From Niveispirillum sp. (GTDB taxonomy: Bacteria; Pseudomonadota; Alphaproteobacteria; Azospirillales; Azospirillaceae), in contig NZ_JAGOGJ010000004.1 of NCBI RefSeq assembly GCF_017996735.1, positions 1 through 64,000 of the forward strand: 64,000 nucleotides of DNA, in the 5' to 3' direction. Position numbers and translations under genes: made by a program. The notes below the pieces were generated by a model, which saw nothing but the letters and a program-made list of their open reading frames with translations, did not search any database and was not told where the DNA came from. Below are positions 1 to 64,000 of the stretch, in pieces; positions within the stretch are counted from its first letter, which is position 1, and each line of letters starts with the position of its first letter.

Positions 1-2
1 GG

Positions 3-1670
3 CGCGATGTCATCACCGATTTCACGCCGGGCAGCGACCGGCTGGACCTGTCGGTCCTGGGGATCGGCAGTTTCGAGACGTTCCTACTGCTGGCGGAATC
101 GGCGCGCGTTGGCGGGGTGGCCACCACCTATATCCGGTCGGACCTGGCCTGGGACCGGGGTGGGGGGATCGCGCTGCGCACCGACCGGGGGCAGATCGGG
201 CCAGGGGATGTGATCCTGGCCAGCCAGACCGCACCGGTGAACCGGGAGGCGACGGATGTCGCCACCGATCTGTTCGGCGGGACGGCGGGCGACATGCTGC
301 GCGGCAACGGCATCGCCAACCGCCTTTTCGGGGAAGGGGGCAACGATACGCTGACCGGCGGGGCCGGCAATGATCGTCTGTATGGTGGGGCCGGTATCGA
401 CACGGCCCTGTTCAGCGGCAATTCCGGCAGCTACAACATCTACACGATCAACGGCATCACCACTGTCCGGCATAATGGCGGCAGCGACGGGACCGACATC
501 CTGACGGGGGTGGAGCGGTTACAGTTCGCCGACCGCACGGTCACCGTGGCCACCACCACCGCACCCGTCCTCAGCCTTCAAGGCGGCTATGTGCTGGAGG
601 GCAATCACGGGTCGAACCCGATCATCATCGATGGAAGAGTGGTCGGCGAACCGGGGCCAACGGCGCCGCCTCTGTCCCTGGTCTATACGGTCGCGCTGTC
701 CGTCCCGGCGGCGGAGACGGTGCGTTTCACCTTCACGGCGCAGGCGGAGAATGGACAGACCCTGTTCACCGGCCCCGTCACCATCGCCGCCGGTACGACG
801 GGCACCAGCATCGCCGTGCCCTATGGTCTGGGCAATACCGTGATCGGCCCGGATATACGGGTGACGGGAACGGTCAGCGCGGTGCAGGGCGCCCTGCTGA
901 CCACCGGCGCCGACAGCGCCCGCACCTGGGTCACGGTGGTGAATGATGATTTCCAGGCGGGGTTCAGTCTGGCCGCCTATCGCGCCATGAATGGCGACCT
1001 GGACGCCTACTTCGCGGGCAATGATACCGGGCTGCTGTCGCATTACATCACCAATGGCCGGGCGGAAGGGCGCTCCGCCCAGGGGTTCGACGCGGAGGCC
1101 TATGCCGCCCTGAACCCCGATCTTTACCGGGCCTATGGACTGGATGCGGGTGCGCTGCTGCGTCATTACCTGTCAGACGGCAACCGGGAGGGGCGGGCGG
1201 CGGAAGGGTTCGATGCCGCCGCTTACGCTGCCCTGAATCCCGACCTGTATCTGGCCTTCGGTCTGGATCACCGGGCGCTGGTGGAGCATTACATCAGCAA
1301 TGGCAGCGGAGAGGGGAGGCTGGCCGCCGGGTTCGATCCGCAAGCCTATGCGGCGCTGAACCCGGACCTGTTCCGGGCCTTTGGTCTGGATGAAGGGGCG
1401 CTTGTCGCGCATTTCATCTTTCATGGCCGCGCAGAGGGACGGGCCGCCCTGGGTTTCGATGCCGAAGCCTATGCGGCCCTGAACCCCGATCTCTTTGCCG
1501 CCTTCGGCCTGAACCGCGCGGCGCTGGTCAGCCACTATATCAGCAACGGTGCGGCAGAGGGGCGTCCGGCCTTCAGCGCCGATGGTCAGGTCCCGGCGGC
1601 CCCGCCGCCCGACCTGACCCTCCTGGCGCCGGGCAGCAACTGGGGGCCGGATAATAGCGGCTATTGGTGA
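3..1670 (+). CDS. RTX-type secreted protein with five C-terminal repeats (5' end outside window)
   Basis: The frame is open from the first bases, so the N-terminus lies upstream; 555 residues are visible. The first residues ([15 protein letters not shown]) resemble the end of a serralysin/RTX C-terminal module. About residues 89-135 hold glycine/aspartate-rich nonapeptides ([20 protein letters not shown]) typical of calcium-binding RTX rolls. A beta-sandwich-like stretch near 190-316, ending VTVVNDD, resembles Calx-beta domains. The last ~210 residues are five ~38-residue repeats built on [25 protein letters not shown]. Proteins of this type normally leave through a type I secretion system; none is encoded in the window. 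The stop overlaps the convergent napC stop by 10 bases. Family is secure; exact role (adhesin, S-layer-like or enzyme) is unknown because the front is missing. Confidence 0.85.
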
Positions 1671-2311
1671 AGCGCGCCCCCCTGCTGGCGAACATCCGGC
1701 ATGGTCCAGATGGGAACGCCGGTCATGTCGGGCAGCCGGTGGGCAATGCCCTTGTGACAGTCGATGCAGGTGGCCTGACCCGTGAACAGGAAGCGCTGGT
1801 GCGCCTCGGCCCCGCGTGCGCCCTGACGCGTGATGTCCATGCTGTCGGCACTGTGGCAGTTGCGGCATTCCAGGGAGTTATTCGCCTTCAGCCGTGTCCA
1901 TTCGTGGCTGGCCAGCTCCTTGCGCTTGGCCTCGAATTTTTCAGGCGTGTCGATGGTGCCGAAGATCTTGCCCCAGACCTCCTTGGACGCCTGCATCTTG
2001 CGGGCGATCTTGTCGGTCCAGTTATGGGGGACGTGACAGTCGGGGCAGGTGGCGCGCACGCCCGACCGGTTGGAATAATGGACGGTCTGCTTCAGATCGG
2101 CATAGGGATTGTCCTTCATCTCGTGACAGCCGATGCAGAACGCCTCCTTGTTGGTCATCTCCAGCGCAGTATTGAAGCCGCCCCACCAGAGGACGCCGGC
2201 CACGAAGCCGCCGATGGTCAGGAACCCGATGCCCAGATGTGCCGCCGGGCGGTTGAAGGCGGCCCACGCGGCCTTGACGAGGCTCAGTGCCCGTTGGATG
2301 AGGGACATCAT
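1661..2311 (-). CDS. napC: NapC/NirT-type membrane tetraheme cytochrome c
   Basis: A 216-residue quinol dehydrogenase that passes electrons from the membrane quinol pool to periplasmic NapAB. One membrane anchor spans about residues 25-45, followed by four CXXCH heme sites at 59-63 (CIGCH), 89-93 (CPDCH), 149-153 (CRNCH) and 182-186 (CIDCH), the expected number and spacing for NirT/NapC. Two adjacent ATG codons are possible starts; the first is used because it overlaps the napB stop in an ATGA-type junction and is preceded by a GGAGGGAAG ribosome site. It is the last gene of the nap operon. No napG/napH is present, so NapC should be the only quinol route here. Confidence 0.97.
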
Positions 2312-2841
2312 CTTCCCTCCCCGGCGGGGGGCCTGCTGCTGCGGATGACGCTGTCGACATCGCGGAAATTGTTGACGACGCGCGGTTGCGCATCCGTCTG
2401 CGGCACATGGCATTGCAGGCAGAAATAACGGCGGGTGGAGACGGCCCCCAGCACCTGACCGTCCCGGTCCTGGAAATGCGTGACGGAGATCATGGGCGCC
2501 TGGCTGTCGGCCGTGAATTCGCGGGCATGGCAGGTCAGGCACTTGTTGGCACGCAGGTCCAGTTGATAGCCGGCGATAGTATGCGGGATGACGGGCGGCT
2601 GTTCGGGATAGTTGCGCTGCCGCCGCTGATCGTCGCTGACATCCTTGGCCATGGCCGGCGCTTGCTGCACCACCAGCCCGTCCGCCCCTGTGAAGGCGGG
2701 ACGGCCCATGGCCTTCACGTCGCGGGTGCTGGCGGTGGGCGGGGACGGATCGGTGGCAAAGGCCCGTTGCGCCAGCGGTTGCAGCAACAGGGGCAGGGCG
2801 GCCAACAGGGCCAGGAACAGGGGGGTGTGCCGCTTGCTCAT
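2308..2841 (-). CDS. napB: NapB, diheme cytochrome c subunit of periplasmic nitrate reductase
   Basis: The 177-residue electron-transfer subunit that relays electrons from NapC to NapA in the periplasm. A hydrophobic signal peptide covers about residues 5-29 (ending RAFA). Two heme-binding motifs are visible, CLTCH at 101-105 and CLQCH at 141-145, with His87 and His122 as likely distal ligands. Length and the ~40-residue spacing of the motifs fit NapB. It lies 3 bases after napA and overlaps napC, so the three are translated as one unit. Confidence 0.96.
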
Positions 2842-2844
2842 GGT

Positions 2845-5346
2845 TCAGGCCTCCCCGACCGGGGTGATGCGCACGGCGCATTTCTTGAAATCGGTCTGTT
2901 TGGAGATCGGGTCGGTGGCGTCCAGCGTGACACGGTTGATCAGGACATCGGCATCGAACCAGGGCACGAAGACCAGACCACGCGGCGGCTTGTTGCGCCC
3001 GCGCGTTTCCACCCGTGCCCGCACCTGTCCCCGGCGCGATGCGACCAGAACCTCCTGCCCGCGCCGGACCTTCATGGCCTGGGCATCGTCGGGGTGCATG
3101 TAGCACAGCGCCTGCGGCACCGCCTTGTGCAGTTCCGGCACGCGGCGTGTCATCGACCCGCTGTGCCAATGTTCCAGCACGCGGCCCGTGGACAGCCAGA
3201 ACGGATAGTCCTTGTCCGGGCTTTCCGCCGGCGGTTCATAGGGCAGGGCGAAGATGCGGGCCTTGCCATCCTTGTGGCCATAGAAACGCACGCCCTCTCC
3301 CACCGGCACATAGGGATCGCTGCCTTCGCGGAAGCGCCAGCGGGTTTCCTTGCCATTCACCACGGGCCAGCGCAGGCCGCGTTCCTGATGATAGGTGTCA
3401 TAAGGGGCCAGGTCATGGCCGTGACCCCGGCCAAAGCTGGCATATTCCTCAAACAGGCCCTTCTGCAGGTAGAAGCCGAAGGTCTTGGCCTCCCGGTTCT
3501 CATAGTCCTTGTCGCATTCGGTGACGGGGAAGCGGTCCACCTGCCCGTTGCGGTACAGGATGTCGTACAGCGTCTTGCCGCGATATTCCGGTGCCTTGGC
3601 CAGCAATTCCTCGGGCCACACCTCCTCTACCTTGAAGCGTTTGGAGAATTCGACCAGTTGCCAGAGGTCGGATTTCGCTTCGCCGGGCGCATCAACCAAC
3701 TGGTGCCAGACCTGGGTGCGGCGTTCGGCATTGCCATAGGCACCTTCCTTTTCCACCCACATGGCGGCGGGCAGGACCAGATCGGCGGCCATGGTGGTGA
3801 CAGTGGGATAGGCGTCGGAGACGACGATGAAATTGTCGGGGTTGCGGTATCCGGGCCAGGTCTCGTTGGCGGTGTTGGGCGCCGCCTGCATGTTGTTGTT
3901 CACCTGCACCCAATAGCAGTTCAGCTTGCCATCCTTCAGCATCCGGTCCTGCTGTACCGCGTGGAAGCCGGGCTTGGCCGGGATGGTGCCTTCCGGCAGC
4001 TTCCACAGGTGTTCGGCATGGGCCCGGTGTTCGGGGTTGGTCACCACCATGTCGGCCGGCAGCCGGTGAGAGAAGGTGCCCACCTCCCGCGCGGTGCCAC
4101 AGGCGCTGGGCTGTCCCGTCAGGGAGAAGGGGCTGTTCCCCGCCTCCGCGATCTTCCCGGTCAGCAGGTGGATGTTGTAGACGAGGTTGTTGGCCCAGAC
4201 GCCGCGCGTATGCTGGTTGAAGCCCATGGTCCAGAAGCTGACCACCTTGATCTTGGGGTCGGCATAAAGCTCTGCCAGCGCCTTCAGCCGGGCGGCGGGT
4301 ACGCCCGACTGGGCCGCCACCTTCTCCAGCGTATAGGGGGCGACGAAGGCCGCGAACGCGTCAAAGCTGATCGGGTCGCTTTCATTGGCCTTGGCGGCAT
4401 TCTTGGCCGCCACCTCCAGCGGGTGTTCAGGTCGCAGGCCATAGCCGATATCGTCGCGGCCCTTCACAAAGGTCGTGTATTTGTTGACGAAATCCTTGTT
4501 GACCCGGCCCGTCTTGATGATGTGGTTGGCGATATAGTTCAGGATGGCCAGATCGGTCTGCGGCGTGAAGATCATGGGGATGTCGGCCAGTTCGAACGAC
4601 CGATGTTCGAACGTGGACAGGACCGCCACCTTCACATCCGGGTTGGACAGGCGACGGTCGGTGACGCGGGTCCACAGGATGGGGTGCATCTCTGCCATGT
4701 TGCTGCCCCACAGGACAAAGGCGTCGGCGGCCTCAATATCGTCGTAACAGCCCATCGGCTCATCAATGCCAAAGGTGCGCATGAAGCCGGCGACGGCCGA
4801 TGCCATGCAATGGCGGGCGTTCGGGTCGATATTGTTGGATCGGAAACCGGCCTTCATCAATTTGACGGCGGCATAGCCTTCATGCACCGTCCATTGCCCG
4901 GAACCGAACATGCCGATGGCTTCCGGCCCCTTGGCCTTCAGCGTCGCCTTCCATTTCTCCGCCATGATGTCAAAGGCCTGATCCCAGGTGACGAGCGTGA
5001 AGTCGCCATCCTTGGCGTAGCGGCCATTTTTCATGCGCAGCATCGGCGTGGTCAGCCGGTCCTGCCCATAGATGATCTTGGACAGGAAATAGCCCTTCAC
5101 ACAGTTCAGGCCACGATTGACCTCCGATTTCTGGTCGCCATGGGTGGCGACGATGCGCCCCTCCTTTACGCCGACCATGACGCTGCACCCCGTACCGCAG
5201 AAGCGGCAGGGGGCCTTGGACCATTGCATCTTGGCGTCCATGCCCGTGGGGAGCTGCGTCGCGGCGGCATCCAGGGTCAGGCCGGCGGTGGCGGCGGCGG
5301 TCGCGGCCGCCTGTGCCTTCAGATAATCGCGTCGGGTCAGGGTCAT
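2845..5346 (-). CDS. napA: NapA, catalytic subunit of periplasmic nitrate reductase
   Basis: An 833-residue molybdopterin enzyme reducing nitrate to nitrite in the periplasm. The N-terminus carries a twin-arginine signal (TRRDYLK, then an Ala-rich stretch to about residue 29), so it is exported folded. The [4Fe-4S] cluster ligands are Cys47, Cys50, Cys54 and Cys82, with the conserved Lys at 84. The molybdenum-ligand cysteine is Cys180 in NARHCMASA. Size matches the usual ~830 residues. The ATG is chosen because it gives the Tat signal directly and overlaps the napD stop. Tat export depends on NapD, encoded just upstream. Nothing suggests inactivation. Confidence 0.98.
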
Positions 5347-5612
5347 GGCATCGGCTCCGCAAGGGCTGCCGCCGGTTCGGCATGGTGATAGACGGGCAGG
5401 GCGCTGTAGACGCCCGGCAAGGCATTGATGGCGTCCAGCGTTTCGGCCACGGCGCTGCTGCTGGACCGTTCGACCAGCACGATCACGCGGCTGGCATCGC
5501 CCCGGGCGGGCACGATCGCGCAATCGAGACCCAGCAGGCGGGCCGTCAGGTCCGGCATGGCGCCGGGGGCGGCATGGACGATGACGCTGGAAATATGGAT
5601 TTCACTGCTCAT
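5343..5612 (-). CDS. napD: NapD, chaperone for NapA
   Basis: An 89-residue cytoplasmic protein of the NapD family, which binds the NapA twin-arginine signal peptide and holds back export until the cofactors are in place. The ferredoxin-like fold pattern is visible: the N-terminal strand [11 protein letters not shown], central IVLVERS and C-terminal [13 protein letters not shown]. It overlaps napA by 4 bases and the upstream napF by 11, so translation is probably coupled. The ATG at the 5' end is the only start that preserves the family N-terminus. Confidence 0.93.
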
Positions 5613-5892
5613 GTGTTTCCTCCACGGCACCGGACATCGTGATGGCGCCGGCCGGACAGGGGGGCAGGCAGTCGCCGCAGCCATTGCAGCGGTCGGCATC
5701 GACATCCGCCCGCGCCCGGCCACGCGGCAGCAGGTGGAAACGGATGGCCCCTTCCGGGCAGGCATCGGCGCAGGTCCTGCAATAGGCACCGTTTTCCGCC
5801 AGACAGGTGGCAGCGATGACAGCCAGCGGCGGCCGGACCGGGGCAGGTGCCGGGCGGGTAAACAGGGCGCGGCGGGAAAGCCGGGTTTCCAT
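5602..5892 (-). CDS. napF: NapF-like ferredoxin, short form
   Basis: A 96-residue cytoplasmic iron-sulfur protein at the napF position. It begins METRLSRRALF, resembling the Arg-rich N-terminus of NapF, and has two clusters of cysteines: CRTCADACPEG near residue 38 and CNGCGDCLPPCPAG near 69. Classical NapF is about 160 residues with more cysteine motifs, so this is a reduced form, probably with two [4Fe-4S] centres. NapF has been linked to NapA maturation in the cytoplasm. It starts 13 bases after the napE stop and overlaps napD. The assignment rests on position plus motifs; a generic two-cluster ferredoxin would look similar. Confidence 0.85.
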   Translation of the reverse strand: METRLSRRALFTRPAPAPVRPPLAVIAATCLAENGAYCRTCADACPEGAIRFHLLPRGRARADVDADRCNGCGDCLPPCPAGAITMSGAVEETHEQ

Positions 5893-5905
5893 GATGCCCC
5901 CCCCC

Positions 5906-6058
5906 TCACATGCCGGGCGGGCCGGCGACCATCTGGACCATCCAGACGGCGAAGCCATAGGCACCGACAACCCCGACCGACAGGACGGGCACCAGCACGA
6001 AGGCCAGGAACAGGAACGTGAGAAGTTCAGTCCGTTTTCTGTCGGGATGCATGTGCAT
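5906..6058 (-). CDS. napE: NapE, small membrane protein of the nap operon
   Basis: A 50-residue single-span inner membrane protein. It shows the NapE pattern: a short charged start (DRKRTELL), a hydrophobic helix rich in Leu/Val/Phe over about residues 13-42, and the family ending MVAGPPG. Biochemical role is not established. Two in-frame ATGs lie 6 bases apart; GGCAGGA upstream sits 4 bases from the first and 10 from the second, so either could be used. First gene of napEFDABC, about 30 bases downstream of the predicted transcription start. Confidence 0.9.
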   Translation of the reverse strand: MHMHPDRKRTELLTFLFLAFVLVPVLSVGVVGAYGFAVWMVQMVAGPPGM

Positions 6059-6094
6059 GACGTCCTGCCAGCAAGATTGTTTGCCAGGGGAACC

Positions 6095-6135
6095 AATATA
6101 CCCCTGGGTTATCCGCAAACATTGATCAGGATCAA
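6095..6135 (-). promoter_or_regulatory. Predicted FNR-type promoter of napEFDABC
   Basis: A perfect TTGAT-CAGG-ATCAA box occupies 6122-6135. On the minus strand a TATATT hexamer lies at 6100-6095. A transcription start about 7 bases further (near 6088) would put the box centre near -40.5 to -41.5, the classical class II position for FNR-family activators. This predicts induction of nap by low oxygen or nitrogen oxides. Box and hexamer are directly visible; the start site is inferred. Confidence 0.75.
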
Positions 6136-6227
6136 TTTAGTGTGATCAGCATAAATCAAAATTCGTCGGGGATCATTTGAAAAGAATTAAATAATTTTGT
6201 GTACTTGATGTATTCAATATTTGTGAT

Positions 6228-6241
6228 TGATATTTATCAAG
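6228..6241. promoter_or_regulatory. Second perfect FNR-type box
   Basis: TTGAT-ATTT-ATCAA is a second perfect inverted repeat for FNR/DNR/NnrR-type regulators, 106 bases from the first. It lies about 157 bases upstream of the regulator's ATG and may serve autoregulation or act as an upstream nap site. The 339-base gap (6059-6397) is clearly AT-richer than its surroundings and holds nothing else recognisable apart from an imperfect TTGA-N5-TCAA at 6206-6218. Confidence 0.7.
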
Positions 6242-6397
6242 AATTGCATCCTCGATTTTTCGACTGCGTGGCGTTTGCTGCGCTGCGGCGGGTGTTGACG
6301 GGATCAGGCTTGATCCCTTACCAAACGCCATGCCCACATTTTCCTTTTGCTGTTTGATATCGGGCAATGTCTCCAATTCCCGCGCGGGCCGGCAGCC

Positions 6398-7114
6398 ATG
6401 ATGAAGCAAGACGACCTGACCCTGGTGCGCAACCTGCCCATGTTTGCCAAGGTGACGGAGTCGCAATTGGCATCCCTGGCCGTGCGCGGGTCTTTGCAGC
6501 GCTATCCGCGCGGTACCCTGCTGTTTCAGGAGGGGGATGGGGCGGATTTCCTGATGGTGCTGCTGGAGGGCGGGGTGGAGTTGTTTGCCCGGGATCAGGG
6601 CGGGACGGAAGCCGTGGTGGAAACCCTGTTCCCCGTCGACAGCTTCATCCTGGCCGCGGCCCTGACGGGGGCGCCCTATCTGATGTCGGCGCGCACCTTG
6701 ATGCCGTCGCGGGTGCTTCTGCTGGATGCAGACATCTTTCGCACCGCCGTGGCTGCCGATCCCGACCTGTCGGCCCCGGTCATGGCCGAACTGGCCCAGC
6801 ATTTCCGCCGTCTGGTCCGGCAGATCAAGGATCTGAAACTGCGCACAGGCGTGCAGCGGCTGGGCTGCTACGTGCTGGGTCTGGCCGGCGGCGCGGATGA
6901 GGTGCAGTTGCCGTTCGACAAGCGCACACTGGCGTCACGGCTGGGCATGACGGCGGAGAACCTGTCCCGCGCCCTTTCCGCCTTGCGCGACCATGGCCTG
7001 TCGGTGCAGGGCAACCGGCTGCTGATTCAGGACCGGGAACGGCTGACCGCCTTTTCCCGGCCTGACCCCCTGATCGACGCGCCGGAAGGGCGGCTTTCCC
7101 TGAGGGGGGAATAG
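6398..7114 (+). CDS. Crp/Fnr-family regulator, DNR/NnrR-like (no N-terminal Fe-S cysteines)
   Basis: A 238-residue activator with a cyclic-nucleotide-fold sensor (about residues 10-125, including the RGTLLFQEGD turn), a dimerisation helix near 126-150 and a winged helix at about 165-215. The recognition helix reads AENLSRALS, giving Glu187, Ser190 and Arg191, the E--SR triad that in FNR reads TTGAT half-sites. It has only one cysteine (157), so it lacks the cluster ligands of true FNR and is better compared with DNR/NnrR regulators that respond to NO or other signals. Two consecutive ATGs are possible; no strong ribosome site is visible. It is divergent from nap and very likely controls it. 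Confidence 0.9.
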   Translation: MMKQDDLTLVRNLPMFAKVTESQLASLAVRGSLQRYPRGTLLFQEGDGADFLMVLLEGGVELFARDQGGTEAVVETLFPVDSFILAAALTGAPYLMSARTLMPSRVLLLDADIFRTAVAADPDLSAPVMAELAQHFRRLVRQIKDLKLRTGVQRLGCYVLGLAGGADEVQLPFDKRTLASRLGMTAENLSRALSALRDHGLSVQGNRLLIQDRERLTAFSRPDPLIDAPEGRLSLRGE

Positions 7115-7150
7115 CATGTCCGCAATCACCGCCCGCAAATGAGCCGCCAC

Positions 7151-7172
7151 CCCTGATACAATCGTATCAGGG
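7151..7172. terminator. Hairpin between the Crp/Fnr gene and the glycosyltransferase
   Basis: CCCTGATAC-aatc-GTATCAGGG is a perfect 9-bp stem with a 4-base loop, placed between two convergent genes and overlapping the glycosyltransferase stop. There is no clear U tract on either side, so its termination strength is uncertain. Confidence 0.55.
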
Positions 7173-9965
7173 ACAATGCCTCAGCAATGCATCGTTGATG
7201 GCGCCGGCATCCAGCAGGGGGGGCAGCAGCAAGCCCCGGCCAGCGGCCCGCAGCCTTTCCGCCTGGGCCCCCAGGTCAAAGGCCGCGACGAACAGGCCGG
7301 CCGTGATCACGTGGGTCAGGGCATAGCACCATGTCTCCGGCCAGACGGAGGGCAGGAAAGCCGCATGGGGCCGCAATTGGGCCAGCAAGGCCGGTACCTC
7401 GTCCTCCTCATACTGGCCGATAATGTCCACCCGGCCCGTTGCTGCCAGAGCGTCATCGTCCATGCTGTACCCCAGCACCTGGAACCGCAGGGGCAGGGAC
7501 CGGCGTTTCGCATCCGCCGCACAGGCCAGCAGCACATCGTACCCCTTGACGGCACCGATGGCCCCCGGCACGACAAGCCGCAGGGCTTCTCCCGCCGCAC
7601 GCGGTGGAAAGGGCAGATGCGTGGGCAACGCCACCGGCTCGGCGGGGCTAACCGCATATCGCGCCTCCGGCACATATCGGCGCATACGATTGGCGGTGCT
7701 TTGGCAGGAACAGCCGACGGAAAGCGCCGCCGCCAGGATCGGTCTGGTCAGCATCCGCCATTGCGACACCGGCATGCCGACCTCCATCAGGTCGCCATGG
7801 GTGGCAACGCACCGGTCGCATTCCTGAACCGCCGGCTCACCACAATAACGCCCGGTGCCGTCGACCAGATTATAGCGGGGGCAGATCCAGCCATAATCAT
7901 GGACATAGGCACGATAGGGAAACCAGGATGCCAGCACCGGCAGCAACGCGGCGGGCAGCCGCGCGGCGTGGTGCAGTTCCATTTCCGTCACACCCAGATG
8001 GATCAGGTCCTGGCGCAGCGTTTCAATGTCGGCCTGTGTGTCATAGATCAGATTGGTCAGGTCAGGCCGATTCGGCAGTTCCAGCCGCAGACGGCTGGAA
8101 CCCGTGCTTTCGCCCTTTTCCGGCCGCAGGATCACGGTATCGCCGCCCGAGCCCGGACGGGCGGCAATCACCTGCTGGATAAACCGGTTCGTGCCACCCC
8201 CGAGATCGGCGCACAGGATCAGCAGCGGTCGCTGCCCCGACCCGGAAACCTGTGCCATATCCAGCCGTTGCCGTGCGTCGCGCAAGGGGTTGGCAGCGAT
8301 GAAGGCCTGGATGTCGGCATCATAGCCGGGATAACGGCTTTCCAGCACCGCCAGGGCCGCATTGATCCGGGCCTGTTTGGCGGCGCCGAACGACCCGCCG
8401 CCGATATGGCCGACAAACACATCCAGGGCGATCAGGTGGCGCCACCCGAGCGCCGATGCCCGAAGGCAGAAATCATTCTCTTCGCCGTACCCCGTGCCGA
8501 AGGCATCGGCATCGAACCAGCCGGTTTGGGCCAGGCACGCCCGGCGGATATACATGCAGAAACCGACAGCGGTGGGGATGGGGCAGGTCGCGTCGGGCAG
8601 CGTGCGGGCCACCAGACGGTCCAGCGCCCCGATATCCAGGCCCGTCAGCGGCGTGGGGCTGTTTGCCGCCGGATAAGAACAGATCGTCGCGTCATTGGAC
8701 CAGGGGGTGACAGTCCCCGTGCCGGTTTCACGACAGGCCGCCTTACGCAGCCGGGCCAGCCAGCCCGGCGCGACCACAGTGTCGGCGTTCAGCAGTACGA
8801 CGTCGCGGCCGCTGTGCGCGGCCATGCCGATATTTACCGATCGCACAAAGCCAAGATTGCCGGGATTGCGGATCAGGGCGATTCGTCTCTGGCCCGCCAA
8901 CTCTTCCAGCAACCGCACGATCCCAGGTTCGGGACTGGCATCTTCTATCACGACGACGCGCATGGGCGTGCCGGGGTCATGCGACAACAGTGCCTGGAAA
9001 CAGGCACGCGTTGCTGCCTCGTCGCCATGGACCGGCACCACCACATCGACGATCCCATCGTCGGCCCCGGCCTCCACCATAACGGGTTCGCCGGTCAGTT
9101 CGAAACAGAGGGCGGTGCCAGGGGCGTTCGGCGGTGTTTTTACGGCCAGTGGTGGTATTTCACCAAAACCGGTCACGCCCAACGCCGTGACCGGTGAGCT
9201 AACAAAACCGCTTATCACCTGATCGCCGGCGCGAAGCTGCAGGGCGACGGGCCGACCGGGGGCGGCCCGATCCATCGGTTGGACCTGAAGGGTGCCGTCG
9301 TCGTCGACAGAGATCAGCGCCTGTAATCGTGGGGCGGCCAACATCTCGGCCGCTATCCGCCCATGCCGGATTTCCACGTCATTGATGCAGACCACAGGGG
9401 CCACGATGCCCCGCAGTCGCTCGGGGATGGGCAGGGCTATCTGCCTTATCTCATCAGAGGGCCCAAGCTGAATTTCCGCCAATACAAGATGTTGCCAGCG
9501 CAGACTGACCCGCCAAATTCCAGGCGGCAGGATGCAATGCGTCAATCGACGCCGGACATAAGCCACCGGCTCATGCGTAGCGCGGACATGCGCCAGCAAG
9601 GTGGTGATCGAGTCGGGATCGGTTTCGGCGTGCCAGCGCAACGCATCGACAGCTTTGGGGGGAAGCACCGGATCAAGGCGGGAAAGAGCCTTGGCGGCCA
9701 TGTCCTGATGCGGATCCAGCGCCAGCGCGCGATCAAGCAGCATGCGGGCCTGGGTGATATTCCCGCTGCATAACCAAGCCACTGCCGCGACGGTCAGGTC
9801 GTCAGCATGGGGTGGCGCCATCCGGGACAACCTGTGCGCGAGCAAAGTGGCTTGCGCAGAATCCCTGTCGGCAATGGCCTTGTAGATCTGTGCCCGGATC
9901 GCAGGACGCCCGGACAAATCACTGCCGGACACAGTAACCGCCGAAGGAGGGTCAGCGGGGGACAA
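7167..9965 (-). CDS. Bidomain glycosyltransferase: GT2 followed by a GT-B-like domain
   Basis: A 932-residue protein with four visible parts: a short TPR-like helical N-terminus (about 20-100), an unassigned beta-rich region (130-290), a GT2 domain (about 304-545) and a second glycosyltransferase-like domain (about 578-932). The GT2 core shows VVVPVHG at its start, VVVIEDASP, the nucleotide-sugar site LNADT near 392 and GYGEENDF near 493. The C-terminal part starts with LLILCADLGGGTNRF and ends with a GT4-like nucleotide-binding half. Such enzymes build cell-surface polysaccharides or glycosylate surface proteins. The start is a TTG overlapping the upstream gene by 14 bases; no convincing ATG lies nearby. 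Sugar donor and acceptor cannot be told from sequence. Confidence 0.85.
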   Translation of the reverse strand: MSPADPPSAVTVSGSDLSGRPAIRAQIYKAIADRDSAQATLLAHRLSRMAPPHADDLTVAAVAWLCSGNITQARMLLDRALALDPHQDMAAKALSRLDPVLPPKAVDALRWHAETDPDSITTLLAHVRATHEPVAYVRRRLTHCILPPGIWRVSLRWQHLVLAEIQLGPSDEIRQIALPIPERLRGIVAPVVCINDVEIRHGRIAAEMLAAPRLQALISVDDDGTLQVQPMDRAAPGRPVALQLRAGDQVISGFVSSPVTALGVTGFGEIPPLAVKTPPNAPGTALCFELTGEPVMVEAGADDGIVDVVVPVHGDEAATRACFQALLSHDPGTPMRVVVIEDASPEPGIVRLLEELAGQRRIALIRNPGNLGFVRSVNIGMAAHSGRDVVLLNADTVVAPGWLARLRKAACRETGTGTVTPWSNDATICSYPAANSPTPLTGLDIGALDRLVARTLPDATCPIPTAVGFCMYIRRACLAQTGWFDADAFGTGYGEENDFCLRASALGWRHLIALDVFVGHIGGGSFGAAKQARINAALAVLESRYPGYDADIQAFIAANPLRDARQRLDMAQVSGSGQRPLLILCADLGGGTNRFIQQVIAARPGSGGDTVILRPEKGESTGSSRLRLELPNRPDLTNLIYDTQADIETLRQDLIHLGVTEMELHHAARLPAALLPVLASWFPYRAYVHDYGWICPRYNLVDGTGRYCGEPAVQECDRCVATHGDLMEVGMPVSQWRMLTRPILAAALSVGCSCQSTANRMRRYVPEARYAVSPAEPVALPTHLPFPPRAAGEALRLVVPGAIGAVKGYDVLLACAADAKRRSLPLRFQVLGYSMDDDALAATGRVDIIGQYEEDEVPALLAQLRPHAAFLPSVWPETWCYALTHVITAGLFVAAFDLGAQAERLRAAGRGLLLPPLLDAGAINDALLRHCP

Positions 9966-10740
9966 TTGCCACCCGGACGGCGATCAGCGGGTCCTGGGAT
10001 TGGGGCGATCGGCACGGTTCACCATCAGCGGCCATGACTTCCCCATGGCGCAGAAAACGTCCCGCATAGACAACGCGGTGACTTTCGGCCAGGGGGGGCA
10101 ACAGTCGGAAGGCGACACCGAGAAGCGGAGCGCCGCCGGGCGTGCCCAATCGACCGGGTGCGGCCGTCCAGGCGCCATCCGTGGTGCTGACCCCGGGGAC
10201 ACGATACTGGAGCAATTTGCCGACGGTGGGGGTCACTTCCAGTCGCAGCGCTTCGATCCAGAACGGTGCATCGGTTGCCGCCCATTCTCCGGCTGCGAAA
10301 CGTTGTTCGCCAATCTGCTGAATATGGGCGTACAGGACCAGGCCGACCGACGGGGCCTGTTGGGGGCCGCCCAGACGGGTTATGTCAAGATCCTGGCATT
10401 GCTGCAATTCCGGACCATAGACATAATTGGTAATCAACAGGGGGGAGCCACCGGCCGGAATGGTGATCACGGCGATGTCTGCCCCGCTGATCCAGGCACA
10501 AGCGGTCAGGTTGCCCTTGTGAAGGATGCTGGGGGCGACAGTACCTGGCTGAGGGATCGACGAAATCTGGGTCGCCGGAAAGGTGACGCCATTGATAATA
10601 CGAGGGCTTTGTCTGTTGGGCTTCAGCGCCGCAAGATAAACCCCTTCAGGAAGCGGGAGTACCTGTGGTGTGGCGCGGAAACGATCAACAGCCGTCGTTA
10701 TCCGATCATTCGCTGTCATCAAGTCATTTGCTATCGACAT
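9952..10740 (-). CDS. Unknown protein upstream of the glycosyltransferase
   Basis: A 262-residue protein I do not recognise with confidence. It has no signal peptide or membrane span. The C-terminal half repeats a pattern of hydrophobic strands with Trp and Gly (GEWAAT, GAWTAAPGRLGTPGGAPL) that faintly resembles clostridial hydrophobic-W (ChW) modules, but this is a weak resemblance. It overlaps the start of the glycosyltransferase by 14 bases, so the two are almost certainly co-translated and may act together, for example as acceptor or scaffold. ATG start. Confidence 0.75.
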   Translation of the reverse strand: MSIANDLMTANDRITTAVDRFRATPQVLPLPEGVYLAALKPNRQSPRIINGVTFPATQISSIPQPGTVAPSILHKGNLTACAWISGADIAVITIPAGGSPLLITNYVYGPELQQCQDLDITRLGGPQQAPSVGLVLYAHIQQIGEQRFAAGEWAATDAPFWIEALRLEVTPTVGKLLQYRVPGVSTTDGAWTAAPGRLGTPGGAPLLGVAFRLLPPLAESHRVVYAGRFLRHGEVMAADGEPCRSPQSQDPLIAVRVAIVPR

Positions 10741-10864
10741 GATCGATGCGCCTTAACCCTGCTCAAAAAACCAAACCCATACGGACATGGATCGGCTGAT
10801 ATTGGCAGTTGGGTTGCCATGTGGACAACTGGAATTTGACCACATTCGGATCAGGAGAAGCCTG

Positions 10865-10900
10865 CAAAAAAAGAAATGGCGGACAAAAGCCCGCCATTTC
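10865..10900 (-). terminator. Rho-independent terminator after the RTX gene
   Basis: On the minus strand a 10-bp stem (GAAATGGCGG with its complement at 10891-10900 and 10873-10882) is followed directly by TTTTTTT. It lies 21 bases after the RTX stop and separates that gene from the glycosyltransferase pair. The rest of the 180-base gap holds the downstream genes' promoter region, with no motif I can name. Confidence 0.85.
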
Positions 10901-10921
10901 AATTTCAAGACGCTCACCAGT

Positions 10922-11839
10922 TTACTTAACGGTAAACCAGTTTATGTTGATGCCCGTGGCACCAGCAACAGTAACCGTCGATCCATCCGGCATGGTGATG
11001 ATCGTATTGCCACCAGAGACCGTGGCCCGCGAGATCACATCAAGCAAGCTCCAGCCCGCCGAAGAGATATCGGAGAAGTTCGCCAAACCAAGCGTATCCT
11101 GGCTGGGGTCAAAGCCGACGATGAGGTCATTGCCGCCGCCGCTGGTGTAGATGAACACATCCTTACCAGCGCCACCGACCATGGTGTCATTACCCGCTTC
11201 GCCGATCAGCGTACCGCCACCGGAGGAGGCAACGATACTGTCGGCACCGCCGCCACCGCCCAGAGTAGCCACACCCAAGCCACCGATCAGCGTATCGGCG
11301 CCTGCACCACCGTTGGCGACACCAAAATCACCCAACTGCACCGAATCGTTGCCAGAGCCGGCAACAACCGTATCGTTGCCAACGCCCGTAACGATGTTCA
11401 TATCCTTGGTGGAGCGGGACAGATCCATCAACTGCGTGCCGGCATCGCCAACAACGATCTTCGTCTCCGACTGGGAATCAATGATGACGCCCGTGACGGT
11501 GCCAATCTGCGTTCCCTGGATGATGAGGCCACCCGCTTTATCATCAACAACAATGTTGTTGATGGCGCCACTACCCTGACCCGGCGTCGGAGCGGGCAGC
11601 GAGGCAACAACAACTTCATTGTTAGTCGTAGGTATGATCACAGTGCTTGTGACGCTCGTGGCGTCAAAGGTACCGATCGTCTGCGTGACCTGGGTGGGAG
11701 GACTTGCCGCCGTATCAAGCGTCACCTGACTGATGGTGACCGCCGGAAAACTCGAATTCAGAATGTTCGTAATCGTCACATTTTCTTGTGCCGTAACACC
11801 CTGTGTCGCAATCGTTTGACCACCCGACAACGTCGCCAT
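10922..11839 (-). CDS. RTX calcium-binding protein, probably type I secreted
   Basis: A 305-residue protein with no N-terminal signal peptide, an aliphatic/Thr-rich N-terminal half (about 1-135) and RTX-type glycine/aspartate repeats at about 150-235 (GVGNDTVVAGSGNDSV, GGAGADTLIGG, GEAGNDTMVGGAGKD). The tail FIYTSGGGNDLIVGFDPSQD is the usual C-terminal module recognised by type I exporters. Repeats bind Ca2+ and fold outside the cell. It sits alone between a terminator and a 306-base gap inside a glycosyltransferase locus, so it may be a surface matrix protein or glycosylation target. Its base composition is less GC-rich than the neighbours. No protease or enzyme domain is visible. Confidence 0.85.
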   Translation of the reverse strand: MATLSGGQTIATQGVTAQENVTITNILNSSFPAVTISQVTLDTAASPPTQVTQTIGTFDATSVTSTVIIPTTNNEVVVASLPAPTPGQGSGAINNIVVDDKAGGLIIQGTQIGTVTGVIIDSQSETKIVVGDAGTQLMDLSRSTKDMNIVTGVGNDTVVAGSGNDSVQLGDFGVANGGAGADTLIGGLGVATLGGGGGADSIVASSGGGTLIGEAGNDTMVGGAGKDVFIYTSGGGNDLIVGFDPSQDTLGLANFSDISSAGWSLLDVISRATVSGGNTIITMPDGSTVTVAGATGININWFTVK

Positions 11840-12145
11840 GCCTCAACCCCCATCCCTTAAAGAAAGCCGAATGTGGACCGCCAAATGCGTTACCCACATG
11901 CCCAACTCGCCAAAACAATTTAGAGAGTATTTACCACCTTGGACTTCATTGTGCAACGCCGTTGGTGTGCAGGACCCCCTACCCCGAAAGGCCTATGCCT
12001 TCCCAATTCCGCACCTGATCTTACGGGTGGTGGGTCCGATCGGGAGCATTTCCACAGGGACGCGTTAGAAACATGCAGGGGGTGAGGTTACCAACCCCTC
12101 TCCATGCCCCTCTCCATGGATTGCAAGTATTTGATGTAATTTGAA
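11840..12145. other. 306-base gap between the RTX gene and the methyltransferase gene
   Basis: This stretch holds the promoter region of the RTX gene (minus strand) and the 3' region of the methyltransferase gene. It contains an exact 12-base tandem direct repeat, CCCCTCTCCATG at 12095-12106 and 12107-12118, and an AT-rich run at 12119-12150. No credible gene, RNA or terminator was found. Confidence 0.5.
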
Positions 12146-14167
12146 TTATCTTGCAGAGGCGGCGATGGCGAGGGCCGTTGCCACGGGGGCGTCGTCCGCC
12201 AGGCCGGGGTCTTCCCAGGCTTCGAACAATGCTTCCGCCTCGGCGAACGCCCCCAGCAGCACCAGACGGATCAGTGCCAGCTTGCGGGCATGCTTGATCG
12301 TTATCGGGGCTTCGGCCGCGCCAGGCATCGTCCAGACCGACCAGAGCGCCTGATGAACACTAGTGACATCCGGGGCCGATTCGATAGAGGCGAAGCCAGG
12401 GACAGGCGCTGCGATCGTGCCATTCCGGCGCGCCGCGGCGGCGATGGCCAGGGCGTCGGCCACTGATGGGTCGTCGGCCAGACGCGGGCTGTTCCAGGCG
12501 TCAAAAAGGGTTTCCGCATCCGCGAAGGCGCCCAGCAACACAAGGCGAATCAAGGCCAGTTTGCGGGCATGTTCAAGGCTTGCCGGGGCTTCGCCTATTC
12601 CCGGCGTCGACCAGACTTCCAACAGGGCCCGCCGCACCGAATCGGCGTTGGCAGCCGATTCGATGGCGTTGAATGCCGCGATGGGGGCAGGGGGCAAGCC
12701 CGCCGCCAGTCCCCGCGACAAGAGGTCAGTCTCATCGGATCCACCGGGATCTGCAACCAGAAGTACACGCCACAGCAGGGCAGAGTGTCGGGTGGCGCGC
12801 AGATCCTTCGCAACCATTCGCCGCAGGTGCGAACGGAAGGGAGCCGGCAGCAGCAATCCATGGTCGGCATGCCCACGTTCCACGGCGGTCAGCAGGGGGG
12901 CGGTGTCGGCCCCGATCCCGGCCGCCGCCGTCAGATGCAATTGGACAGCGGCCATCGCCAGCGCTTCGGTTTCTCCATCCTCGATACCCATCGGGCGCAG
13001 GGTGCGCCGTAATGATGCACCGGCCAGAGCCGCCATGCCGGCGAACAGCGCCGCCGCCCGCGCGTTACCCTGGGCGTTATTGGCCAGAACAGCCCGGAAA
13101 TAAAGCAGGCCGGTGAGGTTGCCGGGCAACCGCGACAGCCATTCCCGCCCGTCGACCGAGGGGTCGGGCAGGACCAGATCCGCCGGCCGTTCCAGATCGA
13201 TACCGAATCGCTCCCGCATCGACTGCGCGAGCTCGCCAAAAAGAGCCAAGGCCTCCTGCGGGCGGCCGGCATTGACCAGTTCCTTCAGCAGCCGATAGCG
13301 CAGGCCCGACAACAGCGGCGCCGCGATATCGGGTGTGGCGATCCGGAGGCGTAGATAGGCCTGGTATTGCGCGTCGTCCAGCGCTTGCGGTGCCGGCAGG
13401 TCACAGTCACTGGCAAAGGCCCGCAACTGTGCGCCATCCGCGTCCACCTTCACCTGGGCAAAGCCGGCGGCGCGCAACGCGTGTTCCAGTCCACGGGCGC
13501 TGAACAGTGTCAGATGCAGCCCCGGGCTGGCGATTGGTATCAGCATGGCCGGCGTCGTGCCGGGATTGAGGGCCGTGCCGTTCGGTGTGGTCAGGACCAC
13601 GATGCCGGTGTCCCCCACAGCCCGGCGCATGGCGGCCAGAAAGGGGGCCGGCTCCGGAATATGTTCAATGACTTCCGAAGCATAGGCGACGTCGAACGGC
13701 TCCGGCAGGGGCGTGTCGGTTGTCCAGTAATCGCGCGTGATGTCGAGCCCCAGATAACGCTGGCCCATGACCGCGAGGCCAGAAGGATCGTAGCACTTGG
13801 CCGTCCAGCCCAGAACCGTCTGGACATAATCACTGGGAAACCCGAAACCGCCGCCGATTTCCAGCATGCGCCGCGGCCCCGGCTGGGCAAACCCCAACGG
13901 TTCCAGCATGGAGCGCAGGCCCGCCCCCTGTTCCATGTAATAATGCAGGAACGGCGTGTCGGGCAGTTCTTCACCCCGGTAATCGGCGCCGTTGCGATCG
14001 GTGGAGAAGCGGGAACCGCAATCCGGGCATTCGACGATCACCCAGTCCGCGCCAGCGGGGCCGGCACCGGGCAGAATCAGGGCGAGCTGGTGCGGGCCGA
14101 CATGGGCGCATACAGGACAGGTGCCGGGAACAGGGGCGACGGAATTGTCCGGCCAGATGAACTGCAA
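12146..14167 (-). CDS. SAM methyltransferase with zinc-ribbon N-terminus and tandem C-terminal repeats
   Basis: About 673 residues. The N-terminus has two CXXC pairs (CPVC and CPDC, ~40 residues apart), a probable zinc ribbon. The class I SAM methyltransferase follows: motif I is LEIGGGFGF, then FDVAYASEVIEHIPEP and a GIVVLTTPNG strand. The C-terminal half is helical; its last 175 residues are two copies of a 93-residue unit containing HARKLALIRLVLLGAFA. The TTG start is preferred because GGAGA stands 6 bases before it; a farther TTG (14251) lacks a comparable site. Similar methyltransferases modify glycans or nucleotide sugars in polysaccharide loci. It diverges from the GT4 gene across a ~170-base shared promoter region. 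Confidence 0.82.
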   Translation of the reverse strand: MQFIWPDNSVAPVPGTCPVCAHVGPHQLALILPGAGPAGADWVIVECPDCGSRFSTDRNGADYRGEELPDTPFLHYYMEQGAGLRSMLEPLGFAQPGPRRMLEIGGGFGFPSDYVQTVLGWTAKCYDPSGLAVMGQRYLGLDITRDYWTTDTPLPEPFDVAYASEVIEHIPEPAPFLAAMRRAVGDTGIVVLTTPNGTALNPGTTPAMLIPIASPGLHLTLFSARGLEHALRAAGFAQVKVDADGAQLRAFASDCDLPAPQALDDAQYQAYLRLRIATPDIAAPLLSGLRYRLLKELVNAGRPQEALALFGELAQSMRERFGIDLERPADLVLPDPSVDGREWLSRLPGNLTGLLYFRAVLANNAQGNARAAALFAGMAALAGASLRRTLRPMGIEDGETEALAMAAVQLHLTAAAGIGADTAPLLTAVERGHADHGLLLPAPFRSHLRRMVAKDLRATRHSALLWRVLLVADPGGSDETDLLSRGLAAGLPPAPIAAFNAIESAANADSVRRALLEVWSTPGIGEAPASLEHARKLALIRLVLLGAFADAETLFDAWNSPRLADDPSVADALAIAAAARRNGTIAAPVPGFASIESAPDVTSVHQALWSVWTMPGAAEAPITIKHARKLALIRLVLLGAFAEAEALFEAWEDPGLADDAPVATALAIAASAR
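12149..12673 (-). repeat. Two tandem copies of a 93-codon unit inside the methyltransferase gene
   Basis: Unit A (12395-12673) and unit B (12149-12394, slightly short) encode nearly the same helical block: HARKLALIRLVLLGAFA, then AE.LF.AW..P.LADD and ALAIAA in both. The DNA is also clearly similar between copies, which points to a fairly recent in-frame duplication. Confidence 0.8.
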
Positions 14168-14339
14168 GGGGTTTCTCCGCGTTTCCAAATGAATGGCGGC
14201 CTGATACCGCCCGGATAGTCTCCACCATAGGCGCTGACGACGTGTGTGCAACCCAATTGTCTTGCCCGCCCTTTACAAGTGCGCCACTTTTCACAACGCG
14301 GCCAGCGGCCGGCGGGGTTGGTCACCGGACAGGACGGGC

Positions 14340-15575
14340 ATGTACAAGGTACTGTTTGTACACAAGGATTTTCCCGGTCAGTTCCTGCATCTGGCCCGCC
14401 ATCTGGCCGCCATGCCCGGCGTGCGGGTGGATGCGATGGCCAGCGACCCGGTGCAGGAGGTCGAGGGCGTCACGCTGCACCGCTACACTATGCATATGGG
14501 GGGGGAGAGCAGCACCCATGCCTATCTGGTCCGCACCGAAAGGGCCATGTGGCAAGGCCAATCAGCCCTGGCGGCCTGTGTGCTGCTGGCCCGCACCGGG
14601 TACCGGCCGGATCTGGTGATCGGCCATTGCGGATGGGGCGAGATCCTGTTCATCAAGGACCTGTGGCCTGACGTGCCCATGATCGGCTATTTCGAGTTCT
14701 ATTACCGGGGCAGCGGGGCGGATGTCGGGTTCGATCCGCCCGTGCCCGTCAGCCTGAACGAGCGGGCACGGGTGCGCAGCCTTAATCTGGTGAATCTGCT
14801 GGGCCTGGAGGCGGCGGACCGGGGTGTTTGCCCCACACGCTGGCAACGCGATCTGCATCCGCCCGAATTTCAGAACAAGCTGACCCTTCTTCATGAAGGG
14901 ATAGATACTGACGCGGCCAGCCCCGGCCCGGCCCGTCCGCTGGTGCTGGCCGATGGGAGCACCCTGCTGCCGGGGCAGGAAATCGTCACTTATGTCGCCC
15001 GCGATCTGGAACCCTATCGCGGGTTTCACATCATGATGCGCGCGGCGGCGGAATTGCTGCGGGCACGACCGGGCCTGCACCTGGCCATCGCCGGCGGCGA
15101 CGGCACGTCCTACGGACCGCCGCCCGACGACGGGAGCACCTGGCGCGATCGGCTGCTGACCGAACTGGGTGACGCCTTGCCACGGGACAGGGTCCATTTC
15201 CTGGGCCATGTCCCGCATTCCGATTTCATCAATCTGATGCGCCTGTCCAGCGCCCATCTCTATCTCACTTATCCGTTCGTTCTGAGCTGGTCGATGCTGG
15301 AGGCGATGGCCTGCGGCGTAACGCTGGTCGCATCCGACACCGGGCCGGTGGTTGAGGTGGTGGAGCATGGCGTCAACGGGTTGCTGGTGCCCTTTCATGA
15401 TCCGGCGGCCGTGGCGGCCGGCCTGATGATGGCGCTGGACATGCCGTCCGGCCGGCGGGCGGATCTGCGGAAGGCGGCGCGTCAGACCGTCATAGACCGG
15501 TTCGATCTTGCCCGGTCGGGTGTGCCCGGCTGGCTGCGCATGCTGCATGACGATTTCGGGCTACCCCACCCTTGA
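14340..15575 (+). CDS. GT4-family glycosyltransferase
   Basis: A 411-residue GT-B enzyme. The N-terminal domain opens with YKVLFVHKDFPGQFLHLARHL, a typical acceptor-side Rossmann start. The C-terminal domain has FLGHVPHSDFINLM and the EX7E region EAMACGVTLVASDTGPVVE, which bind the nucleotide sugar. The ATG is placed so that the protein begins at this first strand. It diverges from the methyltransferase gene and likely belongs to the same surface-glycan locus. Specificity is unknown. Confidence 0.9.
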   Translation: MYKVLFVHKDFPGQFLHLARHLAAMPGVRVDAMASDPVQEVEGVTLHRYTMHMGGESSTHAYLVRTERAMWQGQSALAACVLLARTGYRPDLVIGHCGWGEILFIKDLWPDVPMIGYFEFYYRGSGADVGFDPPVPVSLNERARVRSLNLVNLLGLEAADRGVCPTRWQRDLHPPEFQNKLTLLHEGIDTDAASPGPARPLVLADGSTLLPGQEIVTYVARDLEPYRGFHIMMRAAAELLRARPGLHLAIAGGDGTSYGPPPDDGSTWRDRLLTELGDALPRDRVHFLGHVPHSDFINLMRLSSAHLYLTYPFVLSWSMLEAMACGVTLVASDTGPVVEVVEHGVNGLLVPFHDPAAVAAGLMMALDMPSGRRADLRKAARQTVIDRFDLARSGVPGWLRMLHDDFGLPHP

Positions 15576-15653
15576 CGGCAAAACCTTCCTGCTATGCCTG
15601 AGGCGAAGGGTGGGGTAGACCTTGGGTAGCTATGACCGACAGGGGCGGCTTCT

Positions 15654-17333
15654 GTGTCCTCTTTCTTTCCCAACATCTTCCTGGACCGGCTGCTGGGCGG
15701 AATCTCCAAATCGCCCTATAAGCGTGGCCAGCATGCGGCGGCCAGCGGAAACGACAGCAAGGCGGCGGCTTTCTGGCTGACAGGCGCGCGTGCCGGCGAT
15801 GCCGACTGTAAACTGGCGCTGGCCGATGCGCTTTGGAATGGAAAGGGTGTGCTGCGGGACATGCGCTCGGCCCTGCGCTGGTTCGAAGAAGCGGCTGAGG
15901 CTGGCAAGGCGCAGGCGCAGGCGCGGCTGGCCGGGGTGTATGCAACGGGTATCGGCATCACCCCTGGTGAGCAGAAGCCGGCAAAGACTGATGACGGCGA
16001 CCTTGTGGTGCCCCGGGACCGGGCCAAGGCCCGCCATTGGGCCAGGCTTGCCAGTCAGCAGGACCATGTGGAAGCCCAGGTCCTGCTGGGCTGGCTGTGC
16101 AGCATGGAGGGCGATCCGGACGGGCTGGATATCAGCCAGGCCATCGAATGGTATAGCCGCGCCTCAGAGAAGGGCAGCGCTCCCGCCATGGTCGGCCTGG
16201 CGGGGCTGATCAGTGTCGGGTCCGTGCCCGGCCAGGGACCCGAGGATGCGGTCCAGCTTTACCGCCGGGCGGCTGAACTGGGCAACAAGACCGCCTTCTA
16301 CTATCTGGGCGCGGCCTATATGAACGGAACGGGAGTCGAGGCCGATCCCGTCGTGGCGTACAAATGGCTGCAGCGTGCGGCCGACGAGGGAGTGATCGGC
16401 GCCTTCCGGGCCCTGGGCATGATTTCCCTGAACGGCAGTGGCGGACAACCCGTGGATGTCGGACAGGCCGAAACCTGGCTCCGGCGCGCCGCTGTCAAGG
16501 GTGACGTCGACAGCATGGTCCTGCTTGCCGACCTGCACGCGTCGAAACAGGCGCAAGTTCCCAATCAGGCGGAAGCCATCTTCCTTTATGTCGCGGCCTC
16601 CGATCAGGGCAACATGAAGGCGACGACCGCACTGGGTCTGGCGCACCTCAACGGCAACGGGGTCGAGCTGAACCACACGCTTGCGGTCAAGCTGTTTGAA
16701 AAGGCGGCGGATCATCATGCGGAGGCGCGGTTCCAACTGGCGCTGTGCCATCTGCTGGGCCGGGGGGTACCGGCCGACCCGGCCCTTGCCGCCGAACATC
16801 TGCTGAAGGCGGCAGAGCAGAAGCATCCCGACGCCACCTATAATTACGGTACGCTGCTGTATCACGGGAATGGTGTGCCGCAGGACCGGAAGGCGGCCTT
16901 CGATTTCTATATCGCTTCGGCCGAACTGGGCAGTGCTTCGGGCCAATTCCGTGTCGCCCATGCCCACACGCTGGGCAAGGAACTGCCGCTCGATAATGAT
17001 CGGGCCATCACCCTGTTCACCGCCGCCGCCGCGCAGGGCCATCTGTCGGCCCAGATCAATATGGCGCGCATGCTGTTGCTGCACCGTCCGGACGAACGCG
17101 CCGCGCTTGAGAAACTGAAGGAGCAGTTGCGCGAGCCGGCCCGGTCCGGGGTGATGGAGGCCATCACCATGCTGGCCGAACTGTTATGGCGCCTGGATCG
17201 CGATGCCGAGGGGGCATTGGCCCTGCTGCGGCAATCGGCGGCCATGGGCGATCCCCTGGCCGGTTACGTGAAGGACATGATCAATACATCGCCATCGCCG
17301 GGACCTGAGGTTGCGACAATCGCGGCTGGCTGA
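15654..17333 (+). CDS. Sel1-like repeat protein
   Basis: A 559-residue protein composed almost wholly of Sel1-like repeats (~36 residues each, pattern A...LG..Y..G.GV..D...A..W...AA..G...A), visible at about 45-80, 125-160, 185-220, 225-255, 335-370 and 405-435. Such solenoids bind protein partners and often act in envelope or polysaccharide regulation. The N-terminus has no clear signal peptide. The start is a GTG after AGGGGCGG. It follows the GT4 gene by 78 bases in the same direction, so co-transcription is possible. No enzymatic motif is seen. Confidence 0.85.
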   Translation: MSSFFPNIFLDRLLGGISKSPYKRGQHAAASGNDSKAAAFWLTGARAGDADCKLALADALWNGKGVLRDMRSALRWFEEAAEAGKAQAQARLAGVYATGIGITPGEQKPAKTDDGDLVVPRDRAKARHWARLASQQDHVEAQVLLGWLCSMEGDPDGLDISQAIEWYSRASEKGSAPAMVGLAGLISVGSVPGQGPEDAVQLYRRAAELGNKTAFYYLGAAYMNGTGVEADPVVAYKWLQRAADEGVIGAFRALGMISLNGSGGQPVDVGQAETWLRRAAVKGDVDSMVLLADLHASKQAQVPNQAEAIFLYVAASDQGNMKATTALGLAHLNGNGVELNHTLAVKLFEKAADHHAEARFQLALCHLLGRGVPADPALAAEHLLKAAEQKHPDATYNYGTLLYHGNGVPQDRKAAFDFYIASAELGSASGQFRVAHAHTLGKELPLDNDRAITLFTAAAAQGHLSAQINMARMLLLHRPDERAALEKLKEQLREPARSGVMEAITMLAELLWRLDRDAEGALALLRQSAAMGDPLAGYVKDMINTSPSPGPEVATIAAG

Positions 17334-17474
17334 AAAGGCTTGACCAACTTCCGGCCCGCCACGCAACGCAAGGGCGGGCAAAACGGATATTGGTCAGGCA
17401 ACCGGTTCTTGCCGGGAACCCTGTACGGTGGCACCCTGGGTTCCATTGCTCAACCGCCATCCATAGCCGCAGAG

Positions 17475-18230
17475 ATGATGTCCGCCACCGAGGGTCGCAA
17501 ACTCTACCAACAGATCGCCAATGCCATCTCCAAGGCCATTCGCACCGGCACCTATCAGCCCGGTCAGCGGCTGCCGCCTGAACGCGAGCTGGCGGAGGAG
17601 TTCAAGGTCAGCCGTCCGACCATCCGCGAAGCCATGATCGCGCTGGACATCATGGGTCTGGTGGAGGCCCGCCAGGGTTCGGGCATCTATGTCACGCATT
17701 CACGGCCGGAGGAGCAGGCGGACGACCTGGATATCGGCGCGTTCGAGCTGACGGAGGCGCGGCGCCTGTTCGAAGGGGAGGCCGCAGCCCTCGCCGCCGC
17801 CACGATCAGCGAAGCGGAACTGGCCGAACTGACCGACATCCTGTCGGATATGGTCGATGAGAATGAACGCGACGTCGTCGGGGACAAGGCAGACCGGCGT
17901 TTCCATGTCGCTATCGCACGCGCCACCCGCAACAGCGCCATCGTCCTGGTGGTGGAGACGCTGTGGGACCTGCGTTACAAGTCGCCGCTGTGCCGCAACA
18001 TGCTGGCCCGCGCCCGCGCCGTGGGTGTACGCCCCCTGGTCGATGACCATGTCGAGATCGTGGCCGCGCTGAAGACCCGCGACCCGCGAAAGGCCCGGGC
18101 CGCCATGCACCACCATCTGGGGACCGTCATCGAGAACCTGCTGACCGCCACGGAACTGGAGGCGGTGCAGCGGGCGCAGTCAGAGGTGGCCGCGCGGCGC
18201 AGCGAACTGGCCCGGCGCACGGCATTGTGA
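17475..18230 (+). CDS. GntR-family regulator, FadR subgroup
   Basis: A 251-residue regulator. The N-terminal winged helix (about 10-75) contains PGQRLPPERELAEEF and SRPTIREAMIALDIMGLVE, the GntR signature. The C-terminal all-helical FCD domain (about 95-225) has the metal/ligand histidines in FHVAIARAT and HHHLG near its end. FadR-subgroup members sense organic acids such as lactate, gluconate or uronates. Two adjacent ATGs are candidate starts. Neighbours do not reveal the target pathway. Confidence 0.88.
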   Translation: MMSATEGRKLYQQIANAISKAIRTGTYQPGQRLPPERELAEEFKVSRPTIREAMIALDIMGLVEARQGSGIYVTHSRPEEQADDLDIGAFELTEARRLFEGEAAALAAATISEAELAELTDILSDMVDENERDVVGDKADRRFHVAIARATRNSAIVLVVETLWDLRYKSPLCRNMLARARAVGVRPLVDDHVEIVAALKTRDPRKARAAMHHHLGTVIENLLTATELEAVQRAQSEVAARRSELARRTAL

Positions 18231-18290
18231 GGCTTTTGCGCCCGAAGGTTCCTCTGGAACATTCGGCGAACATCATGTAGCGTCGCGTCC

Positions 18291-18884
18291 ATGATCGGAC
18301 CCGATATTGACCGCCTGATTCAATTGCTGGCCAAGCTGCCGGGCCTGGGGCCACGGTCGGCGCGTCGTGTCGCGTTGCACCTGATCAAACGGCGTGACGG
18401 GCTGATGGCCCCCTTGGGGGAGGCGCTGGCCGCCGTGGCGTCCTCTATCCGCACCTGCTCGGTCTGTGGGAATCTGGACAGTCACGATCCCTGCCATATC
18501 TGCGCCAGTGCCGGGCGCGACGGCGGAATATTGTGCGTGGTGGAGGATGTGGGCGACCTCTGGGCCCTGGAACGCACCGGCGCCTTCCGGGGCCGCTACC
18601 ATGTGCTGGGGGGCACCCTGTCGGCGCTGGACGGAGTCGGTCCAGACGACCTGTCCATCCCGGCCCTGCTGGAGCGGGCCAGCCGGCCGGAGGTGGGGGA
18701 AGTGATCCTGGCGTTGAATGCCACGGTGGGTGGTCAGACAACTGCGCATTACCTTTCTGACCGGTTGGCCCCCTGCGGTGTCCGGATTTCACGCCTGGCG
18801 CATGGGGTGCCGGTGGGCGGTGAACTGGATTATCTGGACGACGGAACCTTGACGGCGGCGCTCCGGTCACGCCGGACGCTGTAA
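18291..18884 (+). CDS. recR: RecR recombination mediator
   Basis: A 197-residue protein of the RecFOR pathway, which loads RecA at gaps. The N-terminal helix-hairpin-helix reads [15 protein letters not shown] Cys4 zinc finger uses Cys56, Cys59, Cys68 and Cys71. The Toprim domain begins at [11 protein letters not shown] (about 80-90), and the C-terminal Walker-B-like segment [18 protein letters not shown] is conserved. Full length and highly typical. The usual partners dnaX and ybaB are not adjacent here. Confidence 0.97.
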
Positions 18885-19136
18885 ATGGCCAAAATCATAC
18901 AGGCGTGATCATACTGGTCTGCTTGAAAAATGGGCAGATGAGACCGGTATCAAGGGTTTGCCTCCAACTATGGTCTTGTGCGCCTGATCTTAACTGTTTC
19001 GAGATTTATCTGTTGCAAGCTGATCATCCGTGGTTACGCTACGGCCTGAGACAGGGTGCCGCAGGGGTACCGCTTTTGTGTGGGTACGCGACCGACCAGG
19101 GTTGAGGCGGCCGCCGGTTGAAAGGGGACGTTACAA
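18885..19136. other. 252-base gap between recR and phaZ
   Basis: The stretch presumably carries the phaZ promoter. I see no convincing gene, terminator hairpin or operator in it; short open frames here have no family resemblance and poor start context. Confidence 0.4.
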
Positions 19137-20390
19137 GTGCTCTATCACCTTTATGATCTTCATCATGCCGCCCTGACGCCCCTGCGCCTGATGGCGGAAG
19201 CGACGCAGCAGACCTTCCAGAATCCGTTCGTTCCCGCCTCCTATACCAAGGTCGGCCGCGCGGTGGCCGCCGGTGCGGAACTGATCGAGCGCACGACCCG
19301 CCGCTGGGGCAAGCCGGATTTCGGCCTGCCGACCACCCGCGTCAACGGGCGTGAGGTGGCGGTGACCGAACGCGTGGTGCTGGAACGCCCCTTCGGCAAT
19401 CTGGTCAATTTCGAACGCGCCGTCCCGCATGACGACCCCAAGGTGCTGCTGGTGGCGCCGATGTCGGGCCATTATGCCACGCTGTTGCGCGGCACCGTCC
19501 AGGCGCTGATGCAGAACCATGATGTCTACATCACCGACTGGCACGACGCGAAGCTGATCCCGCTGTCGCGCGGCCGGTTCGACCTGGAGGATTATATCGA
19601 CTATGTGATGGATTTTATCCGTCACCTGGGCCCCAACACCCATGTCATGGCCGTGTGCCAGCCGGCGGTGCCGACCCTGGCGGCCGTGGCGCTGATGGCG
19701 CAGTTGGATGACCCGTGCCAGCCTTCGTCGATGACCCTGATGGGGGGGCCGATCAACACGGCGGCGGCCCCGACTGTGGTGACGCAACTGGCCGAGGACA
19801 AGGATATCGGCTGGTTCGAGCGCAACGTCATCACCACCGTGCCCTTCTATTATCCGGGCGCCATGCGGCAGGTCTATCCGGGCTTCGTGCAGTTGACGGG
19901 CTTCATGTCGATGAACCTGGACCGGCATGTCGGTGAACATCTGAAGCTGTTCAGGCATCTGGTGCGCGGCGACGGCGAAAGCGCAGAATCCCATCGCAAG
20001 TTCTATGATGAATATCTGTCGGTCATGGACCTGACCTCGGAATTCTATCTGCAGACCGTCAATCAGGTGTTCCAGGAACGGACCCTGCCCACGGGGCGGA
20101 TGAAGTGGCGGGGCCTGACTGTCGATCCCTCGGCGATCGAAAAGACGGCTCTGCTGACCGTGGAAGGCGAACTGGACGATATTTCGGCCCCTGGCCAGAC
20201 CATCGCCGCCCACGACCTGTGCAAAAACATCCCGCAAGCCAAAAAACATAACCATCTGCAGAAGGCCGTCGGCCATTACGGTATTTTCAACGGCCGCAAA
20301 TGGCGCGAAGATATCGAGCCGCGCGTGCGCCGCTTCATCCTGGAAAATGACGCGGTGCGTGCCGGGCGGAAGACGACCGCCGCGGCCTGA
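19137..20390 (+). CDS. phaZ: Intracellular polyhydroxyalkanoate depolymerase
   Basis: A 417-residue alpha/beta hydrolase that mobilises storage PHB granules in the cytoplasm. The N-terminus MLYHLYDLHHAALTPLR and the segment VLLVAPMSGHYATLLRGTV are characteristic of intracellular PhaZ. The nucleophile is a cysteine in VCQPA (Cys174), as in Ralstonia-type i-PhaZ, rather than serine. The conserved C-terminal PHB_depo_C region includes LTVEGELDDISAPGQT and the histidine segment VGHYGIFNGRKW. The start is a GTG after AAAGGGG. No phaC or phasin lies nearby. Confidence 0.93.
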   Translation: MLYHLYDLHHAALTPLRLMAEATQQTFQNPFVPASYTKVGRAVAAGAELIERTTRRWGKPDFGLPTTRVNGREVAVTERVVLERPFGNLVNFERAVPHDDPKVLLVAPMSGHYATLLRGTVQALMQNHDVYITDWHDAKLIPLSRGRFDLEDYIDYVMDFIRHLGPNTHVMAVCQPAVPTLAAVALMAQLDDPCQPSSMTLMGGPINTAAAPTVVTQLAEDKDIGWFERNVITTVPFYYPGAMRQVYPGFVQLTGFMSMNLDRHVGEHLKLFRHLVRGDGESAESHRKFYDEYLSVMDLTSEFYLQTVNQVFQERTLPTGRMKWRGLTVDPSAIEKTALLTVEGELDDISAPGQTIAAHDLCKNIPQAKKHNHLQKAVGHYGIFNGRKWREDIEPRVRRFILENDAVRAGRKTTAAA

Positions 20391-20417
20391 GTGCAGGGGG
20401 AACGACGATAAAGGCGG

Positions 20418-20449
20418 GGGCGCCGATCCTGACGGGTCGGCGCCCTTAT
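20418..20449 (+). terminator. Terminator after phaZ
   Basis: GGGCGCCGA and TCGGCGCCC form a perfect 9-bp stem around a 10-base loop, followed by a short TTAT. It lies 27 bases after the phaZ stop, between it and the convergent chemoreceptor gene. Confidence 0.65.
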
Positions 20450-20475
20450 CAATTCAAGGGCTTGACCTGTGCATG

Positions 20476-22185
20476 TCACCCCTTGCCGGTGGCTGTCCGG
20501 CGGATGTCGGTGGCGAAGCTTTCCACCTGCCGGGCCAGATCGCTGGCCTGCCGGGCAAGGTCCTGGGTCCAGCGTTCGATTCCCGCCGCCGATTCCAGCG
20601 CCGCCGTGGCCCCGTGCGAAATGCCGTCGACCTTGGCCGAGACATCGCGCGACGCCTCAGCCGCCTGGGACGTATTATCGGAAACGCCGGCGATGGTGGC
20701 CGCCTGTTCTTCCACGGCCCCGGCAATGGCGGCGGCGTTGCCGTTCACAGCCTCGATCGTTGAGGCGATGCGGCCGATGGCGGCCACGGCATCATTCACG
20801 CTCTGGCGCAGGGTGGCGATCTGACGGGTGATCTCCTCCGTCGCGCGCGCCGTCTGGCCAGCCAGACTCTTCACCTCGCCCGCCACCACGGCGAAACCCT
20901 TGCCGGCTTCGCCCGCCCGCGCCGCCTCGATGGTGGCGTTCAGGGCCAGCAGGTTGGTCTGGGCGGCGATATCACCGATCAGGGCCACCACCTCCCCAAT
21001 ATGGTCGGCCGCCGTGGACAGCCCGTCCATGACGCTGCGCGCGGCACCGGCCTCCTGCACGGCATTCTGCGTGACAAGGGTGGCGTGGGAAACCTGACGC
21101 GCGATCTCCGCACTGGCGATCCCCAATTCCTCGGCGGCACCGGCCACGGACTGGACATTGCCCGCCGCATGGTGCGTGGCGGCGGCGATGGCGGTGGAGG
21201 TCTGGGTTGTTTCCCGCGCCTTGTCCGCCATCATGCTGGTCAGGTCATGCACCTTGCCGATGCCGTCCACGATGATCCGTACCGCCCCTTGCACCTGCCG
21301 GTCCATGGTATCGGCGACACTTTCCAGGGTGCGGCGGCGCTCGGCCTCCGCCTGGGCGCCAGCCTGTGCATGTTCGGCCTCCAGGCTTGCCTTTTTCACC
21401 GCCTCGTCGCGGAAATGGCTGGTGGCGGCGACCATCGCGGTCATTTCATCGCCGCTGTCGCAGACCGGCAGGGTGACGCCCGTGTCGCCGGCGGCCAACC
21501 GGCCCATGACATCGGTCAGCGCCTGGATGGGGCCGATGATGGCCCGCCCCACCAGCGTGAGGATCACTACCATGACCAGCAGCGTCACCCCATAGGCGGT
21601 GCCCGCCACCATCCGGGACTTGGCCATCCATTCGCGCTGTTCCGTCTCGGCCTTCTCGGCACGGGCGGACACTTGTGCCGCGATATCTTCCAGTTCGCCC
21701 TTGATGGCATCGGCCAGCCCGTCGATCTCGTCATCCAGGGCGGCGAAGCGGGCACTGTCGGCCCTGCCTTCCACAGCCTTGACCAGGCCATCCCGCATGG
21801 CGCGTGACAAGGCCCCTGCATCGGTGATCACCTTCGCCGCGCTGGCCTGTTCGGGTCCCGGCATCGCACGGGCCGCCAGTTGTGTGGCCAGGCCGGACAG
21901 TTCGCCCAGCCCTTCGTCCATGCTTTTGCGCCGGTCGGCGGCGACGGCGCCCTCATCCTTGTCGACGATGATGTCCATGGCGACCAGGCTCATCTCCGTT
22001 GCCAGTGAATGGGCACCGTTGACCAGCTTCTGATATTGTTCCGCCTTATCGGATATCGCGGATTTTTCGACGGACACCCGGTCCACGATAAAGAAGGTGG
22101 CGGCCAGGACGGACAGGCCTATGAAGGCCATGGCCCCGACGGACATAAGCTTCAAGCGGATGGTCCAACGCAAAAGAGCCCCCAT
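20476..22185 (-). CDS. Methyl-accepting chemotaxis protein
   Basis: A 569-residue transmembrane chemoreceptor. A first membrane span lies at about residues 15-37 and a second near 190-215 ([15 protein letters not shown]), enclosing a four-helix-type periplasmic sensor region of ~150 residues. HAMP follows ([19 protein letters not shown]), then the signalling coiled coil with the hairpin tip core [11 protein letters not shown] and [19 protein letters not shown]. It would signal to CheA/CheW, neither of which is in the window. The ATG is chosen over a TTG four codons earlier. Ligand unknown. Confidence 0.92.
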
Positions 22186-22312
22186 CGTAACCGCCAACCG
22201 AAATTCAGGCTACGCCCCCTATTCCGGATCACAAGACGCTTTTTATAACCGTTAGGGTGTGTCCCCCGTCGTCAGGCGCATGGGCGCGGAGGGGCGCGGT
22301 GGCCCCTTGGCT

Positions 22313-24808
22313 TCAGGTGCCGCGCCGCTTGGCCCGTGCCGTCGGTTCGGCTACCAGGGGGTCGTCGGGCCAGTAATGGCGGGGATACCGTCCGGCCAGT
22401 TCCTTTTTCACATCCTTGTAGGACCCGGCCCAGAACCCGGCCAGATCGCGTGTCACCTGCACCGGCCGGTGGGCGGGGGACAGGAGATGCAGCAGCACGG
22501 GGATGCGTCCGCCGCCCAGGCGCGGCGTCTCCGCCAGCCCGAACAGTTCCTGCAGACGCACGGCCAGCACCGGTTCATCGCCCGAATAATCGATGGGGAT
22601 GCGGTTGCCCGTCGGCACCGTCAGATGGGTGGGGATCTCCCCATCCATGGCCTGACGCTGGTTCCAGTCCAGAATGCCGGTCAGGGCGGCATGCAGGTCC
22701 ACCCGGTCCAGATGCGCCCGCCGCGTGACGCCCGACAGATAGGGGGCGAGCCAATCCTCCAGGCTGGACAGCAATCCCTCGTCCGACAGGTCGGGCCAGC
22801 GGTCGGGGGCCGCGCGATACAGGAAATCCACGCGCCGCCGCCATCCCTGCAATTCCTTGGTCCAGGGCAGACAGGAAAGCCCCATGGCGCGCACACCCTC
22901 CAGCATAGCGGGCAGCACCAGATCGGCCGGCGGATTGGCCAGGGGCTCGTCCTTCAATGACAGTTCGAACAGGCGACGGCGGCGGCGTGCCTGCACGATC
23001 TGTTCGCGCCCGTCCCAGACCACCTCCAGCTCTGCGCGGATATCGTCGGCGAAGGCCTCTTCAAGGGCGGCCTGCGTGACCGGTGCCGCCAGAAAGATGC
23101 GGGCATCCCGTCCCTGGCCGTCCAGATCGGCCACGGCCAGCAGGTCGCAGGCCGCCAGCGCATCGGTCGGGTCCAGCATGGCGCCCCGCCCGCCCGACAG
23201 GCGGAACTGCCCTGCCGCCCCCGCCCGCCGCTGCCCGATCCGGTCGGGATAGGCCAGCGCCAGCAGCAGGCCGGCATCCTCATGGTCGATAGGACCCGGC
23301 GGCCCGCCCACCTGCCGTTCCAGTTGGCGGGCCTGTTCCAGCGCCTGATGCAGGGCGCCGCGATCGACATCGCCGCCGCGCCCGCGTTCATCCAGATGTT
23401 CCAGCCGCGTGCGCAGATCGGCATCCCGCCGCCCGCCGCCGCGCAGGATATCGCGTTCCCCGATCAGGGCGGCGACGCGGCAGGCCAGCCGCGTCCGGCC
23501 CAACTCCCGCCCGCGCAGCACCAGATGCGCCAGACGCGGATGCACGCCCAGCCCGGCCATGGCCTTGCCATGGGCCGTGATGCGCAGCGTGTCGTCAATC
23601 GCGCCCAGTTGCTGCAGCAGTTTGCGCGCCTGGGCCAGGGTTGCGGCCGGGGGGCTGTCCAGCCAGGACAGTTCATCGGGATCGACGATGCCCCATTGCG
23701 CCAGTTCCAGCGCCAGTGGCGTCAGGTCGGCGCGCGTGATCTCGGCGGCGGTGAAGGGGATCAGGGCGCGGTCCGTCGCCTCCGACCACAGGCGGTAACA
23801 GACGCCCGCCGACAGGCGTCCGGCGCGGCCCCGCCGCTGGTCGGCCGAGGCGCGCGAGGATTTCACGGTTTCCAGCCGGCCCATGCCGCTGCGCGGGTCG
23901 AAACGCTGCAGGCGCGACAGGCCGCTATCGATGACAATGCGGATGCCTTCGATGGTCAGGCTGGTCTCCGCGATGCTGGTGGCCAGCACCACCTTGCGCT
24001 GACCGGCGGGGGCGGGGCGGATGGCGATATCCTGGGCTTCCAGGTTCATATCGCCATAAAGCGGGGTCAGCAGCACATGGGCGGGCAGGGGGCCGTCAGC
24101 CAGCAGCCTTTCCACCCGCCGGATCTCCCCGCTGCCGGGCAGGAAGGCCAGGACGGAGCCCTGCTCCTCGGCCAGGGCTCGGCGGATGGCGCGGGCCATA
24201 TGGTCGTCGGGCCGGTCGGTGGGACCGGGTTCCAGCCACCGCGTCTCCACCGGAAAGGCCCGGCCTTCCGACGTCACCAGCGGCGCCCCGCCCAGCAGGG
24301 CCGCCACCGGTCCCCCATCCAGCGTGGCCGACATCACCACCAGCCGCAGATCATCGCGCAGCAGCTCCCGCGTCTGCAAGCAGAAGGCCAGCGCCAGATC
24401 GGCATCCAGGCTTCGTTCATGGAACTCGTCGAACAGCACCGCCGACACCCCATCCAGCGACGCGTCGGATTGCAGACGGCGCAGGAAGATGCCTTCCGTC
24501 ACCACCTCAATCCGGGTGGCCGCCGACACGCGGGCGTCCATGCGCACGCGGTAACCGACCGTCTGCCCGACCTCTTCCCCCAGCATCTGCGCCATGCGCC
24601 GCGCGGCGCCGCGCGCGGCCAGACGGCGAGGTTCCAGCATGATGATGCGCCCGCCCTTGGCCCAGGCCTGGTCCAGCAGGGCCAACGGCACACGTGTGGT
24701 CTTGCCGGCACCTGGCGGGGCCTGCAGCACGGCCGTGGTCCCGGTGGACAGGGCCGACAGCAGCGACGGCAGGGCTTCATCGATGGGAAGGGCGGGGAAG
24801 TCTGGCAT
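22313..24808 (-). CDS. hrpB: HrpB-type ATP-dependent RNA helicase
   Basis: An 831-residue DExH-box helicase of the HrpB family. Walker A is APPGAGKTT at about 30-38, the DExH box is DEFH at 127-130 and motif III is SAT at 160-162. The second RecA-like domain contains VVLATSIAETSLTIEGI and the Q-rich motif DQRRGRAGRLSAG. The C-terminal HrpB region includes TVPTGNRIPIDY and ends VQVTRDLAGFWAGSYKDVKKE, a hallmark of the family. Full length; its RNA target in bacteria is not well defined. Confidence 0.95.
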   Translation of the reverse strand: MPDFPALPIDEALPSLLSALSTGTTAVLQAPPGAGKTTRVPLALLDQAWAKGGRIIMLEPRRLAARGAARRMAQMLGEEVGQTVGYRVRMDARVSAATRIEVVTEGIFLRRLQSDASLDGVSAVLFDEFHERSLDADLALAFCLQTRELLRDDLRLVVMSATLDGGPVAALLGGAPLVTSEGRAFPVETRWLEPGPTDRPDDHMARAIRRALAEEQGSVLAFLPGSGEIRRVERLLADGPLPAHVLLTPLYGDMNLEAQDIAIRPAPAGQRKVVLATSIAETSLTIEGIRIVIDSGLSRLQRFDPRSGMGRLETVKSSRASADQRRGRAGRLSAGVCYRLWSEATDRALIPFTAAEITRADLTPLALELAQWGIVDPDELSWLDSPPAATLAQARKLLQQLGAIDDTLRITAHGKAMAGLGVHPRLAHLVLRGRELGRTRLACRVAALIGERDILRGGGRRDADLRTRLEHLDERGRGGDVDRGALHQALEQARQLERQVGGPPGPIDHEDAGLLLALAYPDRIGQRRAGAAGQFRLSGGRGAMLDPTDALAACDLLAVADLDGQGRDARIFLAAPVTQAALEEAFADDIRAELEVVWDGREQIVQARRRRRLFELSLKDEPLANPPADLVLPAMLEGVRAMGLSCLPWTKELQGWRRRVDFLYRAAPDRWPDLSDEGLLSSLEDWLAPYLSGVTRRAHLDRVDLHAALTGILDWNQRQAMDGEIPTHLTVPTGNRIPIDYSGDEPVLAVRLQELFGLAETPRLGGGRIPVLLHLLSPAHRPVQVTRDLAGFWAGSYKDVKKELAGRYPRHYWPDDPLVAEPTARAKRRGT

Positions 24809-24854
24809 GGGCCGATGCTATAGCGGGAGACGGCGCCCTAGGCCAGAGGGTGCC

Positions 24855-25646
24855 TTATGGTCGCGTCATCCAGGCCGTGATGTCAAAATACAGCTTCACC
24901 CGCTGCCCCTCGACATTCTCCAGTTCCAGCACGTCGTAGTTCTTCCCGCCATCCATCATGTGCAGCGACTGCGACACCCGCTTCCATCCGGGGTACAGGT
25001 GCGCGGCCACCTGGTATTCAAGCGGCACCCCTTCATGACTGCCGGCCAGAGGCTGGGAGAAGGTGATGGCGCTGTCGAAATAATCGCCGGTGCCGGTGCC
25101 GGGGGGAAGCAGTCCCTGTTCCCGGTCATGGGCCAGAACCTTCGGGTAAACCTCATTGGCCATGGCGTCGCCGGCCCGGCGCGCGATGTTGAACCAGTAG
25201 GGGGCGTGCTGATTCAGGTTGCTGGAACGTGACATTTTCGACAGCCGCCAGAGAGACATGGCAGCCTGACCATGCCCCTGTTTGGCCAGGGCCAGCAACA
25301 TGTCGAACCCGCCGCCCACCTTGTCGGGACCCGCGGCGCCGTAAGACAACTGGGTGGCATATTCGAAACGGCCTTCGGGGCTGCCCGCCTCCGCCGCCTT
25401 GCGCCAGGCTTCCAGCAGAATGGACGGGTCCGTACCGGCCTTCGATATGGATCTGGCGGCGGCAAGCGCGTCGGCGGCCGTGGCCGGTTCGGCCGGCGGC
25501 ATTATGGGGCCATCCGGCAGGGGGGCAACAAACCGGGCATCGGGTGGCCGATCCACCAGCGGGGCGGTTTGTGTCCCGCAGGCACACAGCAGCATTGGAG
25601 CGGCAAGGATCGCTATTCTCACGGCCCGTAAAAACAAGCTGGACAC
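24855..25646 (-). CDS. Lipoprotein with Sel1/TPR-like helical repeats
   Basis: A 263-residue protein with a lipoprotein signal peptide; the lipobox LLCAC places the acylated cysteine at residue 23. The central part (about 75-150) has Sel1-like helical pairs (AWRKAAEAGSPEGRFEYATQL and LLALAKQGHGQAAMSLWRL). The C-terminal region is beta-rich and contains a Trp-rich end. Likely anchored in the outer or inner membrane facing the periplasm. I do not recognise a specific family. It lies 46 bases upstream of hrpB in the same direction. Confidence 0.78.
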   Translation of the reverse strand: MSSLFLRAVRIAILAAPMLLCACGTQTAPLVDRPPDARFVAPLPDGPIMPPAEPATAADALAAARSISKAGTDPSILLEAWRKAAEAGSPEGRFEYATQLSYGAAGPDKVGGGFDMLLALAKQGHGQAAMSLWRLSKMSRSSNLNQHAPYWFNIARRAGDAMANEVYPKVLAHDREQGLLPPGTGTGDYFDSAITFSQPLAGSHEGVPLEYQVAAHLYPGWKRVSQSLHMMDGGKNYDVLELENVEGQRVKLYFDITAWMTRP

Positions 25647-25824
25647 TCCCCTTTTTTGGGACCCGCCGACGCAGTGTCGTCCCCGGCAACGGCGCGGGTC
25701 AATAGGCCGCCCGACCTACATCCAACCGGTACTGTCGGCGGATACGACCATGGCGCTTCAAATCCGGGCCCCGACTGTCTAGTATGGGCGTTTGTTCCAC
25801 CATTAGCGGGTAGCCGCGAAAGAC

Positions 25825-26517
25825 ATGTCCGCGCTGAAAACCGTCATCGTCCCGATCAACAAGGCCGGCTGGCCTTTTATCGCCCTGTTCGCCGTGGTGT
25901 CGGCCCTGCTGGCCACATGGTCCCCGGCGTTGGGCTGGATCGGGCTGGTCCTGACCGCCTGGTGCGTCTATTTCTTCCGCGACCCCGACCGGGTGACGCC
26001 GACCAAGCCCGGCCTGGTCGTGTCGCCCGCCGATGGTCGTGTCACCCTGATCACCAAGGTCGCCCCGCCGCCCGAACTGGGCATGGGGGAGGAGAAGCTG
26101 ACCCGCATCTCCGTCTTCCTGAACGTGTTCGACGTGCATGTGAACCGCTGCCCGACCGATGGTGTGGTGAAGGCGGCCGAGTACAAGCCCGGCAAGTTCC
26201 TGAACGCCGACCTGGACAAGGCCAGCGAGGAGAATGAGCGGATGTCCATCCGCCTGGGCCTGCCCGACGGACGCGAGATCGCCTTTGTGCAGATCGCGGG
26301 TCTGGTGGCGCGCCGCATCATCTGGTGGGTGGCACCGGGTCAGTCGCTGAAGGCAGGCGAACGGTATGGCCTGATCCGTTTCGGCAGCCGCTGCGACATC
26401 TATCTGCCCGAGGGCGTGCATCCGCAGGTGGTCGTGGGTCAGAAGATGATCGCCGGTGAAACCGTGCTGGCCGACCTGAACAGCACCGAGGAACAGCGCG
26501 AGGGCGAGGTACGCTGA
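25825..26517 (+). CDS. psd: Phosphatidylserine decarboxylase proenzyme
   Basis: A 230-residue proenzyme of the short (type A) PSD family that makes phosphatidylethanolamine from phosphatidylserine. Hydrophobic N-terminus (about 15-50) for membrane association, SPADGRV at 67-73, FDVHVNRCP near 102, and the self-cleavage site FGS at 186-188, where Ser188 becomes the pyruvoyl group. Size is normal. Its stop overlaps the pssA start by one base (TGATG), coupling the two consecutive steps of PE synthesis. Confidence 0.96.
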
Positions 26518-27371
26518 TGCCGCCGGAGGAGATCCCGCCGCCCCGCGCGGGTCACCGGCACCGGTCGCGGCGGCTGCGCCCGCCGCGGCTGAAGGGCCTG
26601 TCCATCAACAAGCTGCTGCCCAACATGCTGACGATGCTGAACCTGGCATCGGGCATGACGGGCATCCGATTCGCCATGGAGGGCAAGTGGCAGGAGGCGG
26701 TGATCGCCATCGCCGTTGCCGCCCTGTTCGACATGCTGGACGGTCGCATCGCCCGCATGCTGAACGCCCAGAGCAAGTTCGGCGAGGAGCTGGACAGCCT
26801 GTCCGACGTGGTCAGCTTCGGCGTGGCCCCGGCCATGATCCTGTATCTCTGGTCGCTGGACGATGCCCGCACCGTCGGGTGGATGGCGGCCTTGCTGATG
26901 GGTGTCTGCGCCGCCCTGCGTCTGGCGCGGTTCAACACCATGCTGGGGGCGGCGGCGGAAAAGCCGCCTTTCGCCTATAATTACTTTACAGGCGTGCCCG
27001 CCCCCGGGGGGGCGTTCCTGGCCCTGCTGCCCTTGATCGCCACGCTGGAGGTGGGGGCCGGATGGCTGGACAGCCCCTGGATCGTGGTGCCCTGGACGGT
27101 GGGAGTGGCCGGCCTGATGATCAGCGCCATTCCGACCTTCTCCATGAAGGGGCTGCGTATTCCGCAGCGCTATGTGGTGTTTGTGCTGCTGGGGGTGGGG
27201 GCCACCGCTGCCGCCCTGGTCAGCGCGCCCTGGGCCACCTTGTCGGTGGTGGGGCTGGTCTATATTGCCTCAATCCCCTTCTCCGCCCGCCGTTACAAGG
27301 TTCTGGCGGAGGCGGCGGCGAAGCTGCAGGATGGAGAGACGGTTGTGGAGGAGGAGGCGGGCGCCGGCTGA
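26517..27371 (+). CDS. pssA: CDP-diacylglycerol-serine O-phosphatidyltransferase
   Basis: A 284-residue integral membrane enzyme of the CDP-alcohol phosphotransferase family that makes phosphatidylserine. The catalytic signature DG-X2-AR-X8-G-X3-D-X3-D is perfect: Asp75, Gly76, Ala79, Arg80, Gly89, Asp93 and Asp97. Several hydrophobic helices follow to residue ~260. The first ~28 residues are Pro/Arg-rich. It is coupled to psd and abuts the stop of the convergent glycosyltransferase gene with no spacer. Confidence 0.95.
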   Translation: MPPEEIPPPRAGHRHRSRRLRPPRLKGLSINKLLPNMLTMLNLASGMTGIRFAMEGKWQEAVIAIAVAALFDMLDGRIARMLNAQSKFGEELDSLSDVVSFGVAPAMILYLWSLDDARTVGWMAALLMGVCAALRLARFNTMLGAAAEKPPFAYNYFTGVPAPGGAFLALLPLIATLEVGAGWLDSPWIVVPWTVGVAGLMISAIPTFSMKGLRIPQRYVVFVLLGVGATAAALVSAPWATLSVVGLVYIASIPFSARRYKVLAEAAAKLQDGETVVEEEAGAG

Positions 27372-28547
27372 TCAGTCCGCGCCGCCAATGGCCGGCCGGG
27401 TCAGCCGGCCCGTACCGGCCGCCGTCGGTGTCTGGCCGCCCATCGACAGCAACGCCTGTTCATAGGCGGCAGTGGCGCCAGCCACCGTGAAACCACGTAT
27501 CCGGTCACGCAGAACGGTTTCGGCCACGGGATGGCTCAACGCTGCATCCATGCCTTCGGCCAGGGCGGCGGGATCATCCACGGGCACCAGCGGACCCAGC
27601 GCCCCGTGACGCAGCAATTCACGGGAGCCGCCAGGGCAGTCGGTTGAAATGGCGGGACATCCCGTCGCCATGGCCTCGACCAGCACGCCCGGCATACCCT
27701 CCCATCGGGACGACAGGACAAACAGGTCGGCGGCGGCCATCCGCTGGAACGGGTTGCTGACCAGTCCGGGAAAGCTGACATGCTGCCGGATGCCCAGTTC
27801 CCGGCACAGCGCCTTCAGGGCCTCTCCGTCCGGTCCGTCACCAGCCAGCGTCAGATGCGCGGGGCGGCGGGACAGCAGCAGCGCAAAGCCACGCAGCAGC
27901 GTATCGAACCCCTTCTGCCGCACGAAACGGCCCATGGCCAGAATCTCGGCCGGAAGACCGTCCGGGCAGACCGAACGCCGGGGCAGGGCGATGCCATCCG
28001 GCAGGATGGGGCTGGGCACGGAAATGATGCGGTCCGCGCCCAGCCCCGTCAGCCTGGCAGCATCGCGTGCGACATCGTCGGAAACGGCCAGGATGCCGTC
28101 GGCCCGCCGCCACAGCCAGCTTTCGGCCAACCGACGCAGCGATGGGCCGCCGGTCCGCTGACGTGACAGATGATTGCTGGCCCGCAGGACCAGACGGGTG
28201 CCCCCCTTCGCGGCCAGACCATGGGCCATGACAGCGGGCAGAACCGCATGGTTGGCCATGGCCACCAGCATGGCCGGGTGCCGGTCGCGCAGATAGGTGC
28301 AAAGCGGCCGGATGGCGGACAGAAGCTCCCCCGCCCGCGCGCCCCCGGCCGCCACATCGCGGGCCGAACCGGGGGCCAGCGCGACGGGGTTCACATTGTT
28401 GGCAACCAGCCCGGCCTGCGGTCCGCCGCCGACGGCGGTGACCAGATCGACACGATGCCCCCGCGCCGCCAGGCCGTTGGCCAGCATGATGGACCGTCGC
28501 TGCGCACCTCCGGTGCTGAGCGAGTGGAGAAACAGGGCGATATGCAT
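27372..28547 (-). CDS. GT4-family glycosyltransferase
   Basis: A 391-residue GT-B enzyme starting MHIALFLHSLSTGGAQRR, the usual N-terminal motif of GT4 transferases. The donor-binding half contains ILAMGRFVRQKGFDTLL, LAGDGPDGEALK and the EX7E segment EGMPGVLVEAMATGCPAISTDCPGG. The ATG is preferred over a TTG seven codons upstream because it begins the first strand. It stands alone on the minus strand next to the phospholipid genes; probably acts in envelope polysaccharide synthesis. Sugar specificity unknown. Confidence 0.9.
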   Translation of the reverse strand: MHIALFLHSLSTGGAQRRSIMLANGLAARGHRVDLVTAVGGGPQAGLVANNVNPVALAPGSARDVAAGGARAGELLSAIRPLCTYLRDRHPAMLVAMANHAVLPAVMAHGLAAKGGTRLVLRASNHLSRQRTGGPSLRRLAESWLWRRADGILAVSDDVARDAARLTGLGADRIISVPSPILPDGIALPRRSVCPDGLPAEILAMGRFVRQKGFDTLLRGFALLLSRRPAHLTLAGDGPDGEALKALCRELGIRQHVSFPGLVSNPFQRMAAADLFVLSSRWEGMPGVLVEAMATGCPAISTDCPGGSRELLRHGALGPLVPVDDPAALAEGMDAALSHPVAETVLRDRIRGFTVAGATAAYEQALLSMGGQTPTAAGTGRLTRPAIGGAD

Positions 28548-28769
28548 GCCGGTCACTTTTTGTATCAAATTTTGTCAGGATCATATCGGCCGATGCTGAC
28601 AGTTTTCTGAATATGCGACCTTTTGTGTCGGCGGATACCGCATTGCGGCAATGCACGCGGCGGATGTGCAGCCGTTCTTTCGTGACAAAAATTTAAAGAT
28701 TTTTCGCCGCAGGGTCTTTCGCGGTGCGACGTATAAGGGGGTACGCCAACCTGTCCTGCCAAAGAAGCG

Positions 28770-30158
28770 ATGATGCAACCTGCCGCGCAAGTCACGACCA
28801 AGGCCCAAGCCAAGCCGTCCGGCGGCCGCCGGAAGCCCACCCTGTTCCGTCCTCGTAACATCCTGCTGGGACTGGGTGTTCTGGCCATCACCGCCGGTGT
28901 CTATTGGTGGCAGGCGGGTGGGGCCGGCAAGAGCGAGGGCACGGCGGATTTCCTGACGGCCGTCGTGGATCGCGGCAATATCGAAGACAGCGTGACGGCG
29001 GTGGGCAACCTGCAGCCGCGTGATTATGTCGATGTCGGCACCCAGGTGTCGGGCCAGTTGCGCACGGTGCATGTGGAGGTGGGGCAACAGGTCAATCAGG
29101 GTGATCTGCTGGCGGAGATCGATCCCACCGTATACCAGACACGGGTGGAGGCCGACCGCGCCCAACTGGAGAATCTGAGCGCGCAATTGACCCAGCGGCA
29201 GGCCGAACTGGCCCTGGCCCAGCAGCAATATACGCGGCAGAAAAACCTGCTGGCCGAAAACGCCACCAGCGAGGACAGTTTCCAGAACGCGGAAAAGACC
29301 CTGCGTGCGGCGGAAGCGGCGGTAAAGGCCGTGAATGCCCAGATCCGCCAGACCAATTCGACCCTGCGCGGGGACGAGGCCAATTTGGGCTTCACCAAGA
29401 TCTATGCGCCCATGTCGGGCACAGTCGTGTCGCAGAATGCCAAGCAGGGCCAGACCCTGAACGCCAACCAGTCGGCGCCCATCATCCTGCGCATCGCCGA
29501 CCTGTCGGTGATGACCGTGACGACACAGGTATCGGAAGCCGACGTGTCGCGCCTGCGTAACGGCATGCAGGCCTATTTCACCACGCTGGGCCGGCCTGAA
29601 CGGCGTTGGCGCGGCACGCTGGCCAAGATCAACCCGACGCCGGAAGTCGTGAACAATGTCGTGCTCTACAACGCCCTGTTCGATGTGGAGAATACGGGCG
29701 GCGACCTGATGACCCAGATGACGGCGCAGACCTTCTTTGTGGTTGCGGCGGCCGACAATGTGCTGCGTGTGCCTGTCGCAGCCTTCCAGCGCCCGCCCAT
29801 GCGTCCGCCGGGCGGCAGTCAGGCGGGCGGCGCCCCGGCCGGTGCGCAGGCGCCCGACGGCGCCATGGGTGAACGCCGCCGCCGCGATGCCACCGCTCCC
29901 GCTGCCGCCCCGGCCGGCGATGGCACCGGCCAGCGGGAGCGCCCGCGCATGGTGCAGGTATTGAAGCCGGATGGCACGGTGGAGGAGCGGCGCATCATGA
30001 TCGGCGTCAGTGACCGGGTGAATGCCGAGGTGGCGTCCGGCCTGAACGAGGGCGATCTGGTGGTCGTCGGGCGCAAGCCGTCCGCCGGGCAGTTGAAGGC
30101 CCAGCAGCAACAGCAGCAGCAGAACATGCAGCGCATGCGCCCGCCGGGGATGCTATGA
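28770..30158 (+). CDS. macA: MacA-like periplasmic adaptor of a tripartite efflux pump
   Basis: A 462-residue membrane-fusion protein. One N-terminal membrane anchor (about 30-47), a lipoyl/barrel-sandwich hybrid ([19 protein letters not shown] and the matching half [14 protein letters not shown]), a coiled-coil hairpin in between (about 120-200) and a beta-barrel domain. An Ala/Pro/Gln-rich insert near 345-390 precedes the membrane-proximal domain, and the C-terminus is Gln-rich. It overlaps macB by ATGA, so adaptor and transporter are coupled. Substrate unknown; macrolides, peptides or siderophores (PvdR-like) are possible. Confidence 0.9.
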
Positions 30159-32137
30159 GCACGAACCAGCAGCGGGGCGACGCCATCCCCCTGATCGAAC
30201 TGGTGGACATCACCAAGACCTATTCCAGCGGCGAAGTGGCGGTGCAGGTGCTGAAAGGCATCTCGCTGAAGATCCATCCGGGGGAATTCGTCGCTATCAT
30301 GGGCCAATCGGGGTCCGGCAAATCGACCCTGATGAACATTCTGGGCTGTCTGGACCGGCCGACCACGGGCCAGTACCTGTTTGACGGGCGCGATGTCTCC
30401 ACCTTCGACCGCGACATGCTGGCCATGTTACGGCGGGAAGCGTTCGGCTTCGTGTTCCAGTCCTACAACCTGATCCCCATGTCCACGGCGGTGGAGAATG
30501 TGGAAGTGCCGGCCATCTATGCCGGTCTGGGGCGGGAGGCGCGGCGCGACCGGGCAGAGGAACTGCTGGGCGCCCTGGGCCTGTCCGACCGTATGGGGCA
30601 TCGGCCCAGCCAGCTTTCCGGTGGTCAGCAGCAGCGCGTGTCCATCGCCCGCGCCCTGGTCAATGGCGGGCAGGTGATCCTGGCGGACGAGCCGACCGGC
30701 GCCCTGGACAGCCGCAGCGGCGAGGAGGTGATGCGCCTTCTCTCCGATCTGGCGTCCAAGGGGCATACCGTCATCCTGATCACCCATGACCGCGACGTGG
30801 CCAACAATGCCCGCCGTCTGGTGGAGATCAAGGACGGGCAGATCGTGGCCGACGGGCCAACGCCCCGCGCCCTTGCCGAAAGCGCCCCGCCGCCGGTCGC
30901 CGCCCGCACCATAGAGGTGCCGGAGCCGGGGGAGGATACGGGCTGGACCGTCAGAGAGGTGCTGGAAGCCTTCCGGATGGCCCGGCGTGCCCTGTCGGCC
31001 AACCTGTACCGCACCATCCTGACCCTGCTGGGCATTGTCATCGGCGTGGCATCGGTCGTTACCATGCTGGCGGTGGGCAACGGCTCGCAAAAGGCCATGG
31101 TGGAACGGATCAGCGCCATGGGCACCAACCTGCTGGTGGTCCGGCCGGGTGCGCCGGGGCAGCGCAATGCCAATGGCGTCGCGACGCTGGTGCCCGAGGA
31201 TGCAACGGCCGTTGCGAAGGTGCCCAACGTCATCGTTGCGGTACCGGAATATTCCGGCAACATGACGGCGCGGGCCGGCAATCTGGACTATCAGACCCAG
31301 ATCACCGCCACCAGTCCGGATGTGCTGCTGGCCCGATCGTGGGAACCGGCCAGCGGCACCTTCTTCGAACAGGAGGCGATGGAACGTTATTCACCGGTGG
31401 CCGTGATCGGCCAGACGGTGGCCAACAACCTGTTTCCGGGTCAGGACCCGGTCGGCCACTATATCCTGCTGCGCAATGTGCCGTTCCAGGTGATCGGCGT
31501 CATGTCGGCCAAGGGGGCCAATCCCGGCGGTCAGGACCAGGATGACGTGGTGTTCGTGCCCCTGACCACGGGTTCCTACCGGTTGTTCGGGCGGCGCGAC
31601 CTGCGCACCATCACGGTGTTGGTTGATGATCTGTCCCTGATCGACGAGACGCAGGCCATGATCACCAGCCTGCTGACCGTGCGGCATCAGGGAGAGGATT
31701 TCCAGATCCGCAACACCGCCTCCTTTATCGACACGCTGTCGGCGATGCGGGAGACGATGACCATCCTGCTGGGCTCCATCGCCGCCATTTCCCTGCTGGT
31801 GGGGGGGATCGGCGTGATGAACATCATGCTGGTGAACGTGACGGAACGCACGCGGGAGATCGGTATCCGCATGGCCACCGGCGCCCGCGCCCGGCATGTG
31901 ATGCAGCAATTCCTGCTGGAGGCGTTGCTGGTATCGGCGCTGGGCGGTGTCATCGGCGTCGTGCTGGGCATCGGCATCTCGCTGTTCCTCACGCTGTTCA
32001 AGGTGGATATTCAACTGACCTTGCCGCCCATGCTTCTTGCCTTCTCCTGCGCCTTCGCCACCGGCCTGATCTTCGGCTACACGCCTGCCCGCCGGGCGGC
32101 ACTGCTGGATCCCGTCGTGGCGCTGGCCGCCGATTGA
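30155..32137 (+). CDS. macB: MacB-like ABC transporter (fused ATPase and permease)
   Basis: A 660-residue inner-membrane component. The ATPase part shows Walker [10 protein letters not shown] at 50-58, signature LSGGQQQR at 154-161, Walker B ILADEP at 175-180 and the switch histidine in ITHDRD. A four-span MacB permease follows: one span at about 285-305, a large periplasmic domain, then three spans near 535-555, 590-615 and 625-645, with the family motif [23 protein letters not shown]. It sits between adaptor and outer-membrane genes with overlapping start and stop codons on both sides. Confidence 0.95.
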
Positions 32138-33567
32138 CCCCTTATCCCCGGATGATCCCCCGAATGATCGTCAGATCCCCGCGCCTGATCCTGTCGCTGC
32201 TGCTGTCCGGCACCATCCTGTCGGGCTGTGCCCAGGGTGATTATGGCAGCACGGCCAGTCCCGTTGCCCCACCCCCGGCCTGGCAGCAGGCCGATACGGC
32301 CGGCAGCGGCACCCCCTGGCCCGCCGCCGACTGGTGGGGGGGCTTCGGGTCGGCTGAACTGGTGGCGTTGCTGTCCGATGCGCGACAGGCCAACCCCGAT
32401 CTGTCTGCCGCCGCTGCCCGCCTGTTGCAGGCCGATGCCCGCGCCCGCGCGGCGGGGGCCGATCTCCTGCCGACCCTGGGTGCCACGGCCGGGATCAGCC
32501 GGCAGGAGACGGACGCCGCCGGGGCCGGCGGACGCAGCGGCCGGACCAGCGCCAGTGCCGGTCTGTCCGCCAGTTATGAGCTGGATTTCTGGGGTGCCAA
32601 CCGGGCCGCCGCCGACAGTGCGGCCATCAGCGCGGCCATCAGCCGCCTGGATCAGGAGACGGTGGCCCTGACCGTCACCTCCACCGTTGCCAACACCTAT
32701 TTCCAGGTCCTGTCGCTGCGCGACCGTATCCGCAGCGCGGAAGAGAATTTGGTTCTGGCCGAACGGGTGATGGCCGTCGTCGATGCCCGTTACCGCAACG
32801 GTGCCGCCACGGCGCTGGAGGTGGCGCAGCAGAAAACCGCCCTGACCAGCCAGCGCGCCACCCTGCCGGCCCTGCGACAGCAGGAACTGGCGGCAGCCAA
32901 CGCCCTGGCCGTGCTGCTGGGCCGCACGCCCGCCGACCTTTCAATCGGGGCCAATGGTCTGGGCGGGCTGGGCCTGCCGGCCACGGGCGTGGGAACACCG
33001 GCCGACCTTCTGGAACGCCGCCCCGACCTGAAGGCCGCCGCCCGGCAGCTTGAAGCGGCCGGGGCCGATATCGTGGCGGCCCGCGCCGCCCTTTACCCCT
33101 CCGCCAGCCTGAGCCTGTCGGGCAGTCTGACGGGTGGCGGCCTGTCCAGTCTGGTCAATGCCCCCACGGCCGCTGCCAATATCGGCCTGTCCCTGGCCCA
33201 GAGCCTGTTCGATGGCGGCCGGCGCGGCGCCCAGGTGGAGGTGGCGCAGGCCCGGCGGGTGGAACTGGTGGAGACCTACCGCAAGGCCATCCTGACCGGC
33301 TTCTCCGACGTGGAGACGGCGCTGGCCGCCGCCCGCAACGCCGAACGTCAGCGGGTGTTGCAGGAGGAAGCGGTCCGTCTGGCCCGCGAACTTTTCCGTC
33401 TGGCCGAGACACGCTACCGGGAGGGGGCAACCGACCTGCTGACCCTTCTGGATGCGCAACGCTCCCTGCTGTCGGCACAGGACCAGTTGACCCAGGTGCG
33501 GCTGGCGGAGTTGCAGGCGGCCGTTTCGCTGTATCGTGCCTTGGGTGGTGGCTGGTCGGCTGCGTGA
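32134..33567 (+). CDS. TolC/NodT-family outer-membrane efflux lipoprotein
   Basis: Up to 477 residues. A lipoprotein signal ends LSGCAQ, placing the lipidated cysteine about residue 32 of the longest form. Two repeated TolC-type domains follow (Ala-rich coiled coils; ASYELDFWG near 148 and the second-repeat PNP-like region [16 protein letters not shown]). This is the outer-membrane channel of the pump encoded by the two upstream genes. Start uncertain: a TTG overlaps the macB stop (TTGA), and ATGs at 32152 and 32164 give shorter, more usual signal peptides. Confidence 0.92.
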
Positions 33568-33668
33568 TCCATGCACGCGGCGCGCGTTCTTCTGTTCCAT
33601 CTGATGGAGGATTGCGGGTGGTTTCCAGTTTGTTATGATGGAAAACCACCCGCCGCCGGAGGATAGAG

Positions 33669-34232
33669 ATGAACGTTGCCGCCGCCTGGAGCGCACCGTC
33701 TGCGCACGGATCGCGCGGTGCCGCATCCTCTCCCGCTCCGGCGTCGGCGTCCGCCCAAAATGGCAGTTTGGCGCAGGCCCTCTCCCAGAAGGGGGCGGAC
33801 CTGCTGTCGCGCTTGTCGGATGACACCCGGCAGATGCTGGACAGGTTGATGGCCAGCGGGGGCATATCGGCGAAAACGGCGGCCAGCGCCATCGATTACT
33901 TCGCCAAGCTCAAGAATAATCAGGACGTGGCGGACACCATGCCAACGCCTGCCGCCGCCGCGACGGCAGGCGGCCTTGACGAGGCGCTGGCCCGCCTGGA
34001 AACCGGGTTGAAGGAAGGCGGCGATACGCTGACGCGGGATATCGACGCCTACCGACGCGCCTCCGCCGCTTATCGCCGCGAAAGCCTGGACACGCTGCAC
34101 AAGCGGCTTGCCGCCGGGATGCAGGGCTACAAGCTTGAGGAACTGTCGGCAGGCGCGGCCATACGCAACACGCCCCTGGGTGATGCCCTGGCCCGCGATG
34201 CTGGTGTCGACCTGTCACGCGGCGCGCTTTAG
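33669..34232 (+). CDS. Unknown small helical protein
   Basis: A 187-residue protein I do not recognise. The first ~35 residues are Ala/Ser-rich and look disordered; the rest is helical, with amphipathic segments LSRLSDDTRQMLDRLMASG and YRRESLDTLHKRLAAGM. There is no signal peptide, membrane span or cysteine pattern. ATG start after GGAGGATAGAG, a good ribosome site. It stands alone between the efflux operon and a convergent diguanylate cyclase gene. Confidence 0.7.
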   Translation: MNVAAAWSAPSAHGSRGAASSPAPASASAQNGSLAQALSQKGADLLSRLSDDTRQMLDRLMASGGISAKTAASAIDYFAKLKNNQDVADTMPTPAAAATAGGLDEALARLETGLKEGGDTLTRDIDAYRRASAAYRRESLDTLHKRLAAGMQGYKLEELSAGAAIRNTPLGDALARDAGVDLSRGAL

Positions 34233-34276
34233 AACAGCTTTCCGTTGGGGCAGAAAACCGCCCCCGGCGCAACCGG

Positions 34277-35320
34277 TCAGGCCGAGACCACGCGGTTGCG
34301 CCCGCAATGTTTGGCCTGATACAGCGCCTTGTCCGCGCGGCGCAAGGCCGGTTCCACGCTGGCCTCACCCGGCTGTATGATGGCGGCCCCCATGCTGACC
34401 GTGACCTTGATGGGACCGGCATCGGTGTGGATGGGTGTGTGTTCCACAATGCGGCGCAGGCGCTCTGCGGTTTCCACGGCCTGCGCAAGGCTGGCATCGG
34501 GCAGGATCAGGCCGAATTCCTCGCCCCCCAGGCGGGCGAACACATCCTGCACACGGATGATCTGACCGATCTGGTCGGCGAACTGGGCCAACACCTTGTC
34601 GCCGGCACTGTGGCCATAGGTATCGTTGATCTTCTTGAAATGGTCGATATCCAGGGCCAGCACGGCGATATCGCAGCCTGACCGTCGCCGCCGCCCCATC
34701 TCGCGTTCCGAGAGGGAAAAGAAGGTGCGGCGGTTCAGGGCCCCGGTCAGCGGGTCGGTCTGCGCCAGCACGGCCAGTTCCCGGTTCGCCAGCCGCAGTT
34801 CCAGTTCATCCATGACGATCGCGGCCAGATCGGTCAGGGTTTCCCGATCCTCGTCATCAAAGCTGCGCGGCACACGGTCGATGACACAGACAGTGCCAAG
34901 CGCCTGCCCGTCGACGGTGATCAGGGGGGCGCCGGCATAGAACCGGATACCGGGATCACCGGTGACCAGGGGGTTGTCGCTGAAGCGCGGGTCAAGGCGC
35001 GCATCCTCCACCACCATCACCTCTCGGCGACGGATGGCATGGTCACAGAAAGCCTGGGATCGCGGGGTCTGCTGCACCGCCAGGCCGTCACGCGCCTTGA
35101 ACCATTGCCTTTCCTCGTCGATCAGAGAGATCAGGGCGATAGGCACGCCCAAGGCGCGGCGAGCCAAGGCGACGATACGATTGAATTGTGGCTCCGGCTG
35201 GCTGTCCAGCACCTGATACTGGTCAAGCGTGCGAAGCCGCAGCACTTCATCCGTCCGCAGGCCGCAGGTACCGGCGTATAAGTCACCGCCGGGCGGTTGG
35301 GTGTCTATATTGACCCTCAT
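34277..35320 (-). CDS. GAF-GGDEF diguanylate cyclase
   Basis: A 347-residue cytoplasmic protein. A GAF domain (about 45-180, with FCDHAI and GIRFYAGAPL) senses an unknown ligand. The GGDEF domain (about 185-345) has an intact active site, GGEEF at 265-269, and the DIDHFKKIND metal-binding segment, so it should make cyclic di-GMP. An inhibitory I-site, RVQD at 256-259, stands five residues before GGEEF as required for product feedback. In the 5' region a CGTGGAG/CTCCACG hairpin lies at 35344-35365. No EAL domain. Confidence 0.93.
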   Translation of the reverse strand: MRVNIDTQPPGGDLYAGTCGLRTDEVLRLRTLDQYQVLDSQPEPQFNRIVALARRALGVPIALISLIDEERQWFKARDGLAVQQTPRSQAFCDHAIRRREVMVVEDARLDPRFSDNPLVTGDPGIRFYAGAPLITVDGQALGTVCVIDRVPRSFDDEDRETLTDLAAIVMDELELRLANRELAVLAQTDPLTGALNRRTFFSLSEREMGRRRRSGCDIAVLALDIDHFKKINDTYGHSAGDKVLAQFADQIGQIIRVQDVFARLGGEEFGLILPDASLAQAVETAERLRRIVEHTPIHTDAGPIKVTVSMGAAIIQPGEASVEPALRRADKALYQAKHCGRNRVVSA

Positions 35321-35495
35321 GGTCGCCCGCCTCCCGTCATTGTCGTGGAGCCTTGTCTCTCCACGAAATGTATATTCACTTCCGACAGGTGCGATAGTTA
35401 TCCCTTCGCTGTGGCCATCCGGTTCACGGGTCTATGACGGATGGATTACATATTCATCATTATTTACTTATATACATATTCAATATCGGGTTTTG

Positions 35496-35981
35496 TTATT
35501 TGCTGACCGTGATCGGGGCTAGTCTGGCCCCCAGGATGCGGACGATGTCGGCCGGTGCCGCCGCGATCTGAAGCCCACGCCGACCGCCATTCATGATCAT
35601 TTCCGGCAGGTCGCCGGCACTGGCATCGATCAGGGTCGGCAGGCGCTTGCGCATGCCCAAAGGGCTGATCCCACCAATGACATAGCCCGACACCCGTTCT
35701 GCAACCTTGGGATCGGCCAGGGCCGCGCGCTTGCCACCGGCGGCGGCGGCCAGCGCCTTCAGGTCCAGCCGCGCGGGAGACGGGATGACGGCACAGACCA
35801 GGCCCACCCCCTCCACATCCGACACCAGCGTCTTGAACAACACGGATGGCTCCACGCCCAGTGCGGCGGCGGCGGCCATGCCGATGGCATCGACATCGGG
35901 GTCGTAATCATATTCCAGCAGCCGATGCGCCACGGACGCGGCTTTCAGGGCATTCACGGCTTGTGTCGCCTTGGCGGACAT
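35496..35981 (-). CDS. ybaK: YbaK/EbsC-type aminoacyl-tRNA deacylase
   Basis: A 161-residue member of the YbaK family that hydrolyses Cys-tRNAPro made by mistake by ProRS. The catalytic-site lysine lies in SVLFKTLV (Lys50), and the family segments GGISPLGMRKRLPTL (about 103-117) and MNGGRRGLQI are clear. Size is normal. It is divergent from the response-regulator gene and has no partner genes. The 175 bases between it and the GGDEF gene are AT-rich with no feature I can name beyond the hairpin noted there. Confidence 0.93.
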   Translation of the reverse strand: MSAKATQAVNALKAASVAHRLLEYDYDPDVDAIGMAAAAALGVEPSVLFKTLVSDVEGVGLVCAVIPSPARLDLKALAAAAGGKRAALADPKVAERVSGYVIGGISPLGMRKRLPTLIDASAGDLPEMIMNGGRRGLQIAAAPADIVRILGARLAPITVSK

Positions 35982-36154
35982 GGGCTGGTGTCTTCCATCG
36001 CGGGGAAAGGTGCGTCTTTTTCCGCGCGCCCCGCGCGCCGGTCAAGCCCTTGGCGGCGTCATACAACGATACAATTTGACACGCTGTCATGCCTTCCCGT
36101 GCCCGGCGTCGCGTGCCATCTTCATACGCTGGTAATCCTTCAAATCGCGATCCC

Positions 36155-36886
36155 ATGCAGGCCATTGAGAACCCCCATATCCTTCTGGTCGATGACCACC
36201 GCGATATCCGCGAGACCCTGGCCCGCTTCCTGGAAAAACACGGGATGCGGGTGACGGCGGCGGAGGACGCGGCCGTGGCACGGCGGCGGTTGCGCGCCTG
36301 CGCCGCCGACCTGATCGTGCTGGATGTCATGATGCCGGGGGAGGATGGGCTCAGCCTGTTCCGCCATATCCGCGAGACGATGGACACGCCCGTCATCTTC
36401 CTGACCGCCATCGGCGAGGCGACGGACCGCATCGTCGGGTTGGAGATGGGGGCCGACGATTATGTGACCAAGCCGTTCGAGCCGCGAGAGCTGCTGGCCC
36501 GCATCCGCGCCGTCCTGCGGCGCAGCCACAGCCTGCCGGTGACGGGGGTCCGCCGCAAGGCGGATGAAAGCCGTCTGACCTTCGATGGCTGGCTGCTGGA
36601 CCTGAACCGCCGGGAACTGCTGGGCAGCGATGGCGTGGTCGTGTCCCTGTCCACAGCGGAATTCTCGTTGCTGGAGGCGTTTGTGCGTCATCCCAACATG
36701 GTGCTGACGCGTGAACAATTGCTGGACCTGACCAAGGGACGGGAGGCCGATGTGTTCGACCGCTCCATCGACAATCAGGTCAGCCGCCTGCGCCGCAAGA
36801 TCGAACCCGATCCCCGCAACCCGACCCTGATCAAGACTGTCTGGGGCGGCGGCTATTGCCTGGCGACAGAGGTCAGGGCGGCATGA
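36155..36886 (+). CDS. OmpR-family response regulator
   Basis: A 243-residue two-component regulator. The receiver has the acidic pair Asp13/Asp14, phospho-acceptor Asp57 (VLDVMMPGEDG), Thr84 and Lys106 (VTKPFEP). The C-terminal winged-helix DNA-binding domain ends with IDNQVSRLRRKIEPDPRNP and TVWGGGYCLA. The ATG just before the receiver is preferred; an upstream ATG at 36089 would add 22 unusual residues. It overlaps the kinase gene by ATGA, so they form one operon. The signal is unknown. Confidence 0.93.
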   Translation: MQAIENPHILLVDDHRDIRETLARFLEKHGMRVTAAEDAAVARRRLRACAADLIVLDVMMPGEDGLSLFRHIRETMDTPVIFLTAIGEATDRIVGLEMGADDYVTKPFEPRELLARIRAVLRRSHSLPVTGVRRKADESRLTFDGWLLDLNRRELLGSDGVVVSLSTAEFSLLEAFVRHPNMVLTREQLLDLTKGREADVFDRSIDNQVSRLRRKIEPDPRNPTLIKTVWGGGYCLATEVRAA

Positions 36887-38307
36887 AGCGGCTGCTGGTC
36901 TTTCTGCGTCAGCCGCGCAGCCTGTTCACCCATATGGTGGCGCTGCTGGTCGGCGCCATGCTGGTGGCCAAGCTGGGAAGCTGGACGGCGTCGCTGGATG
37001 ACAAGGCGGCCACGGTGCGTCGCACGCATGTGGAGGAGATGCTGCCCCGCATCGCCAATACCAGCCGCATCCTGGGCATCCTGCCACGCGACCTGCGCAA
37101 CGACACACTGGCCGCCATCCGGGCACGCGAAACCCGGTATACGGTGGATGATCAGCCCATCCTGCCGCCCGATCAGGTATTGACCGACCCGCAGGCGATC
37201 GCGGCGCGGGACCGGTTGATGGACCTGCTGGACCTGCCGCGCAGCGCCGTCCTGTTCAAGATGTGGAACAAGTCGGAGAATGCGGAGCCGGGCTGGTTCC
37301 ACAATCCCTGGGCCGCCATCGAGCCGGTGGAGATGGGGATGAAATTCTCCGTCCGGCTGCCGGATGGACAATGGCTGAACGCCGTCAACCGCCGCATGAT
37401 CCAGCCCACGGTGTGGAGCAGCACATCGACCTGGACCTTGCTCACCTCCATCCTGATGGTGGCGCTGGCCACCTTCTATATCTCCCGCCGCCTCTCGCGC
37501 CCCTTGCGCGACCTTGCCGACCGCGCCGACCGGCTGGGCCGGGGGGAGGCGGTGCCGGCGCTGGAGACGGAGCGGGGACCGGAGGAGGTGCGGCGCGCGG
37601 CCCACGCCTTCAACGCCATGGGTGCGCGCATCCGTCGGTTCGTGGATGACCGGACCCGCATCCTGGCCGCCATTTCCCATGATCTGCGTACCCCCATCAC
37701 CAATCTGCGCCTGCGCGTGGAACTGCTGGACGAAGGGGAGACCAAGTCCCGGATGATGGAAACCCTGGACGAATTGCGGGCCACGGTGGAGGCCACTCTG
37801 TCCTTCACGCGCGATGAACTGGCGGAGGAGGCGGTACGCGCCGACCTGTCCACCCTGGTGGAAAGTGTCTGCGATGATTTCGCCGATACGGGTTACCCGG
37901 TCAGCTTCACCGCCGCCGACCGGCTGCCGCTGATCTGCCGCACCGGGTCCATGCGCCGGGCCGTACGCAACCTGATCGAGAATGCCCTGGCCTATGGCGG
38001 AACGGCCCGTGTCTCCATGCGCAGCGATGGGGCGGAGGCCATGATCATCGTGGCCGATGACGGGCACGGCATCCCGGAAGGTGACCTGGAACGGGTGTTC
38101 GAGCCTTTCGTGCGCCTGGAAGCCTCCCGCAATCGCCGGACGGGCGGGGTGGGGCTGGGCCTGTCCATCGCCCGGTCGGTGGTGCATGGCCATGGGGGGG
38201 ATATCCGGCTGCACAACCGGCCGGGCGGCGGCCTGGACGCCGTCATCACCCTGCCCATCCTGTCGGGTCCGCATCATGACGGGATTGTCTTCCGCAACGC
38301 GGCGTAA
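36883..38307 (+). CDS. EnvZ-like sensor histidine kinase
   Basis: A 474-residue membrane kinase. Membrane spans at about 15-33 and 183-203 flank a ~150-residue periplasmic sensor. HAMP (RLSRPLRDLADRADRLGRGE) leads to the dimerisation helix with phospho-acceptor His266 in AAISHDLRTPI. The ATPase domain has the N box NLIENALAYGG, G1 DDGHGIP and G2 GVGLGLSIA. Partner of the OmpR-type regulator encoded just upstream. The HDLRTP form is typical of EnvZ-type kinases. Confidence 0.94.
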   Translation: MKRLLVFLRQPRSLFTHMVALLVGAMLVAKLGSWTASLDDKAATVRRTHVEEMLPRIANTSRILGILPRDLRNDTLAAIRARETRYTVDDQPILPPDQVLTDPQAIAARDRLMDLLDLPRSAVLFKMWNKSENAEPGWFHNPWAAIEPVEMGMKFSVRLPDGQWLNAVNRRMIQPTVWSSTSTWTLLTSILMVALATFYISRRLSRPLRDLADRADRLGRGEAVPALETERGPEEVRRAAHAFNAMGARIRRFVDDRTRILAAISHDLRTPITNLRLRVELLDEGETKSRMMETLDELRATVEATLSFTRDELAEEAVRADLSTLVESVCDDFADTGYPVSFTAADRLPLICRTGSMRRAVRNLIENALAYGGTARVSMRSDGAEAMIIVADDGHGIPEGDLERVFEPFVRLEASRNRRTGGVGLGLSIARSVVHGHGGDIRLHNRPGGGLDAVITLPILSGPHHDGIVFRNAA

Positions 38308-38315
38308 CGGGCGGG

Positions 38316-40007
38316 TCAGCGCACACGCAGCAATCCCCGGTCCCAGTCGCGGGTGACGCGCGCATAACCGGCAGCAAAGCGCAGGTCGGACAGGGTCAGC
38401 GCGCGGTCCAGCCTTTCGGCATTTTCCCGCGCCATGGGCCGCACCCGCATCTGGGTCAGCGCCTCCACATGCTGGCCGAACCCGATCAGCGGCAGGGTCA
38501 GGGTCAGCCCCAGGCGGCTGCTGCCGGTGGTGGCGGTCGCGTCCAGGGACAGGGTGACACCGGTGCCGAACTGCCGGGACAGGGTGTAGGTGCAACCCCA
38601 GTCGCCGGCCAGATACCGGCCCAGCGCCAGTTCGCTGCGGATGCCGCCATCCTGCCCCTCCCACCCGCCGGTGAGGAAGCCCGTGGTCCGGCCGGTACCG
38701 CGATAGAGGGTCTGCACCGTGGGCGGACGTTTCCAGACATGGTGGATGACGGTCCCCAGCGACCAGCGGGCGCGCAAGGGCTGATACCGCAACTCACCCC
38801 CGCCGCCGCCATAGAGCGGGTCCAGGTTCCCGGCCTCCAACAGCATGTCCAGCGACGGGGTCAGTGCCCGGACAAAGGCGGCCTGTGCCCGGTCCAGGCT
38901 GAACCGCCGGTGCAGGTACAGCGCGGCATCGTCCCGCCCCGCCGATGGCGGTTCCCACCGGGGCCAGCCGATATTGACGGCGGTCGCCGCCCGCCCTTCG
39001 CCCGTCAGGATCAATCCGGCAAAGGGCAGCAGATGCAACCGCGCCCCTGCCGACGCACGCGTGGCCCAGGCATAGCCGCGCGGCCCCGGCTCCAGCTCGG
39101 TCAGCGCGTCCAGTTGCAGTTCCCAGTGATGGGACAGGCTGTCGGGCGTTTCCGCCCGCCGGAAGCGGCTGTTGCGGCGGATTTCGGCGGGGCTGATCCG
39201 GTGTCGGCGCAGGGCGTCGATGTCGCTGCCCGCAATGCTGGTCGCCACACCGGGCAGGCCCAGCCGGTGGCTGGACAGGGTGACACGCGGCGGTGGGGGA
39301 TCGGGATCGGGCAGGGCCGCGCGGAAGGCCGCCCCCGGCGACTGCGACAGGCCGATATCGGTGAAGCGGCCGCCATCGGGCCGTCGGGTCCGGCGGAACC
39401 AGGGTTCGTCCTGGCCGGCACCATCGAACTGTATAACCGTCCGTCCGACCAGGCCCCGGTCGCGGCGCCAGCCCAGGGTGACGAAGGATCCTGCCTCCTC
39501 CACCGCCCATCCCGCCTCCAGCACCGGTTCATCCGGTCCGCCCACGCCACCCGACAGCCAGACGCTGCGCAGCGCGGGCAGCCGGATCGGCAGGCGGAGA
39601 TTGACGACAGGCCGCAGATCACCGGTGCCATCACGGCCCAGGCCGGCCGACAGTTCGGCCTTGCCCATCCGGCTGCCCAGCAACAGGCTGTCCAGCCGGC
39701 CGGTCACGCTGTCGCCATGGCCCCGGCTGTCCAGGACAAGGGCGGGCATGAACCGCTGTTGTTCCAGCAGTTCGAGGGCAAAATCCGCTGCCAGACCCCG
39801 GTCGCCCTGGCGCAGGCTGGCCGACAGGGCCCGGATGGGGCGCAGGCCGAAGCTGGTGACCTGAAAACCGTCTTCCGGTATTGTCAGCGACATCCAGGCC
39901 GACCCGATGGTGGGCAGAAAGGCCGTGGGTTGATCCGCCGGCGGCGTATCCGCCCGGCAGGCCAGGGCCGGCAGCAGCAACAGGAACAGGACCGGCAACA
40001 AGCGCAT
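38316..40007 (-). CDS. YjbH-family outer-membrane protein
   Basis: A 563-residue protein with a signal peptide (about 1-18, LPVLFLLLLPALACRA) and a beta-rich body. The C-terminal half matches the YjbH/GfcD pattern: LYGGGGGELRYQP, then ALGRYLAGDWG, a strand-turn-strand with LSRQFGTGVTLSLDA and LTLTLPLIG. E. coli YjbH (~700 residues) works in exopolysaccharide export with YjbEFG, and no such partners are next to this gene. The ATG is chosen over a GTG ten codons upstream because it starts the signal peptide. Family assignment is fair, function inferred. Confidence 0.75.
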   Translation of the reverse strand: MRLLPVLFLLLLPALACRADTPPADQPTAFLPTIGSAWMSLTIPEDGFQVTSFGLRPIRALSASLRQGDRGLAADFALELLEQQRFMPALVLDSRGHGDSVTGRLDSLLLGSRMGKAELSAGLGRDGTGDLRPVVNLRLPIRLPALRSVWLSGGVGGPDEPVLEAGWAVEEAGSFVTLGWRRDRGLVGRTVIQFDGAGQDEPWFRRTRRPDGGRFTDIGLSQSPGAAFRAALPDPDPPPPRVTLSSHRLGLPGVATSIAGSDIDALRRHRISPAEIRRNSRFRRAETPDSLSHHWELQLDALTELEPGPRGYAWATRASAGARLHLLPFAGLILTGEGRAATAVNIGWPRWEPPSAGRDDAALYLHRRFSLDRAQAAFVRALTPSLDMLLEAGNLDPLYGGGGGELRYQPLRARWSLGTVIHHVWKRPPTVQTLYRGTGRTTGFLTGGWEGQDGGIRSELALGRYLAGDWGCTYTLSRQFGTGVTLSLDATATTGSSRLGLTLTLPLIGFGQHVEALTQMRVRPMARENAERLDRALTLSDLRFAAGYARVTRDWDRGLLRVR

Positions 40008-40079
40008 CGGTGGCAATGATGATGAAACCGCATTCACTATTGATCATCATGGCCGCAGAAATCAATCAGGGCGCGATCA

Positions 40080-41468
40080 TCAGACCTGATGAAGATATAA
40101 TTGGTAGTCGGTATCCGGAATGGCCCCCGCCACGCGCAGCAGCTCCGCCTGTTTGATCGCCAGAAAGGCGCGGTGCAGATCGGGGCCCAGGGCCGATTTC
40201 AGGAAATCGGATGTCTGCGCCTGCGCGATGGCGGCACGCCAGTCGGCGGGCATGGTCCCGGTAAAGGGCGTTTCCTGCGTGAATCCCTGATAGTCCGCTG
40301 CCGGCCCCGGATCGATGTCATGGGCGATGCCATGGCGGATACCCGCCAGGACGGCGGTGCCAACCAGATAGGGGTTGGCATCCACGCCCGACGGCCGATG
40401 CTCCACCCGCCGCGCCGCCGCCGGCCCGGCCGGAATGCGCAGCGCCACCGACCGGTCATTGATGCCCCAGGTCGGCTGTACCGGCGCATAAAGCCTGGCC
40501 ACGAACCGGCGCCAGGAATTGGCGTGCGGGGCAAAGGCCAGCATGCCATCCCCCATGGTGGCCGCCAGTCCCCCGATGGCCCGGCGCAACAGGGGGTTGG
40601 GGGCGGTCTGCCCCTCCTCCTCCGCGAACAGGTTCCGGCCCTGACCATCGTTCAGGGACACGTGCAGATGCATGCCCGATCCGGCTTGTCCCGCCAGCGG
40701 CTTGGCCATGAAACAGGCGATCATGCCGTGACGCCGGGCCATGGCCCGGACCAGCCGCTTCAACATCACCAGATCGTCGGCGGCGCGCAGCAGGTCGGTG
40801 CGGTATCGCAGGGTCAGTTCATACTGTCCCGGCGCATATTCAGAGATCAATGTCTCCAGCGGCAGGCCCTGCGCCCGGGCCGCGTCATAGACGGGGCCGA
40901 AAAATGGCTGCATCCCGTCCAGATCGTCCAGACCATAGACCTGCACCTGCCCGTGCCGCCGACCGTCCAGCGCCATGGCGACGGGCCGTGGCTTGCCGTC
41001 CGGACCCGGTTGCGCATCCAGCAGATAGAATTCCAGTTCGAAGGCGCCGGCGGGGTAAAGCCCCTCCGCCGCCAATGATGCAAGCTGCGCGGCCAGGGCG
41101 TGCCGGGGGTCGGCCCCGTGCGGACTTCCATCCAGATGATACAGGCTCACCAGAACCTGTGCCCGCAGCGGCCGGGTCCAGGGCAGCAGCACCAGTGTGC
41201 CGGAAAGCGGCCAGGCGCGCAGATCGGCATCGCCGACCGACCAGACCAGGCCCGTTTCCTCCACATCCTCCCCCGTCACATCCAGACCCAGGATGGAGGA
41301 GGGGAGGTGGCGGCCGTGGCGATACAGGCTCTCCACCTCATGCCGGCGGATGATCTTGCCGCGTCCGATGCCGTTGGCGTCGGTCAGCACGATATCGACG
41401 GCTTCGACATCGGGATGGGCGGCCAGGAAGGCTTCGGCTTCCGACCAGTCGGCGATCTGTCTGTTCAT
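40080..41468 (-). CDS. Glutamine synthetase-family enzyme, gamma-glutamylpolyamine synthetase type
   Basis: A 462-residue type III-like GS fold. The beta-grasp start has DIVLTDANGIGRGK instead of the classical GlnA N-terminus, as in PuuA-type enzymes. Catalytic-domain motifs include FELEFYLLD, GQYELTLRY, the histidine motif GSGMHLHVSL and RVEHRPSGVDANPYL. It lacks the adenylylation Tyr segment of GlnA. PuuA-type enzymes ligate glutamate to putrescine or another amine. It is coupled by ATGA to a class III aminotransferase gene, which supports an amine or polyamine pathway. Exact substrate is open. Confidence 0.85.
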   Translation of the reverse strand: MNRQIADWSEAEAFLAAHPDVEAVDIVLTDANGIGRGKIIRRHEVESLYRHGRHLPSSILGLDVTGEDVEETGLVWSVGDADLRAWPLSGTLVLLPWTRPLRAQVLVSLYHLDGSPHGADPRHALAAQLASLAAEGLYPAGAFELEFYLLDAQPGPDGKPRPVAMALDGRRHGQVQVYGLDDLDGMQPFFGPVYDAARAQGLPLETLISEYAPGQYELTLRYRTDLLRAADDLVMLKRLVRAMARRHGMIACFMAKPLAGQAGSGMHLHVSLNDGQGRNLFAEEEGQTAPNPLLRRAIGGLAATMGDGMLAFAPHANSWRRFVARLYAPVQPTWGINDRSVALRIPAGPAAARRVEHRPSGVDANPYLVGTAVLAGIRHGIAHDIDPGPAADYQGFTQETPFTGTMPADWRAAIAQAQTSDFLKSALGPDLHRAFLAIKQAELLRVAGAIPDTDYQLYLHQV

Positions 41469-42847
41469 GCCGCCCCCACCTTGCCCCGCGCCAGAATGCA
41501 AGCCACCTCCGCGAAGGCCGTGATCAGCGCATCGACCTGCGCCACCTTCGTGGCCGGGCAGATCAGCATCATATTGTGGAAGGGCGCGATCAGGACACCC
41601 CGGTTCAGCAGGGCCAGATGGATCGCCTGTTCCAGCGGCCCGGCGTGTGCCGCCTCCGCCTGTGTCCCGTTGCGCAGGGGGCCGGGCGCACAGATGAATT
41701 CCACCCGTGCCCCCACCCGCACCACGTGCCAGGGCAGATCATGCGCCGTGATCGCCGCCGACAGGCCGGCGCACAGGCGGGCGGCCAGCGCTTCCATATG
41801 GGCATAGGCCTCGACCGTCATCACCCTTTCCAGGGTGGCCCGCATGCAGGCCAGTGCCAGGGCATTGGCCGACAGGGTGGTGCCCATGCCGGAATGTCCC
41901 GGTGGCGTGGCCGCCCGCACGGCATCCAGCCGCCGCGCCACATCATCGGTGAAGCCCCAGATGCTGGCCGGCACCCCGCCCGCCACCGGCTTGCCCAGCA
42001 CGAACATGTCGGGTTCCAGCCCGATAACCGCGCTGTACCCGCCGGGTCCGGTGGAGATCGTATGGGTTTCGTCGATCAGAAGCAGGGTGCCCGTCTGTCG
42101 GGTCAGACGGCGAAGGGCCGTGTGGAATCCCGGATCGGGCAGCACCATGCAGCAATTGGTCAGAACGGGTTCGGTGATGACGCAGGCGACCTGCCCGTCG
42201 GCCAATGCCGCTTCCAATGCGGGAAGATCGTTGAACTCCACCACCCGCGTATCGGCGGTCAGATCGGTGAACTGCCCCAGAAGGCCGGGGCGGTTGACCG
42301 GCACGCCATCAACCAGCCGGACAAAGGTTTCATCGACGGTGCCGTGATAGCAGCCGTTGAAAACCAGAATCTTGGCACGACCGGTCACGGCACGCGCGAC
42401 GCGCAGGGCAAAGCGGTTGGCATCGGTGGCTGTCGTCGCCACCTGCCAGTGCGGCAGGCCGAACCGTTCGGTCAGCAGGCGCCCCACCGCAATGGCATCA
42501 TCGGTGGGCAGCATATAGGTCAGGCCGCGCCCTGCCTGGGCCGTCAGCGCGTCGCGGACGGGTCCCGGCGAATGACCAAACATCGAACCGGTATCGCCCA
42601 GACAGAAATCGGCAAGCACATGGCCGTCCGTATCGGTCAGCGTGGCGCCTTGCGCCTCGGCAACCAGGAACGGGAACGGCATGGGCCAGTCCCGCATCCA
42701 ATGCATGGGCACGCCTTGATAGAAACCGGGAAGCCCGGCGCCCGCGCGGGCAGCCGCGTCGGGATGGGCCGCGATGTAGCGTGCCCGTTCCGCCACCATC
42801 AAGGCGTCAATCGTGGCGGCGCCGATACCGCCCAACCCTTCACCCAT
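41465..42847 (-). CDS. Class III PLP-dependent aminotransferase
   Basis: A 460-residue fold type I enzyme resembling glutamate-1-semialdehyde aminomutase and polyamine transaminases. The PLP lysine is Lys286 in VLGKPVAGG, with Asp259 in LLIDETHT binding the pyridine nitrogen; GSMFGHSP and FNGCYHGT are substrate/cofactor loops. Genome context (the ATGA overlap with a gamma-glutamylamine synthetase-like gene) favours amine catabolism rather than heme synthesis. An XRE regulator gene lies 77 bases upstream on the same strand. Confidence 0.88.
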   Translation of the reverse strand: MGEGLGGIGAATIDALMVAERARYIAAHPDAAARAGAGLPGFYQGVPMHWMRDWPMPFPFLVAEAQGATLTDTDGHVLADFCLGDTGSMFGHSPGPVRDALTAQAGRGLTYMLPTDDAIAVGRLLTERFGLPHWQVATTATDANRFALRVARAVTGRAKILVFNGCYHGTVDETFVRLVDGVPVNRPGLLGQFTDLTADTRVVEFNDLPALEAALADGQVACVITEPVLTNCCMVLPDPGFHTALRRLTRQTGTLLLIDETHTISTGPGGYSAVIGLEPDMFVLGKPVAGGVPASIWGFTDDVARRLDAVRAATPPGHSGMGTTLSANALALACMRATLERVMTVEAYAHMEALAARLCAGLSAAITAHDLPWHVVRVGARVEFICAPGPLRNGTQAEAAHAGPLEQAIHLALLNRGVLIAPFHNMMLICPATKVAQVDALITAFAEVACILARGKVGAA

Positions 42848-42924
42848 TCACGCCGCTCCCCACCGGTCCCGGAAGTTCGCCCAACTGTCGGGGCCGGCCG
42901 GGGGAGACGTCAAGGGGCTGCTTC

Positions 42925-43572
42925 TCAGTGCGGGAACCAGACACCGGCCACGCGGTGCAGCCGGTCCAGATCGTCCATGGACAGTTCCACCCGTCGACGC
43001 GACAGGGTCATGCCATAGATCACACCCTCGTCATCCTGACGCAGATAGAAGGCCACGGGCGCAAAATTCAGCCGGTTGATCACCAGATCGCCGACATTGG
43101 GCGGCGCATTGGGATTGACCAGCAGCGTGGTGCCGATGCCGATGGCGGGCGCGTTCGACAGGTCATGGACCGTGACGGCATAGGCGCCCTGGACGCCACG
43201 CATCTGCGGCGGGCGCGGCATGGTGCCGGCAGCCTTTGCCTCCACCCCGTCCCGGGACAGGTCGCGGCCTTCATAGACCGGCACTTCGGCGTCGGCCTTG
43301 TTCTCGCTCAGCATCGATCGCAGCGGACTGGCCGGCGACAGCATCTCCGTCGGGCCAACGCCGAAAATTTTGGCGAGACGGATCACATGGTCGGGCCGGA
43401 AGGGCCTGACCCCGTTCTCCAGCTTGGATATCTCACTTTTGGACAGGCCGGCGGAAGCGGCAAGCGCCGCCAGGCTCATACCTCGTGAGCTGCGCATCAT
43501 GCGCAGATGGACCCCGTCATGATGTTGCACTTGGTGATGTCTCCCCTGACAGACTTCAGTGGAAACATACAT
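42925..43572 (-). CDS. XRE-family regulator with LexA/S24-like C-terminal domain
   Basis: Up to 215 residues. The N-terminal Cro/CI-type helix-turn-helix is clear: LAALAASAGLSKSEISKLENG. The C-terminal half (about 120-215) contains GIGTTLLVNPNAPPNVGDLVI, a pattern seen in S24/LexA-type effector domains, but no catalytic Ser-Lys pair is obvious, so self-cleavage is unlikely. Start uncertain: ATG at 43572 or a GTG at 43530, which has GGGGAG 10 bases before it. It reads divergently from mmsA and leads into the aminotransferase-synthetase pair; it may control either. Confidence 0.82.
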   Translation of the reverse strand: MYVSTEVCQGRHHQVQHHDGVHLRMMRSSRGMSLAALAASAGLSKSEISKLENGVRPFRPDHVIRLAKIFGVGPTEMLSPASPLRSMLSENKADAEVPVYEGRDLSRDGVEAKAAGTMPRPPQMRGVQGAYAVTVHDLSNAPAIGIGTTLLVNPNAPPNVGDLVINRLNFAPVAFYLRQDDEGVIYGMTLSRRRVELSMDDLDRLHRVAGVWFPH

Positions 43573-43814
43573 TGTTGGCGGCTTCCGGAAAGGTCACAGG
43601 ACTAGTCCAAACGGATAGGTCGTTTTTTATGAAAGTTTGCGGGGAGTTTCCGCGGGCAACAGGCACGGGGGCCGGCGCTTGTGCAAAATTAGGGCATCGG
43701 GCCTTGGGCGCCCGCTGCGTATGGGGGTTCCCGCACATCAGGATGGGCTTAAGCGCGCCTTGTCGTGCGCGCGGTCCCGTGCCACCTTCCTGGCAACCAC
43801 CCAGGGAGGATAAG

Positions 43815-45314
<1,500 letters not shown>

Positions 45315-45328
45315 TCACCGCCTGAAGA

Positions 45329-45365
45329 CGGCCCCGGCCTCAGTTGAGGGCCGGGGCCGCATCCA
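45329..45365 (+). terminator. GC-rich hairpin between mmsA and the acyl-CoA dehydrogenase gene
   Basis: CGGCCCCGGCC pairs perfectly with GGCCGGGGCCG, with TCA/TGA extending the stem and one bulged G; only a weak CATCCATTTTC follows. It may end or attenuate mmsA transcription before the next gene, whose start is 23 bases downstream. Confidence 0.6.
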
Positions 45366-45387
45366 TTTTCACCGACAGGATCGCCTC

Positions 45388-46530
45388 ATGGATTTCGATC
45401 TTTCCGAAGACCAGCGCGCCATCCAGGATCTGGCACGCGGTTTCGCGGCCGAACACATGGCCCCGTTCGCCGGCGAATGGGATGAACATCACATCTTCCC
45501 CGTCGACACGCTGCGCAAGGCCGCCGAACTGGGCTTCGCCGGCATCTATTGCGGCGAGGCGCATGGCGGCACCGGCCTGGGCCGGCTGGACGCGTCGATC
45601 CTGTTCGAGGAACTGTCGGCGGCCTGCCCGTCGACGGCGGCCTATCTCTCCATCCACAACATGGCCGCCTGGATGATCGATACGTTCGGGGACGAGGACC
45701 AGAAGGCCCGTTTCCTGCCCGACCTGTTCTCCATGGCCAAGTTCGCCAGCTATTGCCTGACCGAGCCGGGGGCCGGCTCCGATGCCGCTTCCCTCCGGAC
45801 GAAGGCGGAGCGCGACGGCGACCATTATGTGCTGAACGGGTCCAAGGCCTTCATCTCCGGCGGCGGGGCGTCCGACATCTATGTCGTGATGGTACGCACG
45901 GGCGGGCAGGGGCCGAAGGGCATTTCCTGCCTTGTCGTGGAAAAGGGCACGCCGGGCCTGTCCTTCGGCAAGCAGGAAAAGAAGATGGGCTGGAACAGCC
46001 AGCCCACCTGCCAGGTGATTTTCGAGGGGGCCCGCGTCCCCGTCGCCAACCGGCTGGGCCAGGAAGGCGACGGCTTCAAGATCGCCATGAAGGGGCTGGA
46101 TGGCGGCCGTCTGAACATCGCCTCCTGCTCGCTGGGCGGGGCGCGGGCCTGTCTGGAGGCGGCGCGGGGGCATATGGAGGTGCGGCAGCAGTTCGGCAAG
46201 GCGCTGAACGAATTCCAGGCATTGCAGTTCAAGTTCGCCGACATGGCGACGGAACTGGAAGCCGCCCGGCTGATGGTCCACCGGGGGGCCGCGAAGCTGG
46301 ATGCGCGCGACCCGGATGCCACACTCTACTGTGCCATGGCCAAGCGCTTTGCCACCGATGCCGGTTTCAAGGTCGCCAATGATGCGCTGCAACTTCATGG
46401 CGGTTATGGTTACATCCGCGAGTATCCGGTGGAACGCATCCTGCGTGACCTGCGCGTCCATCAGATCCTGGAAGGTACCAACGAGATCATGCGCGTGATC
46501 ATCGCCCGCCGGCTGCTGGGTGGGGCATAA
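45388..46530 (+). CDS. Acyl-CoA dehydrogenase, isobutyryl-CoA type
   Basis: A 380-residue FAD flavoenzyme. The N-terminal domain starts [20 protein letters not shown]; the FAD/substrate loop is [14 protein letters not shown]; the C-terminal signature [20 protein letters not shown] is clear. The base is probably Glu362 in LEGTNEIMR, as in short-chain members. Strong resemblance to isobutyryl-CoA dehydrogenase (ACAD8/MmgC-like) plus the adjacent mmsA point to valine catabolism (isobutyryl-CoA to methacrylyl-CoA). A short-chain dehydrogenase of other specificity cannot be excluded. Confidence 0.92.
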
Positions 46531-46532
46531 TG

Positions 46533-46624
46533 CCAACCTACCAAAGGCATGCCTTTGGTAGGTTGGAGGCTGGCGACCGCCAGCCTGGCGCCCATGCGCC
46601 GTGAGCCAAGCCGCCAGATGGCGG
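46533..46624. repeat. Array of four inverted repeats (REP-like element candidate)
   Basis: Four back-to-back dyads fill 92 bases: a perfect 34-bp palindrome (46533-46566, core AAAGGCATGCCTTT); AGGCTGGCG-ac-CGCCAGCCT (46567-46586); GGCGC-ccat-GCGCC (46587-46600); and CCGCC-agat-GGCGG (46611-46624). They begin 2 bases after the dehydrogenase stop and end 43 bases before the hydratase start. There is no U tract, so this is not a simple terminator. Confidence 0.75.
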
Positions 46625-46667
46625 CGCCCGGCGTCTGAGGGAACGAATAGAAGAGGGCAAGACCGAA

Positions 46668-47450
46668 ATGACCGAGACCTACGAGAACATCCTGGTGGAA
46701 ACCAAGGGCAAGGTGGGCATCATCCGCCTGAACCGGCCCAAGGCGCTGAACGCCCTGTCCGACGGTCTGGTGACCGATGTGGAAAAGGCACTGAACATCT
46801 TCGAAGATGACGCCGCCATCCATGTCATCGTCATTACCGGGTCGGAAAAGGCCTTTGCCGCCGGTGCCGACATCAAGGAGATGGCGAAGTTCACTTATCA
46901 GGACACGTACCTGAACGATTTTATCACCAAGAAGTGGGGCCGGCTGGCCACCTGCCGCAAGCCGACCATTGCCGCCGTCGCCGGCTATGCGCTGGGTGGC
47001 GGCTGTGAACTGGCCATGATGGCCGACTTCATCATCGCCGCCGACAATGCCAAATTCGGCCAGCCGGAAATCACCATCGGCACCATCCCCGGCGCCGGTG
47101 GCACCCAGCGCCTGACCCGCGCCATCGGTAAGGCCAAGGCCATGGAAATGTGCCTGACCGGCCGCATGATGGATGCCGAAGAGGCGGAGCGGGCGGGCCT
47201 GGTGGCGCGCATCGTGCCGCTGGCCAATCTGATGGACGAGGTGATCAAGACGGCGGAAAAGATCGCCGCCATGTCGCGCCCCGTCACCATGATGGCCAAG
47301 GAGTCCGTGAACCGCGCCTTCGAGAGCAGCCTGAACGAAGGGTTGCTGTTCGAACGCCGCGTCTTCCACGCTACCTTTGCGCTGGATGACCAGAAGGAAG
47401 GCATGGACGCCTTCATCAACAAGCGGCTGCCGGGCTTCACCGACCGCTGA
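46668..47450 (+). CDS. Enoyl-CoA hydratase
   Basis: A 260-residue crotonase-fold enzyme that hydrates short enoyl-CoAs. The oxyanion-hole and active-site segments are [25 protein letters not shown] (Glu114) and [20 protein letters not shown] (Glu134); both catalytic glutamates are present. C-terminal helices end LPGFTDR. In this run it could act on methacrylyl-CoA (valine) or crotonyl-CoA. It follows the hairpin array, which may uncouple it from the dehydrogenase gene. Confidence 0.94.
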
Positions 47451-47459
47451 GGCCGGAAC

Positions 47460-47496
47460 GGGGCGGAAACGAAATGTCGTTTCCGCCCCTGCTTTT
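47460..47496 (+). terminator. Terminator after the enoyl-CoA hydratase gene
   Basis: GGGGCGGAAACGA and TCGTTTCCGCCCC form a perfect 13-bp stem around an AATG loop, followed by TGCTTTT. It lies 9 bases after the stop, so the thiolase gene downstream probably has its own promoter. Confidence 0.85.
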
Positions 47497-47547
47497 AAAC
47501 GCTTGTTTATGTAACGGTTGCGCCGCCACTACCGACAGACTATTTTG

Positions 47548-47558
47548 TTGCGACGCAA
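47548..47558. promoter_or_regulatory. Possible PhaR-like operator before the thiolase gene
   Basis: TTGCGACGCAA is an odd dyad of the form TGC-N3-GCA, the type bound by PhaR-family PHB regulators in alphaproteobacteria. It sits about 13 bases before the GGAGG ribosome site of the thiolase gene. Match length is short, so chance is quite possible. Confidence 0.3.
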
Positions 47559-47583
47559 AATAAATGAATCGGAGGGTCCCCCC

Positions 47584-48771
47584 GTGAGCGCGTTGAATGA
47601 AGTAGTCATCGTTGCCGGTACCCGTACCGCCATCGGCGGATTCGGCGGCAGCCTGAAGGATTATGCCCCGGCTGACCTGGGCACGCTGGTGATCAAGGAA
47701 GCCATCAGCCGGGCCGGCATCGCGCCCGAGGATGTGCAGCATGTGGTGATGGGGCAGGTTATCCCCAGCGGCCCGCACGACGCCTATCTGGCGCGCGTGG
47801 CGGCCGTGAATGCCGGTGTGCCGGTCCAGGCCCCGGCGCTGACGCTGAACCGCCTCTGCGGTTCGGGCGTGCAGGCCATCATTTCCGCGGCCCAGATGAT
47901 CAAGCTGGGTGAATGCGATGTGGCCGTGGCCGGTGGCGCGGAAAGCATGAGCCGGTCGCCGCATGTCATGCCGTCGGTCCGCTGGGGCCAGCGCATGGGC
48001 GACGCCGCCGTGGTGGACGCCATGGTCACCGTCCTGACCGACCCGTTCCACAAAATCCATATGGGTATCACCGCCGAGAACGTGGCCGAGCGCCATGGTA
48101 TCGACCGCGCCGCCCAGGATGCCCTGGCCCTGGAAAGCCATCGCCGTGCCGCCCGCGCCACCGCAGAGGGTCGGTTCAAGTCGCAGATCCTGCCCGTGGA
48201 AGTGAAGGTGAAGGGCGGCACCAAGCTGTTCGACACCGACGAGCATTTCCGTGCCGACGCCAGCGAGGCGGATTTCTCCAAGCTGAAGCCCGTCTTCAAG
48301 AAGGACGGTTCTGTCACGGCCGGCAACGCGTCAGGCGTCAATGACGGCGCCGGCGCCGTGGTGCTGATGTCCGCCGCCGAAGCGGAAAAGCGCGGTACCA
48401 AGCCGCTGGCCCGCATCGTCAGTTGGGGTCATGCCGGGGTGGAGCCGGAAGTGATGGGCCTGGGTCCGGTGCATGCCGTGCCCGTGGCCCTGGACCGCGC
48501 CGGCCTGACCGTTGCCGATATCGATGTGATCGAAAGCAACGAGGCCTTCGCCGCCCAGGCCTGCGCGGTCGCCAAGCTGCTGGACTTCCCGGCCGACAAG
48601 GTGAACCCCAACGGTTCCGGCGTTTCCCTGGGCCATCCGGTGGGCGCCACTGGCGCCATCATCACCGTGAAGGCGCTGTATGAGCTGGAGCGTATCGGTG
48701 GCCGCTATGGTCTGGTCACCATGTGCATCGGCGGCGGCCAGGGCATCGCCATGGTCATCGAACGGCTGTAA
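47584..48771 (+). CDS. Acetyl-CoA acetyltransferase (thiolase)
   Basis: A 395-residue type II thiolase. The acylated cysteine is Cys92 in LNRLCGSGVQA; His351 (GHPVGATGA) and Cys381 (CIGGGQG) complete the active site. Start is GTG with GGAGG 9 bases upstream; the family N-terminus NEVVIVAGTRTAIGGFGG follows at once. It could supply acetoacetyl-CoA for PHB (PhaA role) or degrade it (AtoB role). A terminator on each side suggests a single-gene transcript. Confidence 0.95.
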   Translation: MSALNEVVIVAGTRTAIGGFGGSLKDYAPADLGTLVIKEAISRAGIAPEDVQHVVMGQVIPSGPHDAYLARVAAVNAGVPVQAPALTLNRLCGSGVQAIISAAQMIKLGECDVAVAGGAESMSRSPHVMPSVRWGQRMGDAAVVDAMVTVLTDPFHKIHMGITAENVAERHGIDRAAQDALALESHRRAARATAEGRFKSQILPVEVKVKGGTKLFDTDEHFRADASEADFSKLKPVFKKDGSVTAGNASGVNDGAGAVVLMSAAEAEKRGTKPLARIVSWGHAGVEPEVMGLGPVHAVPVALDRAGLTVADIDVIESNEAFAAQACAVAKLLDFPADKVNPNGSGVSLGHPVGATGAIITVKALYELERIGGRYGLVTMCIGGGQGIAMVIERL

Positions 48772-48792
48772 CCGACCCCCGTATCGGTTAGG

Positions 48793-48832
48793 ATCGGCCC
48801 GCCCACCGCAAGGTGTGGCGGGCCGATTTCAT
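48793..48832 (+). terminator. Terminator after the thiolase gene
   Basis: ATCGGCCCGCC-CACC-gcaa-GGTG-t-GGCGGGCCGAT forms a 15-bp stem with one bulged T, followed by TTCATTTC, 21 bases after the stop. Confidence 0.8.
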
Positions 48833-48868
48833 TTCGGCCGGATAATAAATAACAGGAAAGTTGGATCC

Positions 48869-49447
48869 ATGCGCATTCGCACCATTCTGGCCGGGCTCTC
48901 CCTGTTGGCCGCGCTTCCGGCCGCCGCCGCGCCAGCGGATGATTTCCTGAACAGTCTGCGGGCGCTTTGCGGCAAGGCATTCGAAGGCACGATCACCACC
49001 AACGAGGGTGGGGCCGCCAACGATCCCTTCGTGGGCAAGCGGCTGGTCATGCATGTCCGCGACTGCAAGGCGGGTGAGGTGCGTATCCCCCTGCATGTGG
49101 GTGAGGACCGGTCGCGCACCTGGATCGTGACGCGCACCGCCACCGGTCTGCGCCTGAAGCATGATCACCGGCATGCGGACGGGACGGAGGACACACTGAC
49201 CCAATATGGCGGTGACACCCTGTCCCCCGGCACGGCGGAGCGGCAGGAATTCCCCACCGATGCCTTTTCCCGCGCGCTGTTTGCCGACAACAAGCTGCCG
49301 CCCGGTGCGCAGCAGAATGTCTGGGCGCTGGAGAGGGGGCAGGACCGCTTCACCTATGAATTGTCGCGGCCGGGACGGGTGGTGCGCATGGTGTTTGACC
49401 TGACGAAGCCTGTTGCCGCCCCGCCAGCCCCGTGGGGACATGAATGA
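48869..49447 (+). CDS. Unknown secreted protein
   Basis: A 192-residue protein with a typical signal peptide (about 1-20, LSLLAALPAAAA). The mature part has two cysteines (in RALCGKAF and RDCKAGE) that could form a disulfide, and beta-strand-rich segments such as RTWIVTRTATGLRLKHDHR. The ATG begins the signal peptide; AGGAAAG lies before it. No family name can be given with confidence. It stands alone between two terminators. Confidence 0.75.
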   Translation: MRIRTILAGLSLLAALPAAAAPADDFLNSLRALCGKAFEGTITTNEGGAANDPFVGKRLVMHVRDCKAGEVRIPLHVGEDRSRTWIVTRTATGLRLKHDHRHADGTEDTLTQYGGDTLSPGTAERQEFPTDAFSRALFADNKLPPGAQQNVWALERGQDRFTYELSRPGRVVRMVFDLTKPVAAPPAPWGHE

Positions 49448-49453
49448 CCGTAC

Positions 49454-49485
49454 GGGGGAGCGGGCGTTGGACCGCTTCCCCGTTT
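49454..49485. terminator. Hairpin between two convergent genes
   Basis: GGGGAGCGG and CCGCTTCCCC pair with one bulged T around an 8-base loop, followed by GTTTCCC. It fills the 50-base gap between the unknown secreted protein gene and the arabinofuranosidase gene and could serve both. Confidence 0.6.
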
Positions 49486-49497
49486 CCCAGGCTCCGT

Positions 49498-51063
49498 TTA
49501 TCTGACGGTCAGCACCACCACCGATTTGGGCGGCAGTGTTACCGACAGGGTAGAACCGTTGACACCTGCCCCCGTGAAGGGAGCCGGCTTCACCGTTTCC
49601 GGCTGTGCAAAGCTGTTATGACTGTTCATGGCGGATGCCGTCAGGATACGGCCCGACACGCTGGCCGCCGTCGCCCCGTCCAGGTTGATGCTGGTCGATA
49701 CGGTGTTGTTCGGATCGATATTGGCCAGCGCCACTAGAATACTCCCATCCTTGGCCCGCGCGGCCGATGCGCTGATCGATGGCAGGCTGCGTTCGGCATA
49801 GGTGTATTTCGGCCCGGTCACGGTGACCGGGAACTGTGTGGCCCCCTGGAAATCCTTGTACATGTCAAAGACATGATAGGTGGGGGTCAGCAGCATCTTC
49901 GGCCCGTCGGTCAGGATCAGGGCCTGCAGCACATTGACCATCTGCGCGATATTGGCCATCCGCACCCGGTCGGCATGCTTATGGAAGATGTTCAGGTTGA
50001 TGGCGGCCGTGAGGGCGTCGCGCAAACTGTTCTGCTGTTCCAGGAAGCCGGGATTGCTGCCGGGCGTGGGGTCGAACCAGTTGCCCCATTCATCGACGAC
50101 CAGCGCCACCTTCTTCTGCGGGTCATGCTTGTCCATGACGGCCACATGCTTGGCGATCAGATCGTCCATATAGAGGGCGCTGTGCATCAGGGCAAACCAG
50201 TCGCTCTCGGTAAATTCCGTCGCCGACCCCTTCTCCTTCCAGGTGCCCCTGGTGGGGCGGCCCATGGAGGGCAGGGCGTAATGATGCAGGCTGATGGCAT
50301 CGATCATGCTGCCGGCGCCGGCCATCACGGTATCGGTCCAGCTTACATCATCGGTGCCGGACCCGGCGGCGATGATCCTGGTCGGCTGGCCGGGGGCGGG
50401 CTTGATGAAGGTGCGGATCTGGCGTAGCTGGTCGGTATAATATTCCGCCCGCATATTGCCGCCGCAGCCCCAGGTCTCGTTCCCGATGGCGAACCAGTCC
50501 AAGGTCCAGGGTTTGTCCCGCCCGTTGGCGCGGCGTGTCTGGGCCAGCGTGGATTTCGACGGGCTGGTGATATATTCGACCCAGTCGGCCATCTCCCGGG
50601 CCGAACCGGTGCCGATATTGCCGTTCACGTAGGTCCGGGCGCCGACCAGTTCAGAATATTCCATGAATTCATGGGTGCCGAATTCATTGGTTTCCGCCAC
50701 ACCGCCCCAGTTGGTATTGACCCCGACGGGCCGCTTGTTGCGGGGACCGATGCCGTCGCGCCAATGATATTCATCGGCAAAACAGCCGCCGGGCCAGCGG
50801 ATCAGCGGCACGCGGATGGCCTTCAACGCCTCCAGCACATCCTTGCGATACCCCTTGATATTGGGGATCGACGATTTTTCCCCGACCCAGATGCCTTCAT
50901 AGATCAGGCGGCCCAGATGTTCGGCGAACTGGCCCTGAATTTCCGGGGCCAGGACCGGACCCGGCTGCCCCACCTGTACGGCGATAGTGGCATCCTGGCC
51001 CCAGGCCGGAAGCGATGTCAGCAGGCCCAGGCACAGGGCCAGACTGCGGTGCAAACCTTTCAT
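49498..51063 (-). CDS. GH51 alpha-L-arabinofuranosidase, secreted
   Basis: A 521-residue glycoside hydrolase. A signal peptide (about 1-22, ending LPAWG) sends it to the periplasm or outside. The TIM barrel shows VPLIRWPGGCFADEYHWRDGIGP, the acid/base Glu196 in WFAIGNETWG and the nucleophile Glu325 in LVVDEWGNW, the GH51 pair. A C-terminal beta-sandwich follows. It releases arabinose from plant hemicellulose, fitting a plant- or soil-associated lifestyle. The ATG is chosen for the signal peptide, with GGGGAGG 9 bases before it. No arabinose transporter or regulator is adjacent. Confidence 0.93.
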   Translation of the reverse strand: MKGLHRSLALCLGLLTSLPAWGQDATIAVQVGQPGPVLAPEIQGQFAEHLGRLIYEGIWVGEKSSIPNIKGYRKDVLEALKAIRVPLIRWPGGCFADEYHWRDGIGPRNKRPVGVNTNWGGVAETNEFGTHEFMEYSELVGARTYVNGNIGTGSAREMADWVEYITSPSKSTLAQTRRANGRDKPWTLDWFAIGNETWGCGGNMRAEYYTDQLRQIRTFIKPAPGQPTRIIAAGSGTDDVSWTDTVMAGAGSMIDAISLHHYALPSMGRPTRGTWKEKGSATEFTESDWFALMHSALYMDDLIAKHVAVMDKHDPQKKVALVVDEWGNWFDPTPGSNPGFLEQQNSLRDALTAAINLNIFHKHADRVRMANIAQMVNVLQALILTDGPKMLLTPTYHVFDMYKDFQGATQFPVTVTGPKYTYAERSLPSISASAARAKDGSILVALANIDPNNTVSTSINLDGATAASVSGRILTASAMNSHNSFAQPETVKPAPFTGAGVNGSTLSVTLPPKSVVVLTVR

Positions 51064-51204
51064 GTGTTTTTCCTCCCCCGCTTTTCTGGTCGTGATGGCG
51101 CGCATCCTAACCGGAATCGGGGACAGGAACAGCACATTAGTCAGATTATATTACTAATTTCCGGCGACGACGGCCATACCCGCCGCCGCCTTGTCTTCCG
51201 GCTT

Positions 51205-51591
51205 TCAAGGAACAGCGGCGACCTGTGCCTGCCGCGTCTTGAATTCCCGCAATTCCGCGTTGAAGCGGGTGACCGTGCGTTCCAACTGATCGGCCACCTG
51301 TTGGCGATGGTTGATCACGTCGCGACGATAACTGGCGGATGCCATGTCGGCGGCACTGGCCGGGTGATTGTCCAGGCAGGTGAGGTAGGACATCAGGCGC
51401 GCAGTGTAATCCCGCATGCCGGCACCATAGGCGCGCATGGCGACCTCATCCGCCGTATCGCCCTTGGTGGTCGATGGTGCGGCCGGCACGCCGCCACAGG
51501 CCGCGTTCAGGGCCGCAATATCCGCCATCGCCGGGCCGGCGGCCAACAGAAGCGTGGTGGAAAGGATCAGGGCGGAAATGGCATTCTTCAT
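51205..51591 (-). CDS. Unknown small periplasmic protein
   Basis: A 128-residue protein with a signal peptide (about 1-24, LLLAAGPAMA). The mature part is helical, with two cysteines (AACGG and LTCLDN) and a C-terminal amphipathic helix (VADQLERTVTRFNAELREF). The ATG at 51591 has AGGA 5 bases before it, better than a GTG four codons upstream. Family not recognised. The gap downstream (51064-51204) shows nothing definite. Confidence 0.75.
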   Translation of the reverse strand: MKNAISALILSTTLLLAAGPAMADIAALNAACGGVPAAPSTTKGDTADEVAMRAYGAGMRDYTARLMSYLTCLDNHPASAADMASASYRRDVINHRQQVADQLERTVTRFNAELREFKTRQAQVAAVP

Positions 51592-51785
51592 CGCGATCCT
51601 CACAAAGCCGGACGGCAGGATATGCCGTCATGGTTACCTTGTTCGCTCGCTTCCCCCAACATCGCCGCCGGTCCCGTGGGCCGGTGGTTCCTTTATAAGT
51701 TCAAGCTTATGCCGGTAATTTCACTACGCATAGGCTTTTAGCTATGCGCGGAATACTGAAAGCAATTTTATGAATTAACAATTTC

Positions 51786-52616
51786 TCATGGCCTGTCGTC
51801 GCTACAGGGCGTGGCGCAGCCGCTACACTTGTTATCGCTAACAGCTTCGGTCGGGGCGACAGGTGCCGGGGTGGCGGTGGACAGCAATTGTGCCACCACC
51901 GCCACCGCGATTTCGCCGGGATGCTTGCCCGTCAGACCGGGAAGGCCGATGGGACAGGTCAGCCGCGCGGGGTCCAGCCCATCGGCCCGCAGCCGGGCCG
52001 CGAACCGCGCCCGCTTGGTCCGCGAACCGATGACACCCACGAATGGCCGGCCCGGCAAGGACAGGGCGCCGCGGGTCAGGCGGTAATCCAGCGCATGATC
52101 ATGCGTCATGATCAGCACATGGCTGAAACCGGATGACAGCAAGGTCTCTGGCGCCTCCGCCACGAAGGCCGCGCAGTTGGCGGGAAGGGGGCTGGGGAAC
52201 TGGTCGGGCCGGCTGTCGACCCAACTGACCCTTGCCGGCAGGGTGCCCAGGACCGTCACCAGGGCCTTGGCCACATGGCCGGCCCCGAACAGGGCGATAC
52301 GCAGGGTCGGTGGGCGCACCGGTTCGAACAGAAGCGTGACACGGCCACCGCAGCATTGGCCCAGCGCCGGGCCAAGCGGGTACGATTGCGTCCGTAACTT
52401 CGTTACATCGCCATCCAGCAGGGCGCGGGCGGTTTCGATGGCGGTGAATTCCAGCGCCCCACCGCCGATCGTGCCGTGCAGCGTGTCGGTGGTGACCAGC
52501 ATCTTGGTTCCCGCCGGCCGGGGGGCCGACCCGGCAACCTCCGTTACAGTGACCAGGACACTGGCCCGGCCCTCCCGCTGGCAATCGGCCAGGGCGTTTA
52601 TCCAGTCCTGAATCAT
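51786..52616 (-). CDS. xdhC: XdhC, molybdenum cofactor insertion protein for xanthine dehydrogenase
   Basis: A 276-residue XdhC/CoxI-family chaperone that binds molybdopterin and delivers the sulfurated cofactor to XdhB. Conserved segments are VTVTEVAGSAPRPAGTKM, GTIGGGALEF, GQCCGGRVTLLFE and the Rossmann-like IALFGAGHVAKAL. The C-terminus has an extra cysteine cluster (KCSGCATPC), not always found in this family. It overlaps xdhB by ATGA and closes the operon. An inverted repeat (CGCATAG/CTATGCG, 51727-51748) downstream may end transcription but lacks a T run. Confidence 0.93.
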   Translation of the reverse strand: MIQDWINALADCQREGRASVLVTVTEVAGSAPRPAGTKMLVTTDTLHGTIGGGALEFTAIETARALLDGDVTKLRTQSYPLGPALGQCCGGRVTLLFEPVRPPTLRIALFGAGHVAKALVTVLGTLPARVSWVDSRPDQFPSPLPANCAAFVAEAPETLLSSGFSHVLIMTHDHALDYRLTRGALSLPGRPFVGVIGSRTKRARFAARLRADGLDPARLTCPIGLPGLTGKHPGEIAVAVVAQLLSTATPAPVAPTEAVSDNKCSGCATPCSDDRP

Positions 52617-54943
52617 GGCTCTGCCCCCGCCTGCCGGGCCCGCACCGCCATCAGAACCCGTTCCGGCGTGGCCGGTGCATCCAGCACCACAGGCCCTGTC
52701 CCCCCCGACGCCGCCACCGCCGCCTTGATGGCGTGGTAGGCGGAAATGGCCAGCATGAAGGGCGGTTCGCCCACAGCCTTCGACCGGTGGATCGTCTCCT
52801 CCCGGTTGGGCTGGTTGATCAGGTCCACGGTGAAATGATCGGGAATGTCGCCGCAGCCGGGGATCTTATAGGTGCTGGGCGCGTGGGTGCGCAGGTGGCC
52901 GGCCCCGTCGAACACCAGTTCCTCCATGGTCAGCCAGCCCATGCCCTGCACATAGGCCCCCTCCACCTGTCCCCGGTCCAGCGCGGGGTTCAGGGAGGTG
53001 CCGCAATCATGCAGGATATCCACGGCCAGCAGCCTGGTCTCCCCCGTCAGCGTGTCGATCACCACCTCCGACACGGCGGCGCCATAGGCGAAATAATAGA
53101 AGGGGCGGCCGATCAGGGTTTCCTTGTCCACATCGATCTTCGGCGTGGCGTAGAAGCCGGTGGCGGACAGGGAAATGCGGGCCAGATAGGCCTGGCGGAT
53201 CAGGTCTTCGAAGCTGATCGACCGGTCGTCCCCCGTCACCTTGCCATGGGCAAAGCAAAGGGCGGATGGCTCCACCCCCCAGCGTCCGGCGATGAAGCCG
53301 GCCAGCCGGTCGCGGATGGTGCGGGCGGCGTTAAAACTGGCCATGCCGTTCAGGTCGGCGCCGGCCGATGCGGCGGTGGCGGACGTGTTGGGTACCTTGT
53401 CGGTGCGGGTCGAGGTGATGCGCACCCGGTCCAGGCCGATGCCGAAGACATCGGCCACCACCTGCGCCACCTTGGTGTAAAGCCCCTGGCCCATTTCCGT
53501 GCCGCCATGGTTTAGCAGGACGGAACCGTCGGTATAGACATGGATCAGGGCACCGGCCTGATTGAGGAAGCTGGTGGTGAAGGAAATGCCGAACTTGACC
53601 GGGGTCAGCGCGATGCCGCGTTTCAGCACGGGGCTGGCCGCGTTGAAGGCGGCGATGGCGGTACGGCGGGCCTGATAATGCGCAGAGGATTCCAGCCTTT
53701 CCATCAGGCTGTCGGCGATAAAATCCTCCACCTTCATGCCATAGGGCGTCACATCGCGGCCCGGTCCGCCATAGAGGTTGGCGCGGCGAACGGCCAGCGG
53801 GTCTAGGCCCAGATGATGGGCGATGTCACCCACCACCCCCTCGATCGCCAACATGCCCTGCGGCCCGCCGAACCCCCGGAAGGCGGTGTTGGAGACGGTG
53901 TGCGTCTTGTAGCGGTAGGAGGTGATGCGGACATCTGGCAGGAAATAGCAATTGTCGGCGTGAAAGATGGCGCGGTCATTGATGGCGCCCGACAGGTCGG
54001 TCGACATGCCGCAGCGGCTTTCCAGAACGATGTCGAGGGCCAGGATGCGGCCGGCATCGTCGAAACCGACATCATAGGCGACCTCGAAATCATGGCGCTT
54101 GCCCGTCATCACCATGTCGTCGTCGCGGTCCAGGCGCAGCTTTGCCGGGCGGCCCGTGCGGTCCGCGACCAGGGCAGCGACAGCAGCGAAAAGGCTGGCC
54201 TGGGTTTCCTTGCCCCCGAAACCGCCGCCCATGCGGCGGACCTCCACCACGACATGATGATCGGAGCGGCCCAGGGCACGGGCCACCAGATGCTGCACCT
54301 CCGATGGATGCTGGGTGGAGCAGAGGACATGCATGTCCCCATCCTCCCCCGGCACGGCCATGGAAATCTGGCCTTCCAGATAGAAATGATCCTGCCCGCC
54401 CATGGCAAGATGGCCGGTCAGCCGATGGGGTGCCGTGGTCAGCACCCGCAACGGGTCGCCGCGTTCCACACGTTTGGGCGGCAGAATGTGGCTTTCGGCG
54501 GCGCGGGCTTCGGCGATGGTGATCACCGCCGGCAGGTCGGCATAAGTCACTTTGGCCAGCCGGGCGGCGGCGCGGGCCGCAATCCGGGTCTCGGCGGCAA
54601 CGGCGAACAGGCTTTGGCCCACATATTCGACCAGGGTGTCGGCGAAGATGGGATCATCGGCGACCACAGGGCCGACATCGTTCGTGCCCGGGATATCGGC
54701 GGCGGTCAGCACCACCACGACGCCTGGATAGGCACGCACGGCGGACAGGTCGATCGACAGGATGCGGGCATGGGCCTTGGCACTCTGCCCCAGGGCGACA
54801 TGCAGCAGGCCCGGCGGTTCCGGCATATCATCGACATAGCGGGCGGCACCCGTGACATGCAGCGGCGCGCTGTCATGACGGATGGCCTGATGTGTGGCGG
54901 GGAAGGGGATTGATGCCGGGGCGCGGGGGGAACGGTGGCTCAT
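52613..54943 (-). CDS. xdhB: Xanthine dehydrogenase molybdopterin-binding subunit
   Basis: A 776-residue catalytic subunit that oxidises hypoxanthine and xanthine. Visible are the aldehyde oxidase/xanthine dehydrogenase N-terminal domain (RYVDDMPEPPGLLHVALG), the Mo-cofactor loops GGGFGGKETQ and TAFRGFGGPQGM, EMGQGLYTKV, and the C-terminal active-site segment KAVGEPPFMLAIS, whose Glu is the general base. Length matches bacterial XdhB. The ATG overlaps the xdhA stop (ATGA). Full and typical. Confidence 0.96.
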   Translation of the reverse strand: MSHRSPRAPASIPFPATHQAIRHDSAPLHVTGAARYVDDMPEPPGLLHVALGQSAKAHARILSIDLSAVRAYPGVVVVLTAADIPGTNDVGPVVADDPIFADTLVEYVGQSLFAVAAETRIAARAAARLAKVTYADLPAVITIAEARAAESHILPPKRVERGDPLRVLTTAPHRLTGHLAMGGQDHFYLEGQISMAVPGEDGDMHVLCSTQHPSEVQHLVARALGRSDHHVVVEVRRMGGGFGGKETQASLFAAVAALVADRTGRPAKLRLDRDDDMVMTGKRHDFEVAYDVGFDDAGRILALDIVLESRCGMSTDLSGAINDRAIFHADNCYFLPDVRITSYRYKTHTVSNTAFRGFGGPQGMLAIEGVVGDIAHHLGLDPLAVRRANLYGGPGRDVTPYGMKVEDFIADSLMERLESSAHYQARRTAIAAFNAASPVLKRGIALTPVKFGISFTTSFLNQAGALIHVYTDGSVLLNHGGTEMGQGLYTKVAQVVADVFGIGLDRVRITSTRTDKVPNTSATAASAGADLNGMASFNAARTIRDRLAGFIAGRWGVEPSALCFAHGKVTGDDRSISFEDLIRQAYLARISLSATGFYATPKIDVDKETLIGRPFYYFAYGAAVSEVVIDTLTGETRLLAVDILHDCGTSLNPALDRGQVEGAYVQGMGWLTMEELVFDGAGHLRTHAPSTYKIPGCGDIPDHFTVDLINQPNREETIHRSKAVGEPPFMLAISAYHAIKAAVAASGGTGPVVLDAPATPERVLMAVRARQAGAEP

Positions 54944-56421
54944 GCGCCCCCTCCGATGGCACGGGCAAAGGCGGGGACGCGGGTCGCGGTCGTGGGCAGG
55001 GCTTGTTCCATCCGCCATTTGAGGATCAGGTTGCCGGCCGTGATCAGCCGGTAATCGGCACTGGCGCGCATGTCGGTCAGGGGTTGGAAATCCTGGGCAA
55101 GGGTGGCGGCGGCATCGCGGGCGGCGGCATCGTCGAAGGGACGTCCGATCAGGGCGGCCTCGGCGGCGGCGGCTCTTTTCGGGGTTCCGGCCATGCCGCC
55201 GAAGGCCAGCCGCGCCTCGGTCACGATACCATCAGCCAGGGTCAGGCTGAACCCGGCCATGACGGCGGAGATATCCTGGTCGAAACGCTTGGAAATCTTA
55301 TAGCAGGCAAAGACCTGCCCGGCGGCCGGCTCGGGCACGCGGATGGCCGCCACGAATTCGCCCGGCTGCAGCGCCGTCTGGCGATAAGCCAGAAAAAAAT
55401 CCTCAAGCGGCATATCGCGGACAATCTCGCCGCGCCGCAGCACAAGGCGGGCACCCAGGGCGATCAGGGCGGGCATGCTGTCCCCGATGGGGGAGCCATT
55501 GGCGATATTGCCGCCCAGCGTCGCGGAATTGCGCACCTGTTCGGAACCATAACGGCGGAACAACTCGCCCAGGTCGGGATAGAGGGGGGCCAGTATCTCC
55601 GCCGCATCCGTGACGGTGGCGGCGGCGCCGATGGTGATGACGCCGTCGGCATCCGTGATCCGGGCCAGATCACGGATGCCACCGATATGGATGATGGTCC
55701 CCAGGTCGCGGAACTGCTTGGTCACCCACAGGCCGACATCGGTGCCCCCGGCGACCAGCGTGGCGCCAGGATGGGCCAGGACCAGTGCGGCCAACTGCTC
55801 CGTCGTGGCGGGGGCGAAGACCTTGCCGCCGGCATGCGTCAGGGTGTCCGTGCGGTCGATGCTGCGCAACAGGGCCAGCGTTTCCATCATGCCGGCCGTA
55901 TGGGCGTCGGGCGCACGACCCATGGCGCGGGCGGCCTCCACGATGGGGCGATAGCCGGTGCAACGGCATAGATTGCCGGCCAGGGCGCTGTCGATGCGGC
56001 TACGGTCGGGAGCAGCCTCGCCATGGTACAGCGCGAACAGCGACATCACGATGCCGGGCGTACAGAAACCGCACTGGCTGCCATGATGGTCGACCAGCGC
56101 CTGCTGGATGGGATGCAGGCTGCCATCGGGCCCGGCCAGATCCTCCACCGTCACCAGTTCCTTGCCGTCCAGGGCGGTCACGAATAGGATGCAGGCATTG
56201 ACGGCGCGGTAGCGTATATTCTCCGCCTCCGCCATGCCCAGCACGCCGTCCCGTGTGCCCAACACGATGGTGCAGGCGCCGCAATCCCCTTCGTTACAGC
56301 CTTCCTTGGTGCCGCGCTGCCCCCGATCCTCGCGCAGGTAATCCAGCACGGTGCGGGTGGGCGGGACATCGGACAGGGTGACAACCTGTCCCCGGTGCAC
56401 AAAGCGGACGCAATCGGCCAT
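54940..56421 (-). CDS. xdhA: Xanthine dehydrogenase small subunit (2Fe-2S and FAD)
   Basis: A 493-residue subunit that passes electrons from the molybdenum site to NAD+. The plant-type [2Fe-2S] cluster uses Cys42, Cys47, Cys50 and Cys77; the second cluster uses Cys117, Cys120, Cys152 and Cys154 (CGFCTPG, CRCTGYRP). The FAD domain has GGTDVGLWVTK and GGNIANGSPIGDS. The ATG at 56421 gives the standard N-terminus. First gene of xdhABC and divergent from an M20 hydrolase gene. Confidence 0.96.
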   Translation of the reverse strand: MADCVRFVHRGQVVTLSDVPPTRTVLDYLREDRGQRGTKEGCNEGDCGACTIVLGTRDGVLGMAEAENIRYRAVNACILFVTALDGKELVTVEDLAGPDGSLHPIQQALVDHHGSQCGFCTPGIVMSLFALYHGEAAPDRSRIDSALAGNLCRCTGYRPIVEAARAMGRAPDAHTAGMMETLALLRSIDRTDTLTHAGGKVFAPATTEQLAALVLAHPGATLVAGGTDVGLWVTKQFRDLGTIIHIGGIRDLARITDADGVITIGAAATVTDAAEILAPLYPDLGELFRRYGSEQVRNSATLGGNIANGSPIGDSMPALIALGARLVLRRGEIVRDMPLEDFFLAYRQTALQPGEFVAAIRVPEPAAGQVFACYKISKRFDQDISAVMAGFSLTLADGIVTEARLAFGGMAGTPKRAAAAEAALIGRPFDDAAARDAAATLAQDFQPLTDMRASADYRLITAGNLILKWRMEQALPTTATRVPAFARAIGGGA

Positions 56422-56489
56422 GGTGTTCCATATCGATCCAAAAGAAAGCATGGCAGAACAGGAAACGTCCCCTGTCAAGTCGCTTTACA

Positions 56490-56518
56490 GAACAATGATG
56501 CGGTGCAACATTTTGTTC
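56490..56518. promoter_or_regulatory. Dyad in the xdhA/M20-hydrolase intergenic region
   Basis: GAACAA at 56490-56495 and TTGTTC at 56513-56518 form a dyad with a 17-base spacer in the 149-base divergent promoter region. It could be an operator controlling both directions, but the spacing is long and no known regulator is implied. Confidence 0.3.
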
Positions 56519-56570
56519 GGGGCCGAAAACAGTCCCGACAATAGACGTTCAGCAACAGGGATTTCCGCGC

Positions 56571-57833
56571 ATGACCTATCCCAGCAACCGGTCTTTCGGT
56601 TCCATTGCCGCCCATGTCAGCCAGGATCGACTGGCGCAACGGCTGGCCGATATGGCGAAGATCGGTGCGACGGAGAAGGGGGGCGTCAATCGCCCGGCGC
56701 TGTCCCGCGAGGATGGGTTGGCCCGCGCGCTGCTGACAAGCTGGGCCACGGCGCGGGGATTCTCGGTCTCCACGGACGGCATCGGCAACCTGTATGTGCG
56801 CCGCGAAGGGTCCGACCCGACCCTGCCGCCCATCATGACGGGCAGCCATCTGGACAGCCAGCCCACGGGCGGGCGCTATGACGGCGTTTATGGCGTCCTG
56901 GCGGGGTTCGAGGTGCTGGAGGCGCTGGAGGATGCGGGCGCGGTGACCAAACATGCGGTCGAGGTCGTGGCCTGGACCAATGAGGAAGGCTCCCGCTTCC
57001 AGCCCTATTGCATGGGATCGGCCCTGTTCGCGGGCAAGATGGATCTGGATATGGTGCTGTCCTGCAACGACGCGAAGGGGATCAGCGTGCGCGACGCGCT
57101 GGCCGAAACCCTGTCGCTGGCCCCGTCCATGCCGGTGCGCGACTTCGGATCGCATGCTGCCGCCTATGTCGAGGCCCATATCGAACAGGGCCCGCGCCTG
57201 GAGGCCGAAGGCAAGACCATCGGCGTGGTGCAGGGTATCCAGGGCAGCCGCTGGTTCCAGGTGGAGGTGACGGGCCAGGAGGCCCATGCCGGCACCACCC
57301 CGCATGGCGCCCGCAAGGACGCGTTCCAGACGGCATTGAAAATGGTCAATGCCCTGAACGACCTGATGCATGACCCGGATGATATCATCCGCTGCACCTT
57401 TGGCCGGTTCGAGGTGTTGCCCGGATCGCCCAATACCGTCCCCGGCAAGGTGATCTTCACCATCGATTTCCGCCATCCCGACGCAGGTCTGGTGAAGGAG
57501 CGTGGGGACAAGGTGGCCCCGCTGATCCAGTCGCTGGCCGCCCCGTGTACCGTGGTGGTGAAGGAGACCAGCACGACGGCACCCGTGGATTTCGACGCAG
57601 CGGTGGTGGATGCTGTGCGTGAAGCGGCGCAGGGCTTGGGCTATGCCAACCGCGACATGCCGTCGGGCGCCAATCACGATGCCAAGTTCATGGCCCCGCG
57701 CTGCCCCACCGGCATGATCTTTATCCCGTGCAAGGATGGGATCAGCCATAATGAAGTGGAATATGCCTCGCCCGAGGATTGCCATGCGGGGGCGGCCGTG
57801 CTGGCGGAAACGCTGGCAAAGCTGGCGGGTTAG
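56571..57833 (+). CDS. M20 amidohydrolase, N-carbamoyl-amino acid hydrolase/allantoate amidohydrolase type
   Basis: A 420-residue metal-dependent amidohydrolase of the hydantoinase/carbamoylase group. Metal ligands are His93 (MTGSHLDSQP), Asp104 (GGRYDGVYG), Glu138/Glu139 (WTNEEGSRF), His203 (AHIEQGP) and a C-terminal His in GISHNEVEY. The dimerisation domain has GQEAHAGTTPH. Beside xdhABC, allantoate or N-carbamoyl intermediates of purine or pyrimidine breakdown are likely substrates. Allantoinase and ureidoglycolate enzymes are not in the window, so the exact substrate stays open. Confidence 0.9.
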   Translation: MTYPSNRSFGSIAAHVSQDRLAQRLADMAKIGATEKGGVNRPALSREDGLARALLTSWATARGFSVSTDGIGNLYVRREGSDPTLPPIMTGSHLDSQPTGGRYDGVYGVLAGFEVLEALEDAGAVTKHAVEVVAWTNEEGSRFQPYCMGSALFAGKMDLDMVLSCNDAKGISVRDALAETLSLAPSMPVRDFGSHAAAYVEAHIEQGPRLEAEGKTIGVVQGIQGSRWFQVEVTGQEAHAGTTPHGARKDAFQTALKMVNALNDLMHDPDDIIRCTFGRFEVLPGSPNTVPGKVIFTIDFRHPDAGLVKERGDKVAPLIQSLAAPCTVVVKETSTTAPVDFDAAVVDAVREAAQGLGYANRDMPSGANHDAKFMAPRCPTGMIFIPCKDGISHNEVEYASPEDCHAGAAVLAETLAKLAG

Positions 57834-57947
57834 GGCGCCGGTCGCATAAGGGGGCGGCACCCGCATGCCGCCCGCCGTCAAGGCCGCCAATGTCGCATGC
57901 GCTGACGCTGATGCGACCTGCCAAACCATGAATGTCCAGGTCCCCCC

Positions 57948-59096
57948 ATGCCCCATCCCGTCCTTGCCATCCTGTCCGACCTGATCGCCATCCCCAGCAC
58001 CTTTCCCCCGGGCGACACGGCGGCCATCTGCGCCTATGCCGCCGACCGGCTGGAGAAGGCGGGCTATCATGTGCAGATCCTGCACCGCGACCGGCCGCAG
58101 ATCGCCAATGTGGTGGCGGAGTGGGACGGGGCCGCACCCGGCCCGACCCTGATGTTTAATGCCCATGCCGACACCGTGGGTATCGGCGAACGCGCCATGT
58201 GGGAGACGGAACCGCTGGTGGCCACCGTCATTGACGGGCGCGTCCACGGCTTGGGTGCGGGCAATTGCAAGGGATCGATGGCGGCCCAGCTTTGGCTGGC
58301 GGAGCAGGTGGCGCGGCGCGGTGGGCCGGCGCGCGGCCGGATTGTCTTCACCTTCTGCGGGGATGAGGAGAATCTGGGCCCCGACGGTGCCTATTACCTG
58401 CGCGAGGTCGGGGCCGTGAAGCCCGACATGCTGGTGGTCGGTACGCAGACGGAAAATCAGTTGATCACAGCCGAACGCGGGGTGATGTGGGTGGAGGTGA
58501 CGGCGCGCGGGCTTTCGGCCCATGCCGGCAACCCGGCGGCGGGCGACAATGCCATCCTGCGCCTGATGCGGGTGATGACCCATATTGATGCCGTGATGGC
58601 GGAGCGGCTGCGGGATCGAAAGGTCGGCGACCAGCAATCGACCATGAATATCGGCATCTTCCGCGGCGGCGAGAACACCAATGTTGTGCCCAACCTGGCC
58701 CGCGTGGAGATCGACCGCCGGCTGCTGCCGGAGGAGAAGATCGCCGAGGCCTTTGCCGAGATCGAAGCGCTGGTCAAGGCGCATCCCGAGGCCGAGCATC
58801 TGTCCTGCCGCCTGCTGACCGGCACCAACGGCTTCCGCGCCCCGTATAAGGGACCGCTGGTGTCGGCACTCTGTGCGTCGATCGAAGGGGTGACGGGCGC
58901 GCCGGCCCGGTTCCTGAAAGATACCGGCGCCAGCGACGGCCGCTATTTCGCCGATGACGGGATCGAGATCGTCAATTTCGGGCCGGGTGCCGGCTGGCAG
59001 GGGCACAAGGCCAACGAATATGTGCCGCTGGATGAACTGGTGGCGGCGACGGCCATCCTGGAAGGGGTAGTGGAGCGGGTGTTGGGGGTGGGGTGA
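57948..59096 (+). CDS. M20-family metallopeptidase (ArgE/DapE-like)
   Basis: A 382-residue di-zinc hydrolase. His73 and Asp75 (FNAHADTV), Glu139/Glu140 (CGDEENLG), and the C-terminal histidine (WQGHKANEYV) are conserved; the lid domain has GLSAHAGNPAAGDNA. The bridging position, usually Asp in G.GA.DMKGG, is Asn106 here (GLGAGNCKGS), which may be a subfamily trait. It follows the carbamoylase-like gene by 114 bases in the same direction and probably removes an acyl or carbamoyl group from a related amino compound. Confidence 0.88.
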   Translation: MPHPVLAILSDLIAIPSTFPPGDTAAICAYAADRLEKAGYHVQILHRDRPQIANVVAEWDGAAPGPTLMFNAHADTVGIGERAMWETEPLVATVIDGRVHGLGAGNCKGSMAAQLWLAEQVARRGGPARGRIVFTFCGDEENLGPDGAYYLREVGAVKPDMLVVGTQTENQLITAERGVMWVEVTARGLSAHAGNPAAGDNAILRLMRVMTHIDAVMAERLRDRKVGDQQSTMNIGIFRGGENTNVVPNLARVEIDRRLLPEEKIAEAFAEIEALVKAHPEAEHLSCRLLTGTNGFRAPYKGPLVSALCASIEGVTGAPARFLKDTGASDGRYFADDGIEIVNFGPGAGWQGHKANEYVPLDELVAATAILEGVVERVLGVG

Positions 59097-59109
59097 CGTG
59101 GCTCTGGGG

Positions 59110-59128
59110 TATAATGCAGAGTGTTATA
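59110..59128 (+). promoter_or_regulatory. Promoter/operator of the toxin-antitoxin remnant
   Basis: A consensus -10 hexamer TATAAT lies at 59110-59115. It overlaps an inverted repeat TATAA-N9-TTATA (59110-59128), as expected for an autoregulated toxin-antitoxin operon. No good -35 is seen at the standard spacing. Confidence 0.5.
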
Positions 59129-59159
59129 GTAAGGACTGTCTGACCGACGATGGGTCAAT

Positions 59160-59497
59160 GTGCGGATATTCAGGAGCAAGTCCTTTACCCGCTTTGCCCG
59201 AAAGGCCGGCATTTCTGATGCCGACCTTGGCGGCGGCGTGATCAAGCAGCGTGTTGCCCGTCCGGTTGCTGGAAAATCCGGCGGATTCCGTAACATCATC
59301 TTGTTGAGAGTGGGGAGTCTGGCGTTCTTCGTCCATGGGTTTGCCAAGATTGATCTGGGAATATCCATCGGGATGAAGTGGATATGTTCAAGGTCTTGGC
59401 TCAGCAGATTCTGAGTCTTGACGACGAACGACTGGAGGCTGCGCTGCGGTCCGGAACATTTGTGGAGATTTCACGGGATGCCGAAGCAATATCGTAG
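59160..59497 (+). pseudogene. Degraded RelE/HigB-type toxin gene
   Basis: The frame from a GTG at 59160 gives MRIFRSKSFTRFARKAGISDA, then jumps at once to DLGGGVIKQRVARPVAGKSGG, recognisable as both ends of the RelE-like toxin core. About 15-18 residues normally between them appear missing. After GFAKIDLG the frame goes out; the +1 frame resumes the expected C-terminus (NIHRDEVDMFKVLAQQ ... EISRDAEAIS) and ends at 59497, overlapping the antitoxin by 20 bases. One extra G in the CTGGGA run (about 59357-59361) would restore it. So the gene has an internal deletion and a frameshift, and the mRNA interferase is very probably inactive. Confidence 0.8.
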
Positions 59498-59795
59498 CGA
59501 CGTGATGGCGTCCATTCATGAAACCGCCGAAGGTCTGTACGGCGCTGGCCTGATAGATAAGCAGACCATGCGTCAGTTCGATGACGGATGTCTGACCCCG
59601 GTGACGCCGCTTGCACCCGAAGAGATCAAGGCGTTGCGCGAACGTGAAGGTGCCAGCCAGGCCGTCTTCGCCCGCTATCTGAACGTAACGACCGGCTTGG
59701 TGAGCCAGTGGGAGCGCGGCGAGCGTCATCCGCAGGGCGCATCATTAAAGTTGCTGTCGCTCGTCGCGCGACGGGGTTTGTCGGCGGTCGCCTGA
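59478..59795 (+). CDS. HigA-like antitoxin (XRE family)
   Basis: A 105-residue DNA-binding antitoxin. The N-terminus MPKQYRSDVMASIHETAEGLY and the motif LAPEEIKALREREGASQAVFARYLNVTTGLVSQWERG (read in parts) form the toxin-binding and Cro/CI helix-turn-helix regions of this family; the end LKLLSLVARRGLSAV is typical. The frame is intact although the toxin in front is broken, so it may persist as a stand-alone repressor or protect against a homologous toxin. The ATG overlaps the ancestral toxin 3' end. Confidence 0.88.
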   Translation: MPKQYRSDVMASIHETAEGLYGAGLIDKQTMRQFDDGCLTPVTPLAPEEIKALREREGASQAVFARYLNVTTGLVSQWERGERHPQGASLKLLSLVARRGLSAVA

Positions 59796-59927
59796 ACACG
59801 CCCTACGCCCCGCCCCACCAAACCCTTCATCTGATTTGCGAATACCCAGCCCGCCGTTTCGCTATTGCGAATAACTCGCACCCGTGCTTTCTTGCGAGCC
59901 ATTATCAATCGCGGGTGAAGCGGGGAC

Positions 59928-60545
59928 ATGGCGACGGGGGTGGAGCAGCAGGGGCGGCGGTCCTTCTGGTTGAAGCATCTGCACCAATGGCATTGGGTCA
60001 GTTCGGCCCTGTGCCTGATCGGCATGCTGCTGTTCGCCGTGACCGGCATCACCCTGAACAATGCCCGCCATGTGGAGGCCAAGCCGAAGACCGTGACGGT
60101 GGAGGCTGTCCTGCCCGAGACGCTGCGTCCCGCACTGGAGATCGGTGCGGGACCGGTGCCGGCTGTCATCGTGGATTGGTTCCGGACCGAATTGCGGCTG
60201 GACGTTGCCGCCGGTGTACCCGAATGGTCCGATGACGAGCTTTACATCGCCCTGCCGCGCCCCGGCGGTGACGGTTGGGCGACGATCGCCCGCGCGGATG
60301 GCGCCGTCCTCCATGAGGTGACGGACCGGGGCTGGGTCTCCTACCTCAACGATCTGCACAAGGGACGGGGGACGGGGGCGATCTGGTCCTGGTTCCTGGA
60401 CATCTTCGCCGTAGCCTGCCTGGTCTTCTGCATTACCGGCCTTTTCCTTCTGCACCTGCATGCGGGCAATCGCCCCAGCACCTGGCCGCTGGTCGGGCTG
60501 GGGCTGGTGGCGCCTGTCCTGCTGCTGATCCTTCTTATCCACTGA
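59928..60545 (+). CDS. PepSY-associated transmembrane protein
   Basis: A 205-residue inner-membrane protein with three helices: about 20-45, 155-178 and 185-204. His-rich ends mark the spans (KHLHQWHW before the first, LHKGRG before the second, LHLHAGNR after it), the pattern of PepSY-TM proteins that are thought to bind heme or work in ferric/flavin reduction. The ~110 residues between helix 1 and 2 face the periplasm and resemble a PepSY domain. First gene of a five-gene run with DUF2271, DUF4198, ApbE and a flavodoxin reductase. Confidence 0.85.
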   Translation: MATGVEQQGRRSFWLKHLHQWHWVSSALCLIGMLLFAVTGITLNNARHVEAKPKTVTVEAVLPETLRPALEIGAGPVPAVIVDWFRTELRLDVAAGVPEWSDDELYIALPRPGGDGWATIARADGAVLHEVTDRGWVSYLNDLHKGRGTGAIWSWFLDIFAVACLVFCITGLFLLHLHAGNRPSTWPLVGLGLVAPVLLLILLIH

Positions 60546-60563
60546 TCTTTCAGGATTGAACCC

Positions 60564-61073
60564 ATGCGCACGCTTCTGTCGCTTTCGCTGACCGGTCTGG
60601 CCGTCACCCCTGCGCTTGCCGGGGAACTGGCGGTGACGGTGGAGATCCCCAAGCTGGAGGTGGCGGAATATCACCGCCCCTATGTCGCGGCCTGGATCGA
60701 GACGCCGGACCAGCAGTTCGTCGCCAACCTGACCGTCCGCTATGACGTGAAGATGCGCGACAATGAGGGGACGAAATGGCTGAAGGACATGCGCCAATGG
60801 TGGCGCCGGTCGGGTCGCGACCTGACCATGCCGGTGGATGGCGTGTCGGCACCGACCCTGCCAGTGGGTGAGAACCGGCTGACCTGGGACAGCGCCAAGG
60901 CCCCCCTGAACGGCCTGAAGCCCGGTTCCTACGCCCTGGTGGTGGAGGCCGCGCGCGAGGTGGGCGGGCGTGAACTGATCCGCGTGCCGTTCGACTGGAA
61001 CGGCAAGGACACCAAGACCGAGGCCAAGGGTGAGACCGAGTTGGGCCGTATCGCGGTCGAAGTGAAGGGTTGA
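60564..61073 (+). CDS. DUF2271 periplasmic protein, possible flavinylation target
   Basis: A 169-residue protein with a signal peptide (about 1-19, ending ALA). It has the DUF2271 pattern: AAWIETPDQQFVANLTVRY, then KWLKDMRQWWRRSGRD and the loop DGVSAPT at 92-98. That loop is reminiscent of the ApbE acceptor motif DxxSGA(T/S), but here Ala-Pro replaces Gly-Ala. Gene order next to apbE supports a redox role in the periplasm. The function of the family is not established. Starts 18 bases after the PepSY gene stop. Confidence 0.85.
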   Translation: MRTLLSLSLTGLAVTPALAGELAVTVEIPKLEVAEYHRPYVAAWIETPDQQFVANLTVRYDVKMRDNEGTKWLKDMRQWWRRSGRDLTMPVDGVSAPTLPVGENRLTWDSAKAPLNGLKPGSYALVVEAAREVGGRELIRVPFDWNGKDTKTEAKGETELGRIAVEVKG

Positions 61074-61118
61074 ACGCCCCACCGTCCAATTGACATCAAG
61101 ATCACAGGAGCCTGCCCC

Positions 61119-61934
61119 ATGAAGTCGCTGCTTACTCGCGCCACCCTGGCCCTGACGCTGGCCGTTTCCATCGCCGGTCCGGCGGCGGCCCACCGGCAAT
61201 GGATGCTGCCTTCGGCCACCGTCCTGTCGGGCCAGGACCCGTGGATCACGGTCGATGCCGCCGTGTCCAACGACCTGTTCTATTTCGAACATGTGCCGCT
61301 GCGCCTGGACGGGTTGGCTGTCACCAATCCCGACGGCTCGGTCGGCACGGCCGAGAACCAGGCGACGGGCAAGTATCGCAGCACCTTCGATGTGCATCTG
61401 ACGCAGCCGGGCACCTATAAGGTGGCGCTGGCCAGCGGTGGCGTCATGGCCAGTTGGGAAGAAAACGGGCAGCGCAAGCGCTGGCGCGGCACGGCGGAGA
61501 GCTTCGCCAAGGAAGTGCCGGCCAATGCCGAAAAGCTGCAGGTGACCGAAGGGGCCCGCCGTCTGGAATTCTTCGCCACGGCCGGCAAGCCGACAGACAC
61601 GGTGCTGAAGCCCACGGGCAAGGGCCTGGAACTGTCCCCCGTCACCCATCCGAACGACCTGTTCGCGGGTGAGAAGGCCAGCTTCAAGCTGCTGCTGGAC
61701 GGCAAGCCCGCCGCCAATATCGACGTCACGGTTATTCCCGGCGGCATCCGTTACCGCAACGACCTGGGCGAAATGAAGGTGAAGACCGACAAGGATGGCG
61801 CCTTCACCATCACCTGGCCTAACCCCGGTATGTACTGGCTGACCGCCCAGGCCGAGGACAACAAGACCAGCGTGCCGCAGGCGACCAAGCGGTCCGCCAG
61901 CTATACGGCCACGTTCGAGGTGCTGGCGCAGTAA
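61119..61934 (+). CDS. DUF4198 periplasmic protein
   Basis: A 271-residue protein with a signal peptide (about 1-24) whose cleavage at AAA-HRQW leaves a histidine at the mature N-terminus, a common feature of DUF4198 proteins. The body is a pair of beta-sandwich domains (WMLPSATVLSGQDPWITVDAA at the start; DGAFTITWPNPGMYWL in the second). The exposed N-terminal His suggests metal binding, as in nickel/cobalt or copper handling proteins of similar fold. It lies between the DUF2271 and apbE genes in the same operon. Confidence 0.87.
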   Translation: MKSLLTRATLALTLAVSIAGPAAAHRQWMLPSATVLSGQDPWITVDAAVSNDLFYFEHVPLRLDGLAVTNPDGSVGTAENQATGKYRSTFDVHLTQPGTYKVALASGGVMASWEENGQRKRWRGTAESFAKEVPANAEKLQVTEGARRLEFFATAGKPTDTVLKPTGKGLELSPVTHPNDLFAGEKASFKLLLDGKPAANIDVTVIPGGIRYRNDLGEMKVKTDKDGAFTITWPNPGMYWLTAQAEDNKTSVPQATKRSASYTATFEVLAQ

Positions 61935-62003
61935 GGGCTGTTACCGTTCCGCCCCTCTGCCCCGTGCATGGGCGGGGGGGCGGCAACTGCCGGCGTCACA
62001 TCG

Positions 62004-63032
62004 ATGAAGATCCATCCCAGCATCCCCCTGCGCCTGATCCTGCCGCTGGACGCACCGGCAGCCGCCCTGCCGCCGGCACAAACGCCGGTGGTGCGGTTGT
62101 CGGGCACGACCATGGGCACCTATTGGTCCGTGGCGGCCATCGCCCCGAAGGGGCCGGAGCCGCTGAGCCTGCGTCGGGGGATCGTCGCCATCCTGGACCG
62201 GGTCGTGGCGGTGATGAGCCATTGGGAACCGGCCAGCGACCTTTGCCGCTATAACCGCGCGCCGCAGGGTTGGGTGAGTGTGGACCCGATGCTGTCGGAC
62301 GTTCTGTCGGCCGCACTGACGGTGGCGGCAGACAGTGGCGGGGCCTGTGATCCGGCCATCGGCGGACTGGTCGATGCCTGGGGTTTCGGGCCGCCCGGCC
62401 CCGTCACCGGCCCGCCGGAGGAGGGGTATATCCAAACCCTGCTGTCCGGTCCGCGCTGGACCGACCTGCGGGTACAGCCGGGGCGGATCTGGCAGCCGGG
62501 CGGCCTTCGCCTGGATCTGTCGGCCATCGCCAAGGGTTACGCCGTGGACCTTGTCGCCCGTTTTCTGGACGAACAGGGGGTGATGAGCCATCTGGTCGAT
62601 ATTGGCGGCGAGTTGCGGGGGTGGGGCATCAAGCACGATGCCACGCCCTGGTGGGTCGATCTGGAACAGGCGGCGGGCCGCGACGGCCGACCGGGCGGTC
62701 GCGCCAACCGGATCGCGCTGCATGGTCTGTCGGTGGCGACCAGCGGCGACAGCCGCCGCTTCATGGTGGGACAAGACGGGCGGCGCCTGTCCCATACGCT
62801 GGACCCCAGAACCGGTTGGCCGGTGCCCGATGATCTGGCAGCGGTGACCGTGCTGCATACCGACTGCATGATGGCTGACATGCTGGCCACGGCCCTGACC
62901 GTGATGGGCGCTGATGCCGGTCCCACCTGGGCCGCCGAACGCGGCATCATGGCCCTGTTTGTCCGGCGTCGGGGGAATGGGATCACCGAAACAGTGACGC
63001 CTGCGCTGGCAGCGCTGGTGGAGGATGCGTGA
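62004..63032 (+). CDS. apbE: ApbE-family FAD:protein FMN transferase
   Basis: A 342-residue ApbE. Motifs: LSGTTMGTYWSV near residue 32-43, LDLSAIAKGYAVD, the FAD-site DIGGELRGWG, HTLDPRTGWPV and the metal site TDCMMADMLATAL. ApbE moves FMN from FAD onto a threonine or serine of a partner, normally outside the cytoplasm. Here the N-terminus has only a weak hydrophobic run (IPLRLILPL) and no lipobox, so export is uncertain; an ATG at 61968 does not help. Its stop overlaps the next start by TGATG. Confidence 0.92.
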   Translation: MKIHPSIPLRLILPLDAPAAALPPAQTPVVRLSGTTMGTYWSVAAIAPKGPEPLSLRRGIVAILDRVVAVMSHWEPASDLCRYNRAPQGWVSVDPMLSDVLSAALTVAADSGGACDPAIGGLVDAWGFGPPGPVTGPPEEGYIQTLLSGPRWTDLRVQPGRIWQPGGLRLDLSAIAKGYAVDLVARFLDEQGVMSHLVDIGGELRGWGIKHDATPWWVDLEQAAGRDGRPGGRANRIALHGLSVATSGDSRRFMVGQDGRRLSHTLDPRTGWPVPDDLAAVTVLHTDCMMADMLATALTVMGADAGPTWAAERGIMALFVRRRGNGITETVTPALAALVEDA

Positions 63033-64000
63033 TGGACCCGCTGAGCCAGCGCTATCTCTGGGCCGGGCTGGTAATGGCAATCTATGCCCTGTTCTGCGCG
63101 GTCATTTTCCGCCGGCATGCCCTGCGCAACCGCCCCGTGGGTGTGGGAGAGGGTATCCTGGTCGCCTATGCATCCCAGACCGGATTCGCCGAAAACCTGG
63201 CCCGGCACACGGTCGCTGGCCTGATCGGGGCTGGCCAGTCGGCCTGGGCCGAAGCCATCGACCGCATCGATGCGGCCCGCCTGTCGGGACTGACCCGCGC
63301 CCTGTTCATCGTTTCCACGACGGGGGAGGGTGATGCACCTGACCACGCGGCCGGCTTTGTGCGGCGGGTCATGGGCGCGTCGGCACCGCTGCCGACCCTG
63401 AAATACGGGCTGCTGGCGCTGGGTGACCGTGATTACACGAAATTCTGCGCCTTTGGTCACGCGCTGGACGGCTGGCTGCGCCATCAGGGGGCGGTGCCGC
63501 TGTTCGACATGGTGGAGGTGGATGACGGTGATGCCGGCGCCCTGCGCCATTGGCAGCATCATCTGGGACAGATCGCCGGCCACGTGCATCTGCCCGACTG
63601 GACCGCGCCCGACTATCAGGAATGGCTGCTGACGGACCGCCGTCACCTTAACCCCGGCAGTCCGGGGGCGCCGATCTTCCATCTGCGCCTGACCCCGCCC
63701 CCGGGCGCCAAGGCCGACTGGCAGGCCGGCGACATCGCGGAGGTGGGGCCGTGCAATCCCCCCGACCTGATCGCCGCCGCCCTGGTCGATGCCGGGGGCG
63801 ACCGGGCCGAGACCCGTGACGGCACAACCCGCCCCCTGTCGCACTGGCTGGCCGAAACCATTCTGCCGGCGGGGCGGGAACCCTTGCCGCACCGGGAATA
63901 TTCCATCGCCTCTCTGCCGGCCGACGGCACCCTGGACCTTGTGGTGCGGCGCATGGCGGGACCGGACGGACGCTTGGGGCTGGGGTCGGGCTGGTTGACG
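63032..64000 (+). CDS. Membrane-anchored flavodoxin/ferredoxin reductase-like protein (3' end outside window)
   Basis: The first 323 residues are visible. One N-terminal membrane span (about 8-27, YLWAGLVMAIYALFCAVIF) is followed by a flavodoxin domain with the FMN loops YASQTGFAENLA, STTGEGDAPDHA and LALGDRDYTKFCAFG. The rest resembles the start of a CysJ/cytochrome P450 reductase-type FAD/NADPH module (REYSIASLPADG is the usual R-x-Y-S FAD motif). It should bring NAD(P)H electrons to the membrane for the PepSY/DUF2271 proteins. Coupled to apbE by a one-base overlap; continues beyond the window. Confidence 0.92.
   Translation, partial: MDPLSQRYLWAGLVMAIYALFCAVIFRRHALRNRPVGVGEGILVAYASQTGFAENLARHTVAGLIGAGQSAWAEAIDRIDAARLSGLTRALFIVSTTGEGDAPDHAAGFVRRVMGASAPLPTLKYGLLALGDRDYTKFCAFGHALDGWLRHQGAVPLFDMVEVDDGDAGALRHWQHHLGQIAGHVHLPDWTAPDYQEWLLTDRRHLNPGSPGAPIFHLRLTPPPGAKADWQAGDIAEVGPCNPPDLIAAALVDAGGDRAETRDGTTRPLSHWLAETILPAGREPLPHREYSIASLPADGTLDLVVRRMAGPDGRLGLGSGWLT

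Follow-up and report, generated by a model that had tools for sequence, protein, structure and literature searches.

A Niveispirillum operon of a published type encodes a probable transmembrane electron pathway for iron reduction

The 3′ end of the window (the whole 64,000-nucleotide stretch of Niveispirillum DNA that was analysed) contains five closely spaced genes, which were assigned by Pfam to PepSY_TM_like_2, DUF2271, DUF4198, ApbE and a membrane-anchored diflavin reductase, in that order (Table 1). The intergenic gaps were 18, 45 and about 33-69 bases, and the reductase ATG overlapped the stop codon of ApbE. The first-pass annotation had described five tightly spaced genes in this order; the families, spacing and order stood, but the reductase was longer than described and was followed, beyond the window, by a sixth co-directional gene encoding a second DUF4198 (copy b). 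The conserved co-occurrence of the gene set on which the earlier reading relied was found by a neighbourhood check across genomes: the order PepSY-DUF2271-DUF4198-ApbE-FdR was intact in 58/67 long related loci (53 with five genes, 3 with a sixth gene and 2 with an extra DUF2271-DUF4198 pair). Because it was kept whole in so many loci across the alpha-, beta- and gammaproteobacteria, the gene order is beyond chance.

Table 1. Features of the Niveispirillum operon and its upstream region. Positions are those of the window unless the contig is named.
Feature	Position	Strand	Basis and remarks
Fur-like box TGCGAATAACTCGCA	59866..59880	+	Exact match to TG[AC]GA-N5-TC[TG]CA
Second Fur-like box TGCGAGCCATTATCA	59893..59907	+	One mismatch; retained in close relatives L034, L035 and L036
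PepSY_TM_like_2 inner-membrane protein, three TM helices	59928..60545	+	Pfam PF16357 2.6e-75 (PF03929 2.2e-10), conservation, AlphaFold2
DUF2271 exported putative flavoprotein	60564..61073	+	Pfam PF10029 1.6e-47; acceptor motif D92-G-V-S-A-P-T98; Sec-like signal peptide
DUF4198 copy a	61119..61934	+	Pfam PF10670 9.6e-62; signal peptide, then mature His1
ApbE flavin transferase	62004..63032	+	Pfam PF02424 6.1e-75; alignment to solved ApbE 5MGY
Membrane-anchored diflavin reductase (flavodoxin + FAD/NAD(P)H domain)	63029..64000, on to contig 64486	+	Pfam
DUF4198 copy b	Contig 64547-65353 (= L002:7548-8354), outside the window		Co-directional with the operon

The operon promoter carries two Fur-like boxes and is a candidate for Fur-type regulation. 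The palindrome TG[AC]GA-N5-TC[TG]CA, which replaced a scan with the classical Fur consensus, was noticed in a handful of initial loci before being counted across the full set. Exact boxes lay upstream of PepSY in 19/79 loci versus 0.8% of random pieces, an enrichment of about 30-fold that is somewhat flattering because the form of the palindrome was chosen after looking; the same search found no Fur-like box in about half of the 79 loci. TonB receptor genes were present within 27/67 loci and PiuC/CciO dioxygenase genes within 25/67, and in Sphingomonas (L126) and Methylobacterium (L127) both formed one co-directional run with PepSY-DUF2271-DUF4198-ApbE. Searches of the host for FeoB, with the Caulobacter FeoB as control, and for Nramp, FTR1, ZIP and VIT1 found none of these proteins.

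Across the PepSY sequences compared, H22 and H144 were invariant, and H205, near the C-terminus, and H178 were conserved in 78/80 and 75/80, respectively. The paired histidines noted in the first pass were therefore retained at these four positions but not at H17 and H176, which were not conserved. The AlphaFold2 model (pLDDT 87) contained helices at 4-44, 150-179 and 183-204, with H22/H178 at one end of these helices and H144/H205 at the other. The modelled protein thus presents conserved histidine pairs on opposite membrane faces in the manner of FoxB, as putative ligands of two hemes. No credible PDB relative was found by sequence (phmmer and profile search), and a structure search of the PDB with the model returned weak matches to the small periplasmic domain only, with FoxB (7ABW) not among the matches listed.

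The reductase matched Flavodoxin_1 (2.9e-23 in one Pfam search and 6.3e-23 in another) and, in the complete protein, NAD_binding_1 (8e-8), and its relatives were CysJ and P450-reductase. The CysJ likeness, together with the convergent genes cysNC, cysD, cysH and cysI a few kb downstream, would suit a CysJ-type subunit for sulfite reductase. This role was judged very unlikely: the cys genes are on the opposite strand and their linkage is limited to the nearest relatives, whereas the reductase keeps its place in the operon across alpha-, beta- and gammaproteobacterial loci. Moreover, the host genome itself encodes a fusion of PepSY_TM with flavodoxin and NAD-binding domains (L131:4728-7154). The reductase half of this fusion shares 44-56% identity with the operon reductase, and the protein unites this reductase type with PepSY_TM.

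An ApbE-like acceptor motif was found among the operon products in DUF2271 only (82/82), and the absence of the motif from all the others led us to reject them as ApbE targets. A sequence search gave no credible PDB relative of DUF2271, and its signal peptide was called by inspection and our own heuristic. Published work identified a DUF2271 protein as an ApbE substrate and showed it to be flavinylated (PMC8238504). This agrees with the earlier suggestion of a periplasmic flavoprotein modified by ApbE, which for the copy in the window, carrying the motif SAPT, is a prediction from its sequence. Among genus members, FeoB was present only in the four carriers of an SGPT motif and absent in the five SAPT carriers, a distribution confounded by clade.

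One alternative reading of the SAPT motif is that DUF2271 has lost flavinylation in this lineage and works as a simple binding or docking partner, with the PepSY hemes passing electrons directly to the metal. In a fumarate reductase, Gly-to-Ala and Ala-to-Val changes cut flavinylation to about half (PMC12052999), and FoxB carries out reduction with no flavoprotein partner described. We consider this unlikely, since the acceptor Thr and Asp were the same in every sequence (83/83) even as the two central residues of the motif changed at least 7 times on the tree; the neighbouring apbE has also kept its catalytic residues.

The usual description of ApbE places it in the periplasm, where it draws on exported FAD. 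Alignment to 5MGY showed that the catalytic His (SHTLDP) and Asp (ADMLATA) are retained in the operon ApbE, and the N-terminus heuristic recognised neither a signal peptide nor a lipobox in the Niveispirillum enzyme. By this heuristic, which is not SignalP, an N-terminal hydrophobic stretch (score at least 2.0) was called in 11/70 operon ApbEs versus 79/80 DUF4198 proteins of the same loci, and was clear in about 4 ApbEs, from lysobacters. The ApbE starts agreed with RefSeq in three annotated records. Most operon ApbEs are without a visible export signal, yet their only plausible substrate is exported.

Many operon ApbEs carry a conserved N-terminal RVLIP-like peptide. It is conceivable, though doubtful, that this peptide replaces the signal peptide and that a cytosolic ApbE attaches FMN to the DUF2271 precursor either ahead of Sec export or in its course, with the FMN-bearing precursor then crossing the membrane; the target motif would be loosened to D-x-x-[S/T]-x-[A/P]-T. 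Flavinylation before Sec export would alter both the site and the manner in which exported flavoproteins are produced, with FAD export not needed in this operon system, and a relaxed acceptor motif would mean that counts of flavinylated proteins based on the motif miss members. A Tat route, in which DUF2271 would be flavinylated in the cytosol and then exported, was rejected; the twin-arginine pattern was absent from the DUF2271 signal peptides.

The mature N-terminal His of DUF4198, pointed out in the first-pass annotation, was indeed invariant (81/81). The same annotation held that DUF2271 and DUF4198 have no settled function, a statement now outdated for DUF2271 by the published flavinylation and for DUF4198 by metal-bound structures (9GCB with Ni; Zcp 9MHL-9MHN). 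Along its full length the DUF4198 model resembled the NikK-type DUF4198 9GCB and Zcp (Z 16.3 and 19.8). In copy a the position of NikK His18 is taken by Trp (79/81), which leaves the mature His1 and His18 pair of the NikK-type histidine brace incomplete; copy b has both residues.

Taken together, the operon probably encodes a transmembrane electron pathway of the Fur type, induced by iron starvation, that reduces ferric iron or ferri-siderophores for assimilation. The membrane-anchored reductase would accept hydride from NADPH in the cytosol and deliver electrons one at a time, via FAD and then FMN, to a heme site on the cytosolic side of the three-helix PepSY. Electrons would cross to the second, periplasmic heme site and on to FMN, attached by ApbE to Thr98 of the exported DUF2271, which would reduce ferric iron brought by a TonB receptor. 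DUF4198 would use its N-terminal His to bind metal, and its probable part is to retain the released metal or pass it on. The route proposed in the first pass, from NAD(P)H through cytosolic flavins and membrane heme to a periplasmic flavoprotein and a metal, corresponds to a published model (PMC8238504) and fits the synteny, the Fur-like boxes, the TonB and PiuC neighbours, the histidines at heme positions and the PepSY-reductase fusion. Of the two acceptors it had offered, metal or extracellular, metal is favoured, most likely ferric iron.

The same electron path might instead serve copper or another metal, a role already suggested for the Bordetella PepSY_TM protein CrpH, which supports heme-copper oxidases (PMC13038864); DUF4198 would then bind Ni, Zn or Cu, and its solved structures contain Ni, Zn, Cu and Co. 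This appears quite improbable given the upstream Fur-like boxes and the neighbouring TonB siderophore receptor and PiuC genes. Furthermore, the Caulobacter crescentus operon CC_3059-3063 is Fur-repressed and iron-responsive (PMC3751524), and insertions in CCNA_03155-03159 (= CC_3059-3063) cause a fitness defect in EDTA (PMC11870441).

The five gene types and their order, as reported, are common to the Caulobacter and Niveispirillum operons; the latter has added a second DUF4198, and FeoB is present in Caulobacter but not in the Niveispirillum host. The SAPT motif was noted for the Niveispirillum copy, the Caulobacter motif lying outside this comparison. The operon DUF4198 shares its fold with NikK-type IsDUF4198 (9GCB) and Zcp (9MHI-9MHN), and its N-terminal His is as in 9GCB; where 9GCB has the His18 ligand, copy a has Trp and copy b has His, and copy a has other conserved histidines (His34 and His153). 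FoxB and HiuB, PepSY_TM ferri-siderophore reductases, likewise have conserved histidines on both membrane sides for two hemes, and obtain iron from siderophores, similar to the role proposed here. FoxB has two PepSY domains, whereas the operon PepSY combines three helices with a single small domain. The host's fused relative belongs, like FoxB, to PF03929.

Another close counterpart is the PepSY-like system of Méheust 2021 (PMC8238504), in which PF16357 occurs with DUF2271, ApbE and DUF4198, as in Niveispirillum. Such clusters were proposed to act in assimilatory iron reduction, and iron reduction by VciB was reported (PMC8238504). By Pfam, a PF03929 or PF16357 protein lies within five genes of ApbE/DUF2271 here too, and by our heuristic the Sec-like DUF2271 N-terminus supplies the signal peptide used to define these clusters, of which one or more is required among their ApbE, FMN-binding, DUF2271 and DUF3570 genes. 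In contrast to the published DUF2271 motif [S/T]GA[S/T], the window copy and its closest relatives have SAPT rather than SGAT, and the Niveispirillum ApbE differs from the published set, which was filtered for signal peptides. The first-pass interpretation was therefore largely right but not new, the operon type being already published, to which the Niveispirillum copy adds a compact six-gene version.

Pfam identified five co-directional genes from position 59928 of the window, encoding PepSY_TM_like_2 (PF16357), DUF2271, DUF4198, ApbE and a diflavin reductase (FdR). The contig measures 126.8 kb and comes from a Niveispirillum-like alphaproteobacterium; the window covers its initial 64 kb. Intergenic gaps were 18, 45 and 33-69 bases long, while the stop codon of ApbE overlapped the reductase ATG. 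Families, direction and spacing bear out the five-gene operon of the first-pass annotation. The reductase gene is cut by the window end and on the contig stops at 64486; a second DUF4198 gene (copy b, the first being copy a) follows 60 bases later. Ahead of the operon, a RelE-type toxin gene (PF06296, 59160-59497) seemed to be disrupted by a shift of reading frame around 59370-59384; the adjoining HTH antitoxin-like gene (59418-59795) was intact, and such a gene stood at the same position in the related locus L034. After the operon (L002:8440-10052, contig 65439-67051) came two genes that also follow it in its nearest relatives, L035 and L036: one for a protein with weak resemblance to EAL domains, the other for a small protein that looks exported and has no assigned family. 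Convergent cys genes come next.

Loci were sampled by a DUF2271 scan with one genome per species, taking the best 80, and gene content was determined by phmmer over all open frames and counted in the 67 loci with full flanks; as loci were picked by DUF2271 similarity to the window, the rates apply to close relatives of its DUF2271. The gene-neighbourhood search proposed in the first-pass annotation found the set recurring across species: PepSY-DUF2271-DUF4198-ApbE-FdR was present in 53 of the 67 loci, the same genes plus copy b in 3 more, and an extra DUF2271-DUF4198 pair ahead of the set in 2. The reductase was missing in 5/67 and ApbE in 4/67. The loci came from Azospirillaceae, Hyphomicrobiales, Burkholderiales, lysobacters and Pseudomonas.

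A link of the operon to iron was tested on the sequences of these loci. The palindrome TG[AC]GA-N5-TC[TG]CA was present as an exact match 5′ of PepSY in 19 of 79 loci, compared with 0.8% of random pieces from the same loci; with at most one mismatch, the values were 42 of 79 and 2.9%. Long loci contained a TonB receptor in 27 of 67 cases and a PiuC/CciO-type dioxygenase relative in 25 of 67. Plasmids in Sphingomonas parapaucimobilis and Methylobacterium currus carry one co-directional run of genes, in the order TonB receptor, Fe2+ dioxygenase, PepSY, DUF2271, DUF4198 and ApbE. In Caulobacter, the CciT and CciO pair supports iron uptake under chelation (PMC11870441).

Positions of the upstream palindromes (window) and of the reductase fusion elsewhere in the host genome
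Feature	Position	Strand	Basis
Exact palindrome copy	59866-59880		sequence match
Second palindrome copy, one mismatch	59893-59907		sequence match
FoxB-like PepSY_TM-diflavin reductase fusion, 808 residues	L131:4728-7154 (G000:C69)	minus	

The PepSY model predicted three long helices (4-44, 150-179 and 183-204; pLDDT 87). H22 and H144 were invariant, and H205 and H178 were conserved in 78/80 and 75/80 sequences, respectively. By the positive-inside rule, the cytosolic side of the membrane would have H22 and H178 and the periplasmic side H144 and H205, a placement that would make two bis-His heme sites, matching those of FoxB. The reductase, whose relatives are CysJ and cytochrome P450 reductase, begins with a hydrophobic segment followed by RRHALRNR, and its catalytic part would be in the cytosol. 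The host fusion, encoded on another contig, joins PepSY_TM (8-376), flavodoxin (403-527) and NAD-binding (676-782) domains, and its reductase half was 44-56% identical to the reductase of the operon described here. This natural fusion is comparative evidence that a reductase of this type feeds a PepSY_TM protein. By inspection, the fusion gene adjoins a tannase/feruloyl-esterase-like gene.

Méheust et al. (PMC8238504) showed for a DUF2271 protein that its ApbE attaches flavin at a [S/T]GA[S/T] motif, and an Ideonella DUF4198 binds nickel via His1 and His18 (PMC12537917), so the earlier statement that these families have no settled function is out of date. The corresponding stretch in the window DUF2271 is D-G-V-S-A-P-T. 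Among 83 aligned sequences, the window included, the Asp and final Thr were invariant, Ser or Thr preceded the middle pair, and that pair was GA in 50 and AP, GP, SP, SA, QP, AA, TA or TP in the remainder. A tree computed without the motif columns required a minimum of seven switches from GA to another pair or back, its starred branches forcing at least two. ApbE adjoined nearly all non-GA versions, and the relaxed motif was present in 82/82 DUF2271 proteins of the loci and in no other operon product. The simplest reading of these sequences is that Thr98, the final Thr of the window motif, would still be modified by ApbE. In a fumarate reductase, a single Gly to Ala or Ala to Val substitution gave about half the flavinylation (PMC12052999).

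The model of DUF4198 copy a resembled in fold Zcp (Z 19.8, 214 residues, 3.0 Å) and nickel-bound DUF4198 9GCB (Z 16.3, 205 residues, 3.9 Å). Copy a retains the mature His1, present in 81/81 sequences, and has conserved His34 and His153; the second nickel ligand of 9GCB, His18, was replaced by Trp in 79/81. Copy b has His there. Metal binding by the two copies may differ.

A search of the host genome, with a completeness rating of 100%, for FeoB_C, Nramp, FTR1, ZIP and VIT1 gave no match. Of eleven genomes from the genus, four had FeoB and seven did not; its presence in four SGPT-motif species and absence from five SAPT-motif species is confounded by clade. Several operon-bearing Niveispirillum genomes were without FeoB.

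ApbE signals were scanned from any ATG, GTG or TTG up to 60 residues upstream of the domain, a signal-like segment being ten uncharged residues with a mean hydropathy of 2.0 or higher. Such segments were found in 11/70 operon ApbEs, compared with 79/80 DUF4198 and 47/82 DUF2271 proteins of the same loci (18/70, 80/80 and 66/82 at a cut-off of 1.7). Clear ApbE signal peptides were seen in four lysobacter loci, and the Cupriavidus matches were a short proline-broken VLIPVALSAP directly after the start. RefSeq starts of the Acidovorax, Sphingomonas and Methylobacterium ApbEs were consistent with the scan. The pattern [RQH]-[VLIT]-[LAFVY]-[IVL]-P, mostly RVLVP, RVLIP or RVAIP, occurred near the N-terminus of 41/71 operon ApbEs (shuffled mean 1.2, maximum 5), which, the pattern being derived from the same sequences, measures conservation and is no independent test; the window ApbE has the variant RLILP, outside the counted pattern. 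Across these 71 loci the conserved RVLIP-like peptide, where present, stands in the position of a signal peptide and is followed by a proline-rich stretch. The second ApbE of the host genome (locus L030, G000:C220) adjoins a NosR-like gene and by inspection has a twin-arginine signal.

Méheust et al. counted 3220 PepSY-like flavinylation clusters, with DUF2271 in 2833 and DUF4198 in 1500, and excluded signal-less ApbEs when compiling their extracytosolic set (PMC8238504), whereas most operon ApbEs here have no visible signal. According to a review, an ApbE that works in the cytosol is exceptional, the known cases being Klebsiella fumarate reductase and some eukaryotes, and our literature search, incomplete in coverage, found no paper on the mismatch between a signal-less ApbE and an exported substrate. 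The signal-less ApbE and relaxed target motif merit a bench test. The earlier interpretation of the operon as an electron conduit through the membrane to a periplasmic flavoprotein is supported and, for the most part, had been published before. The five genes of the window recur in Caulobacter as CC_3059-3063, which is induced by both iron limitation and fur mutation and has validated Fur binding sites at its promoter (PMC3751524), and insertions in CCNA_03155-03159 reduced fitness in EDTA (PMC11870441). The present copy joins an operon type already in the literature.
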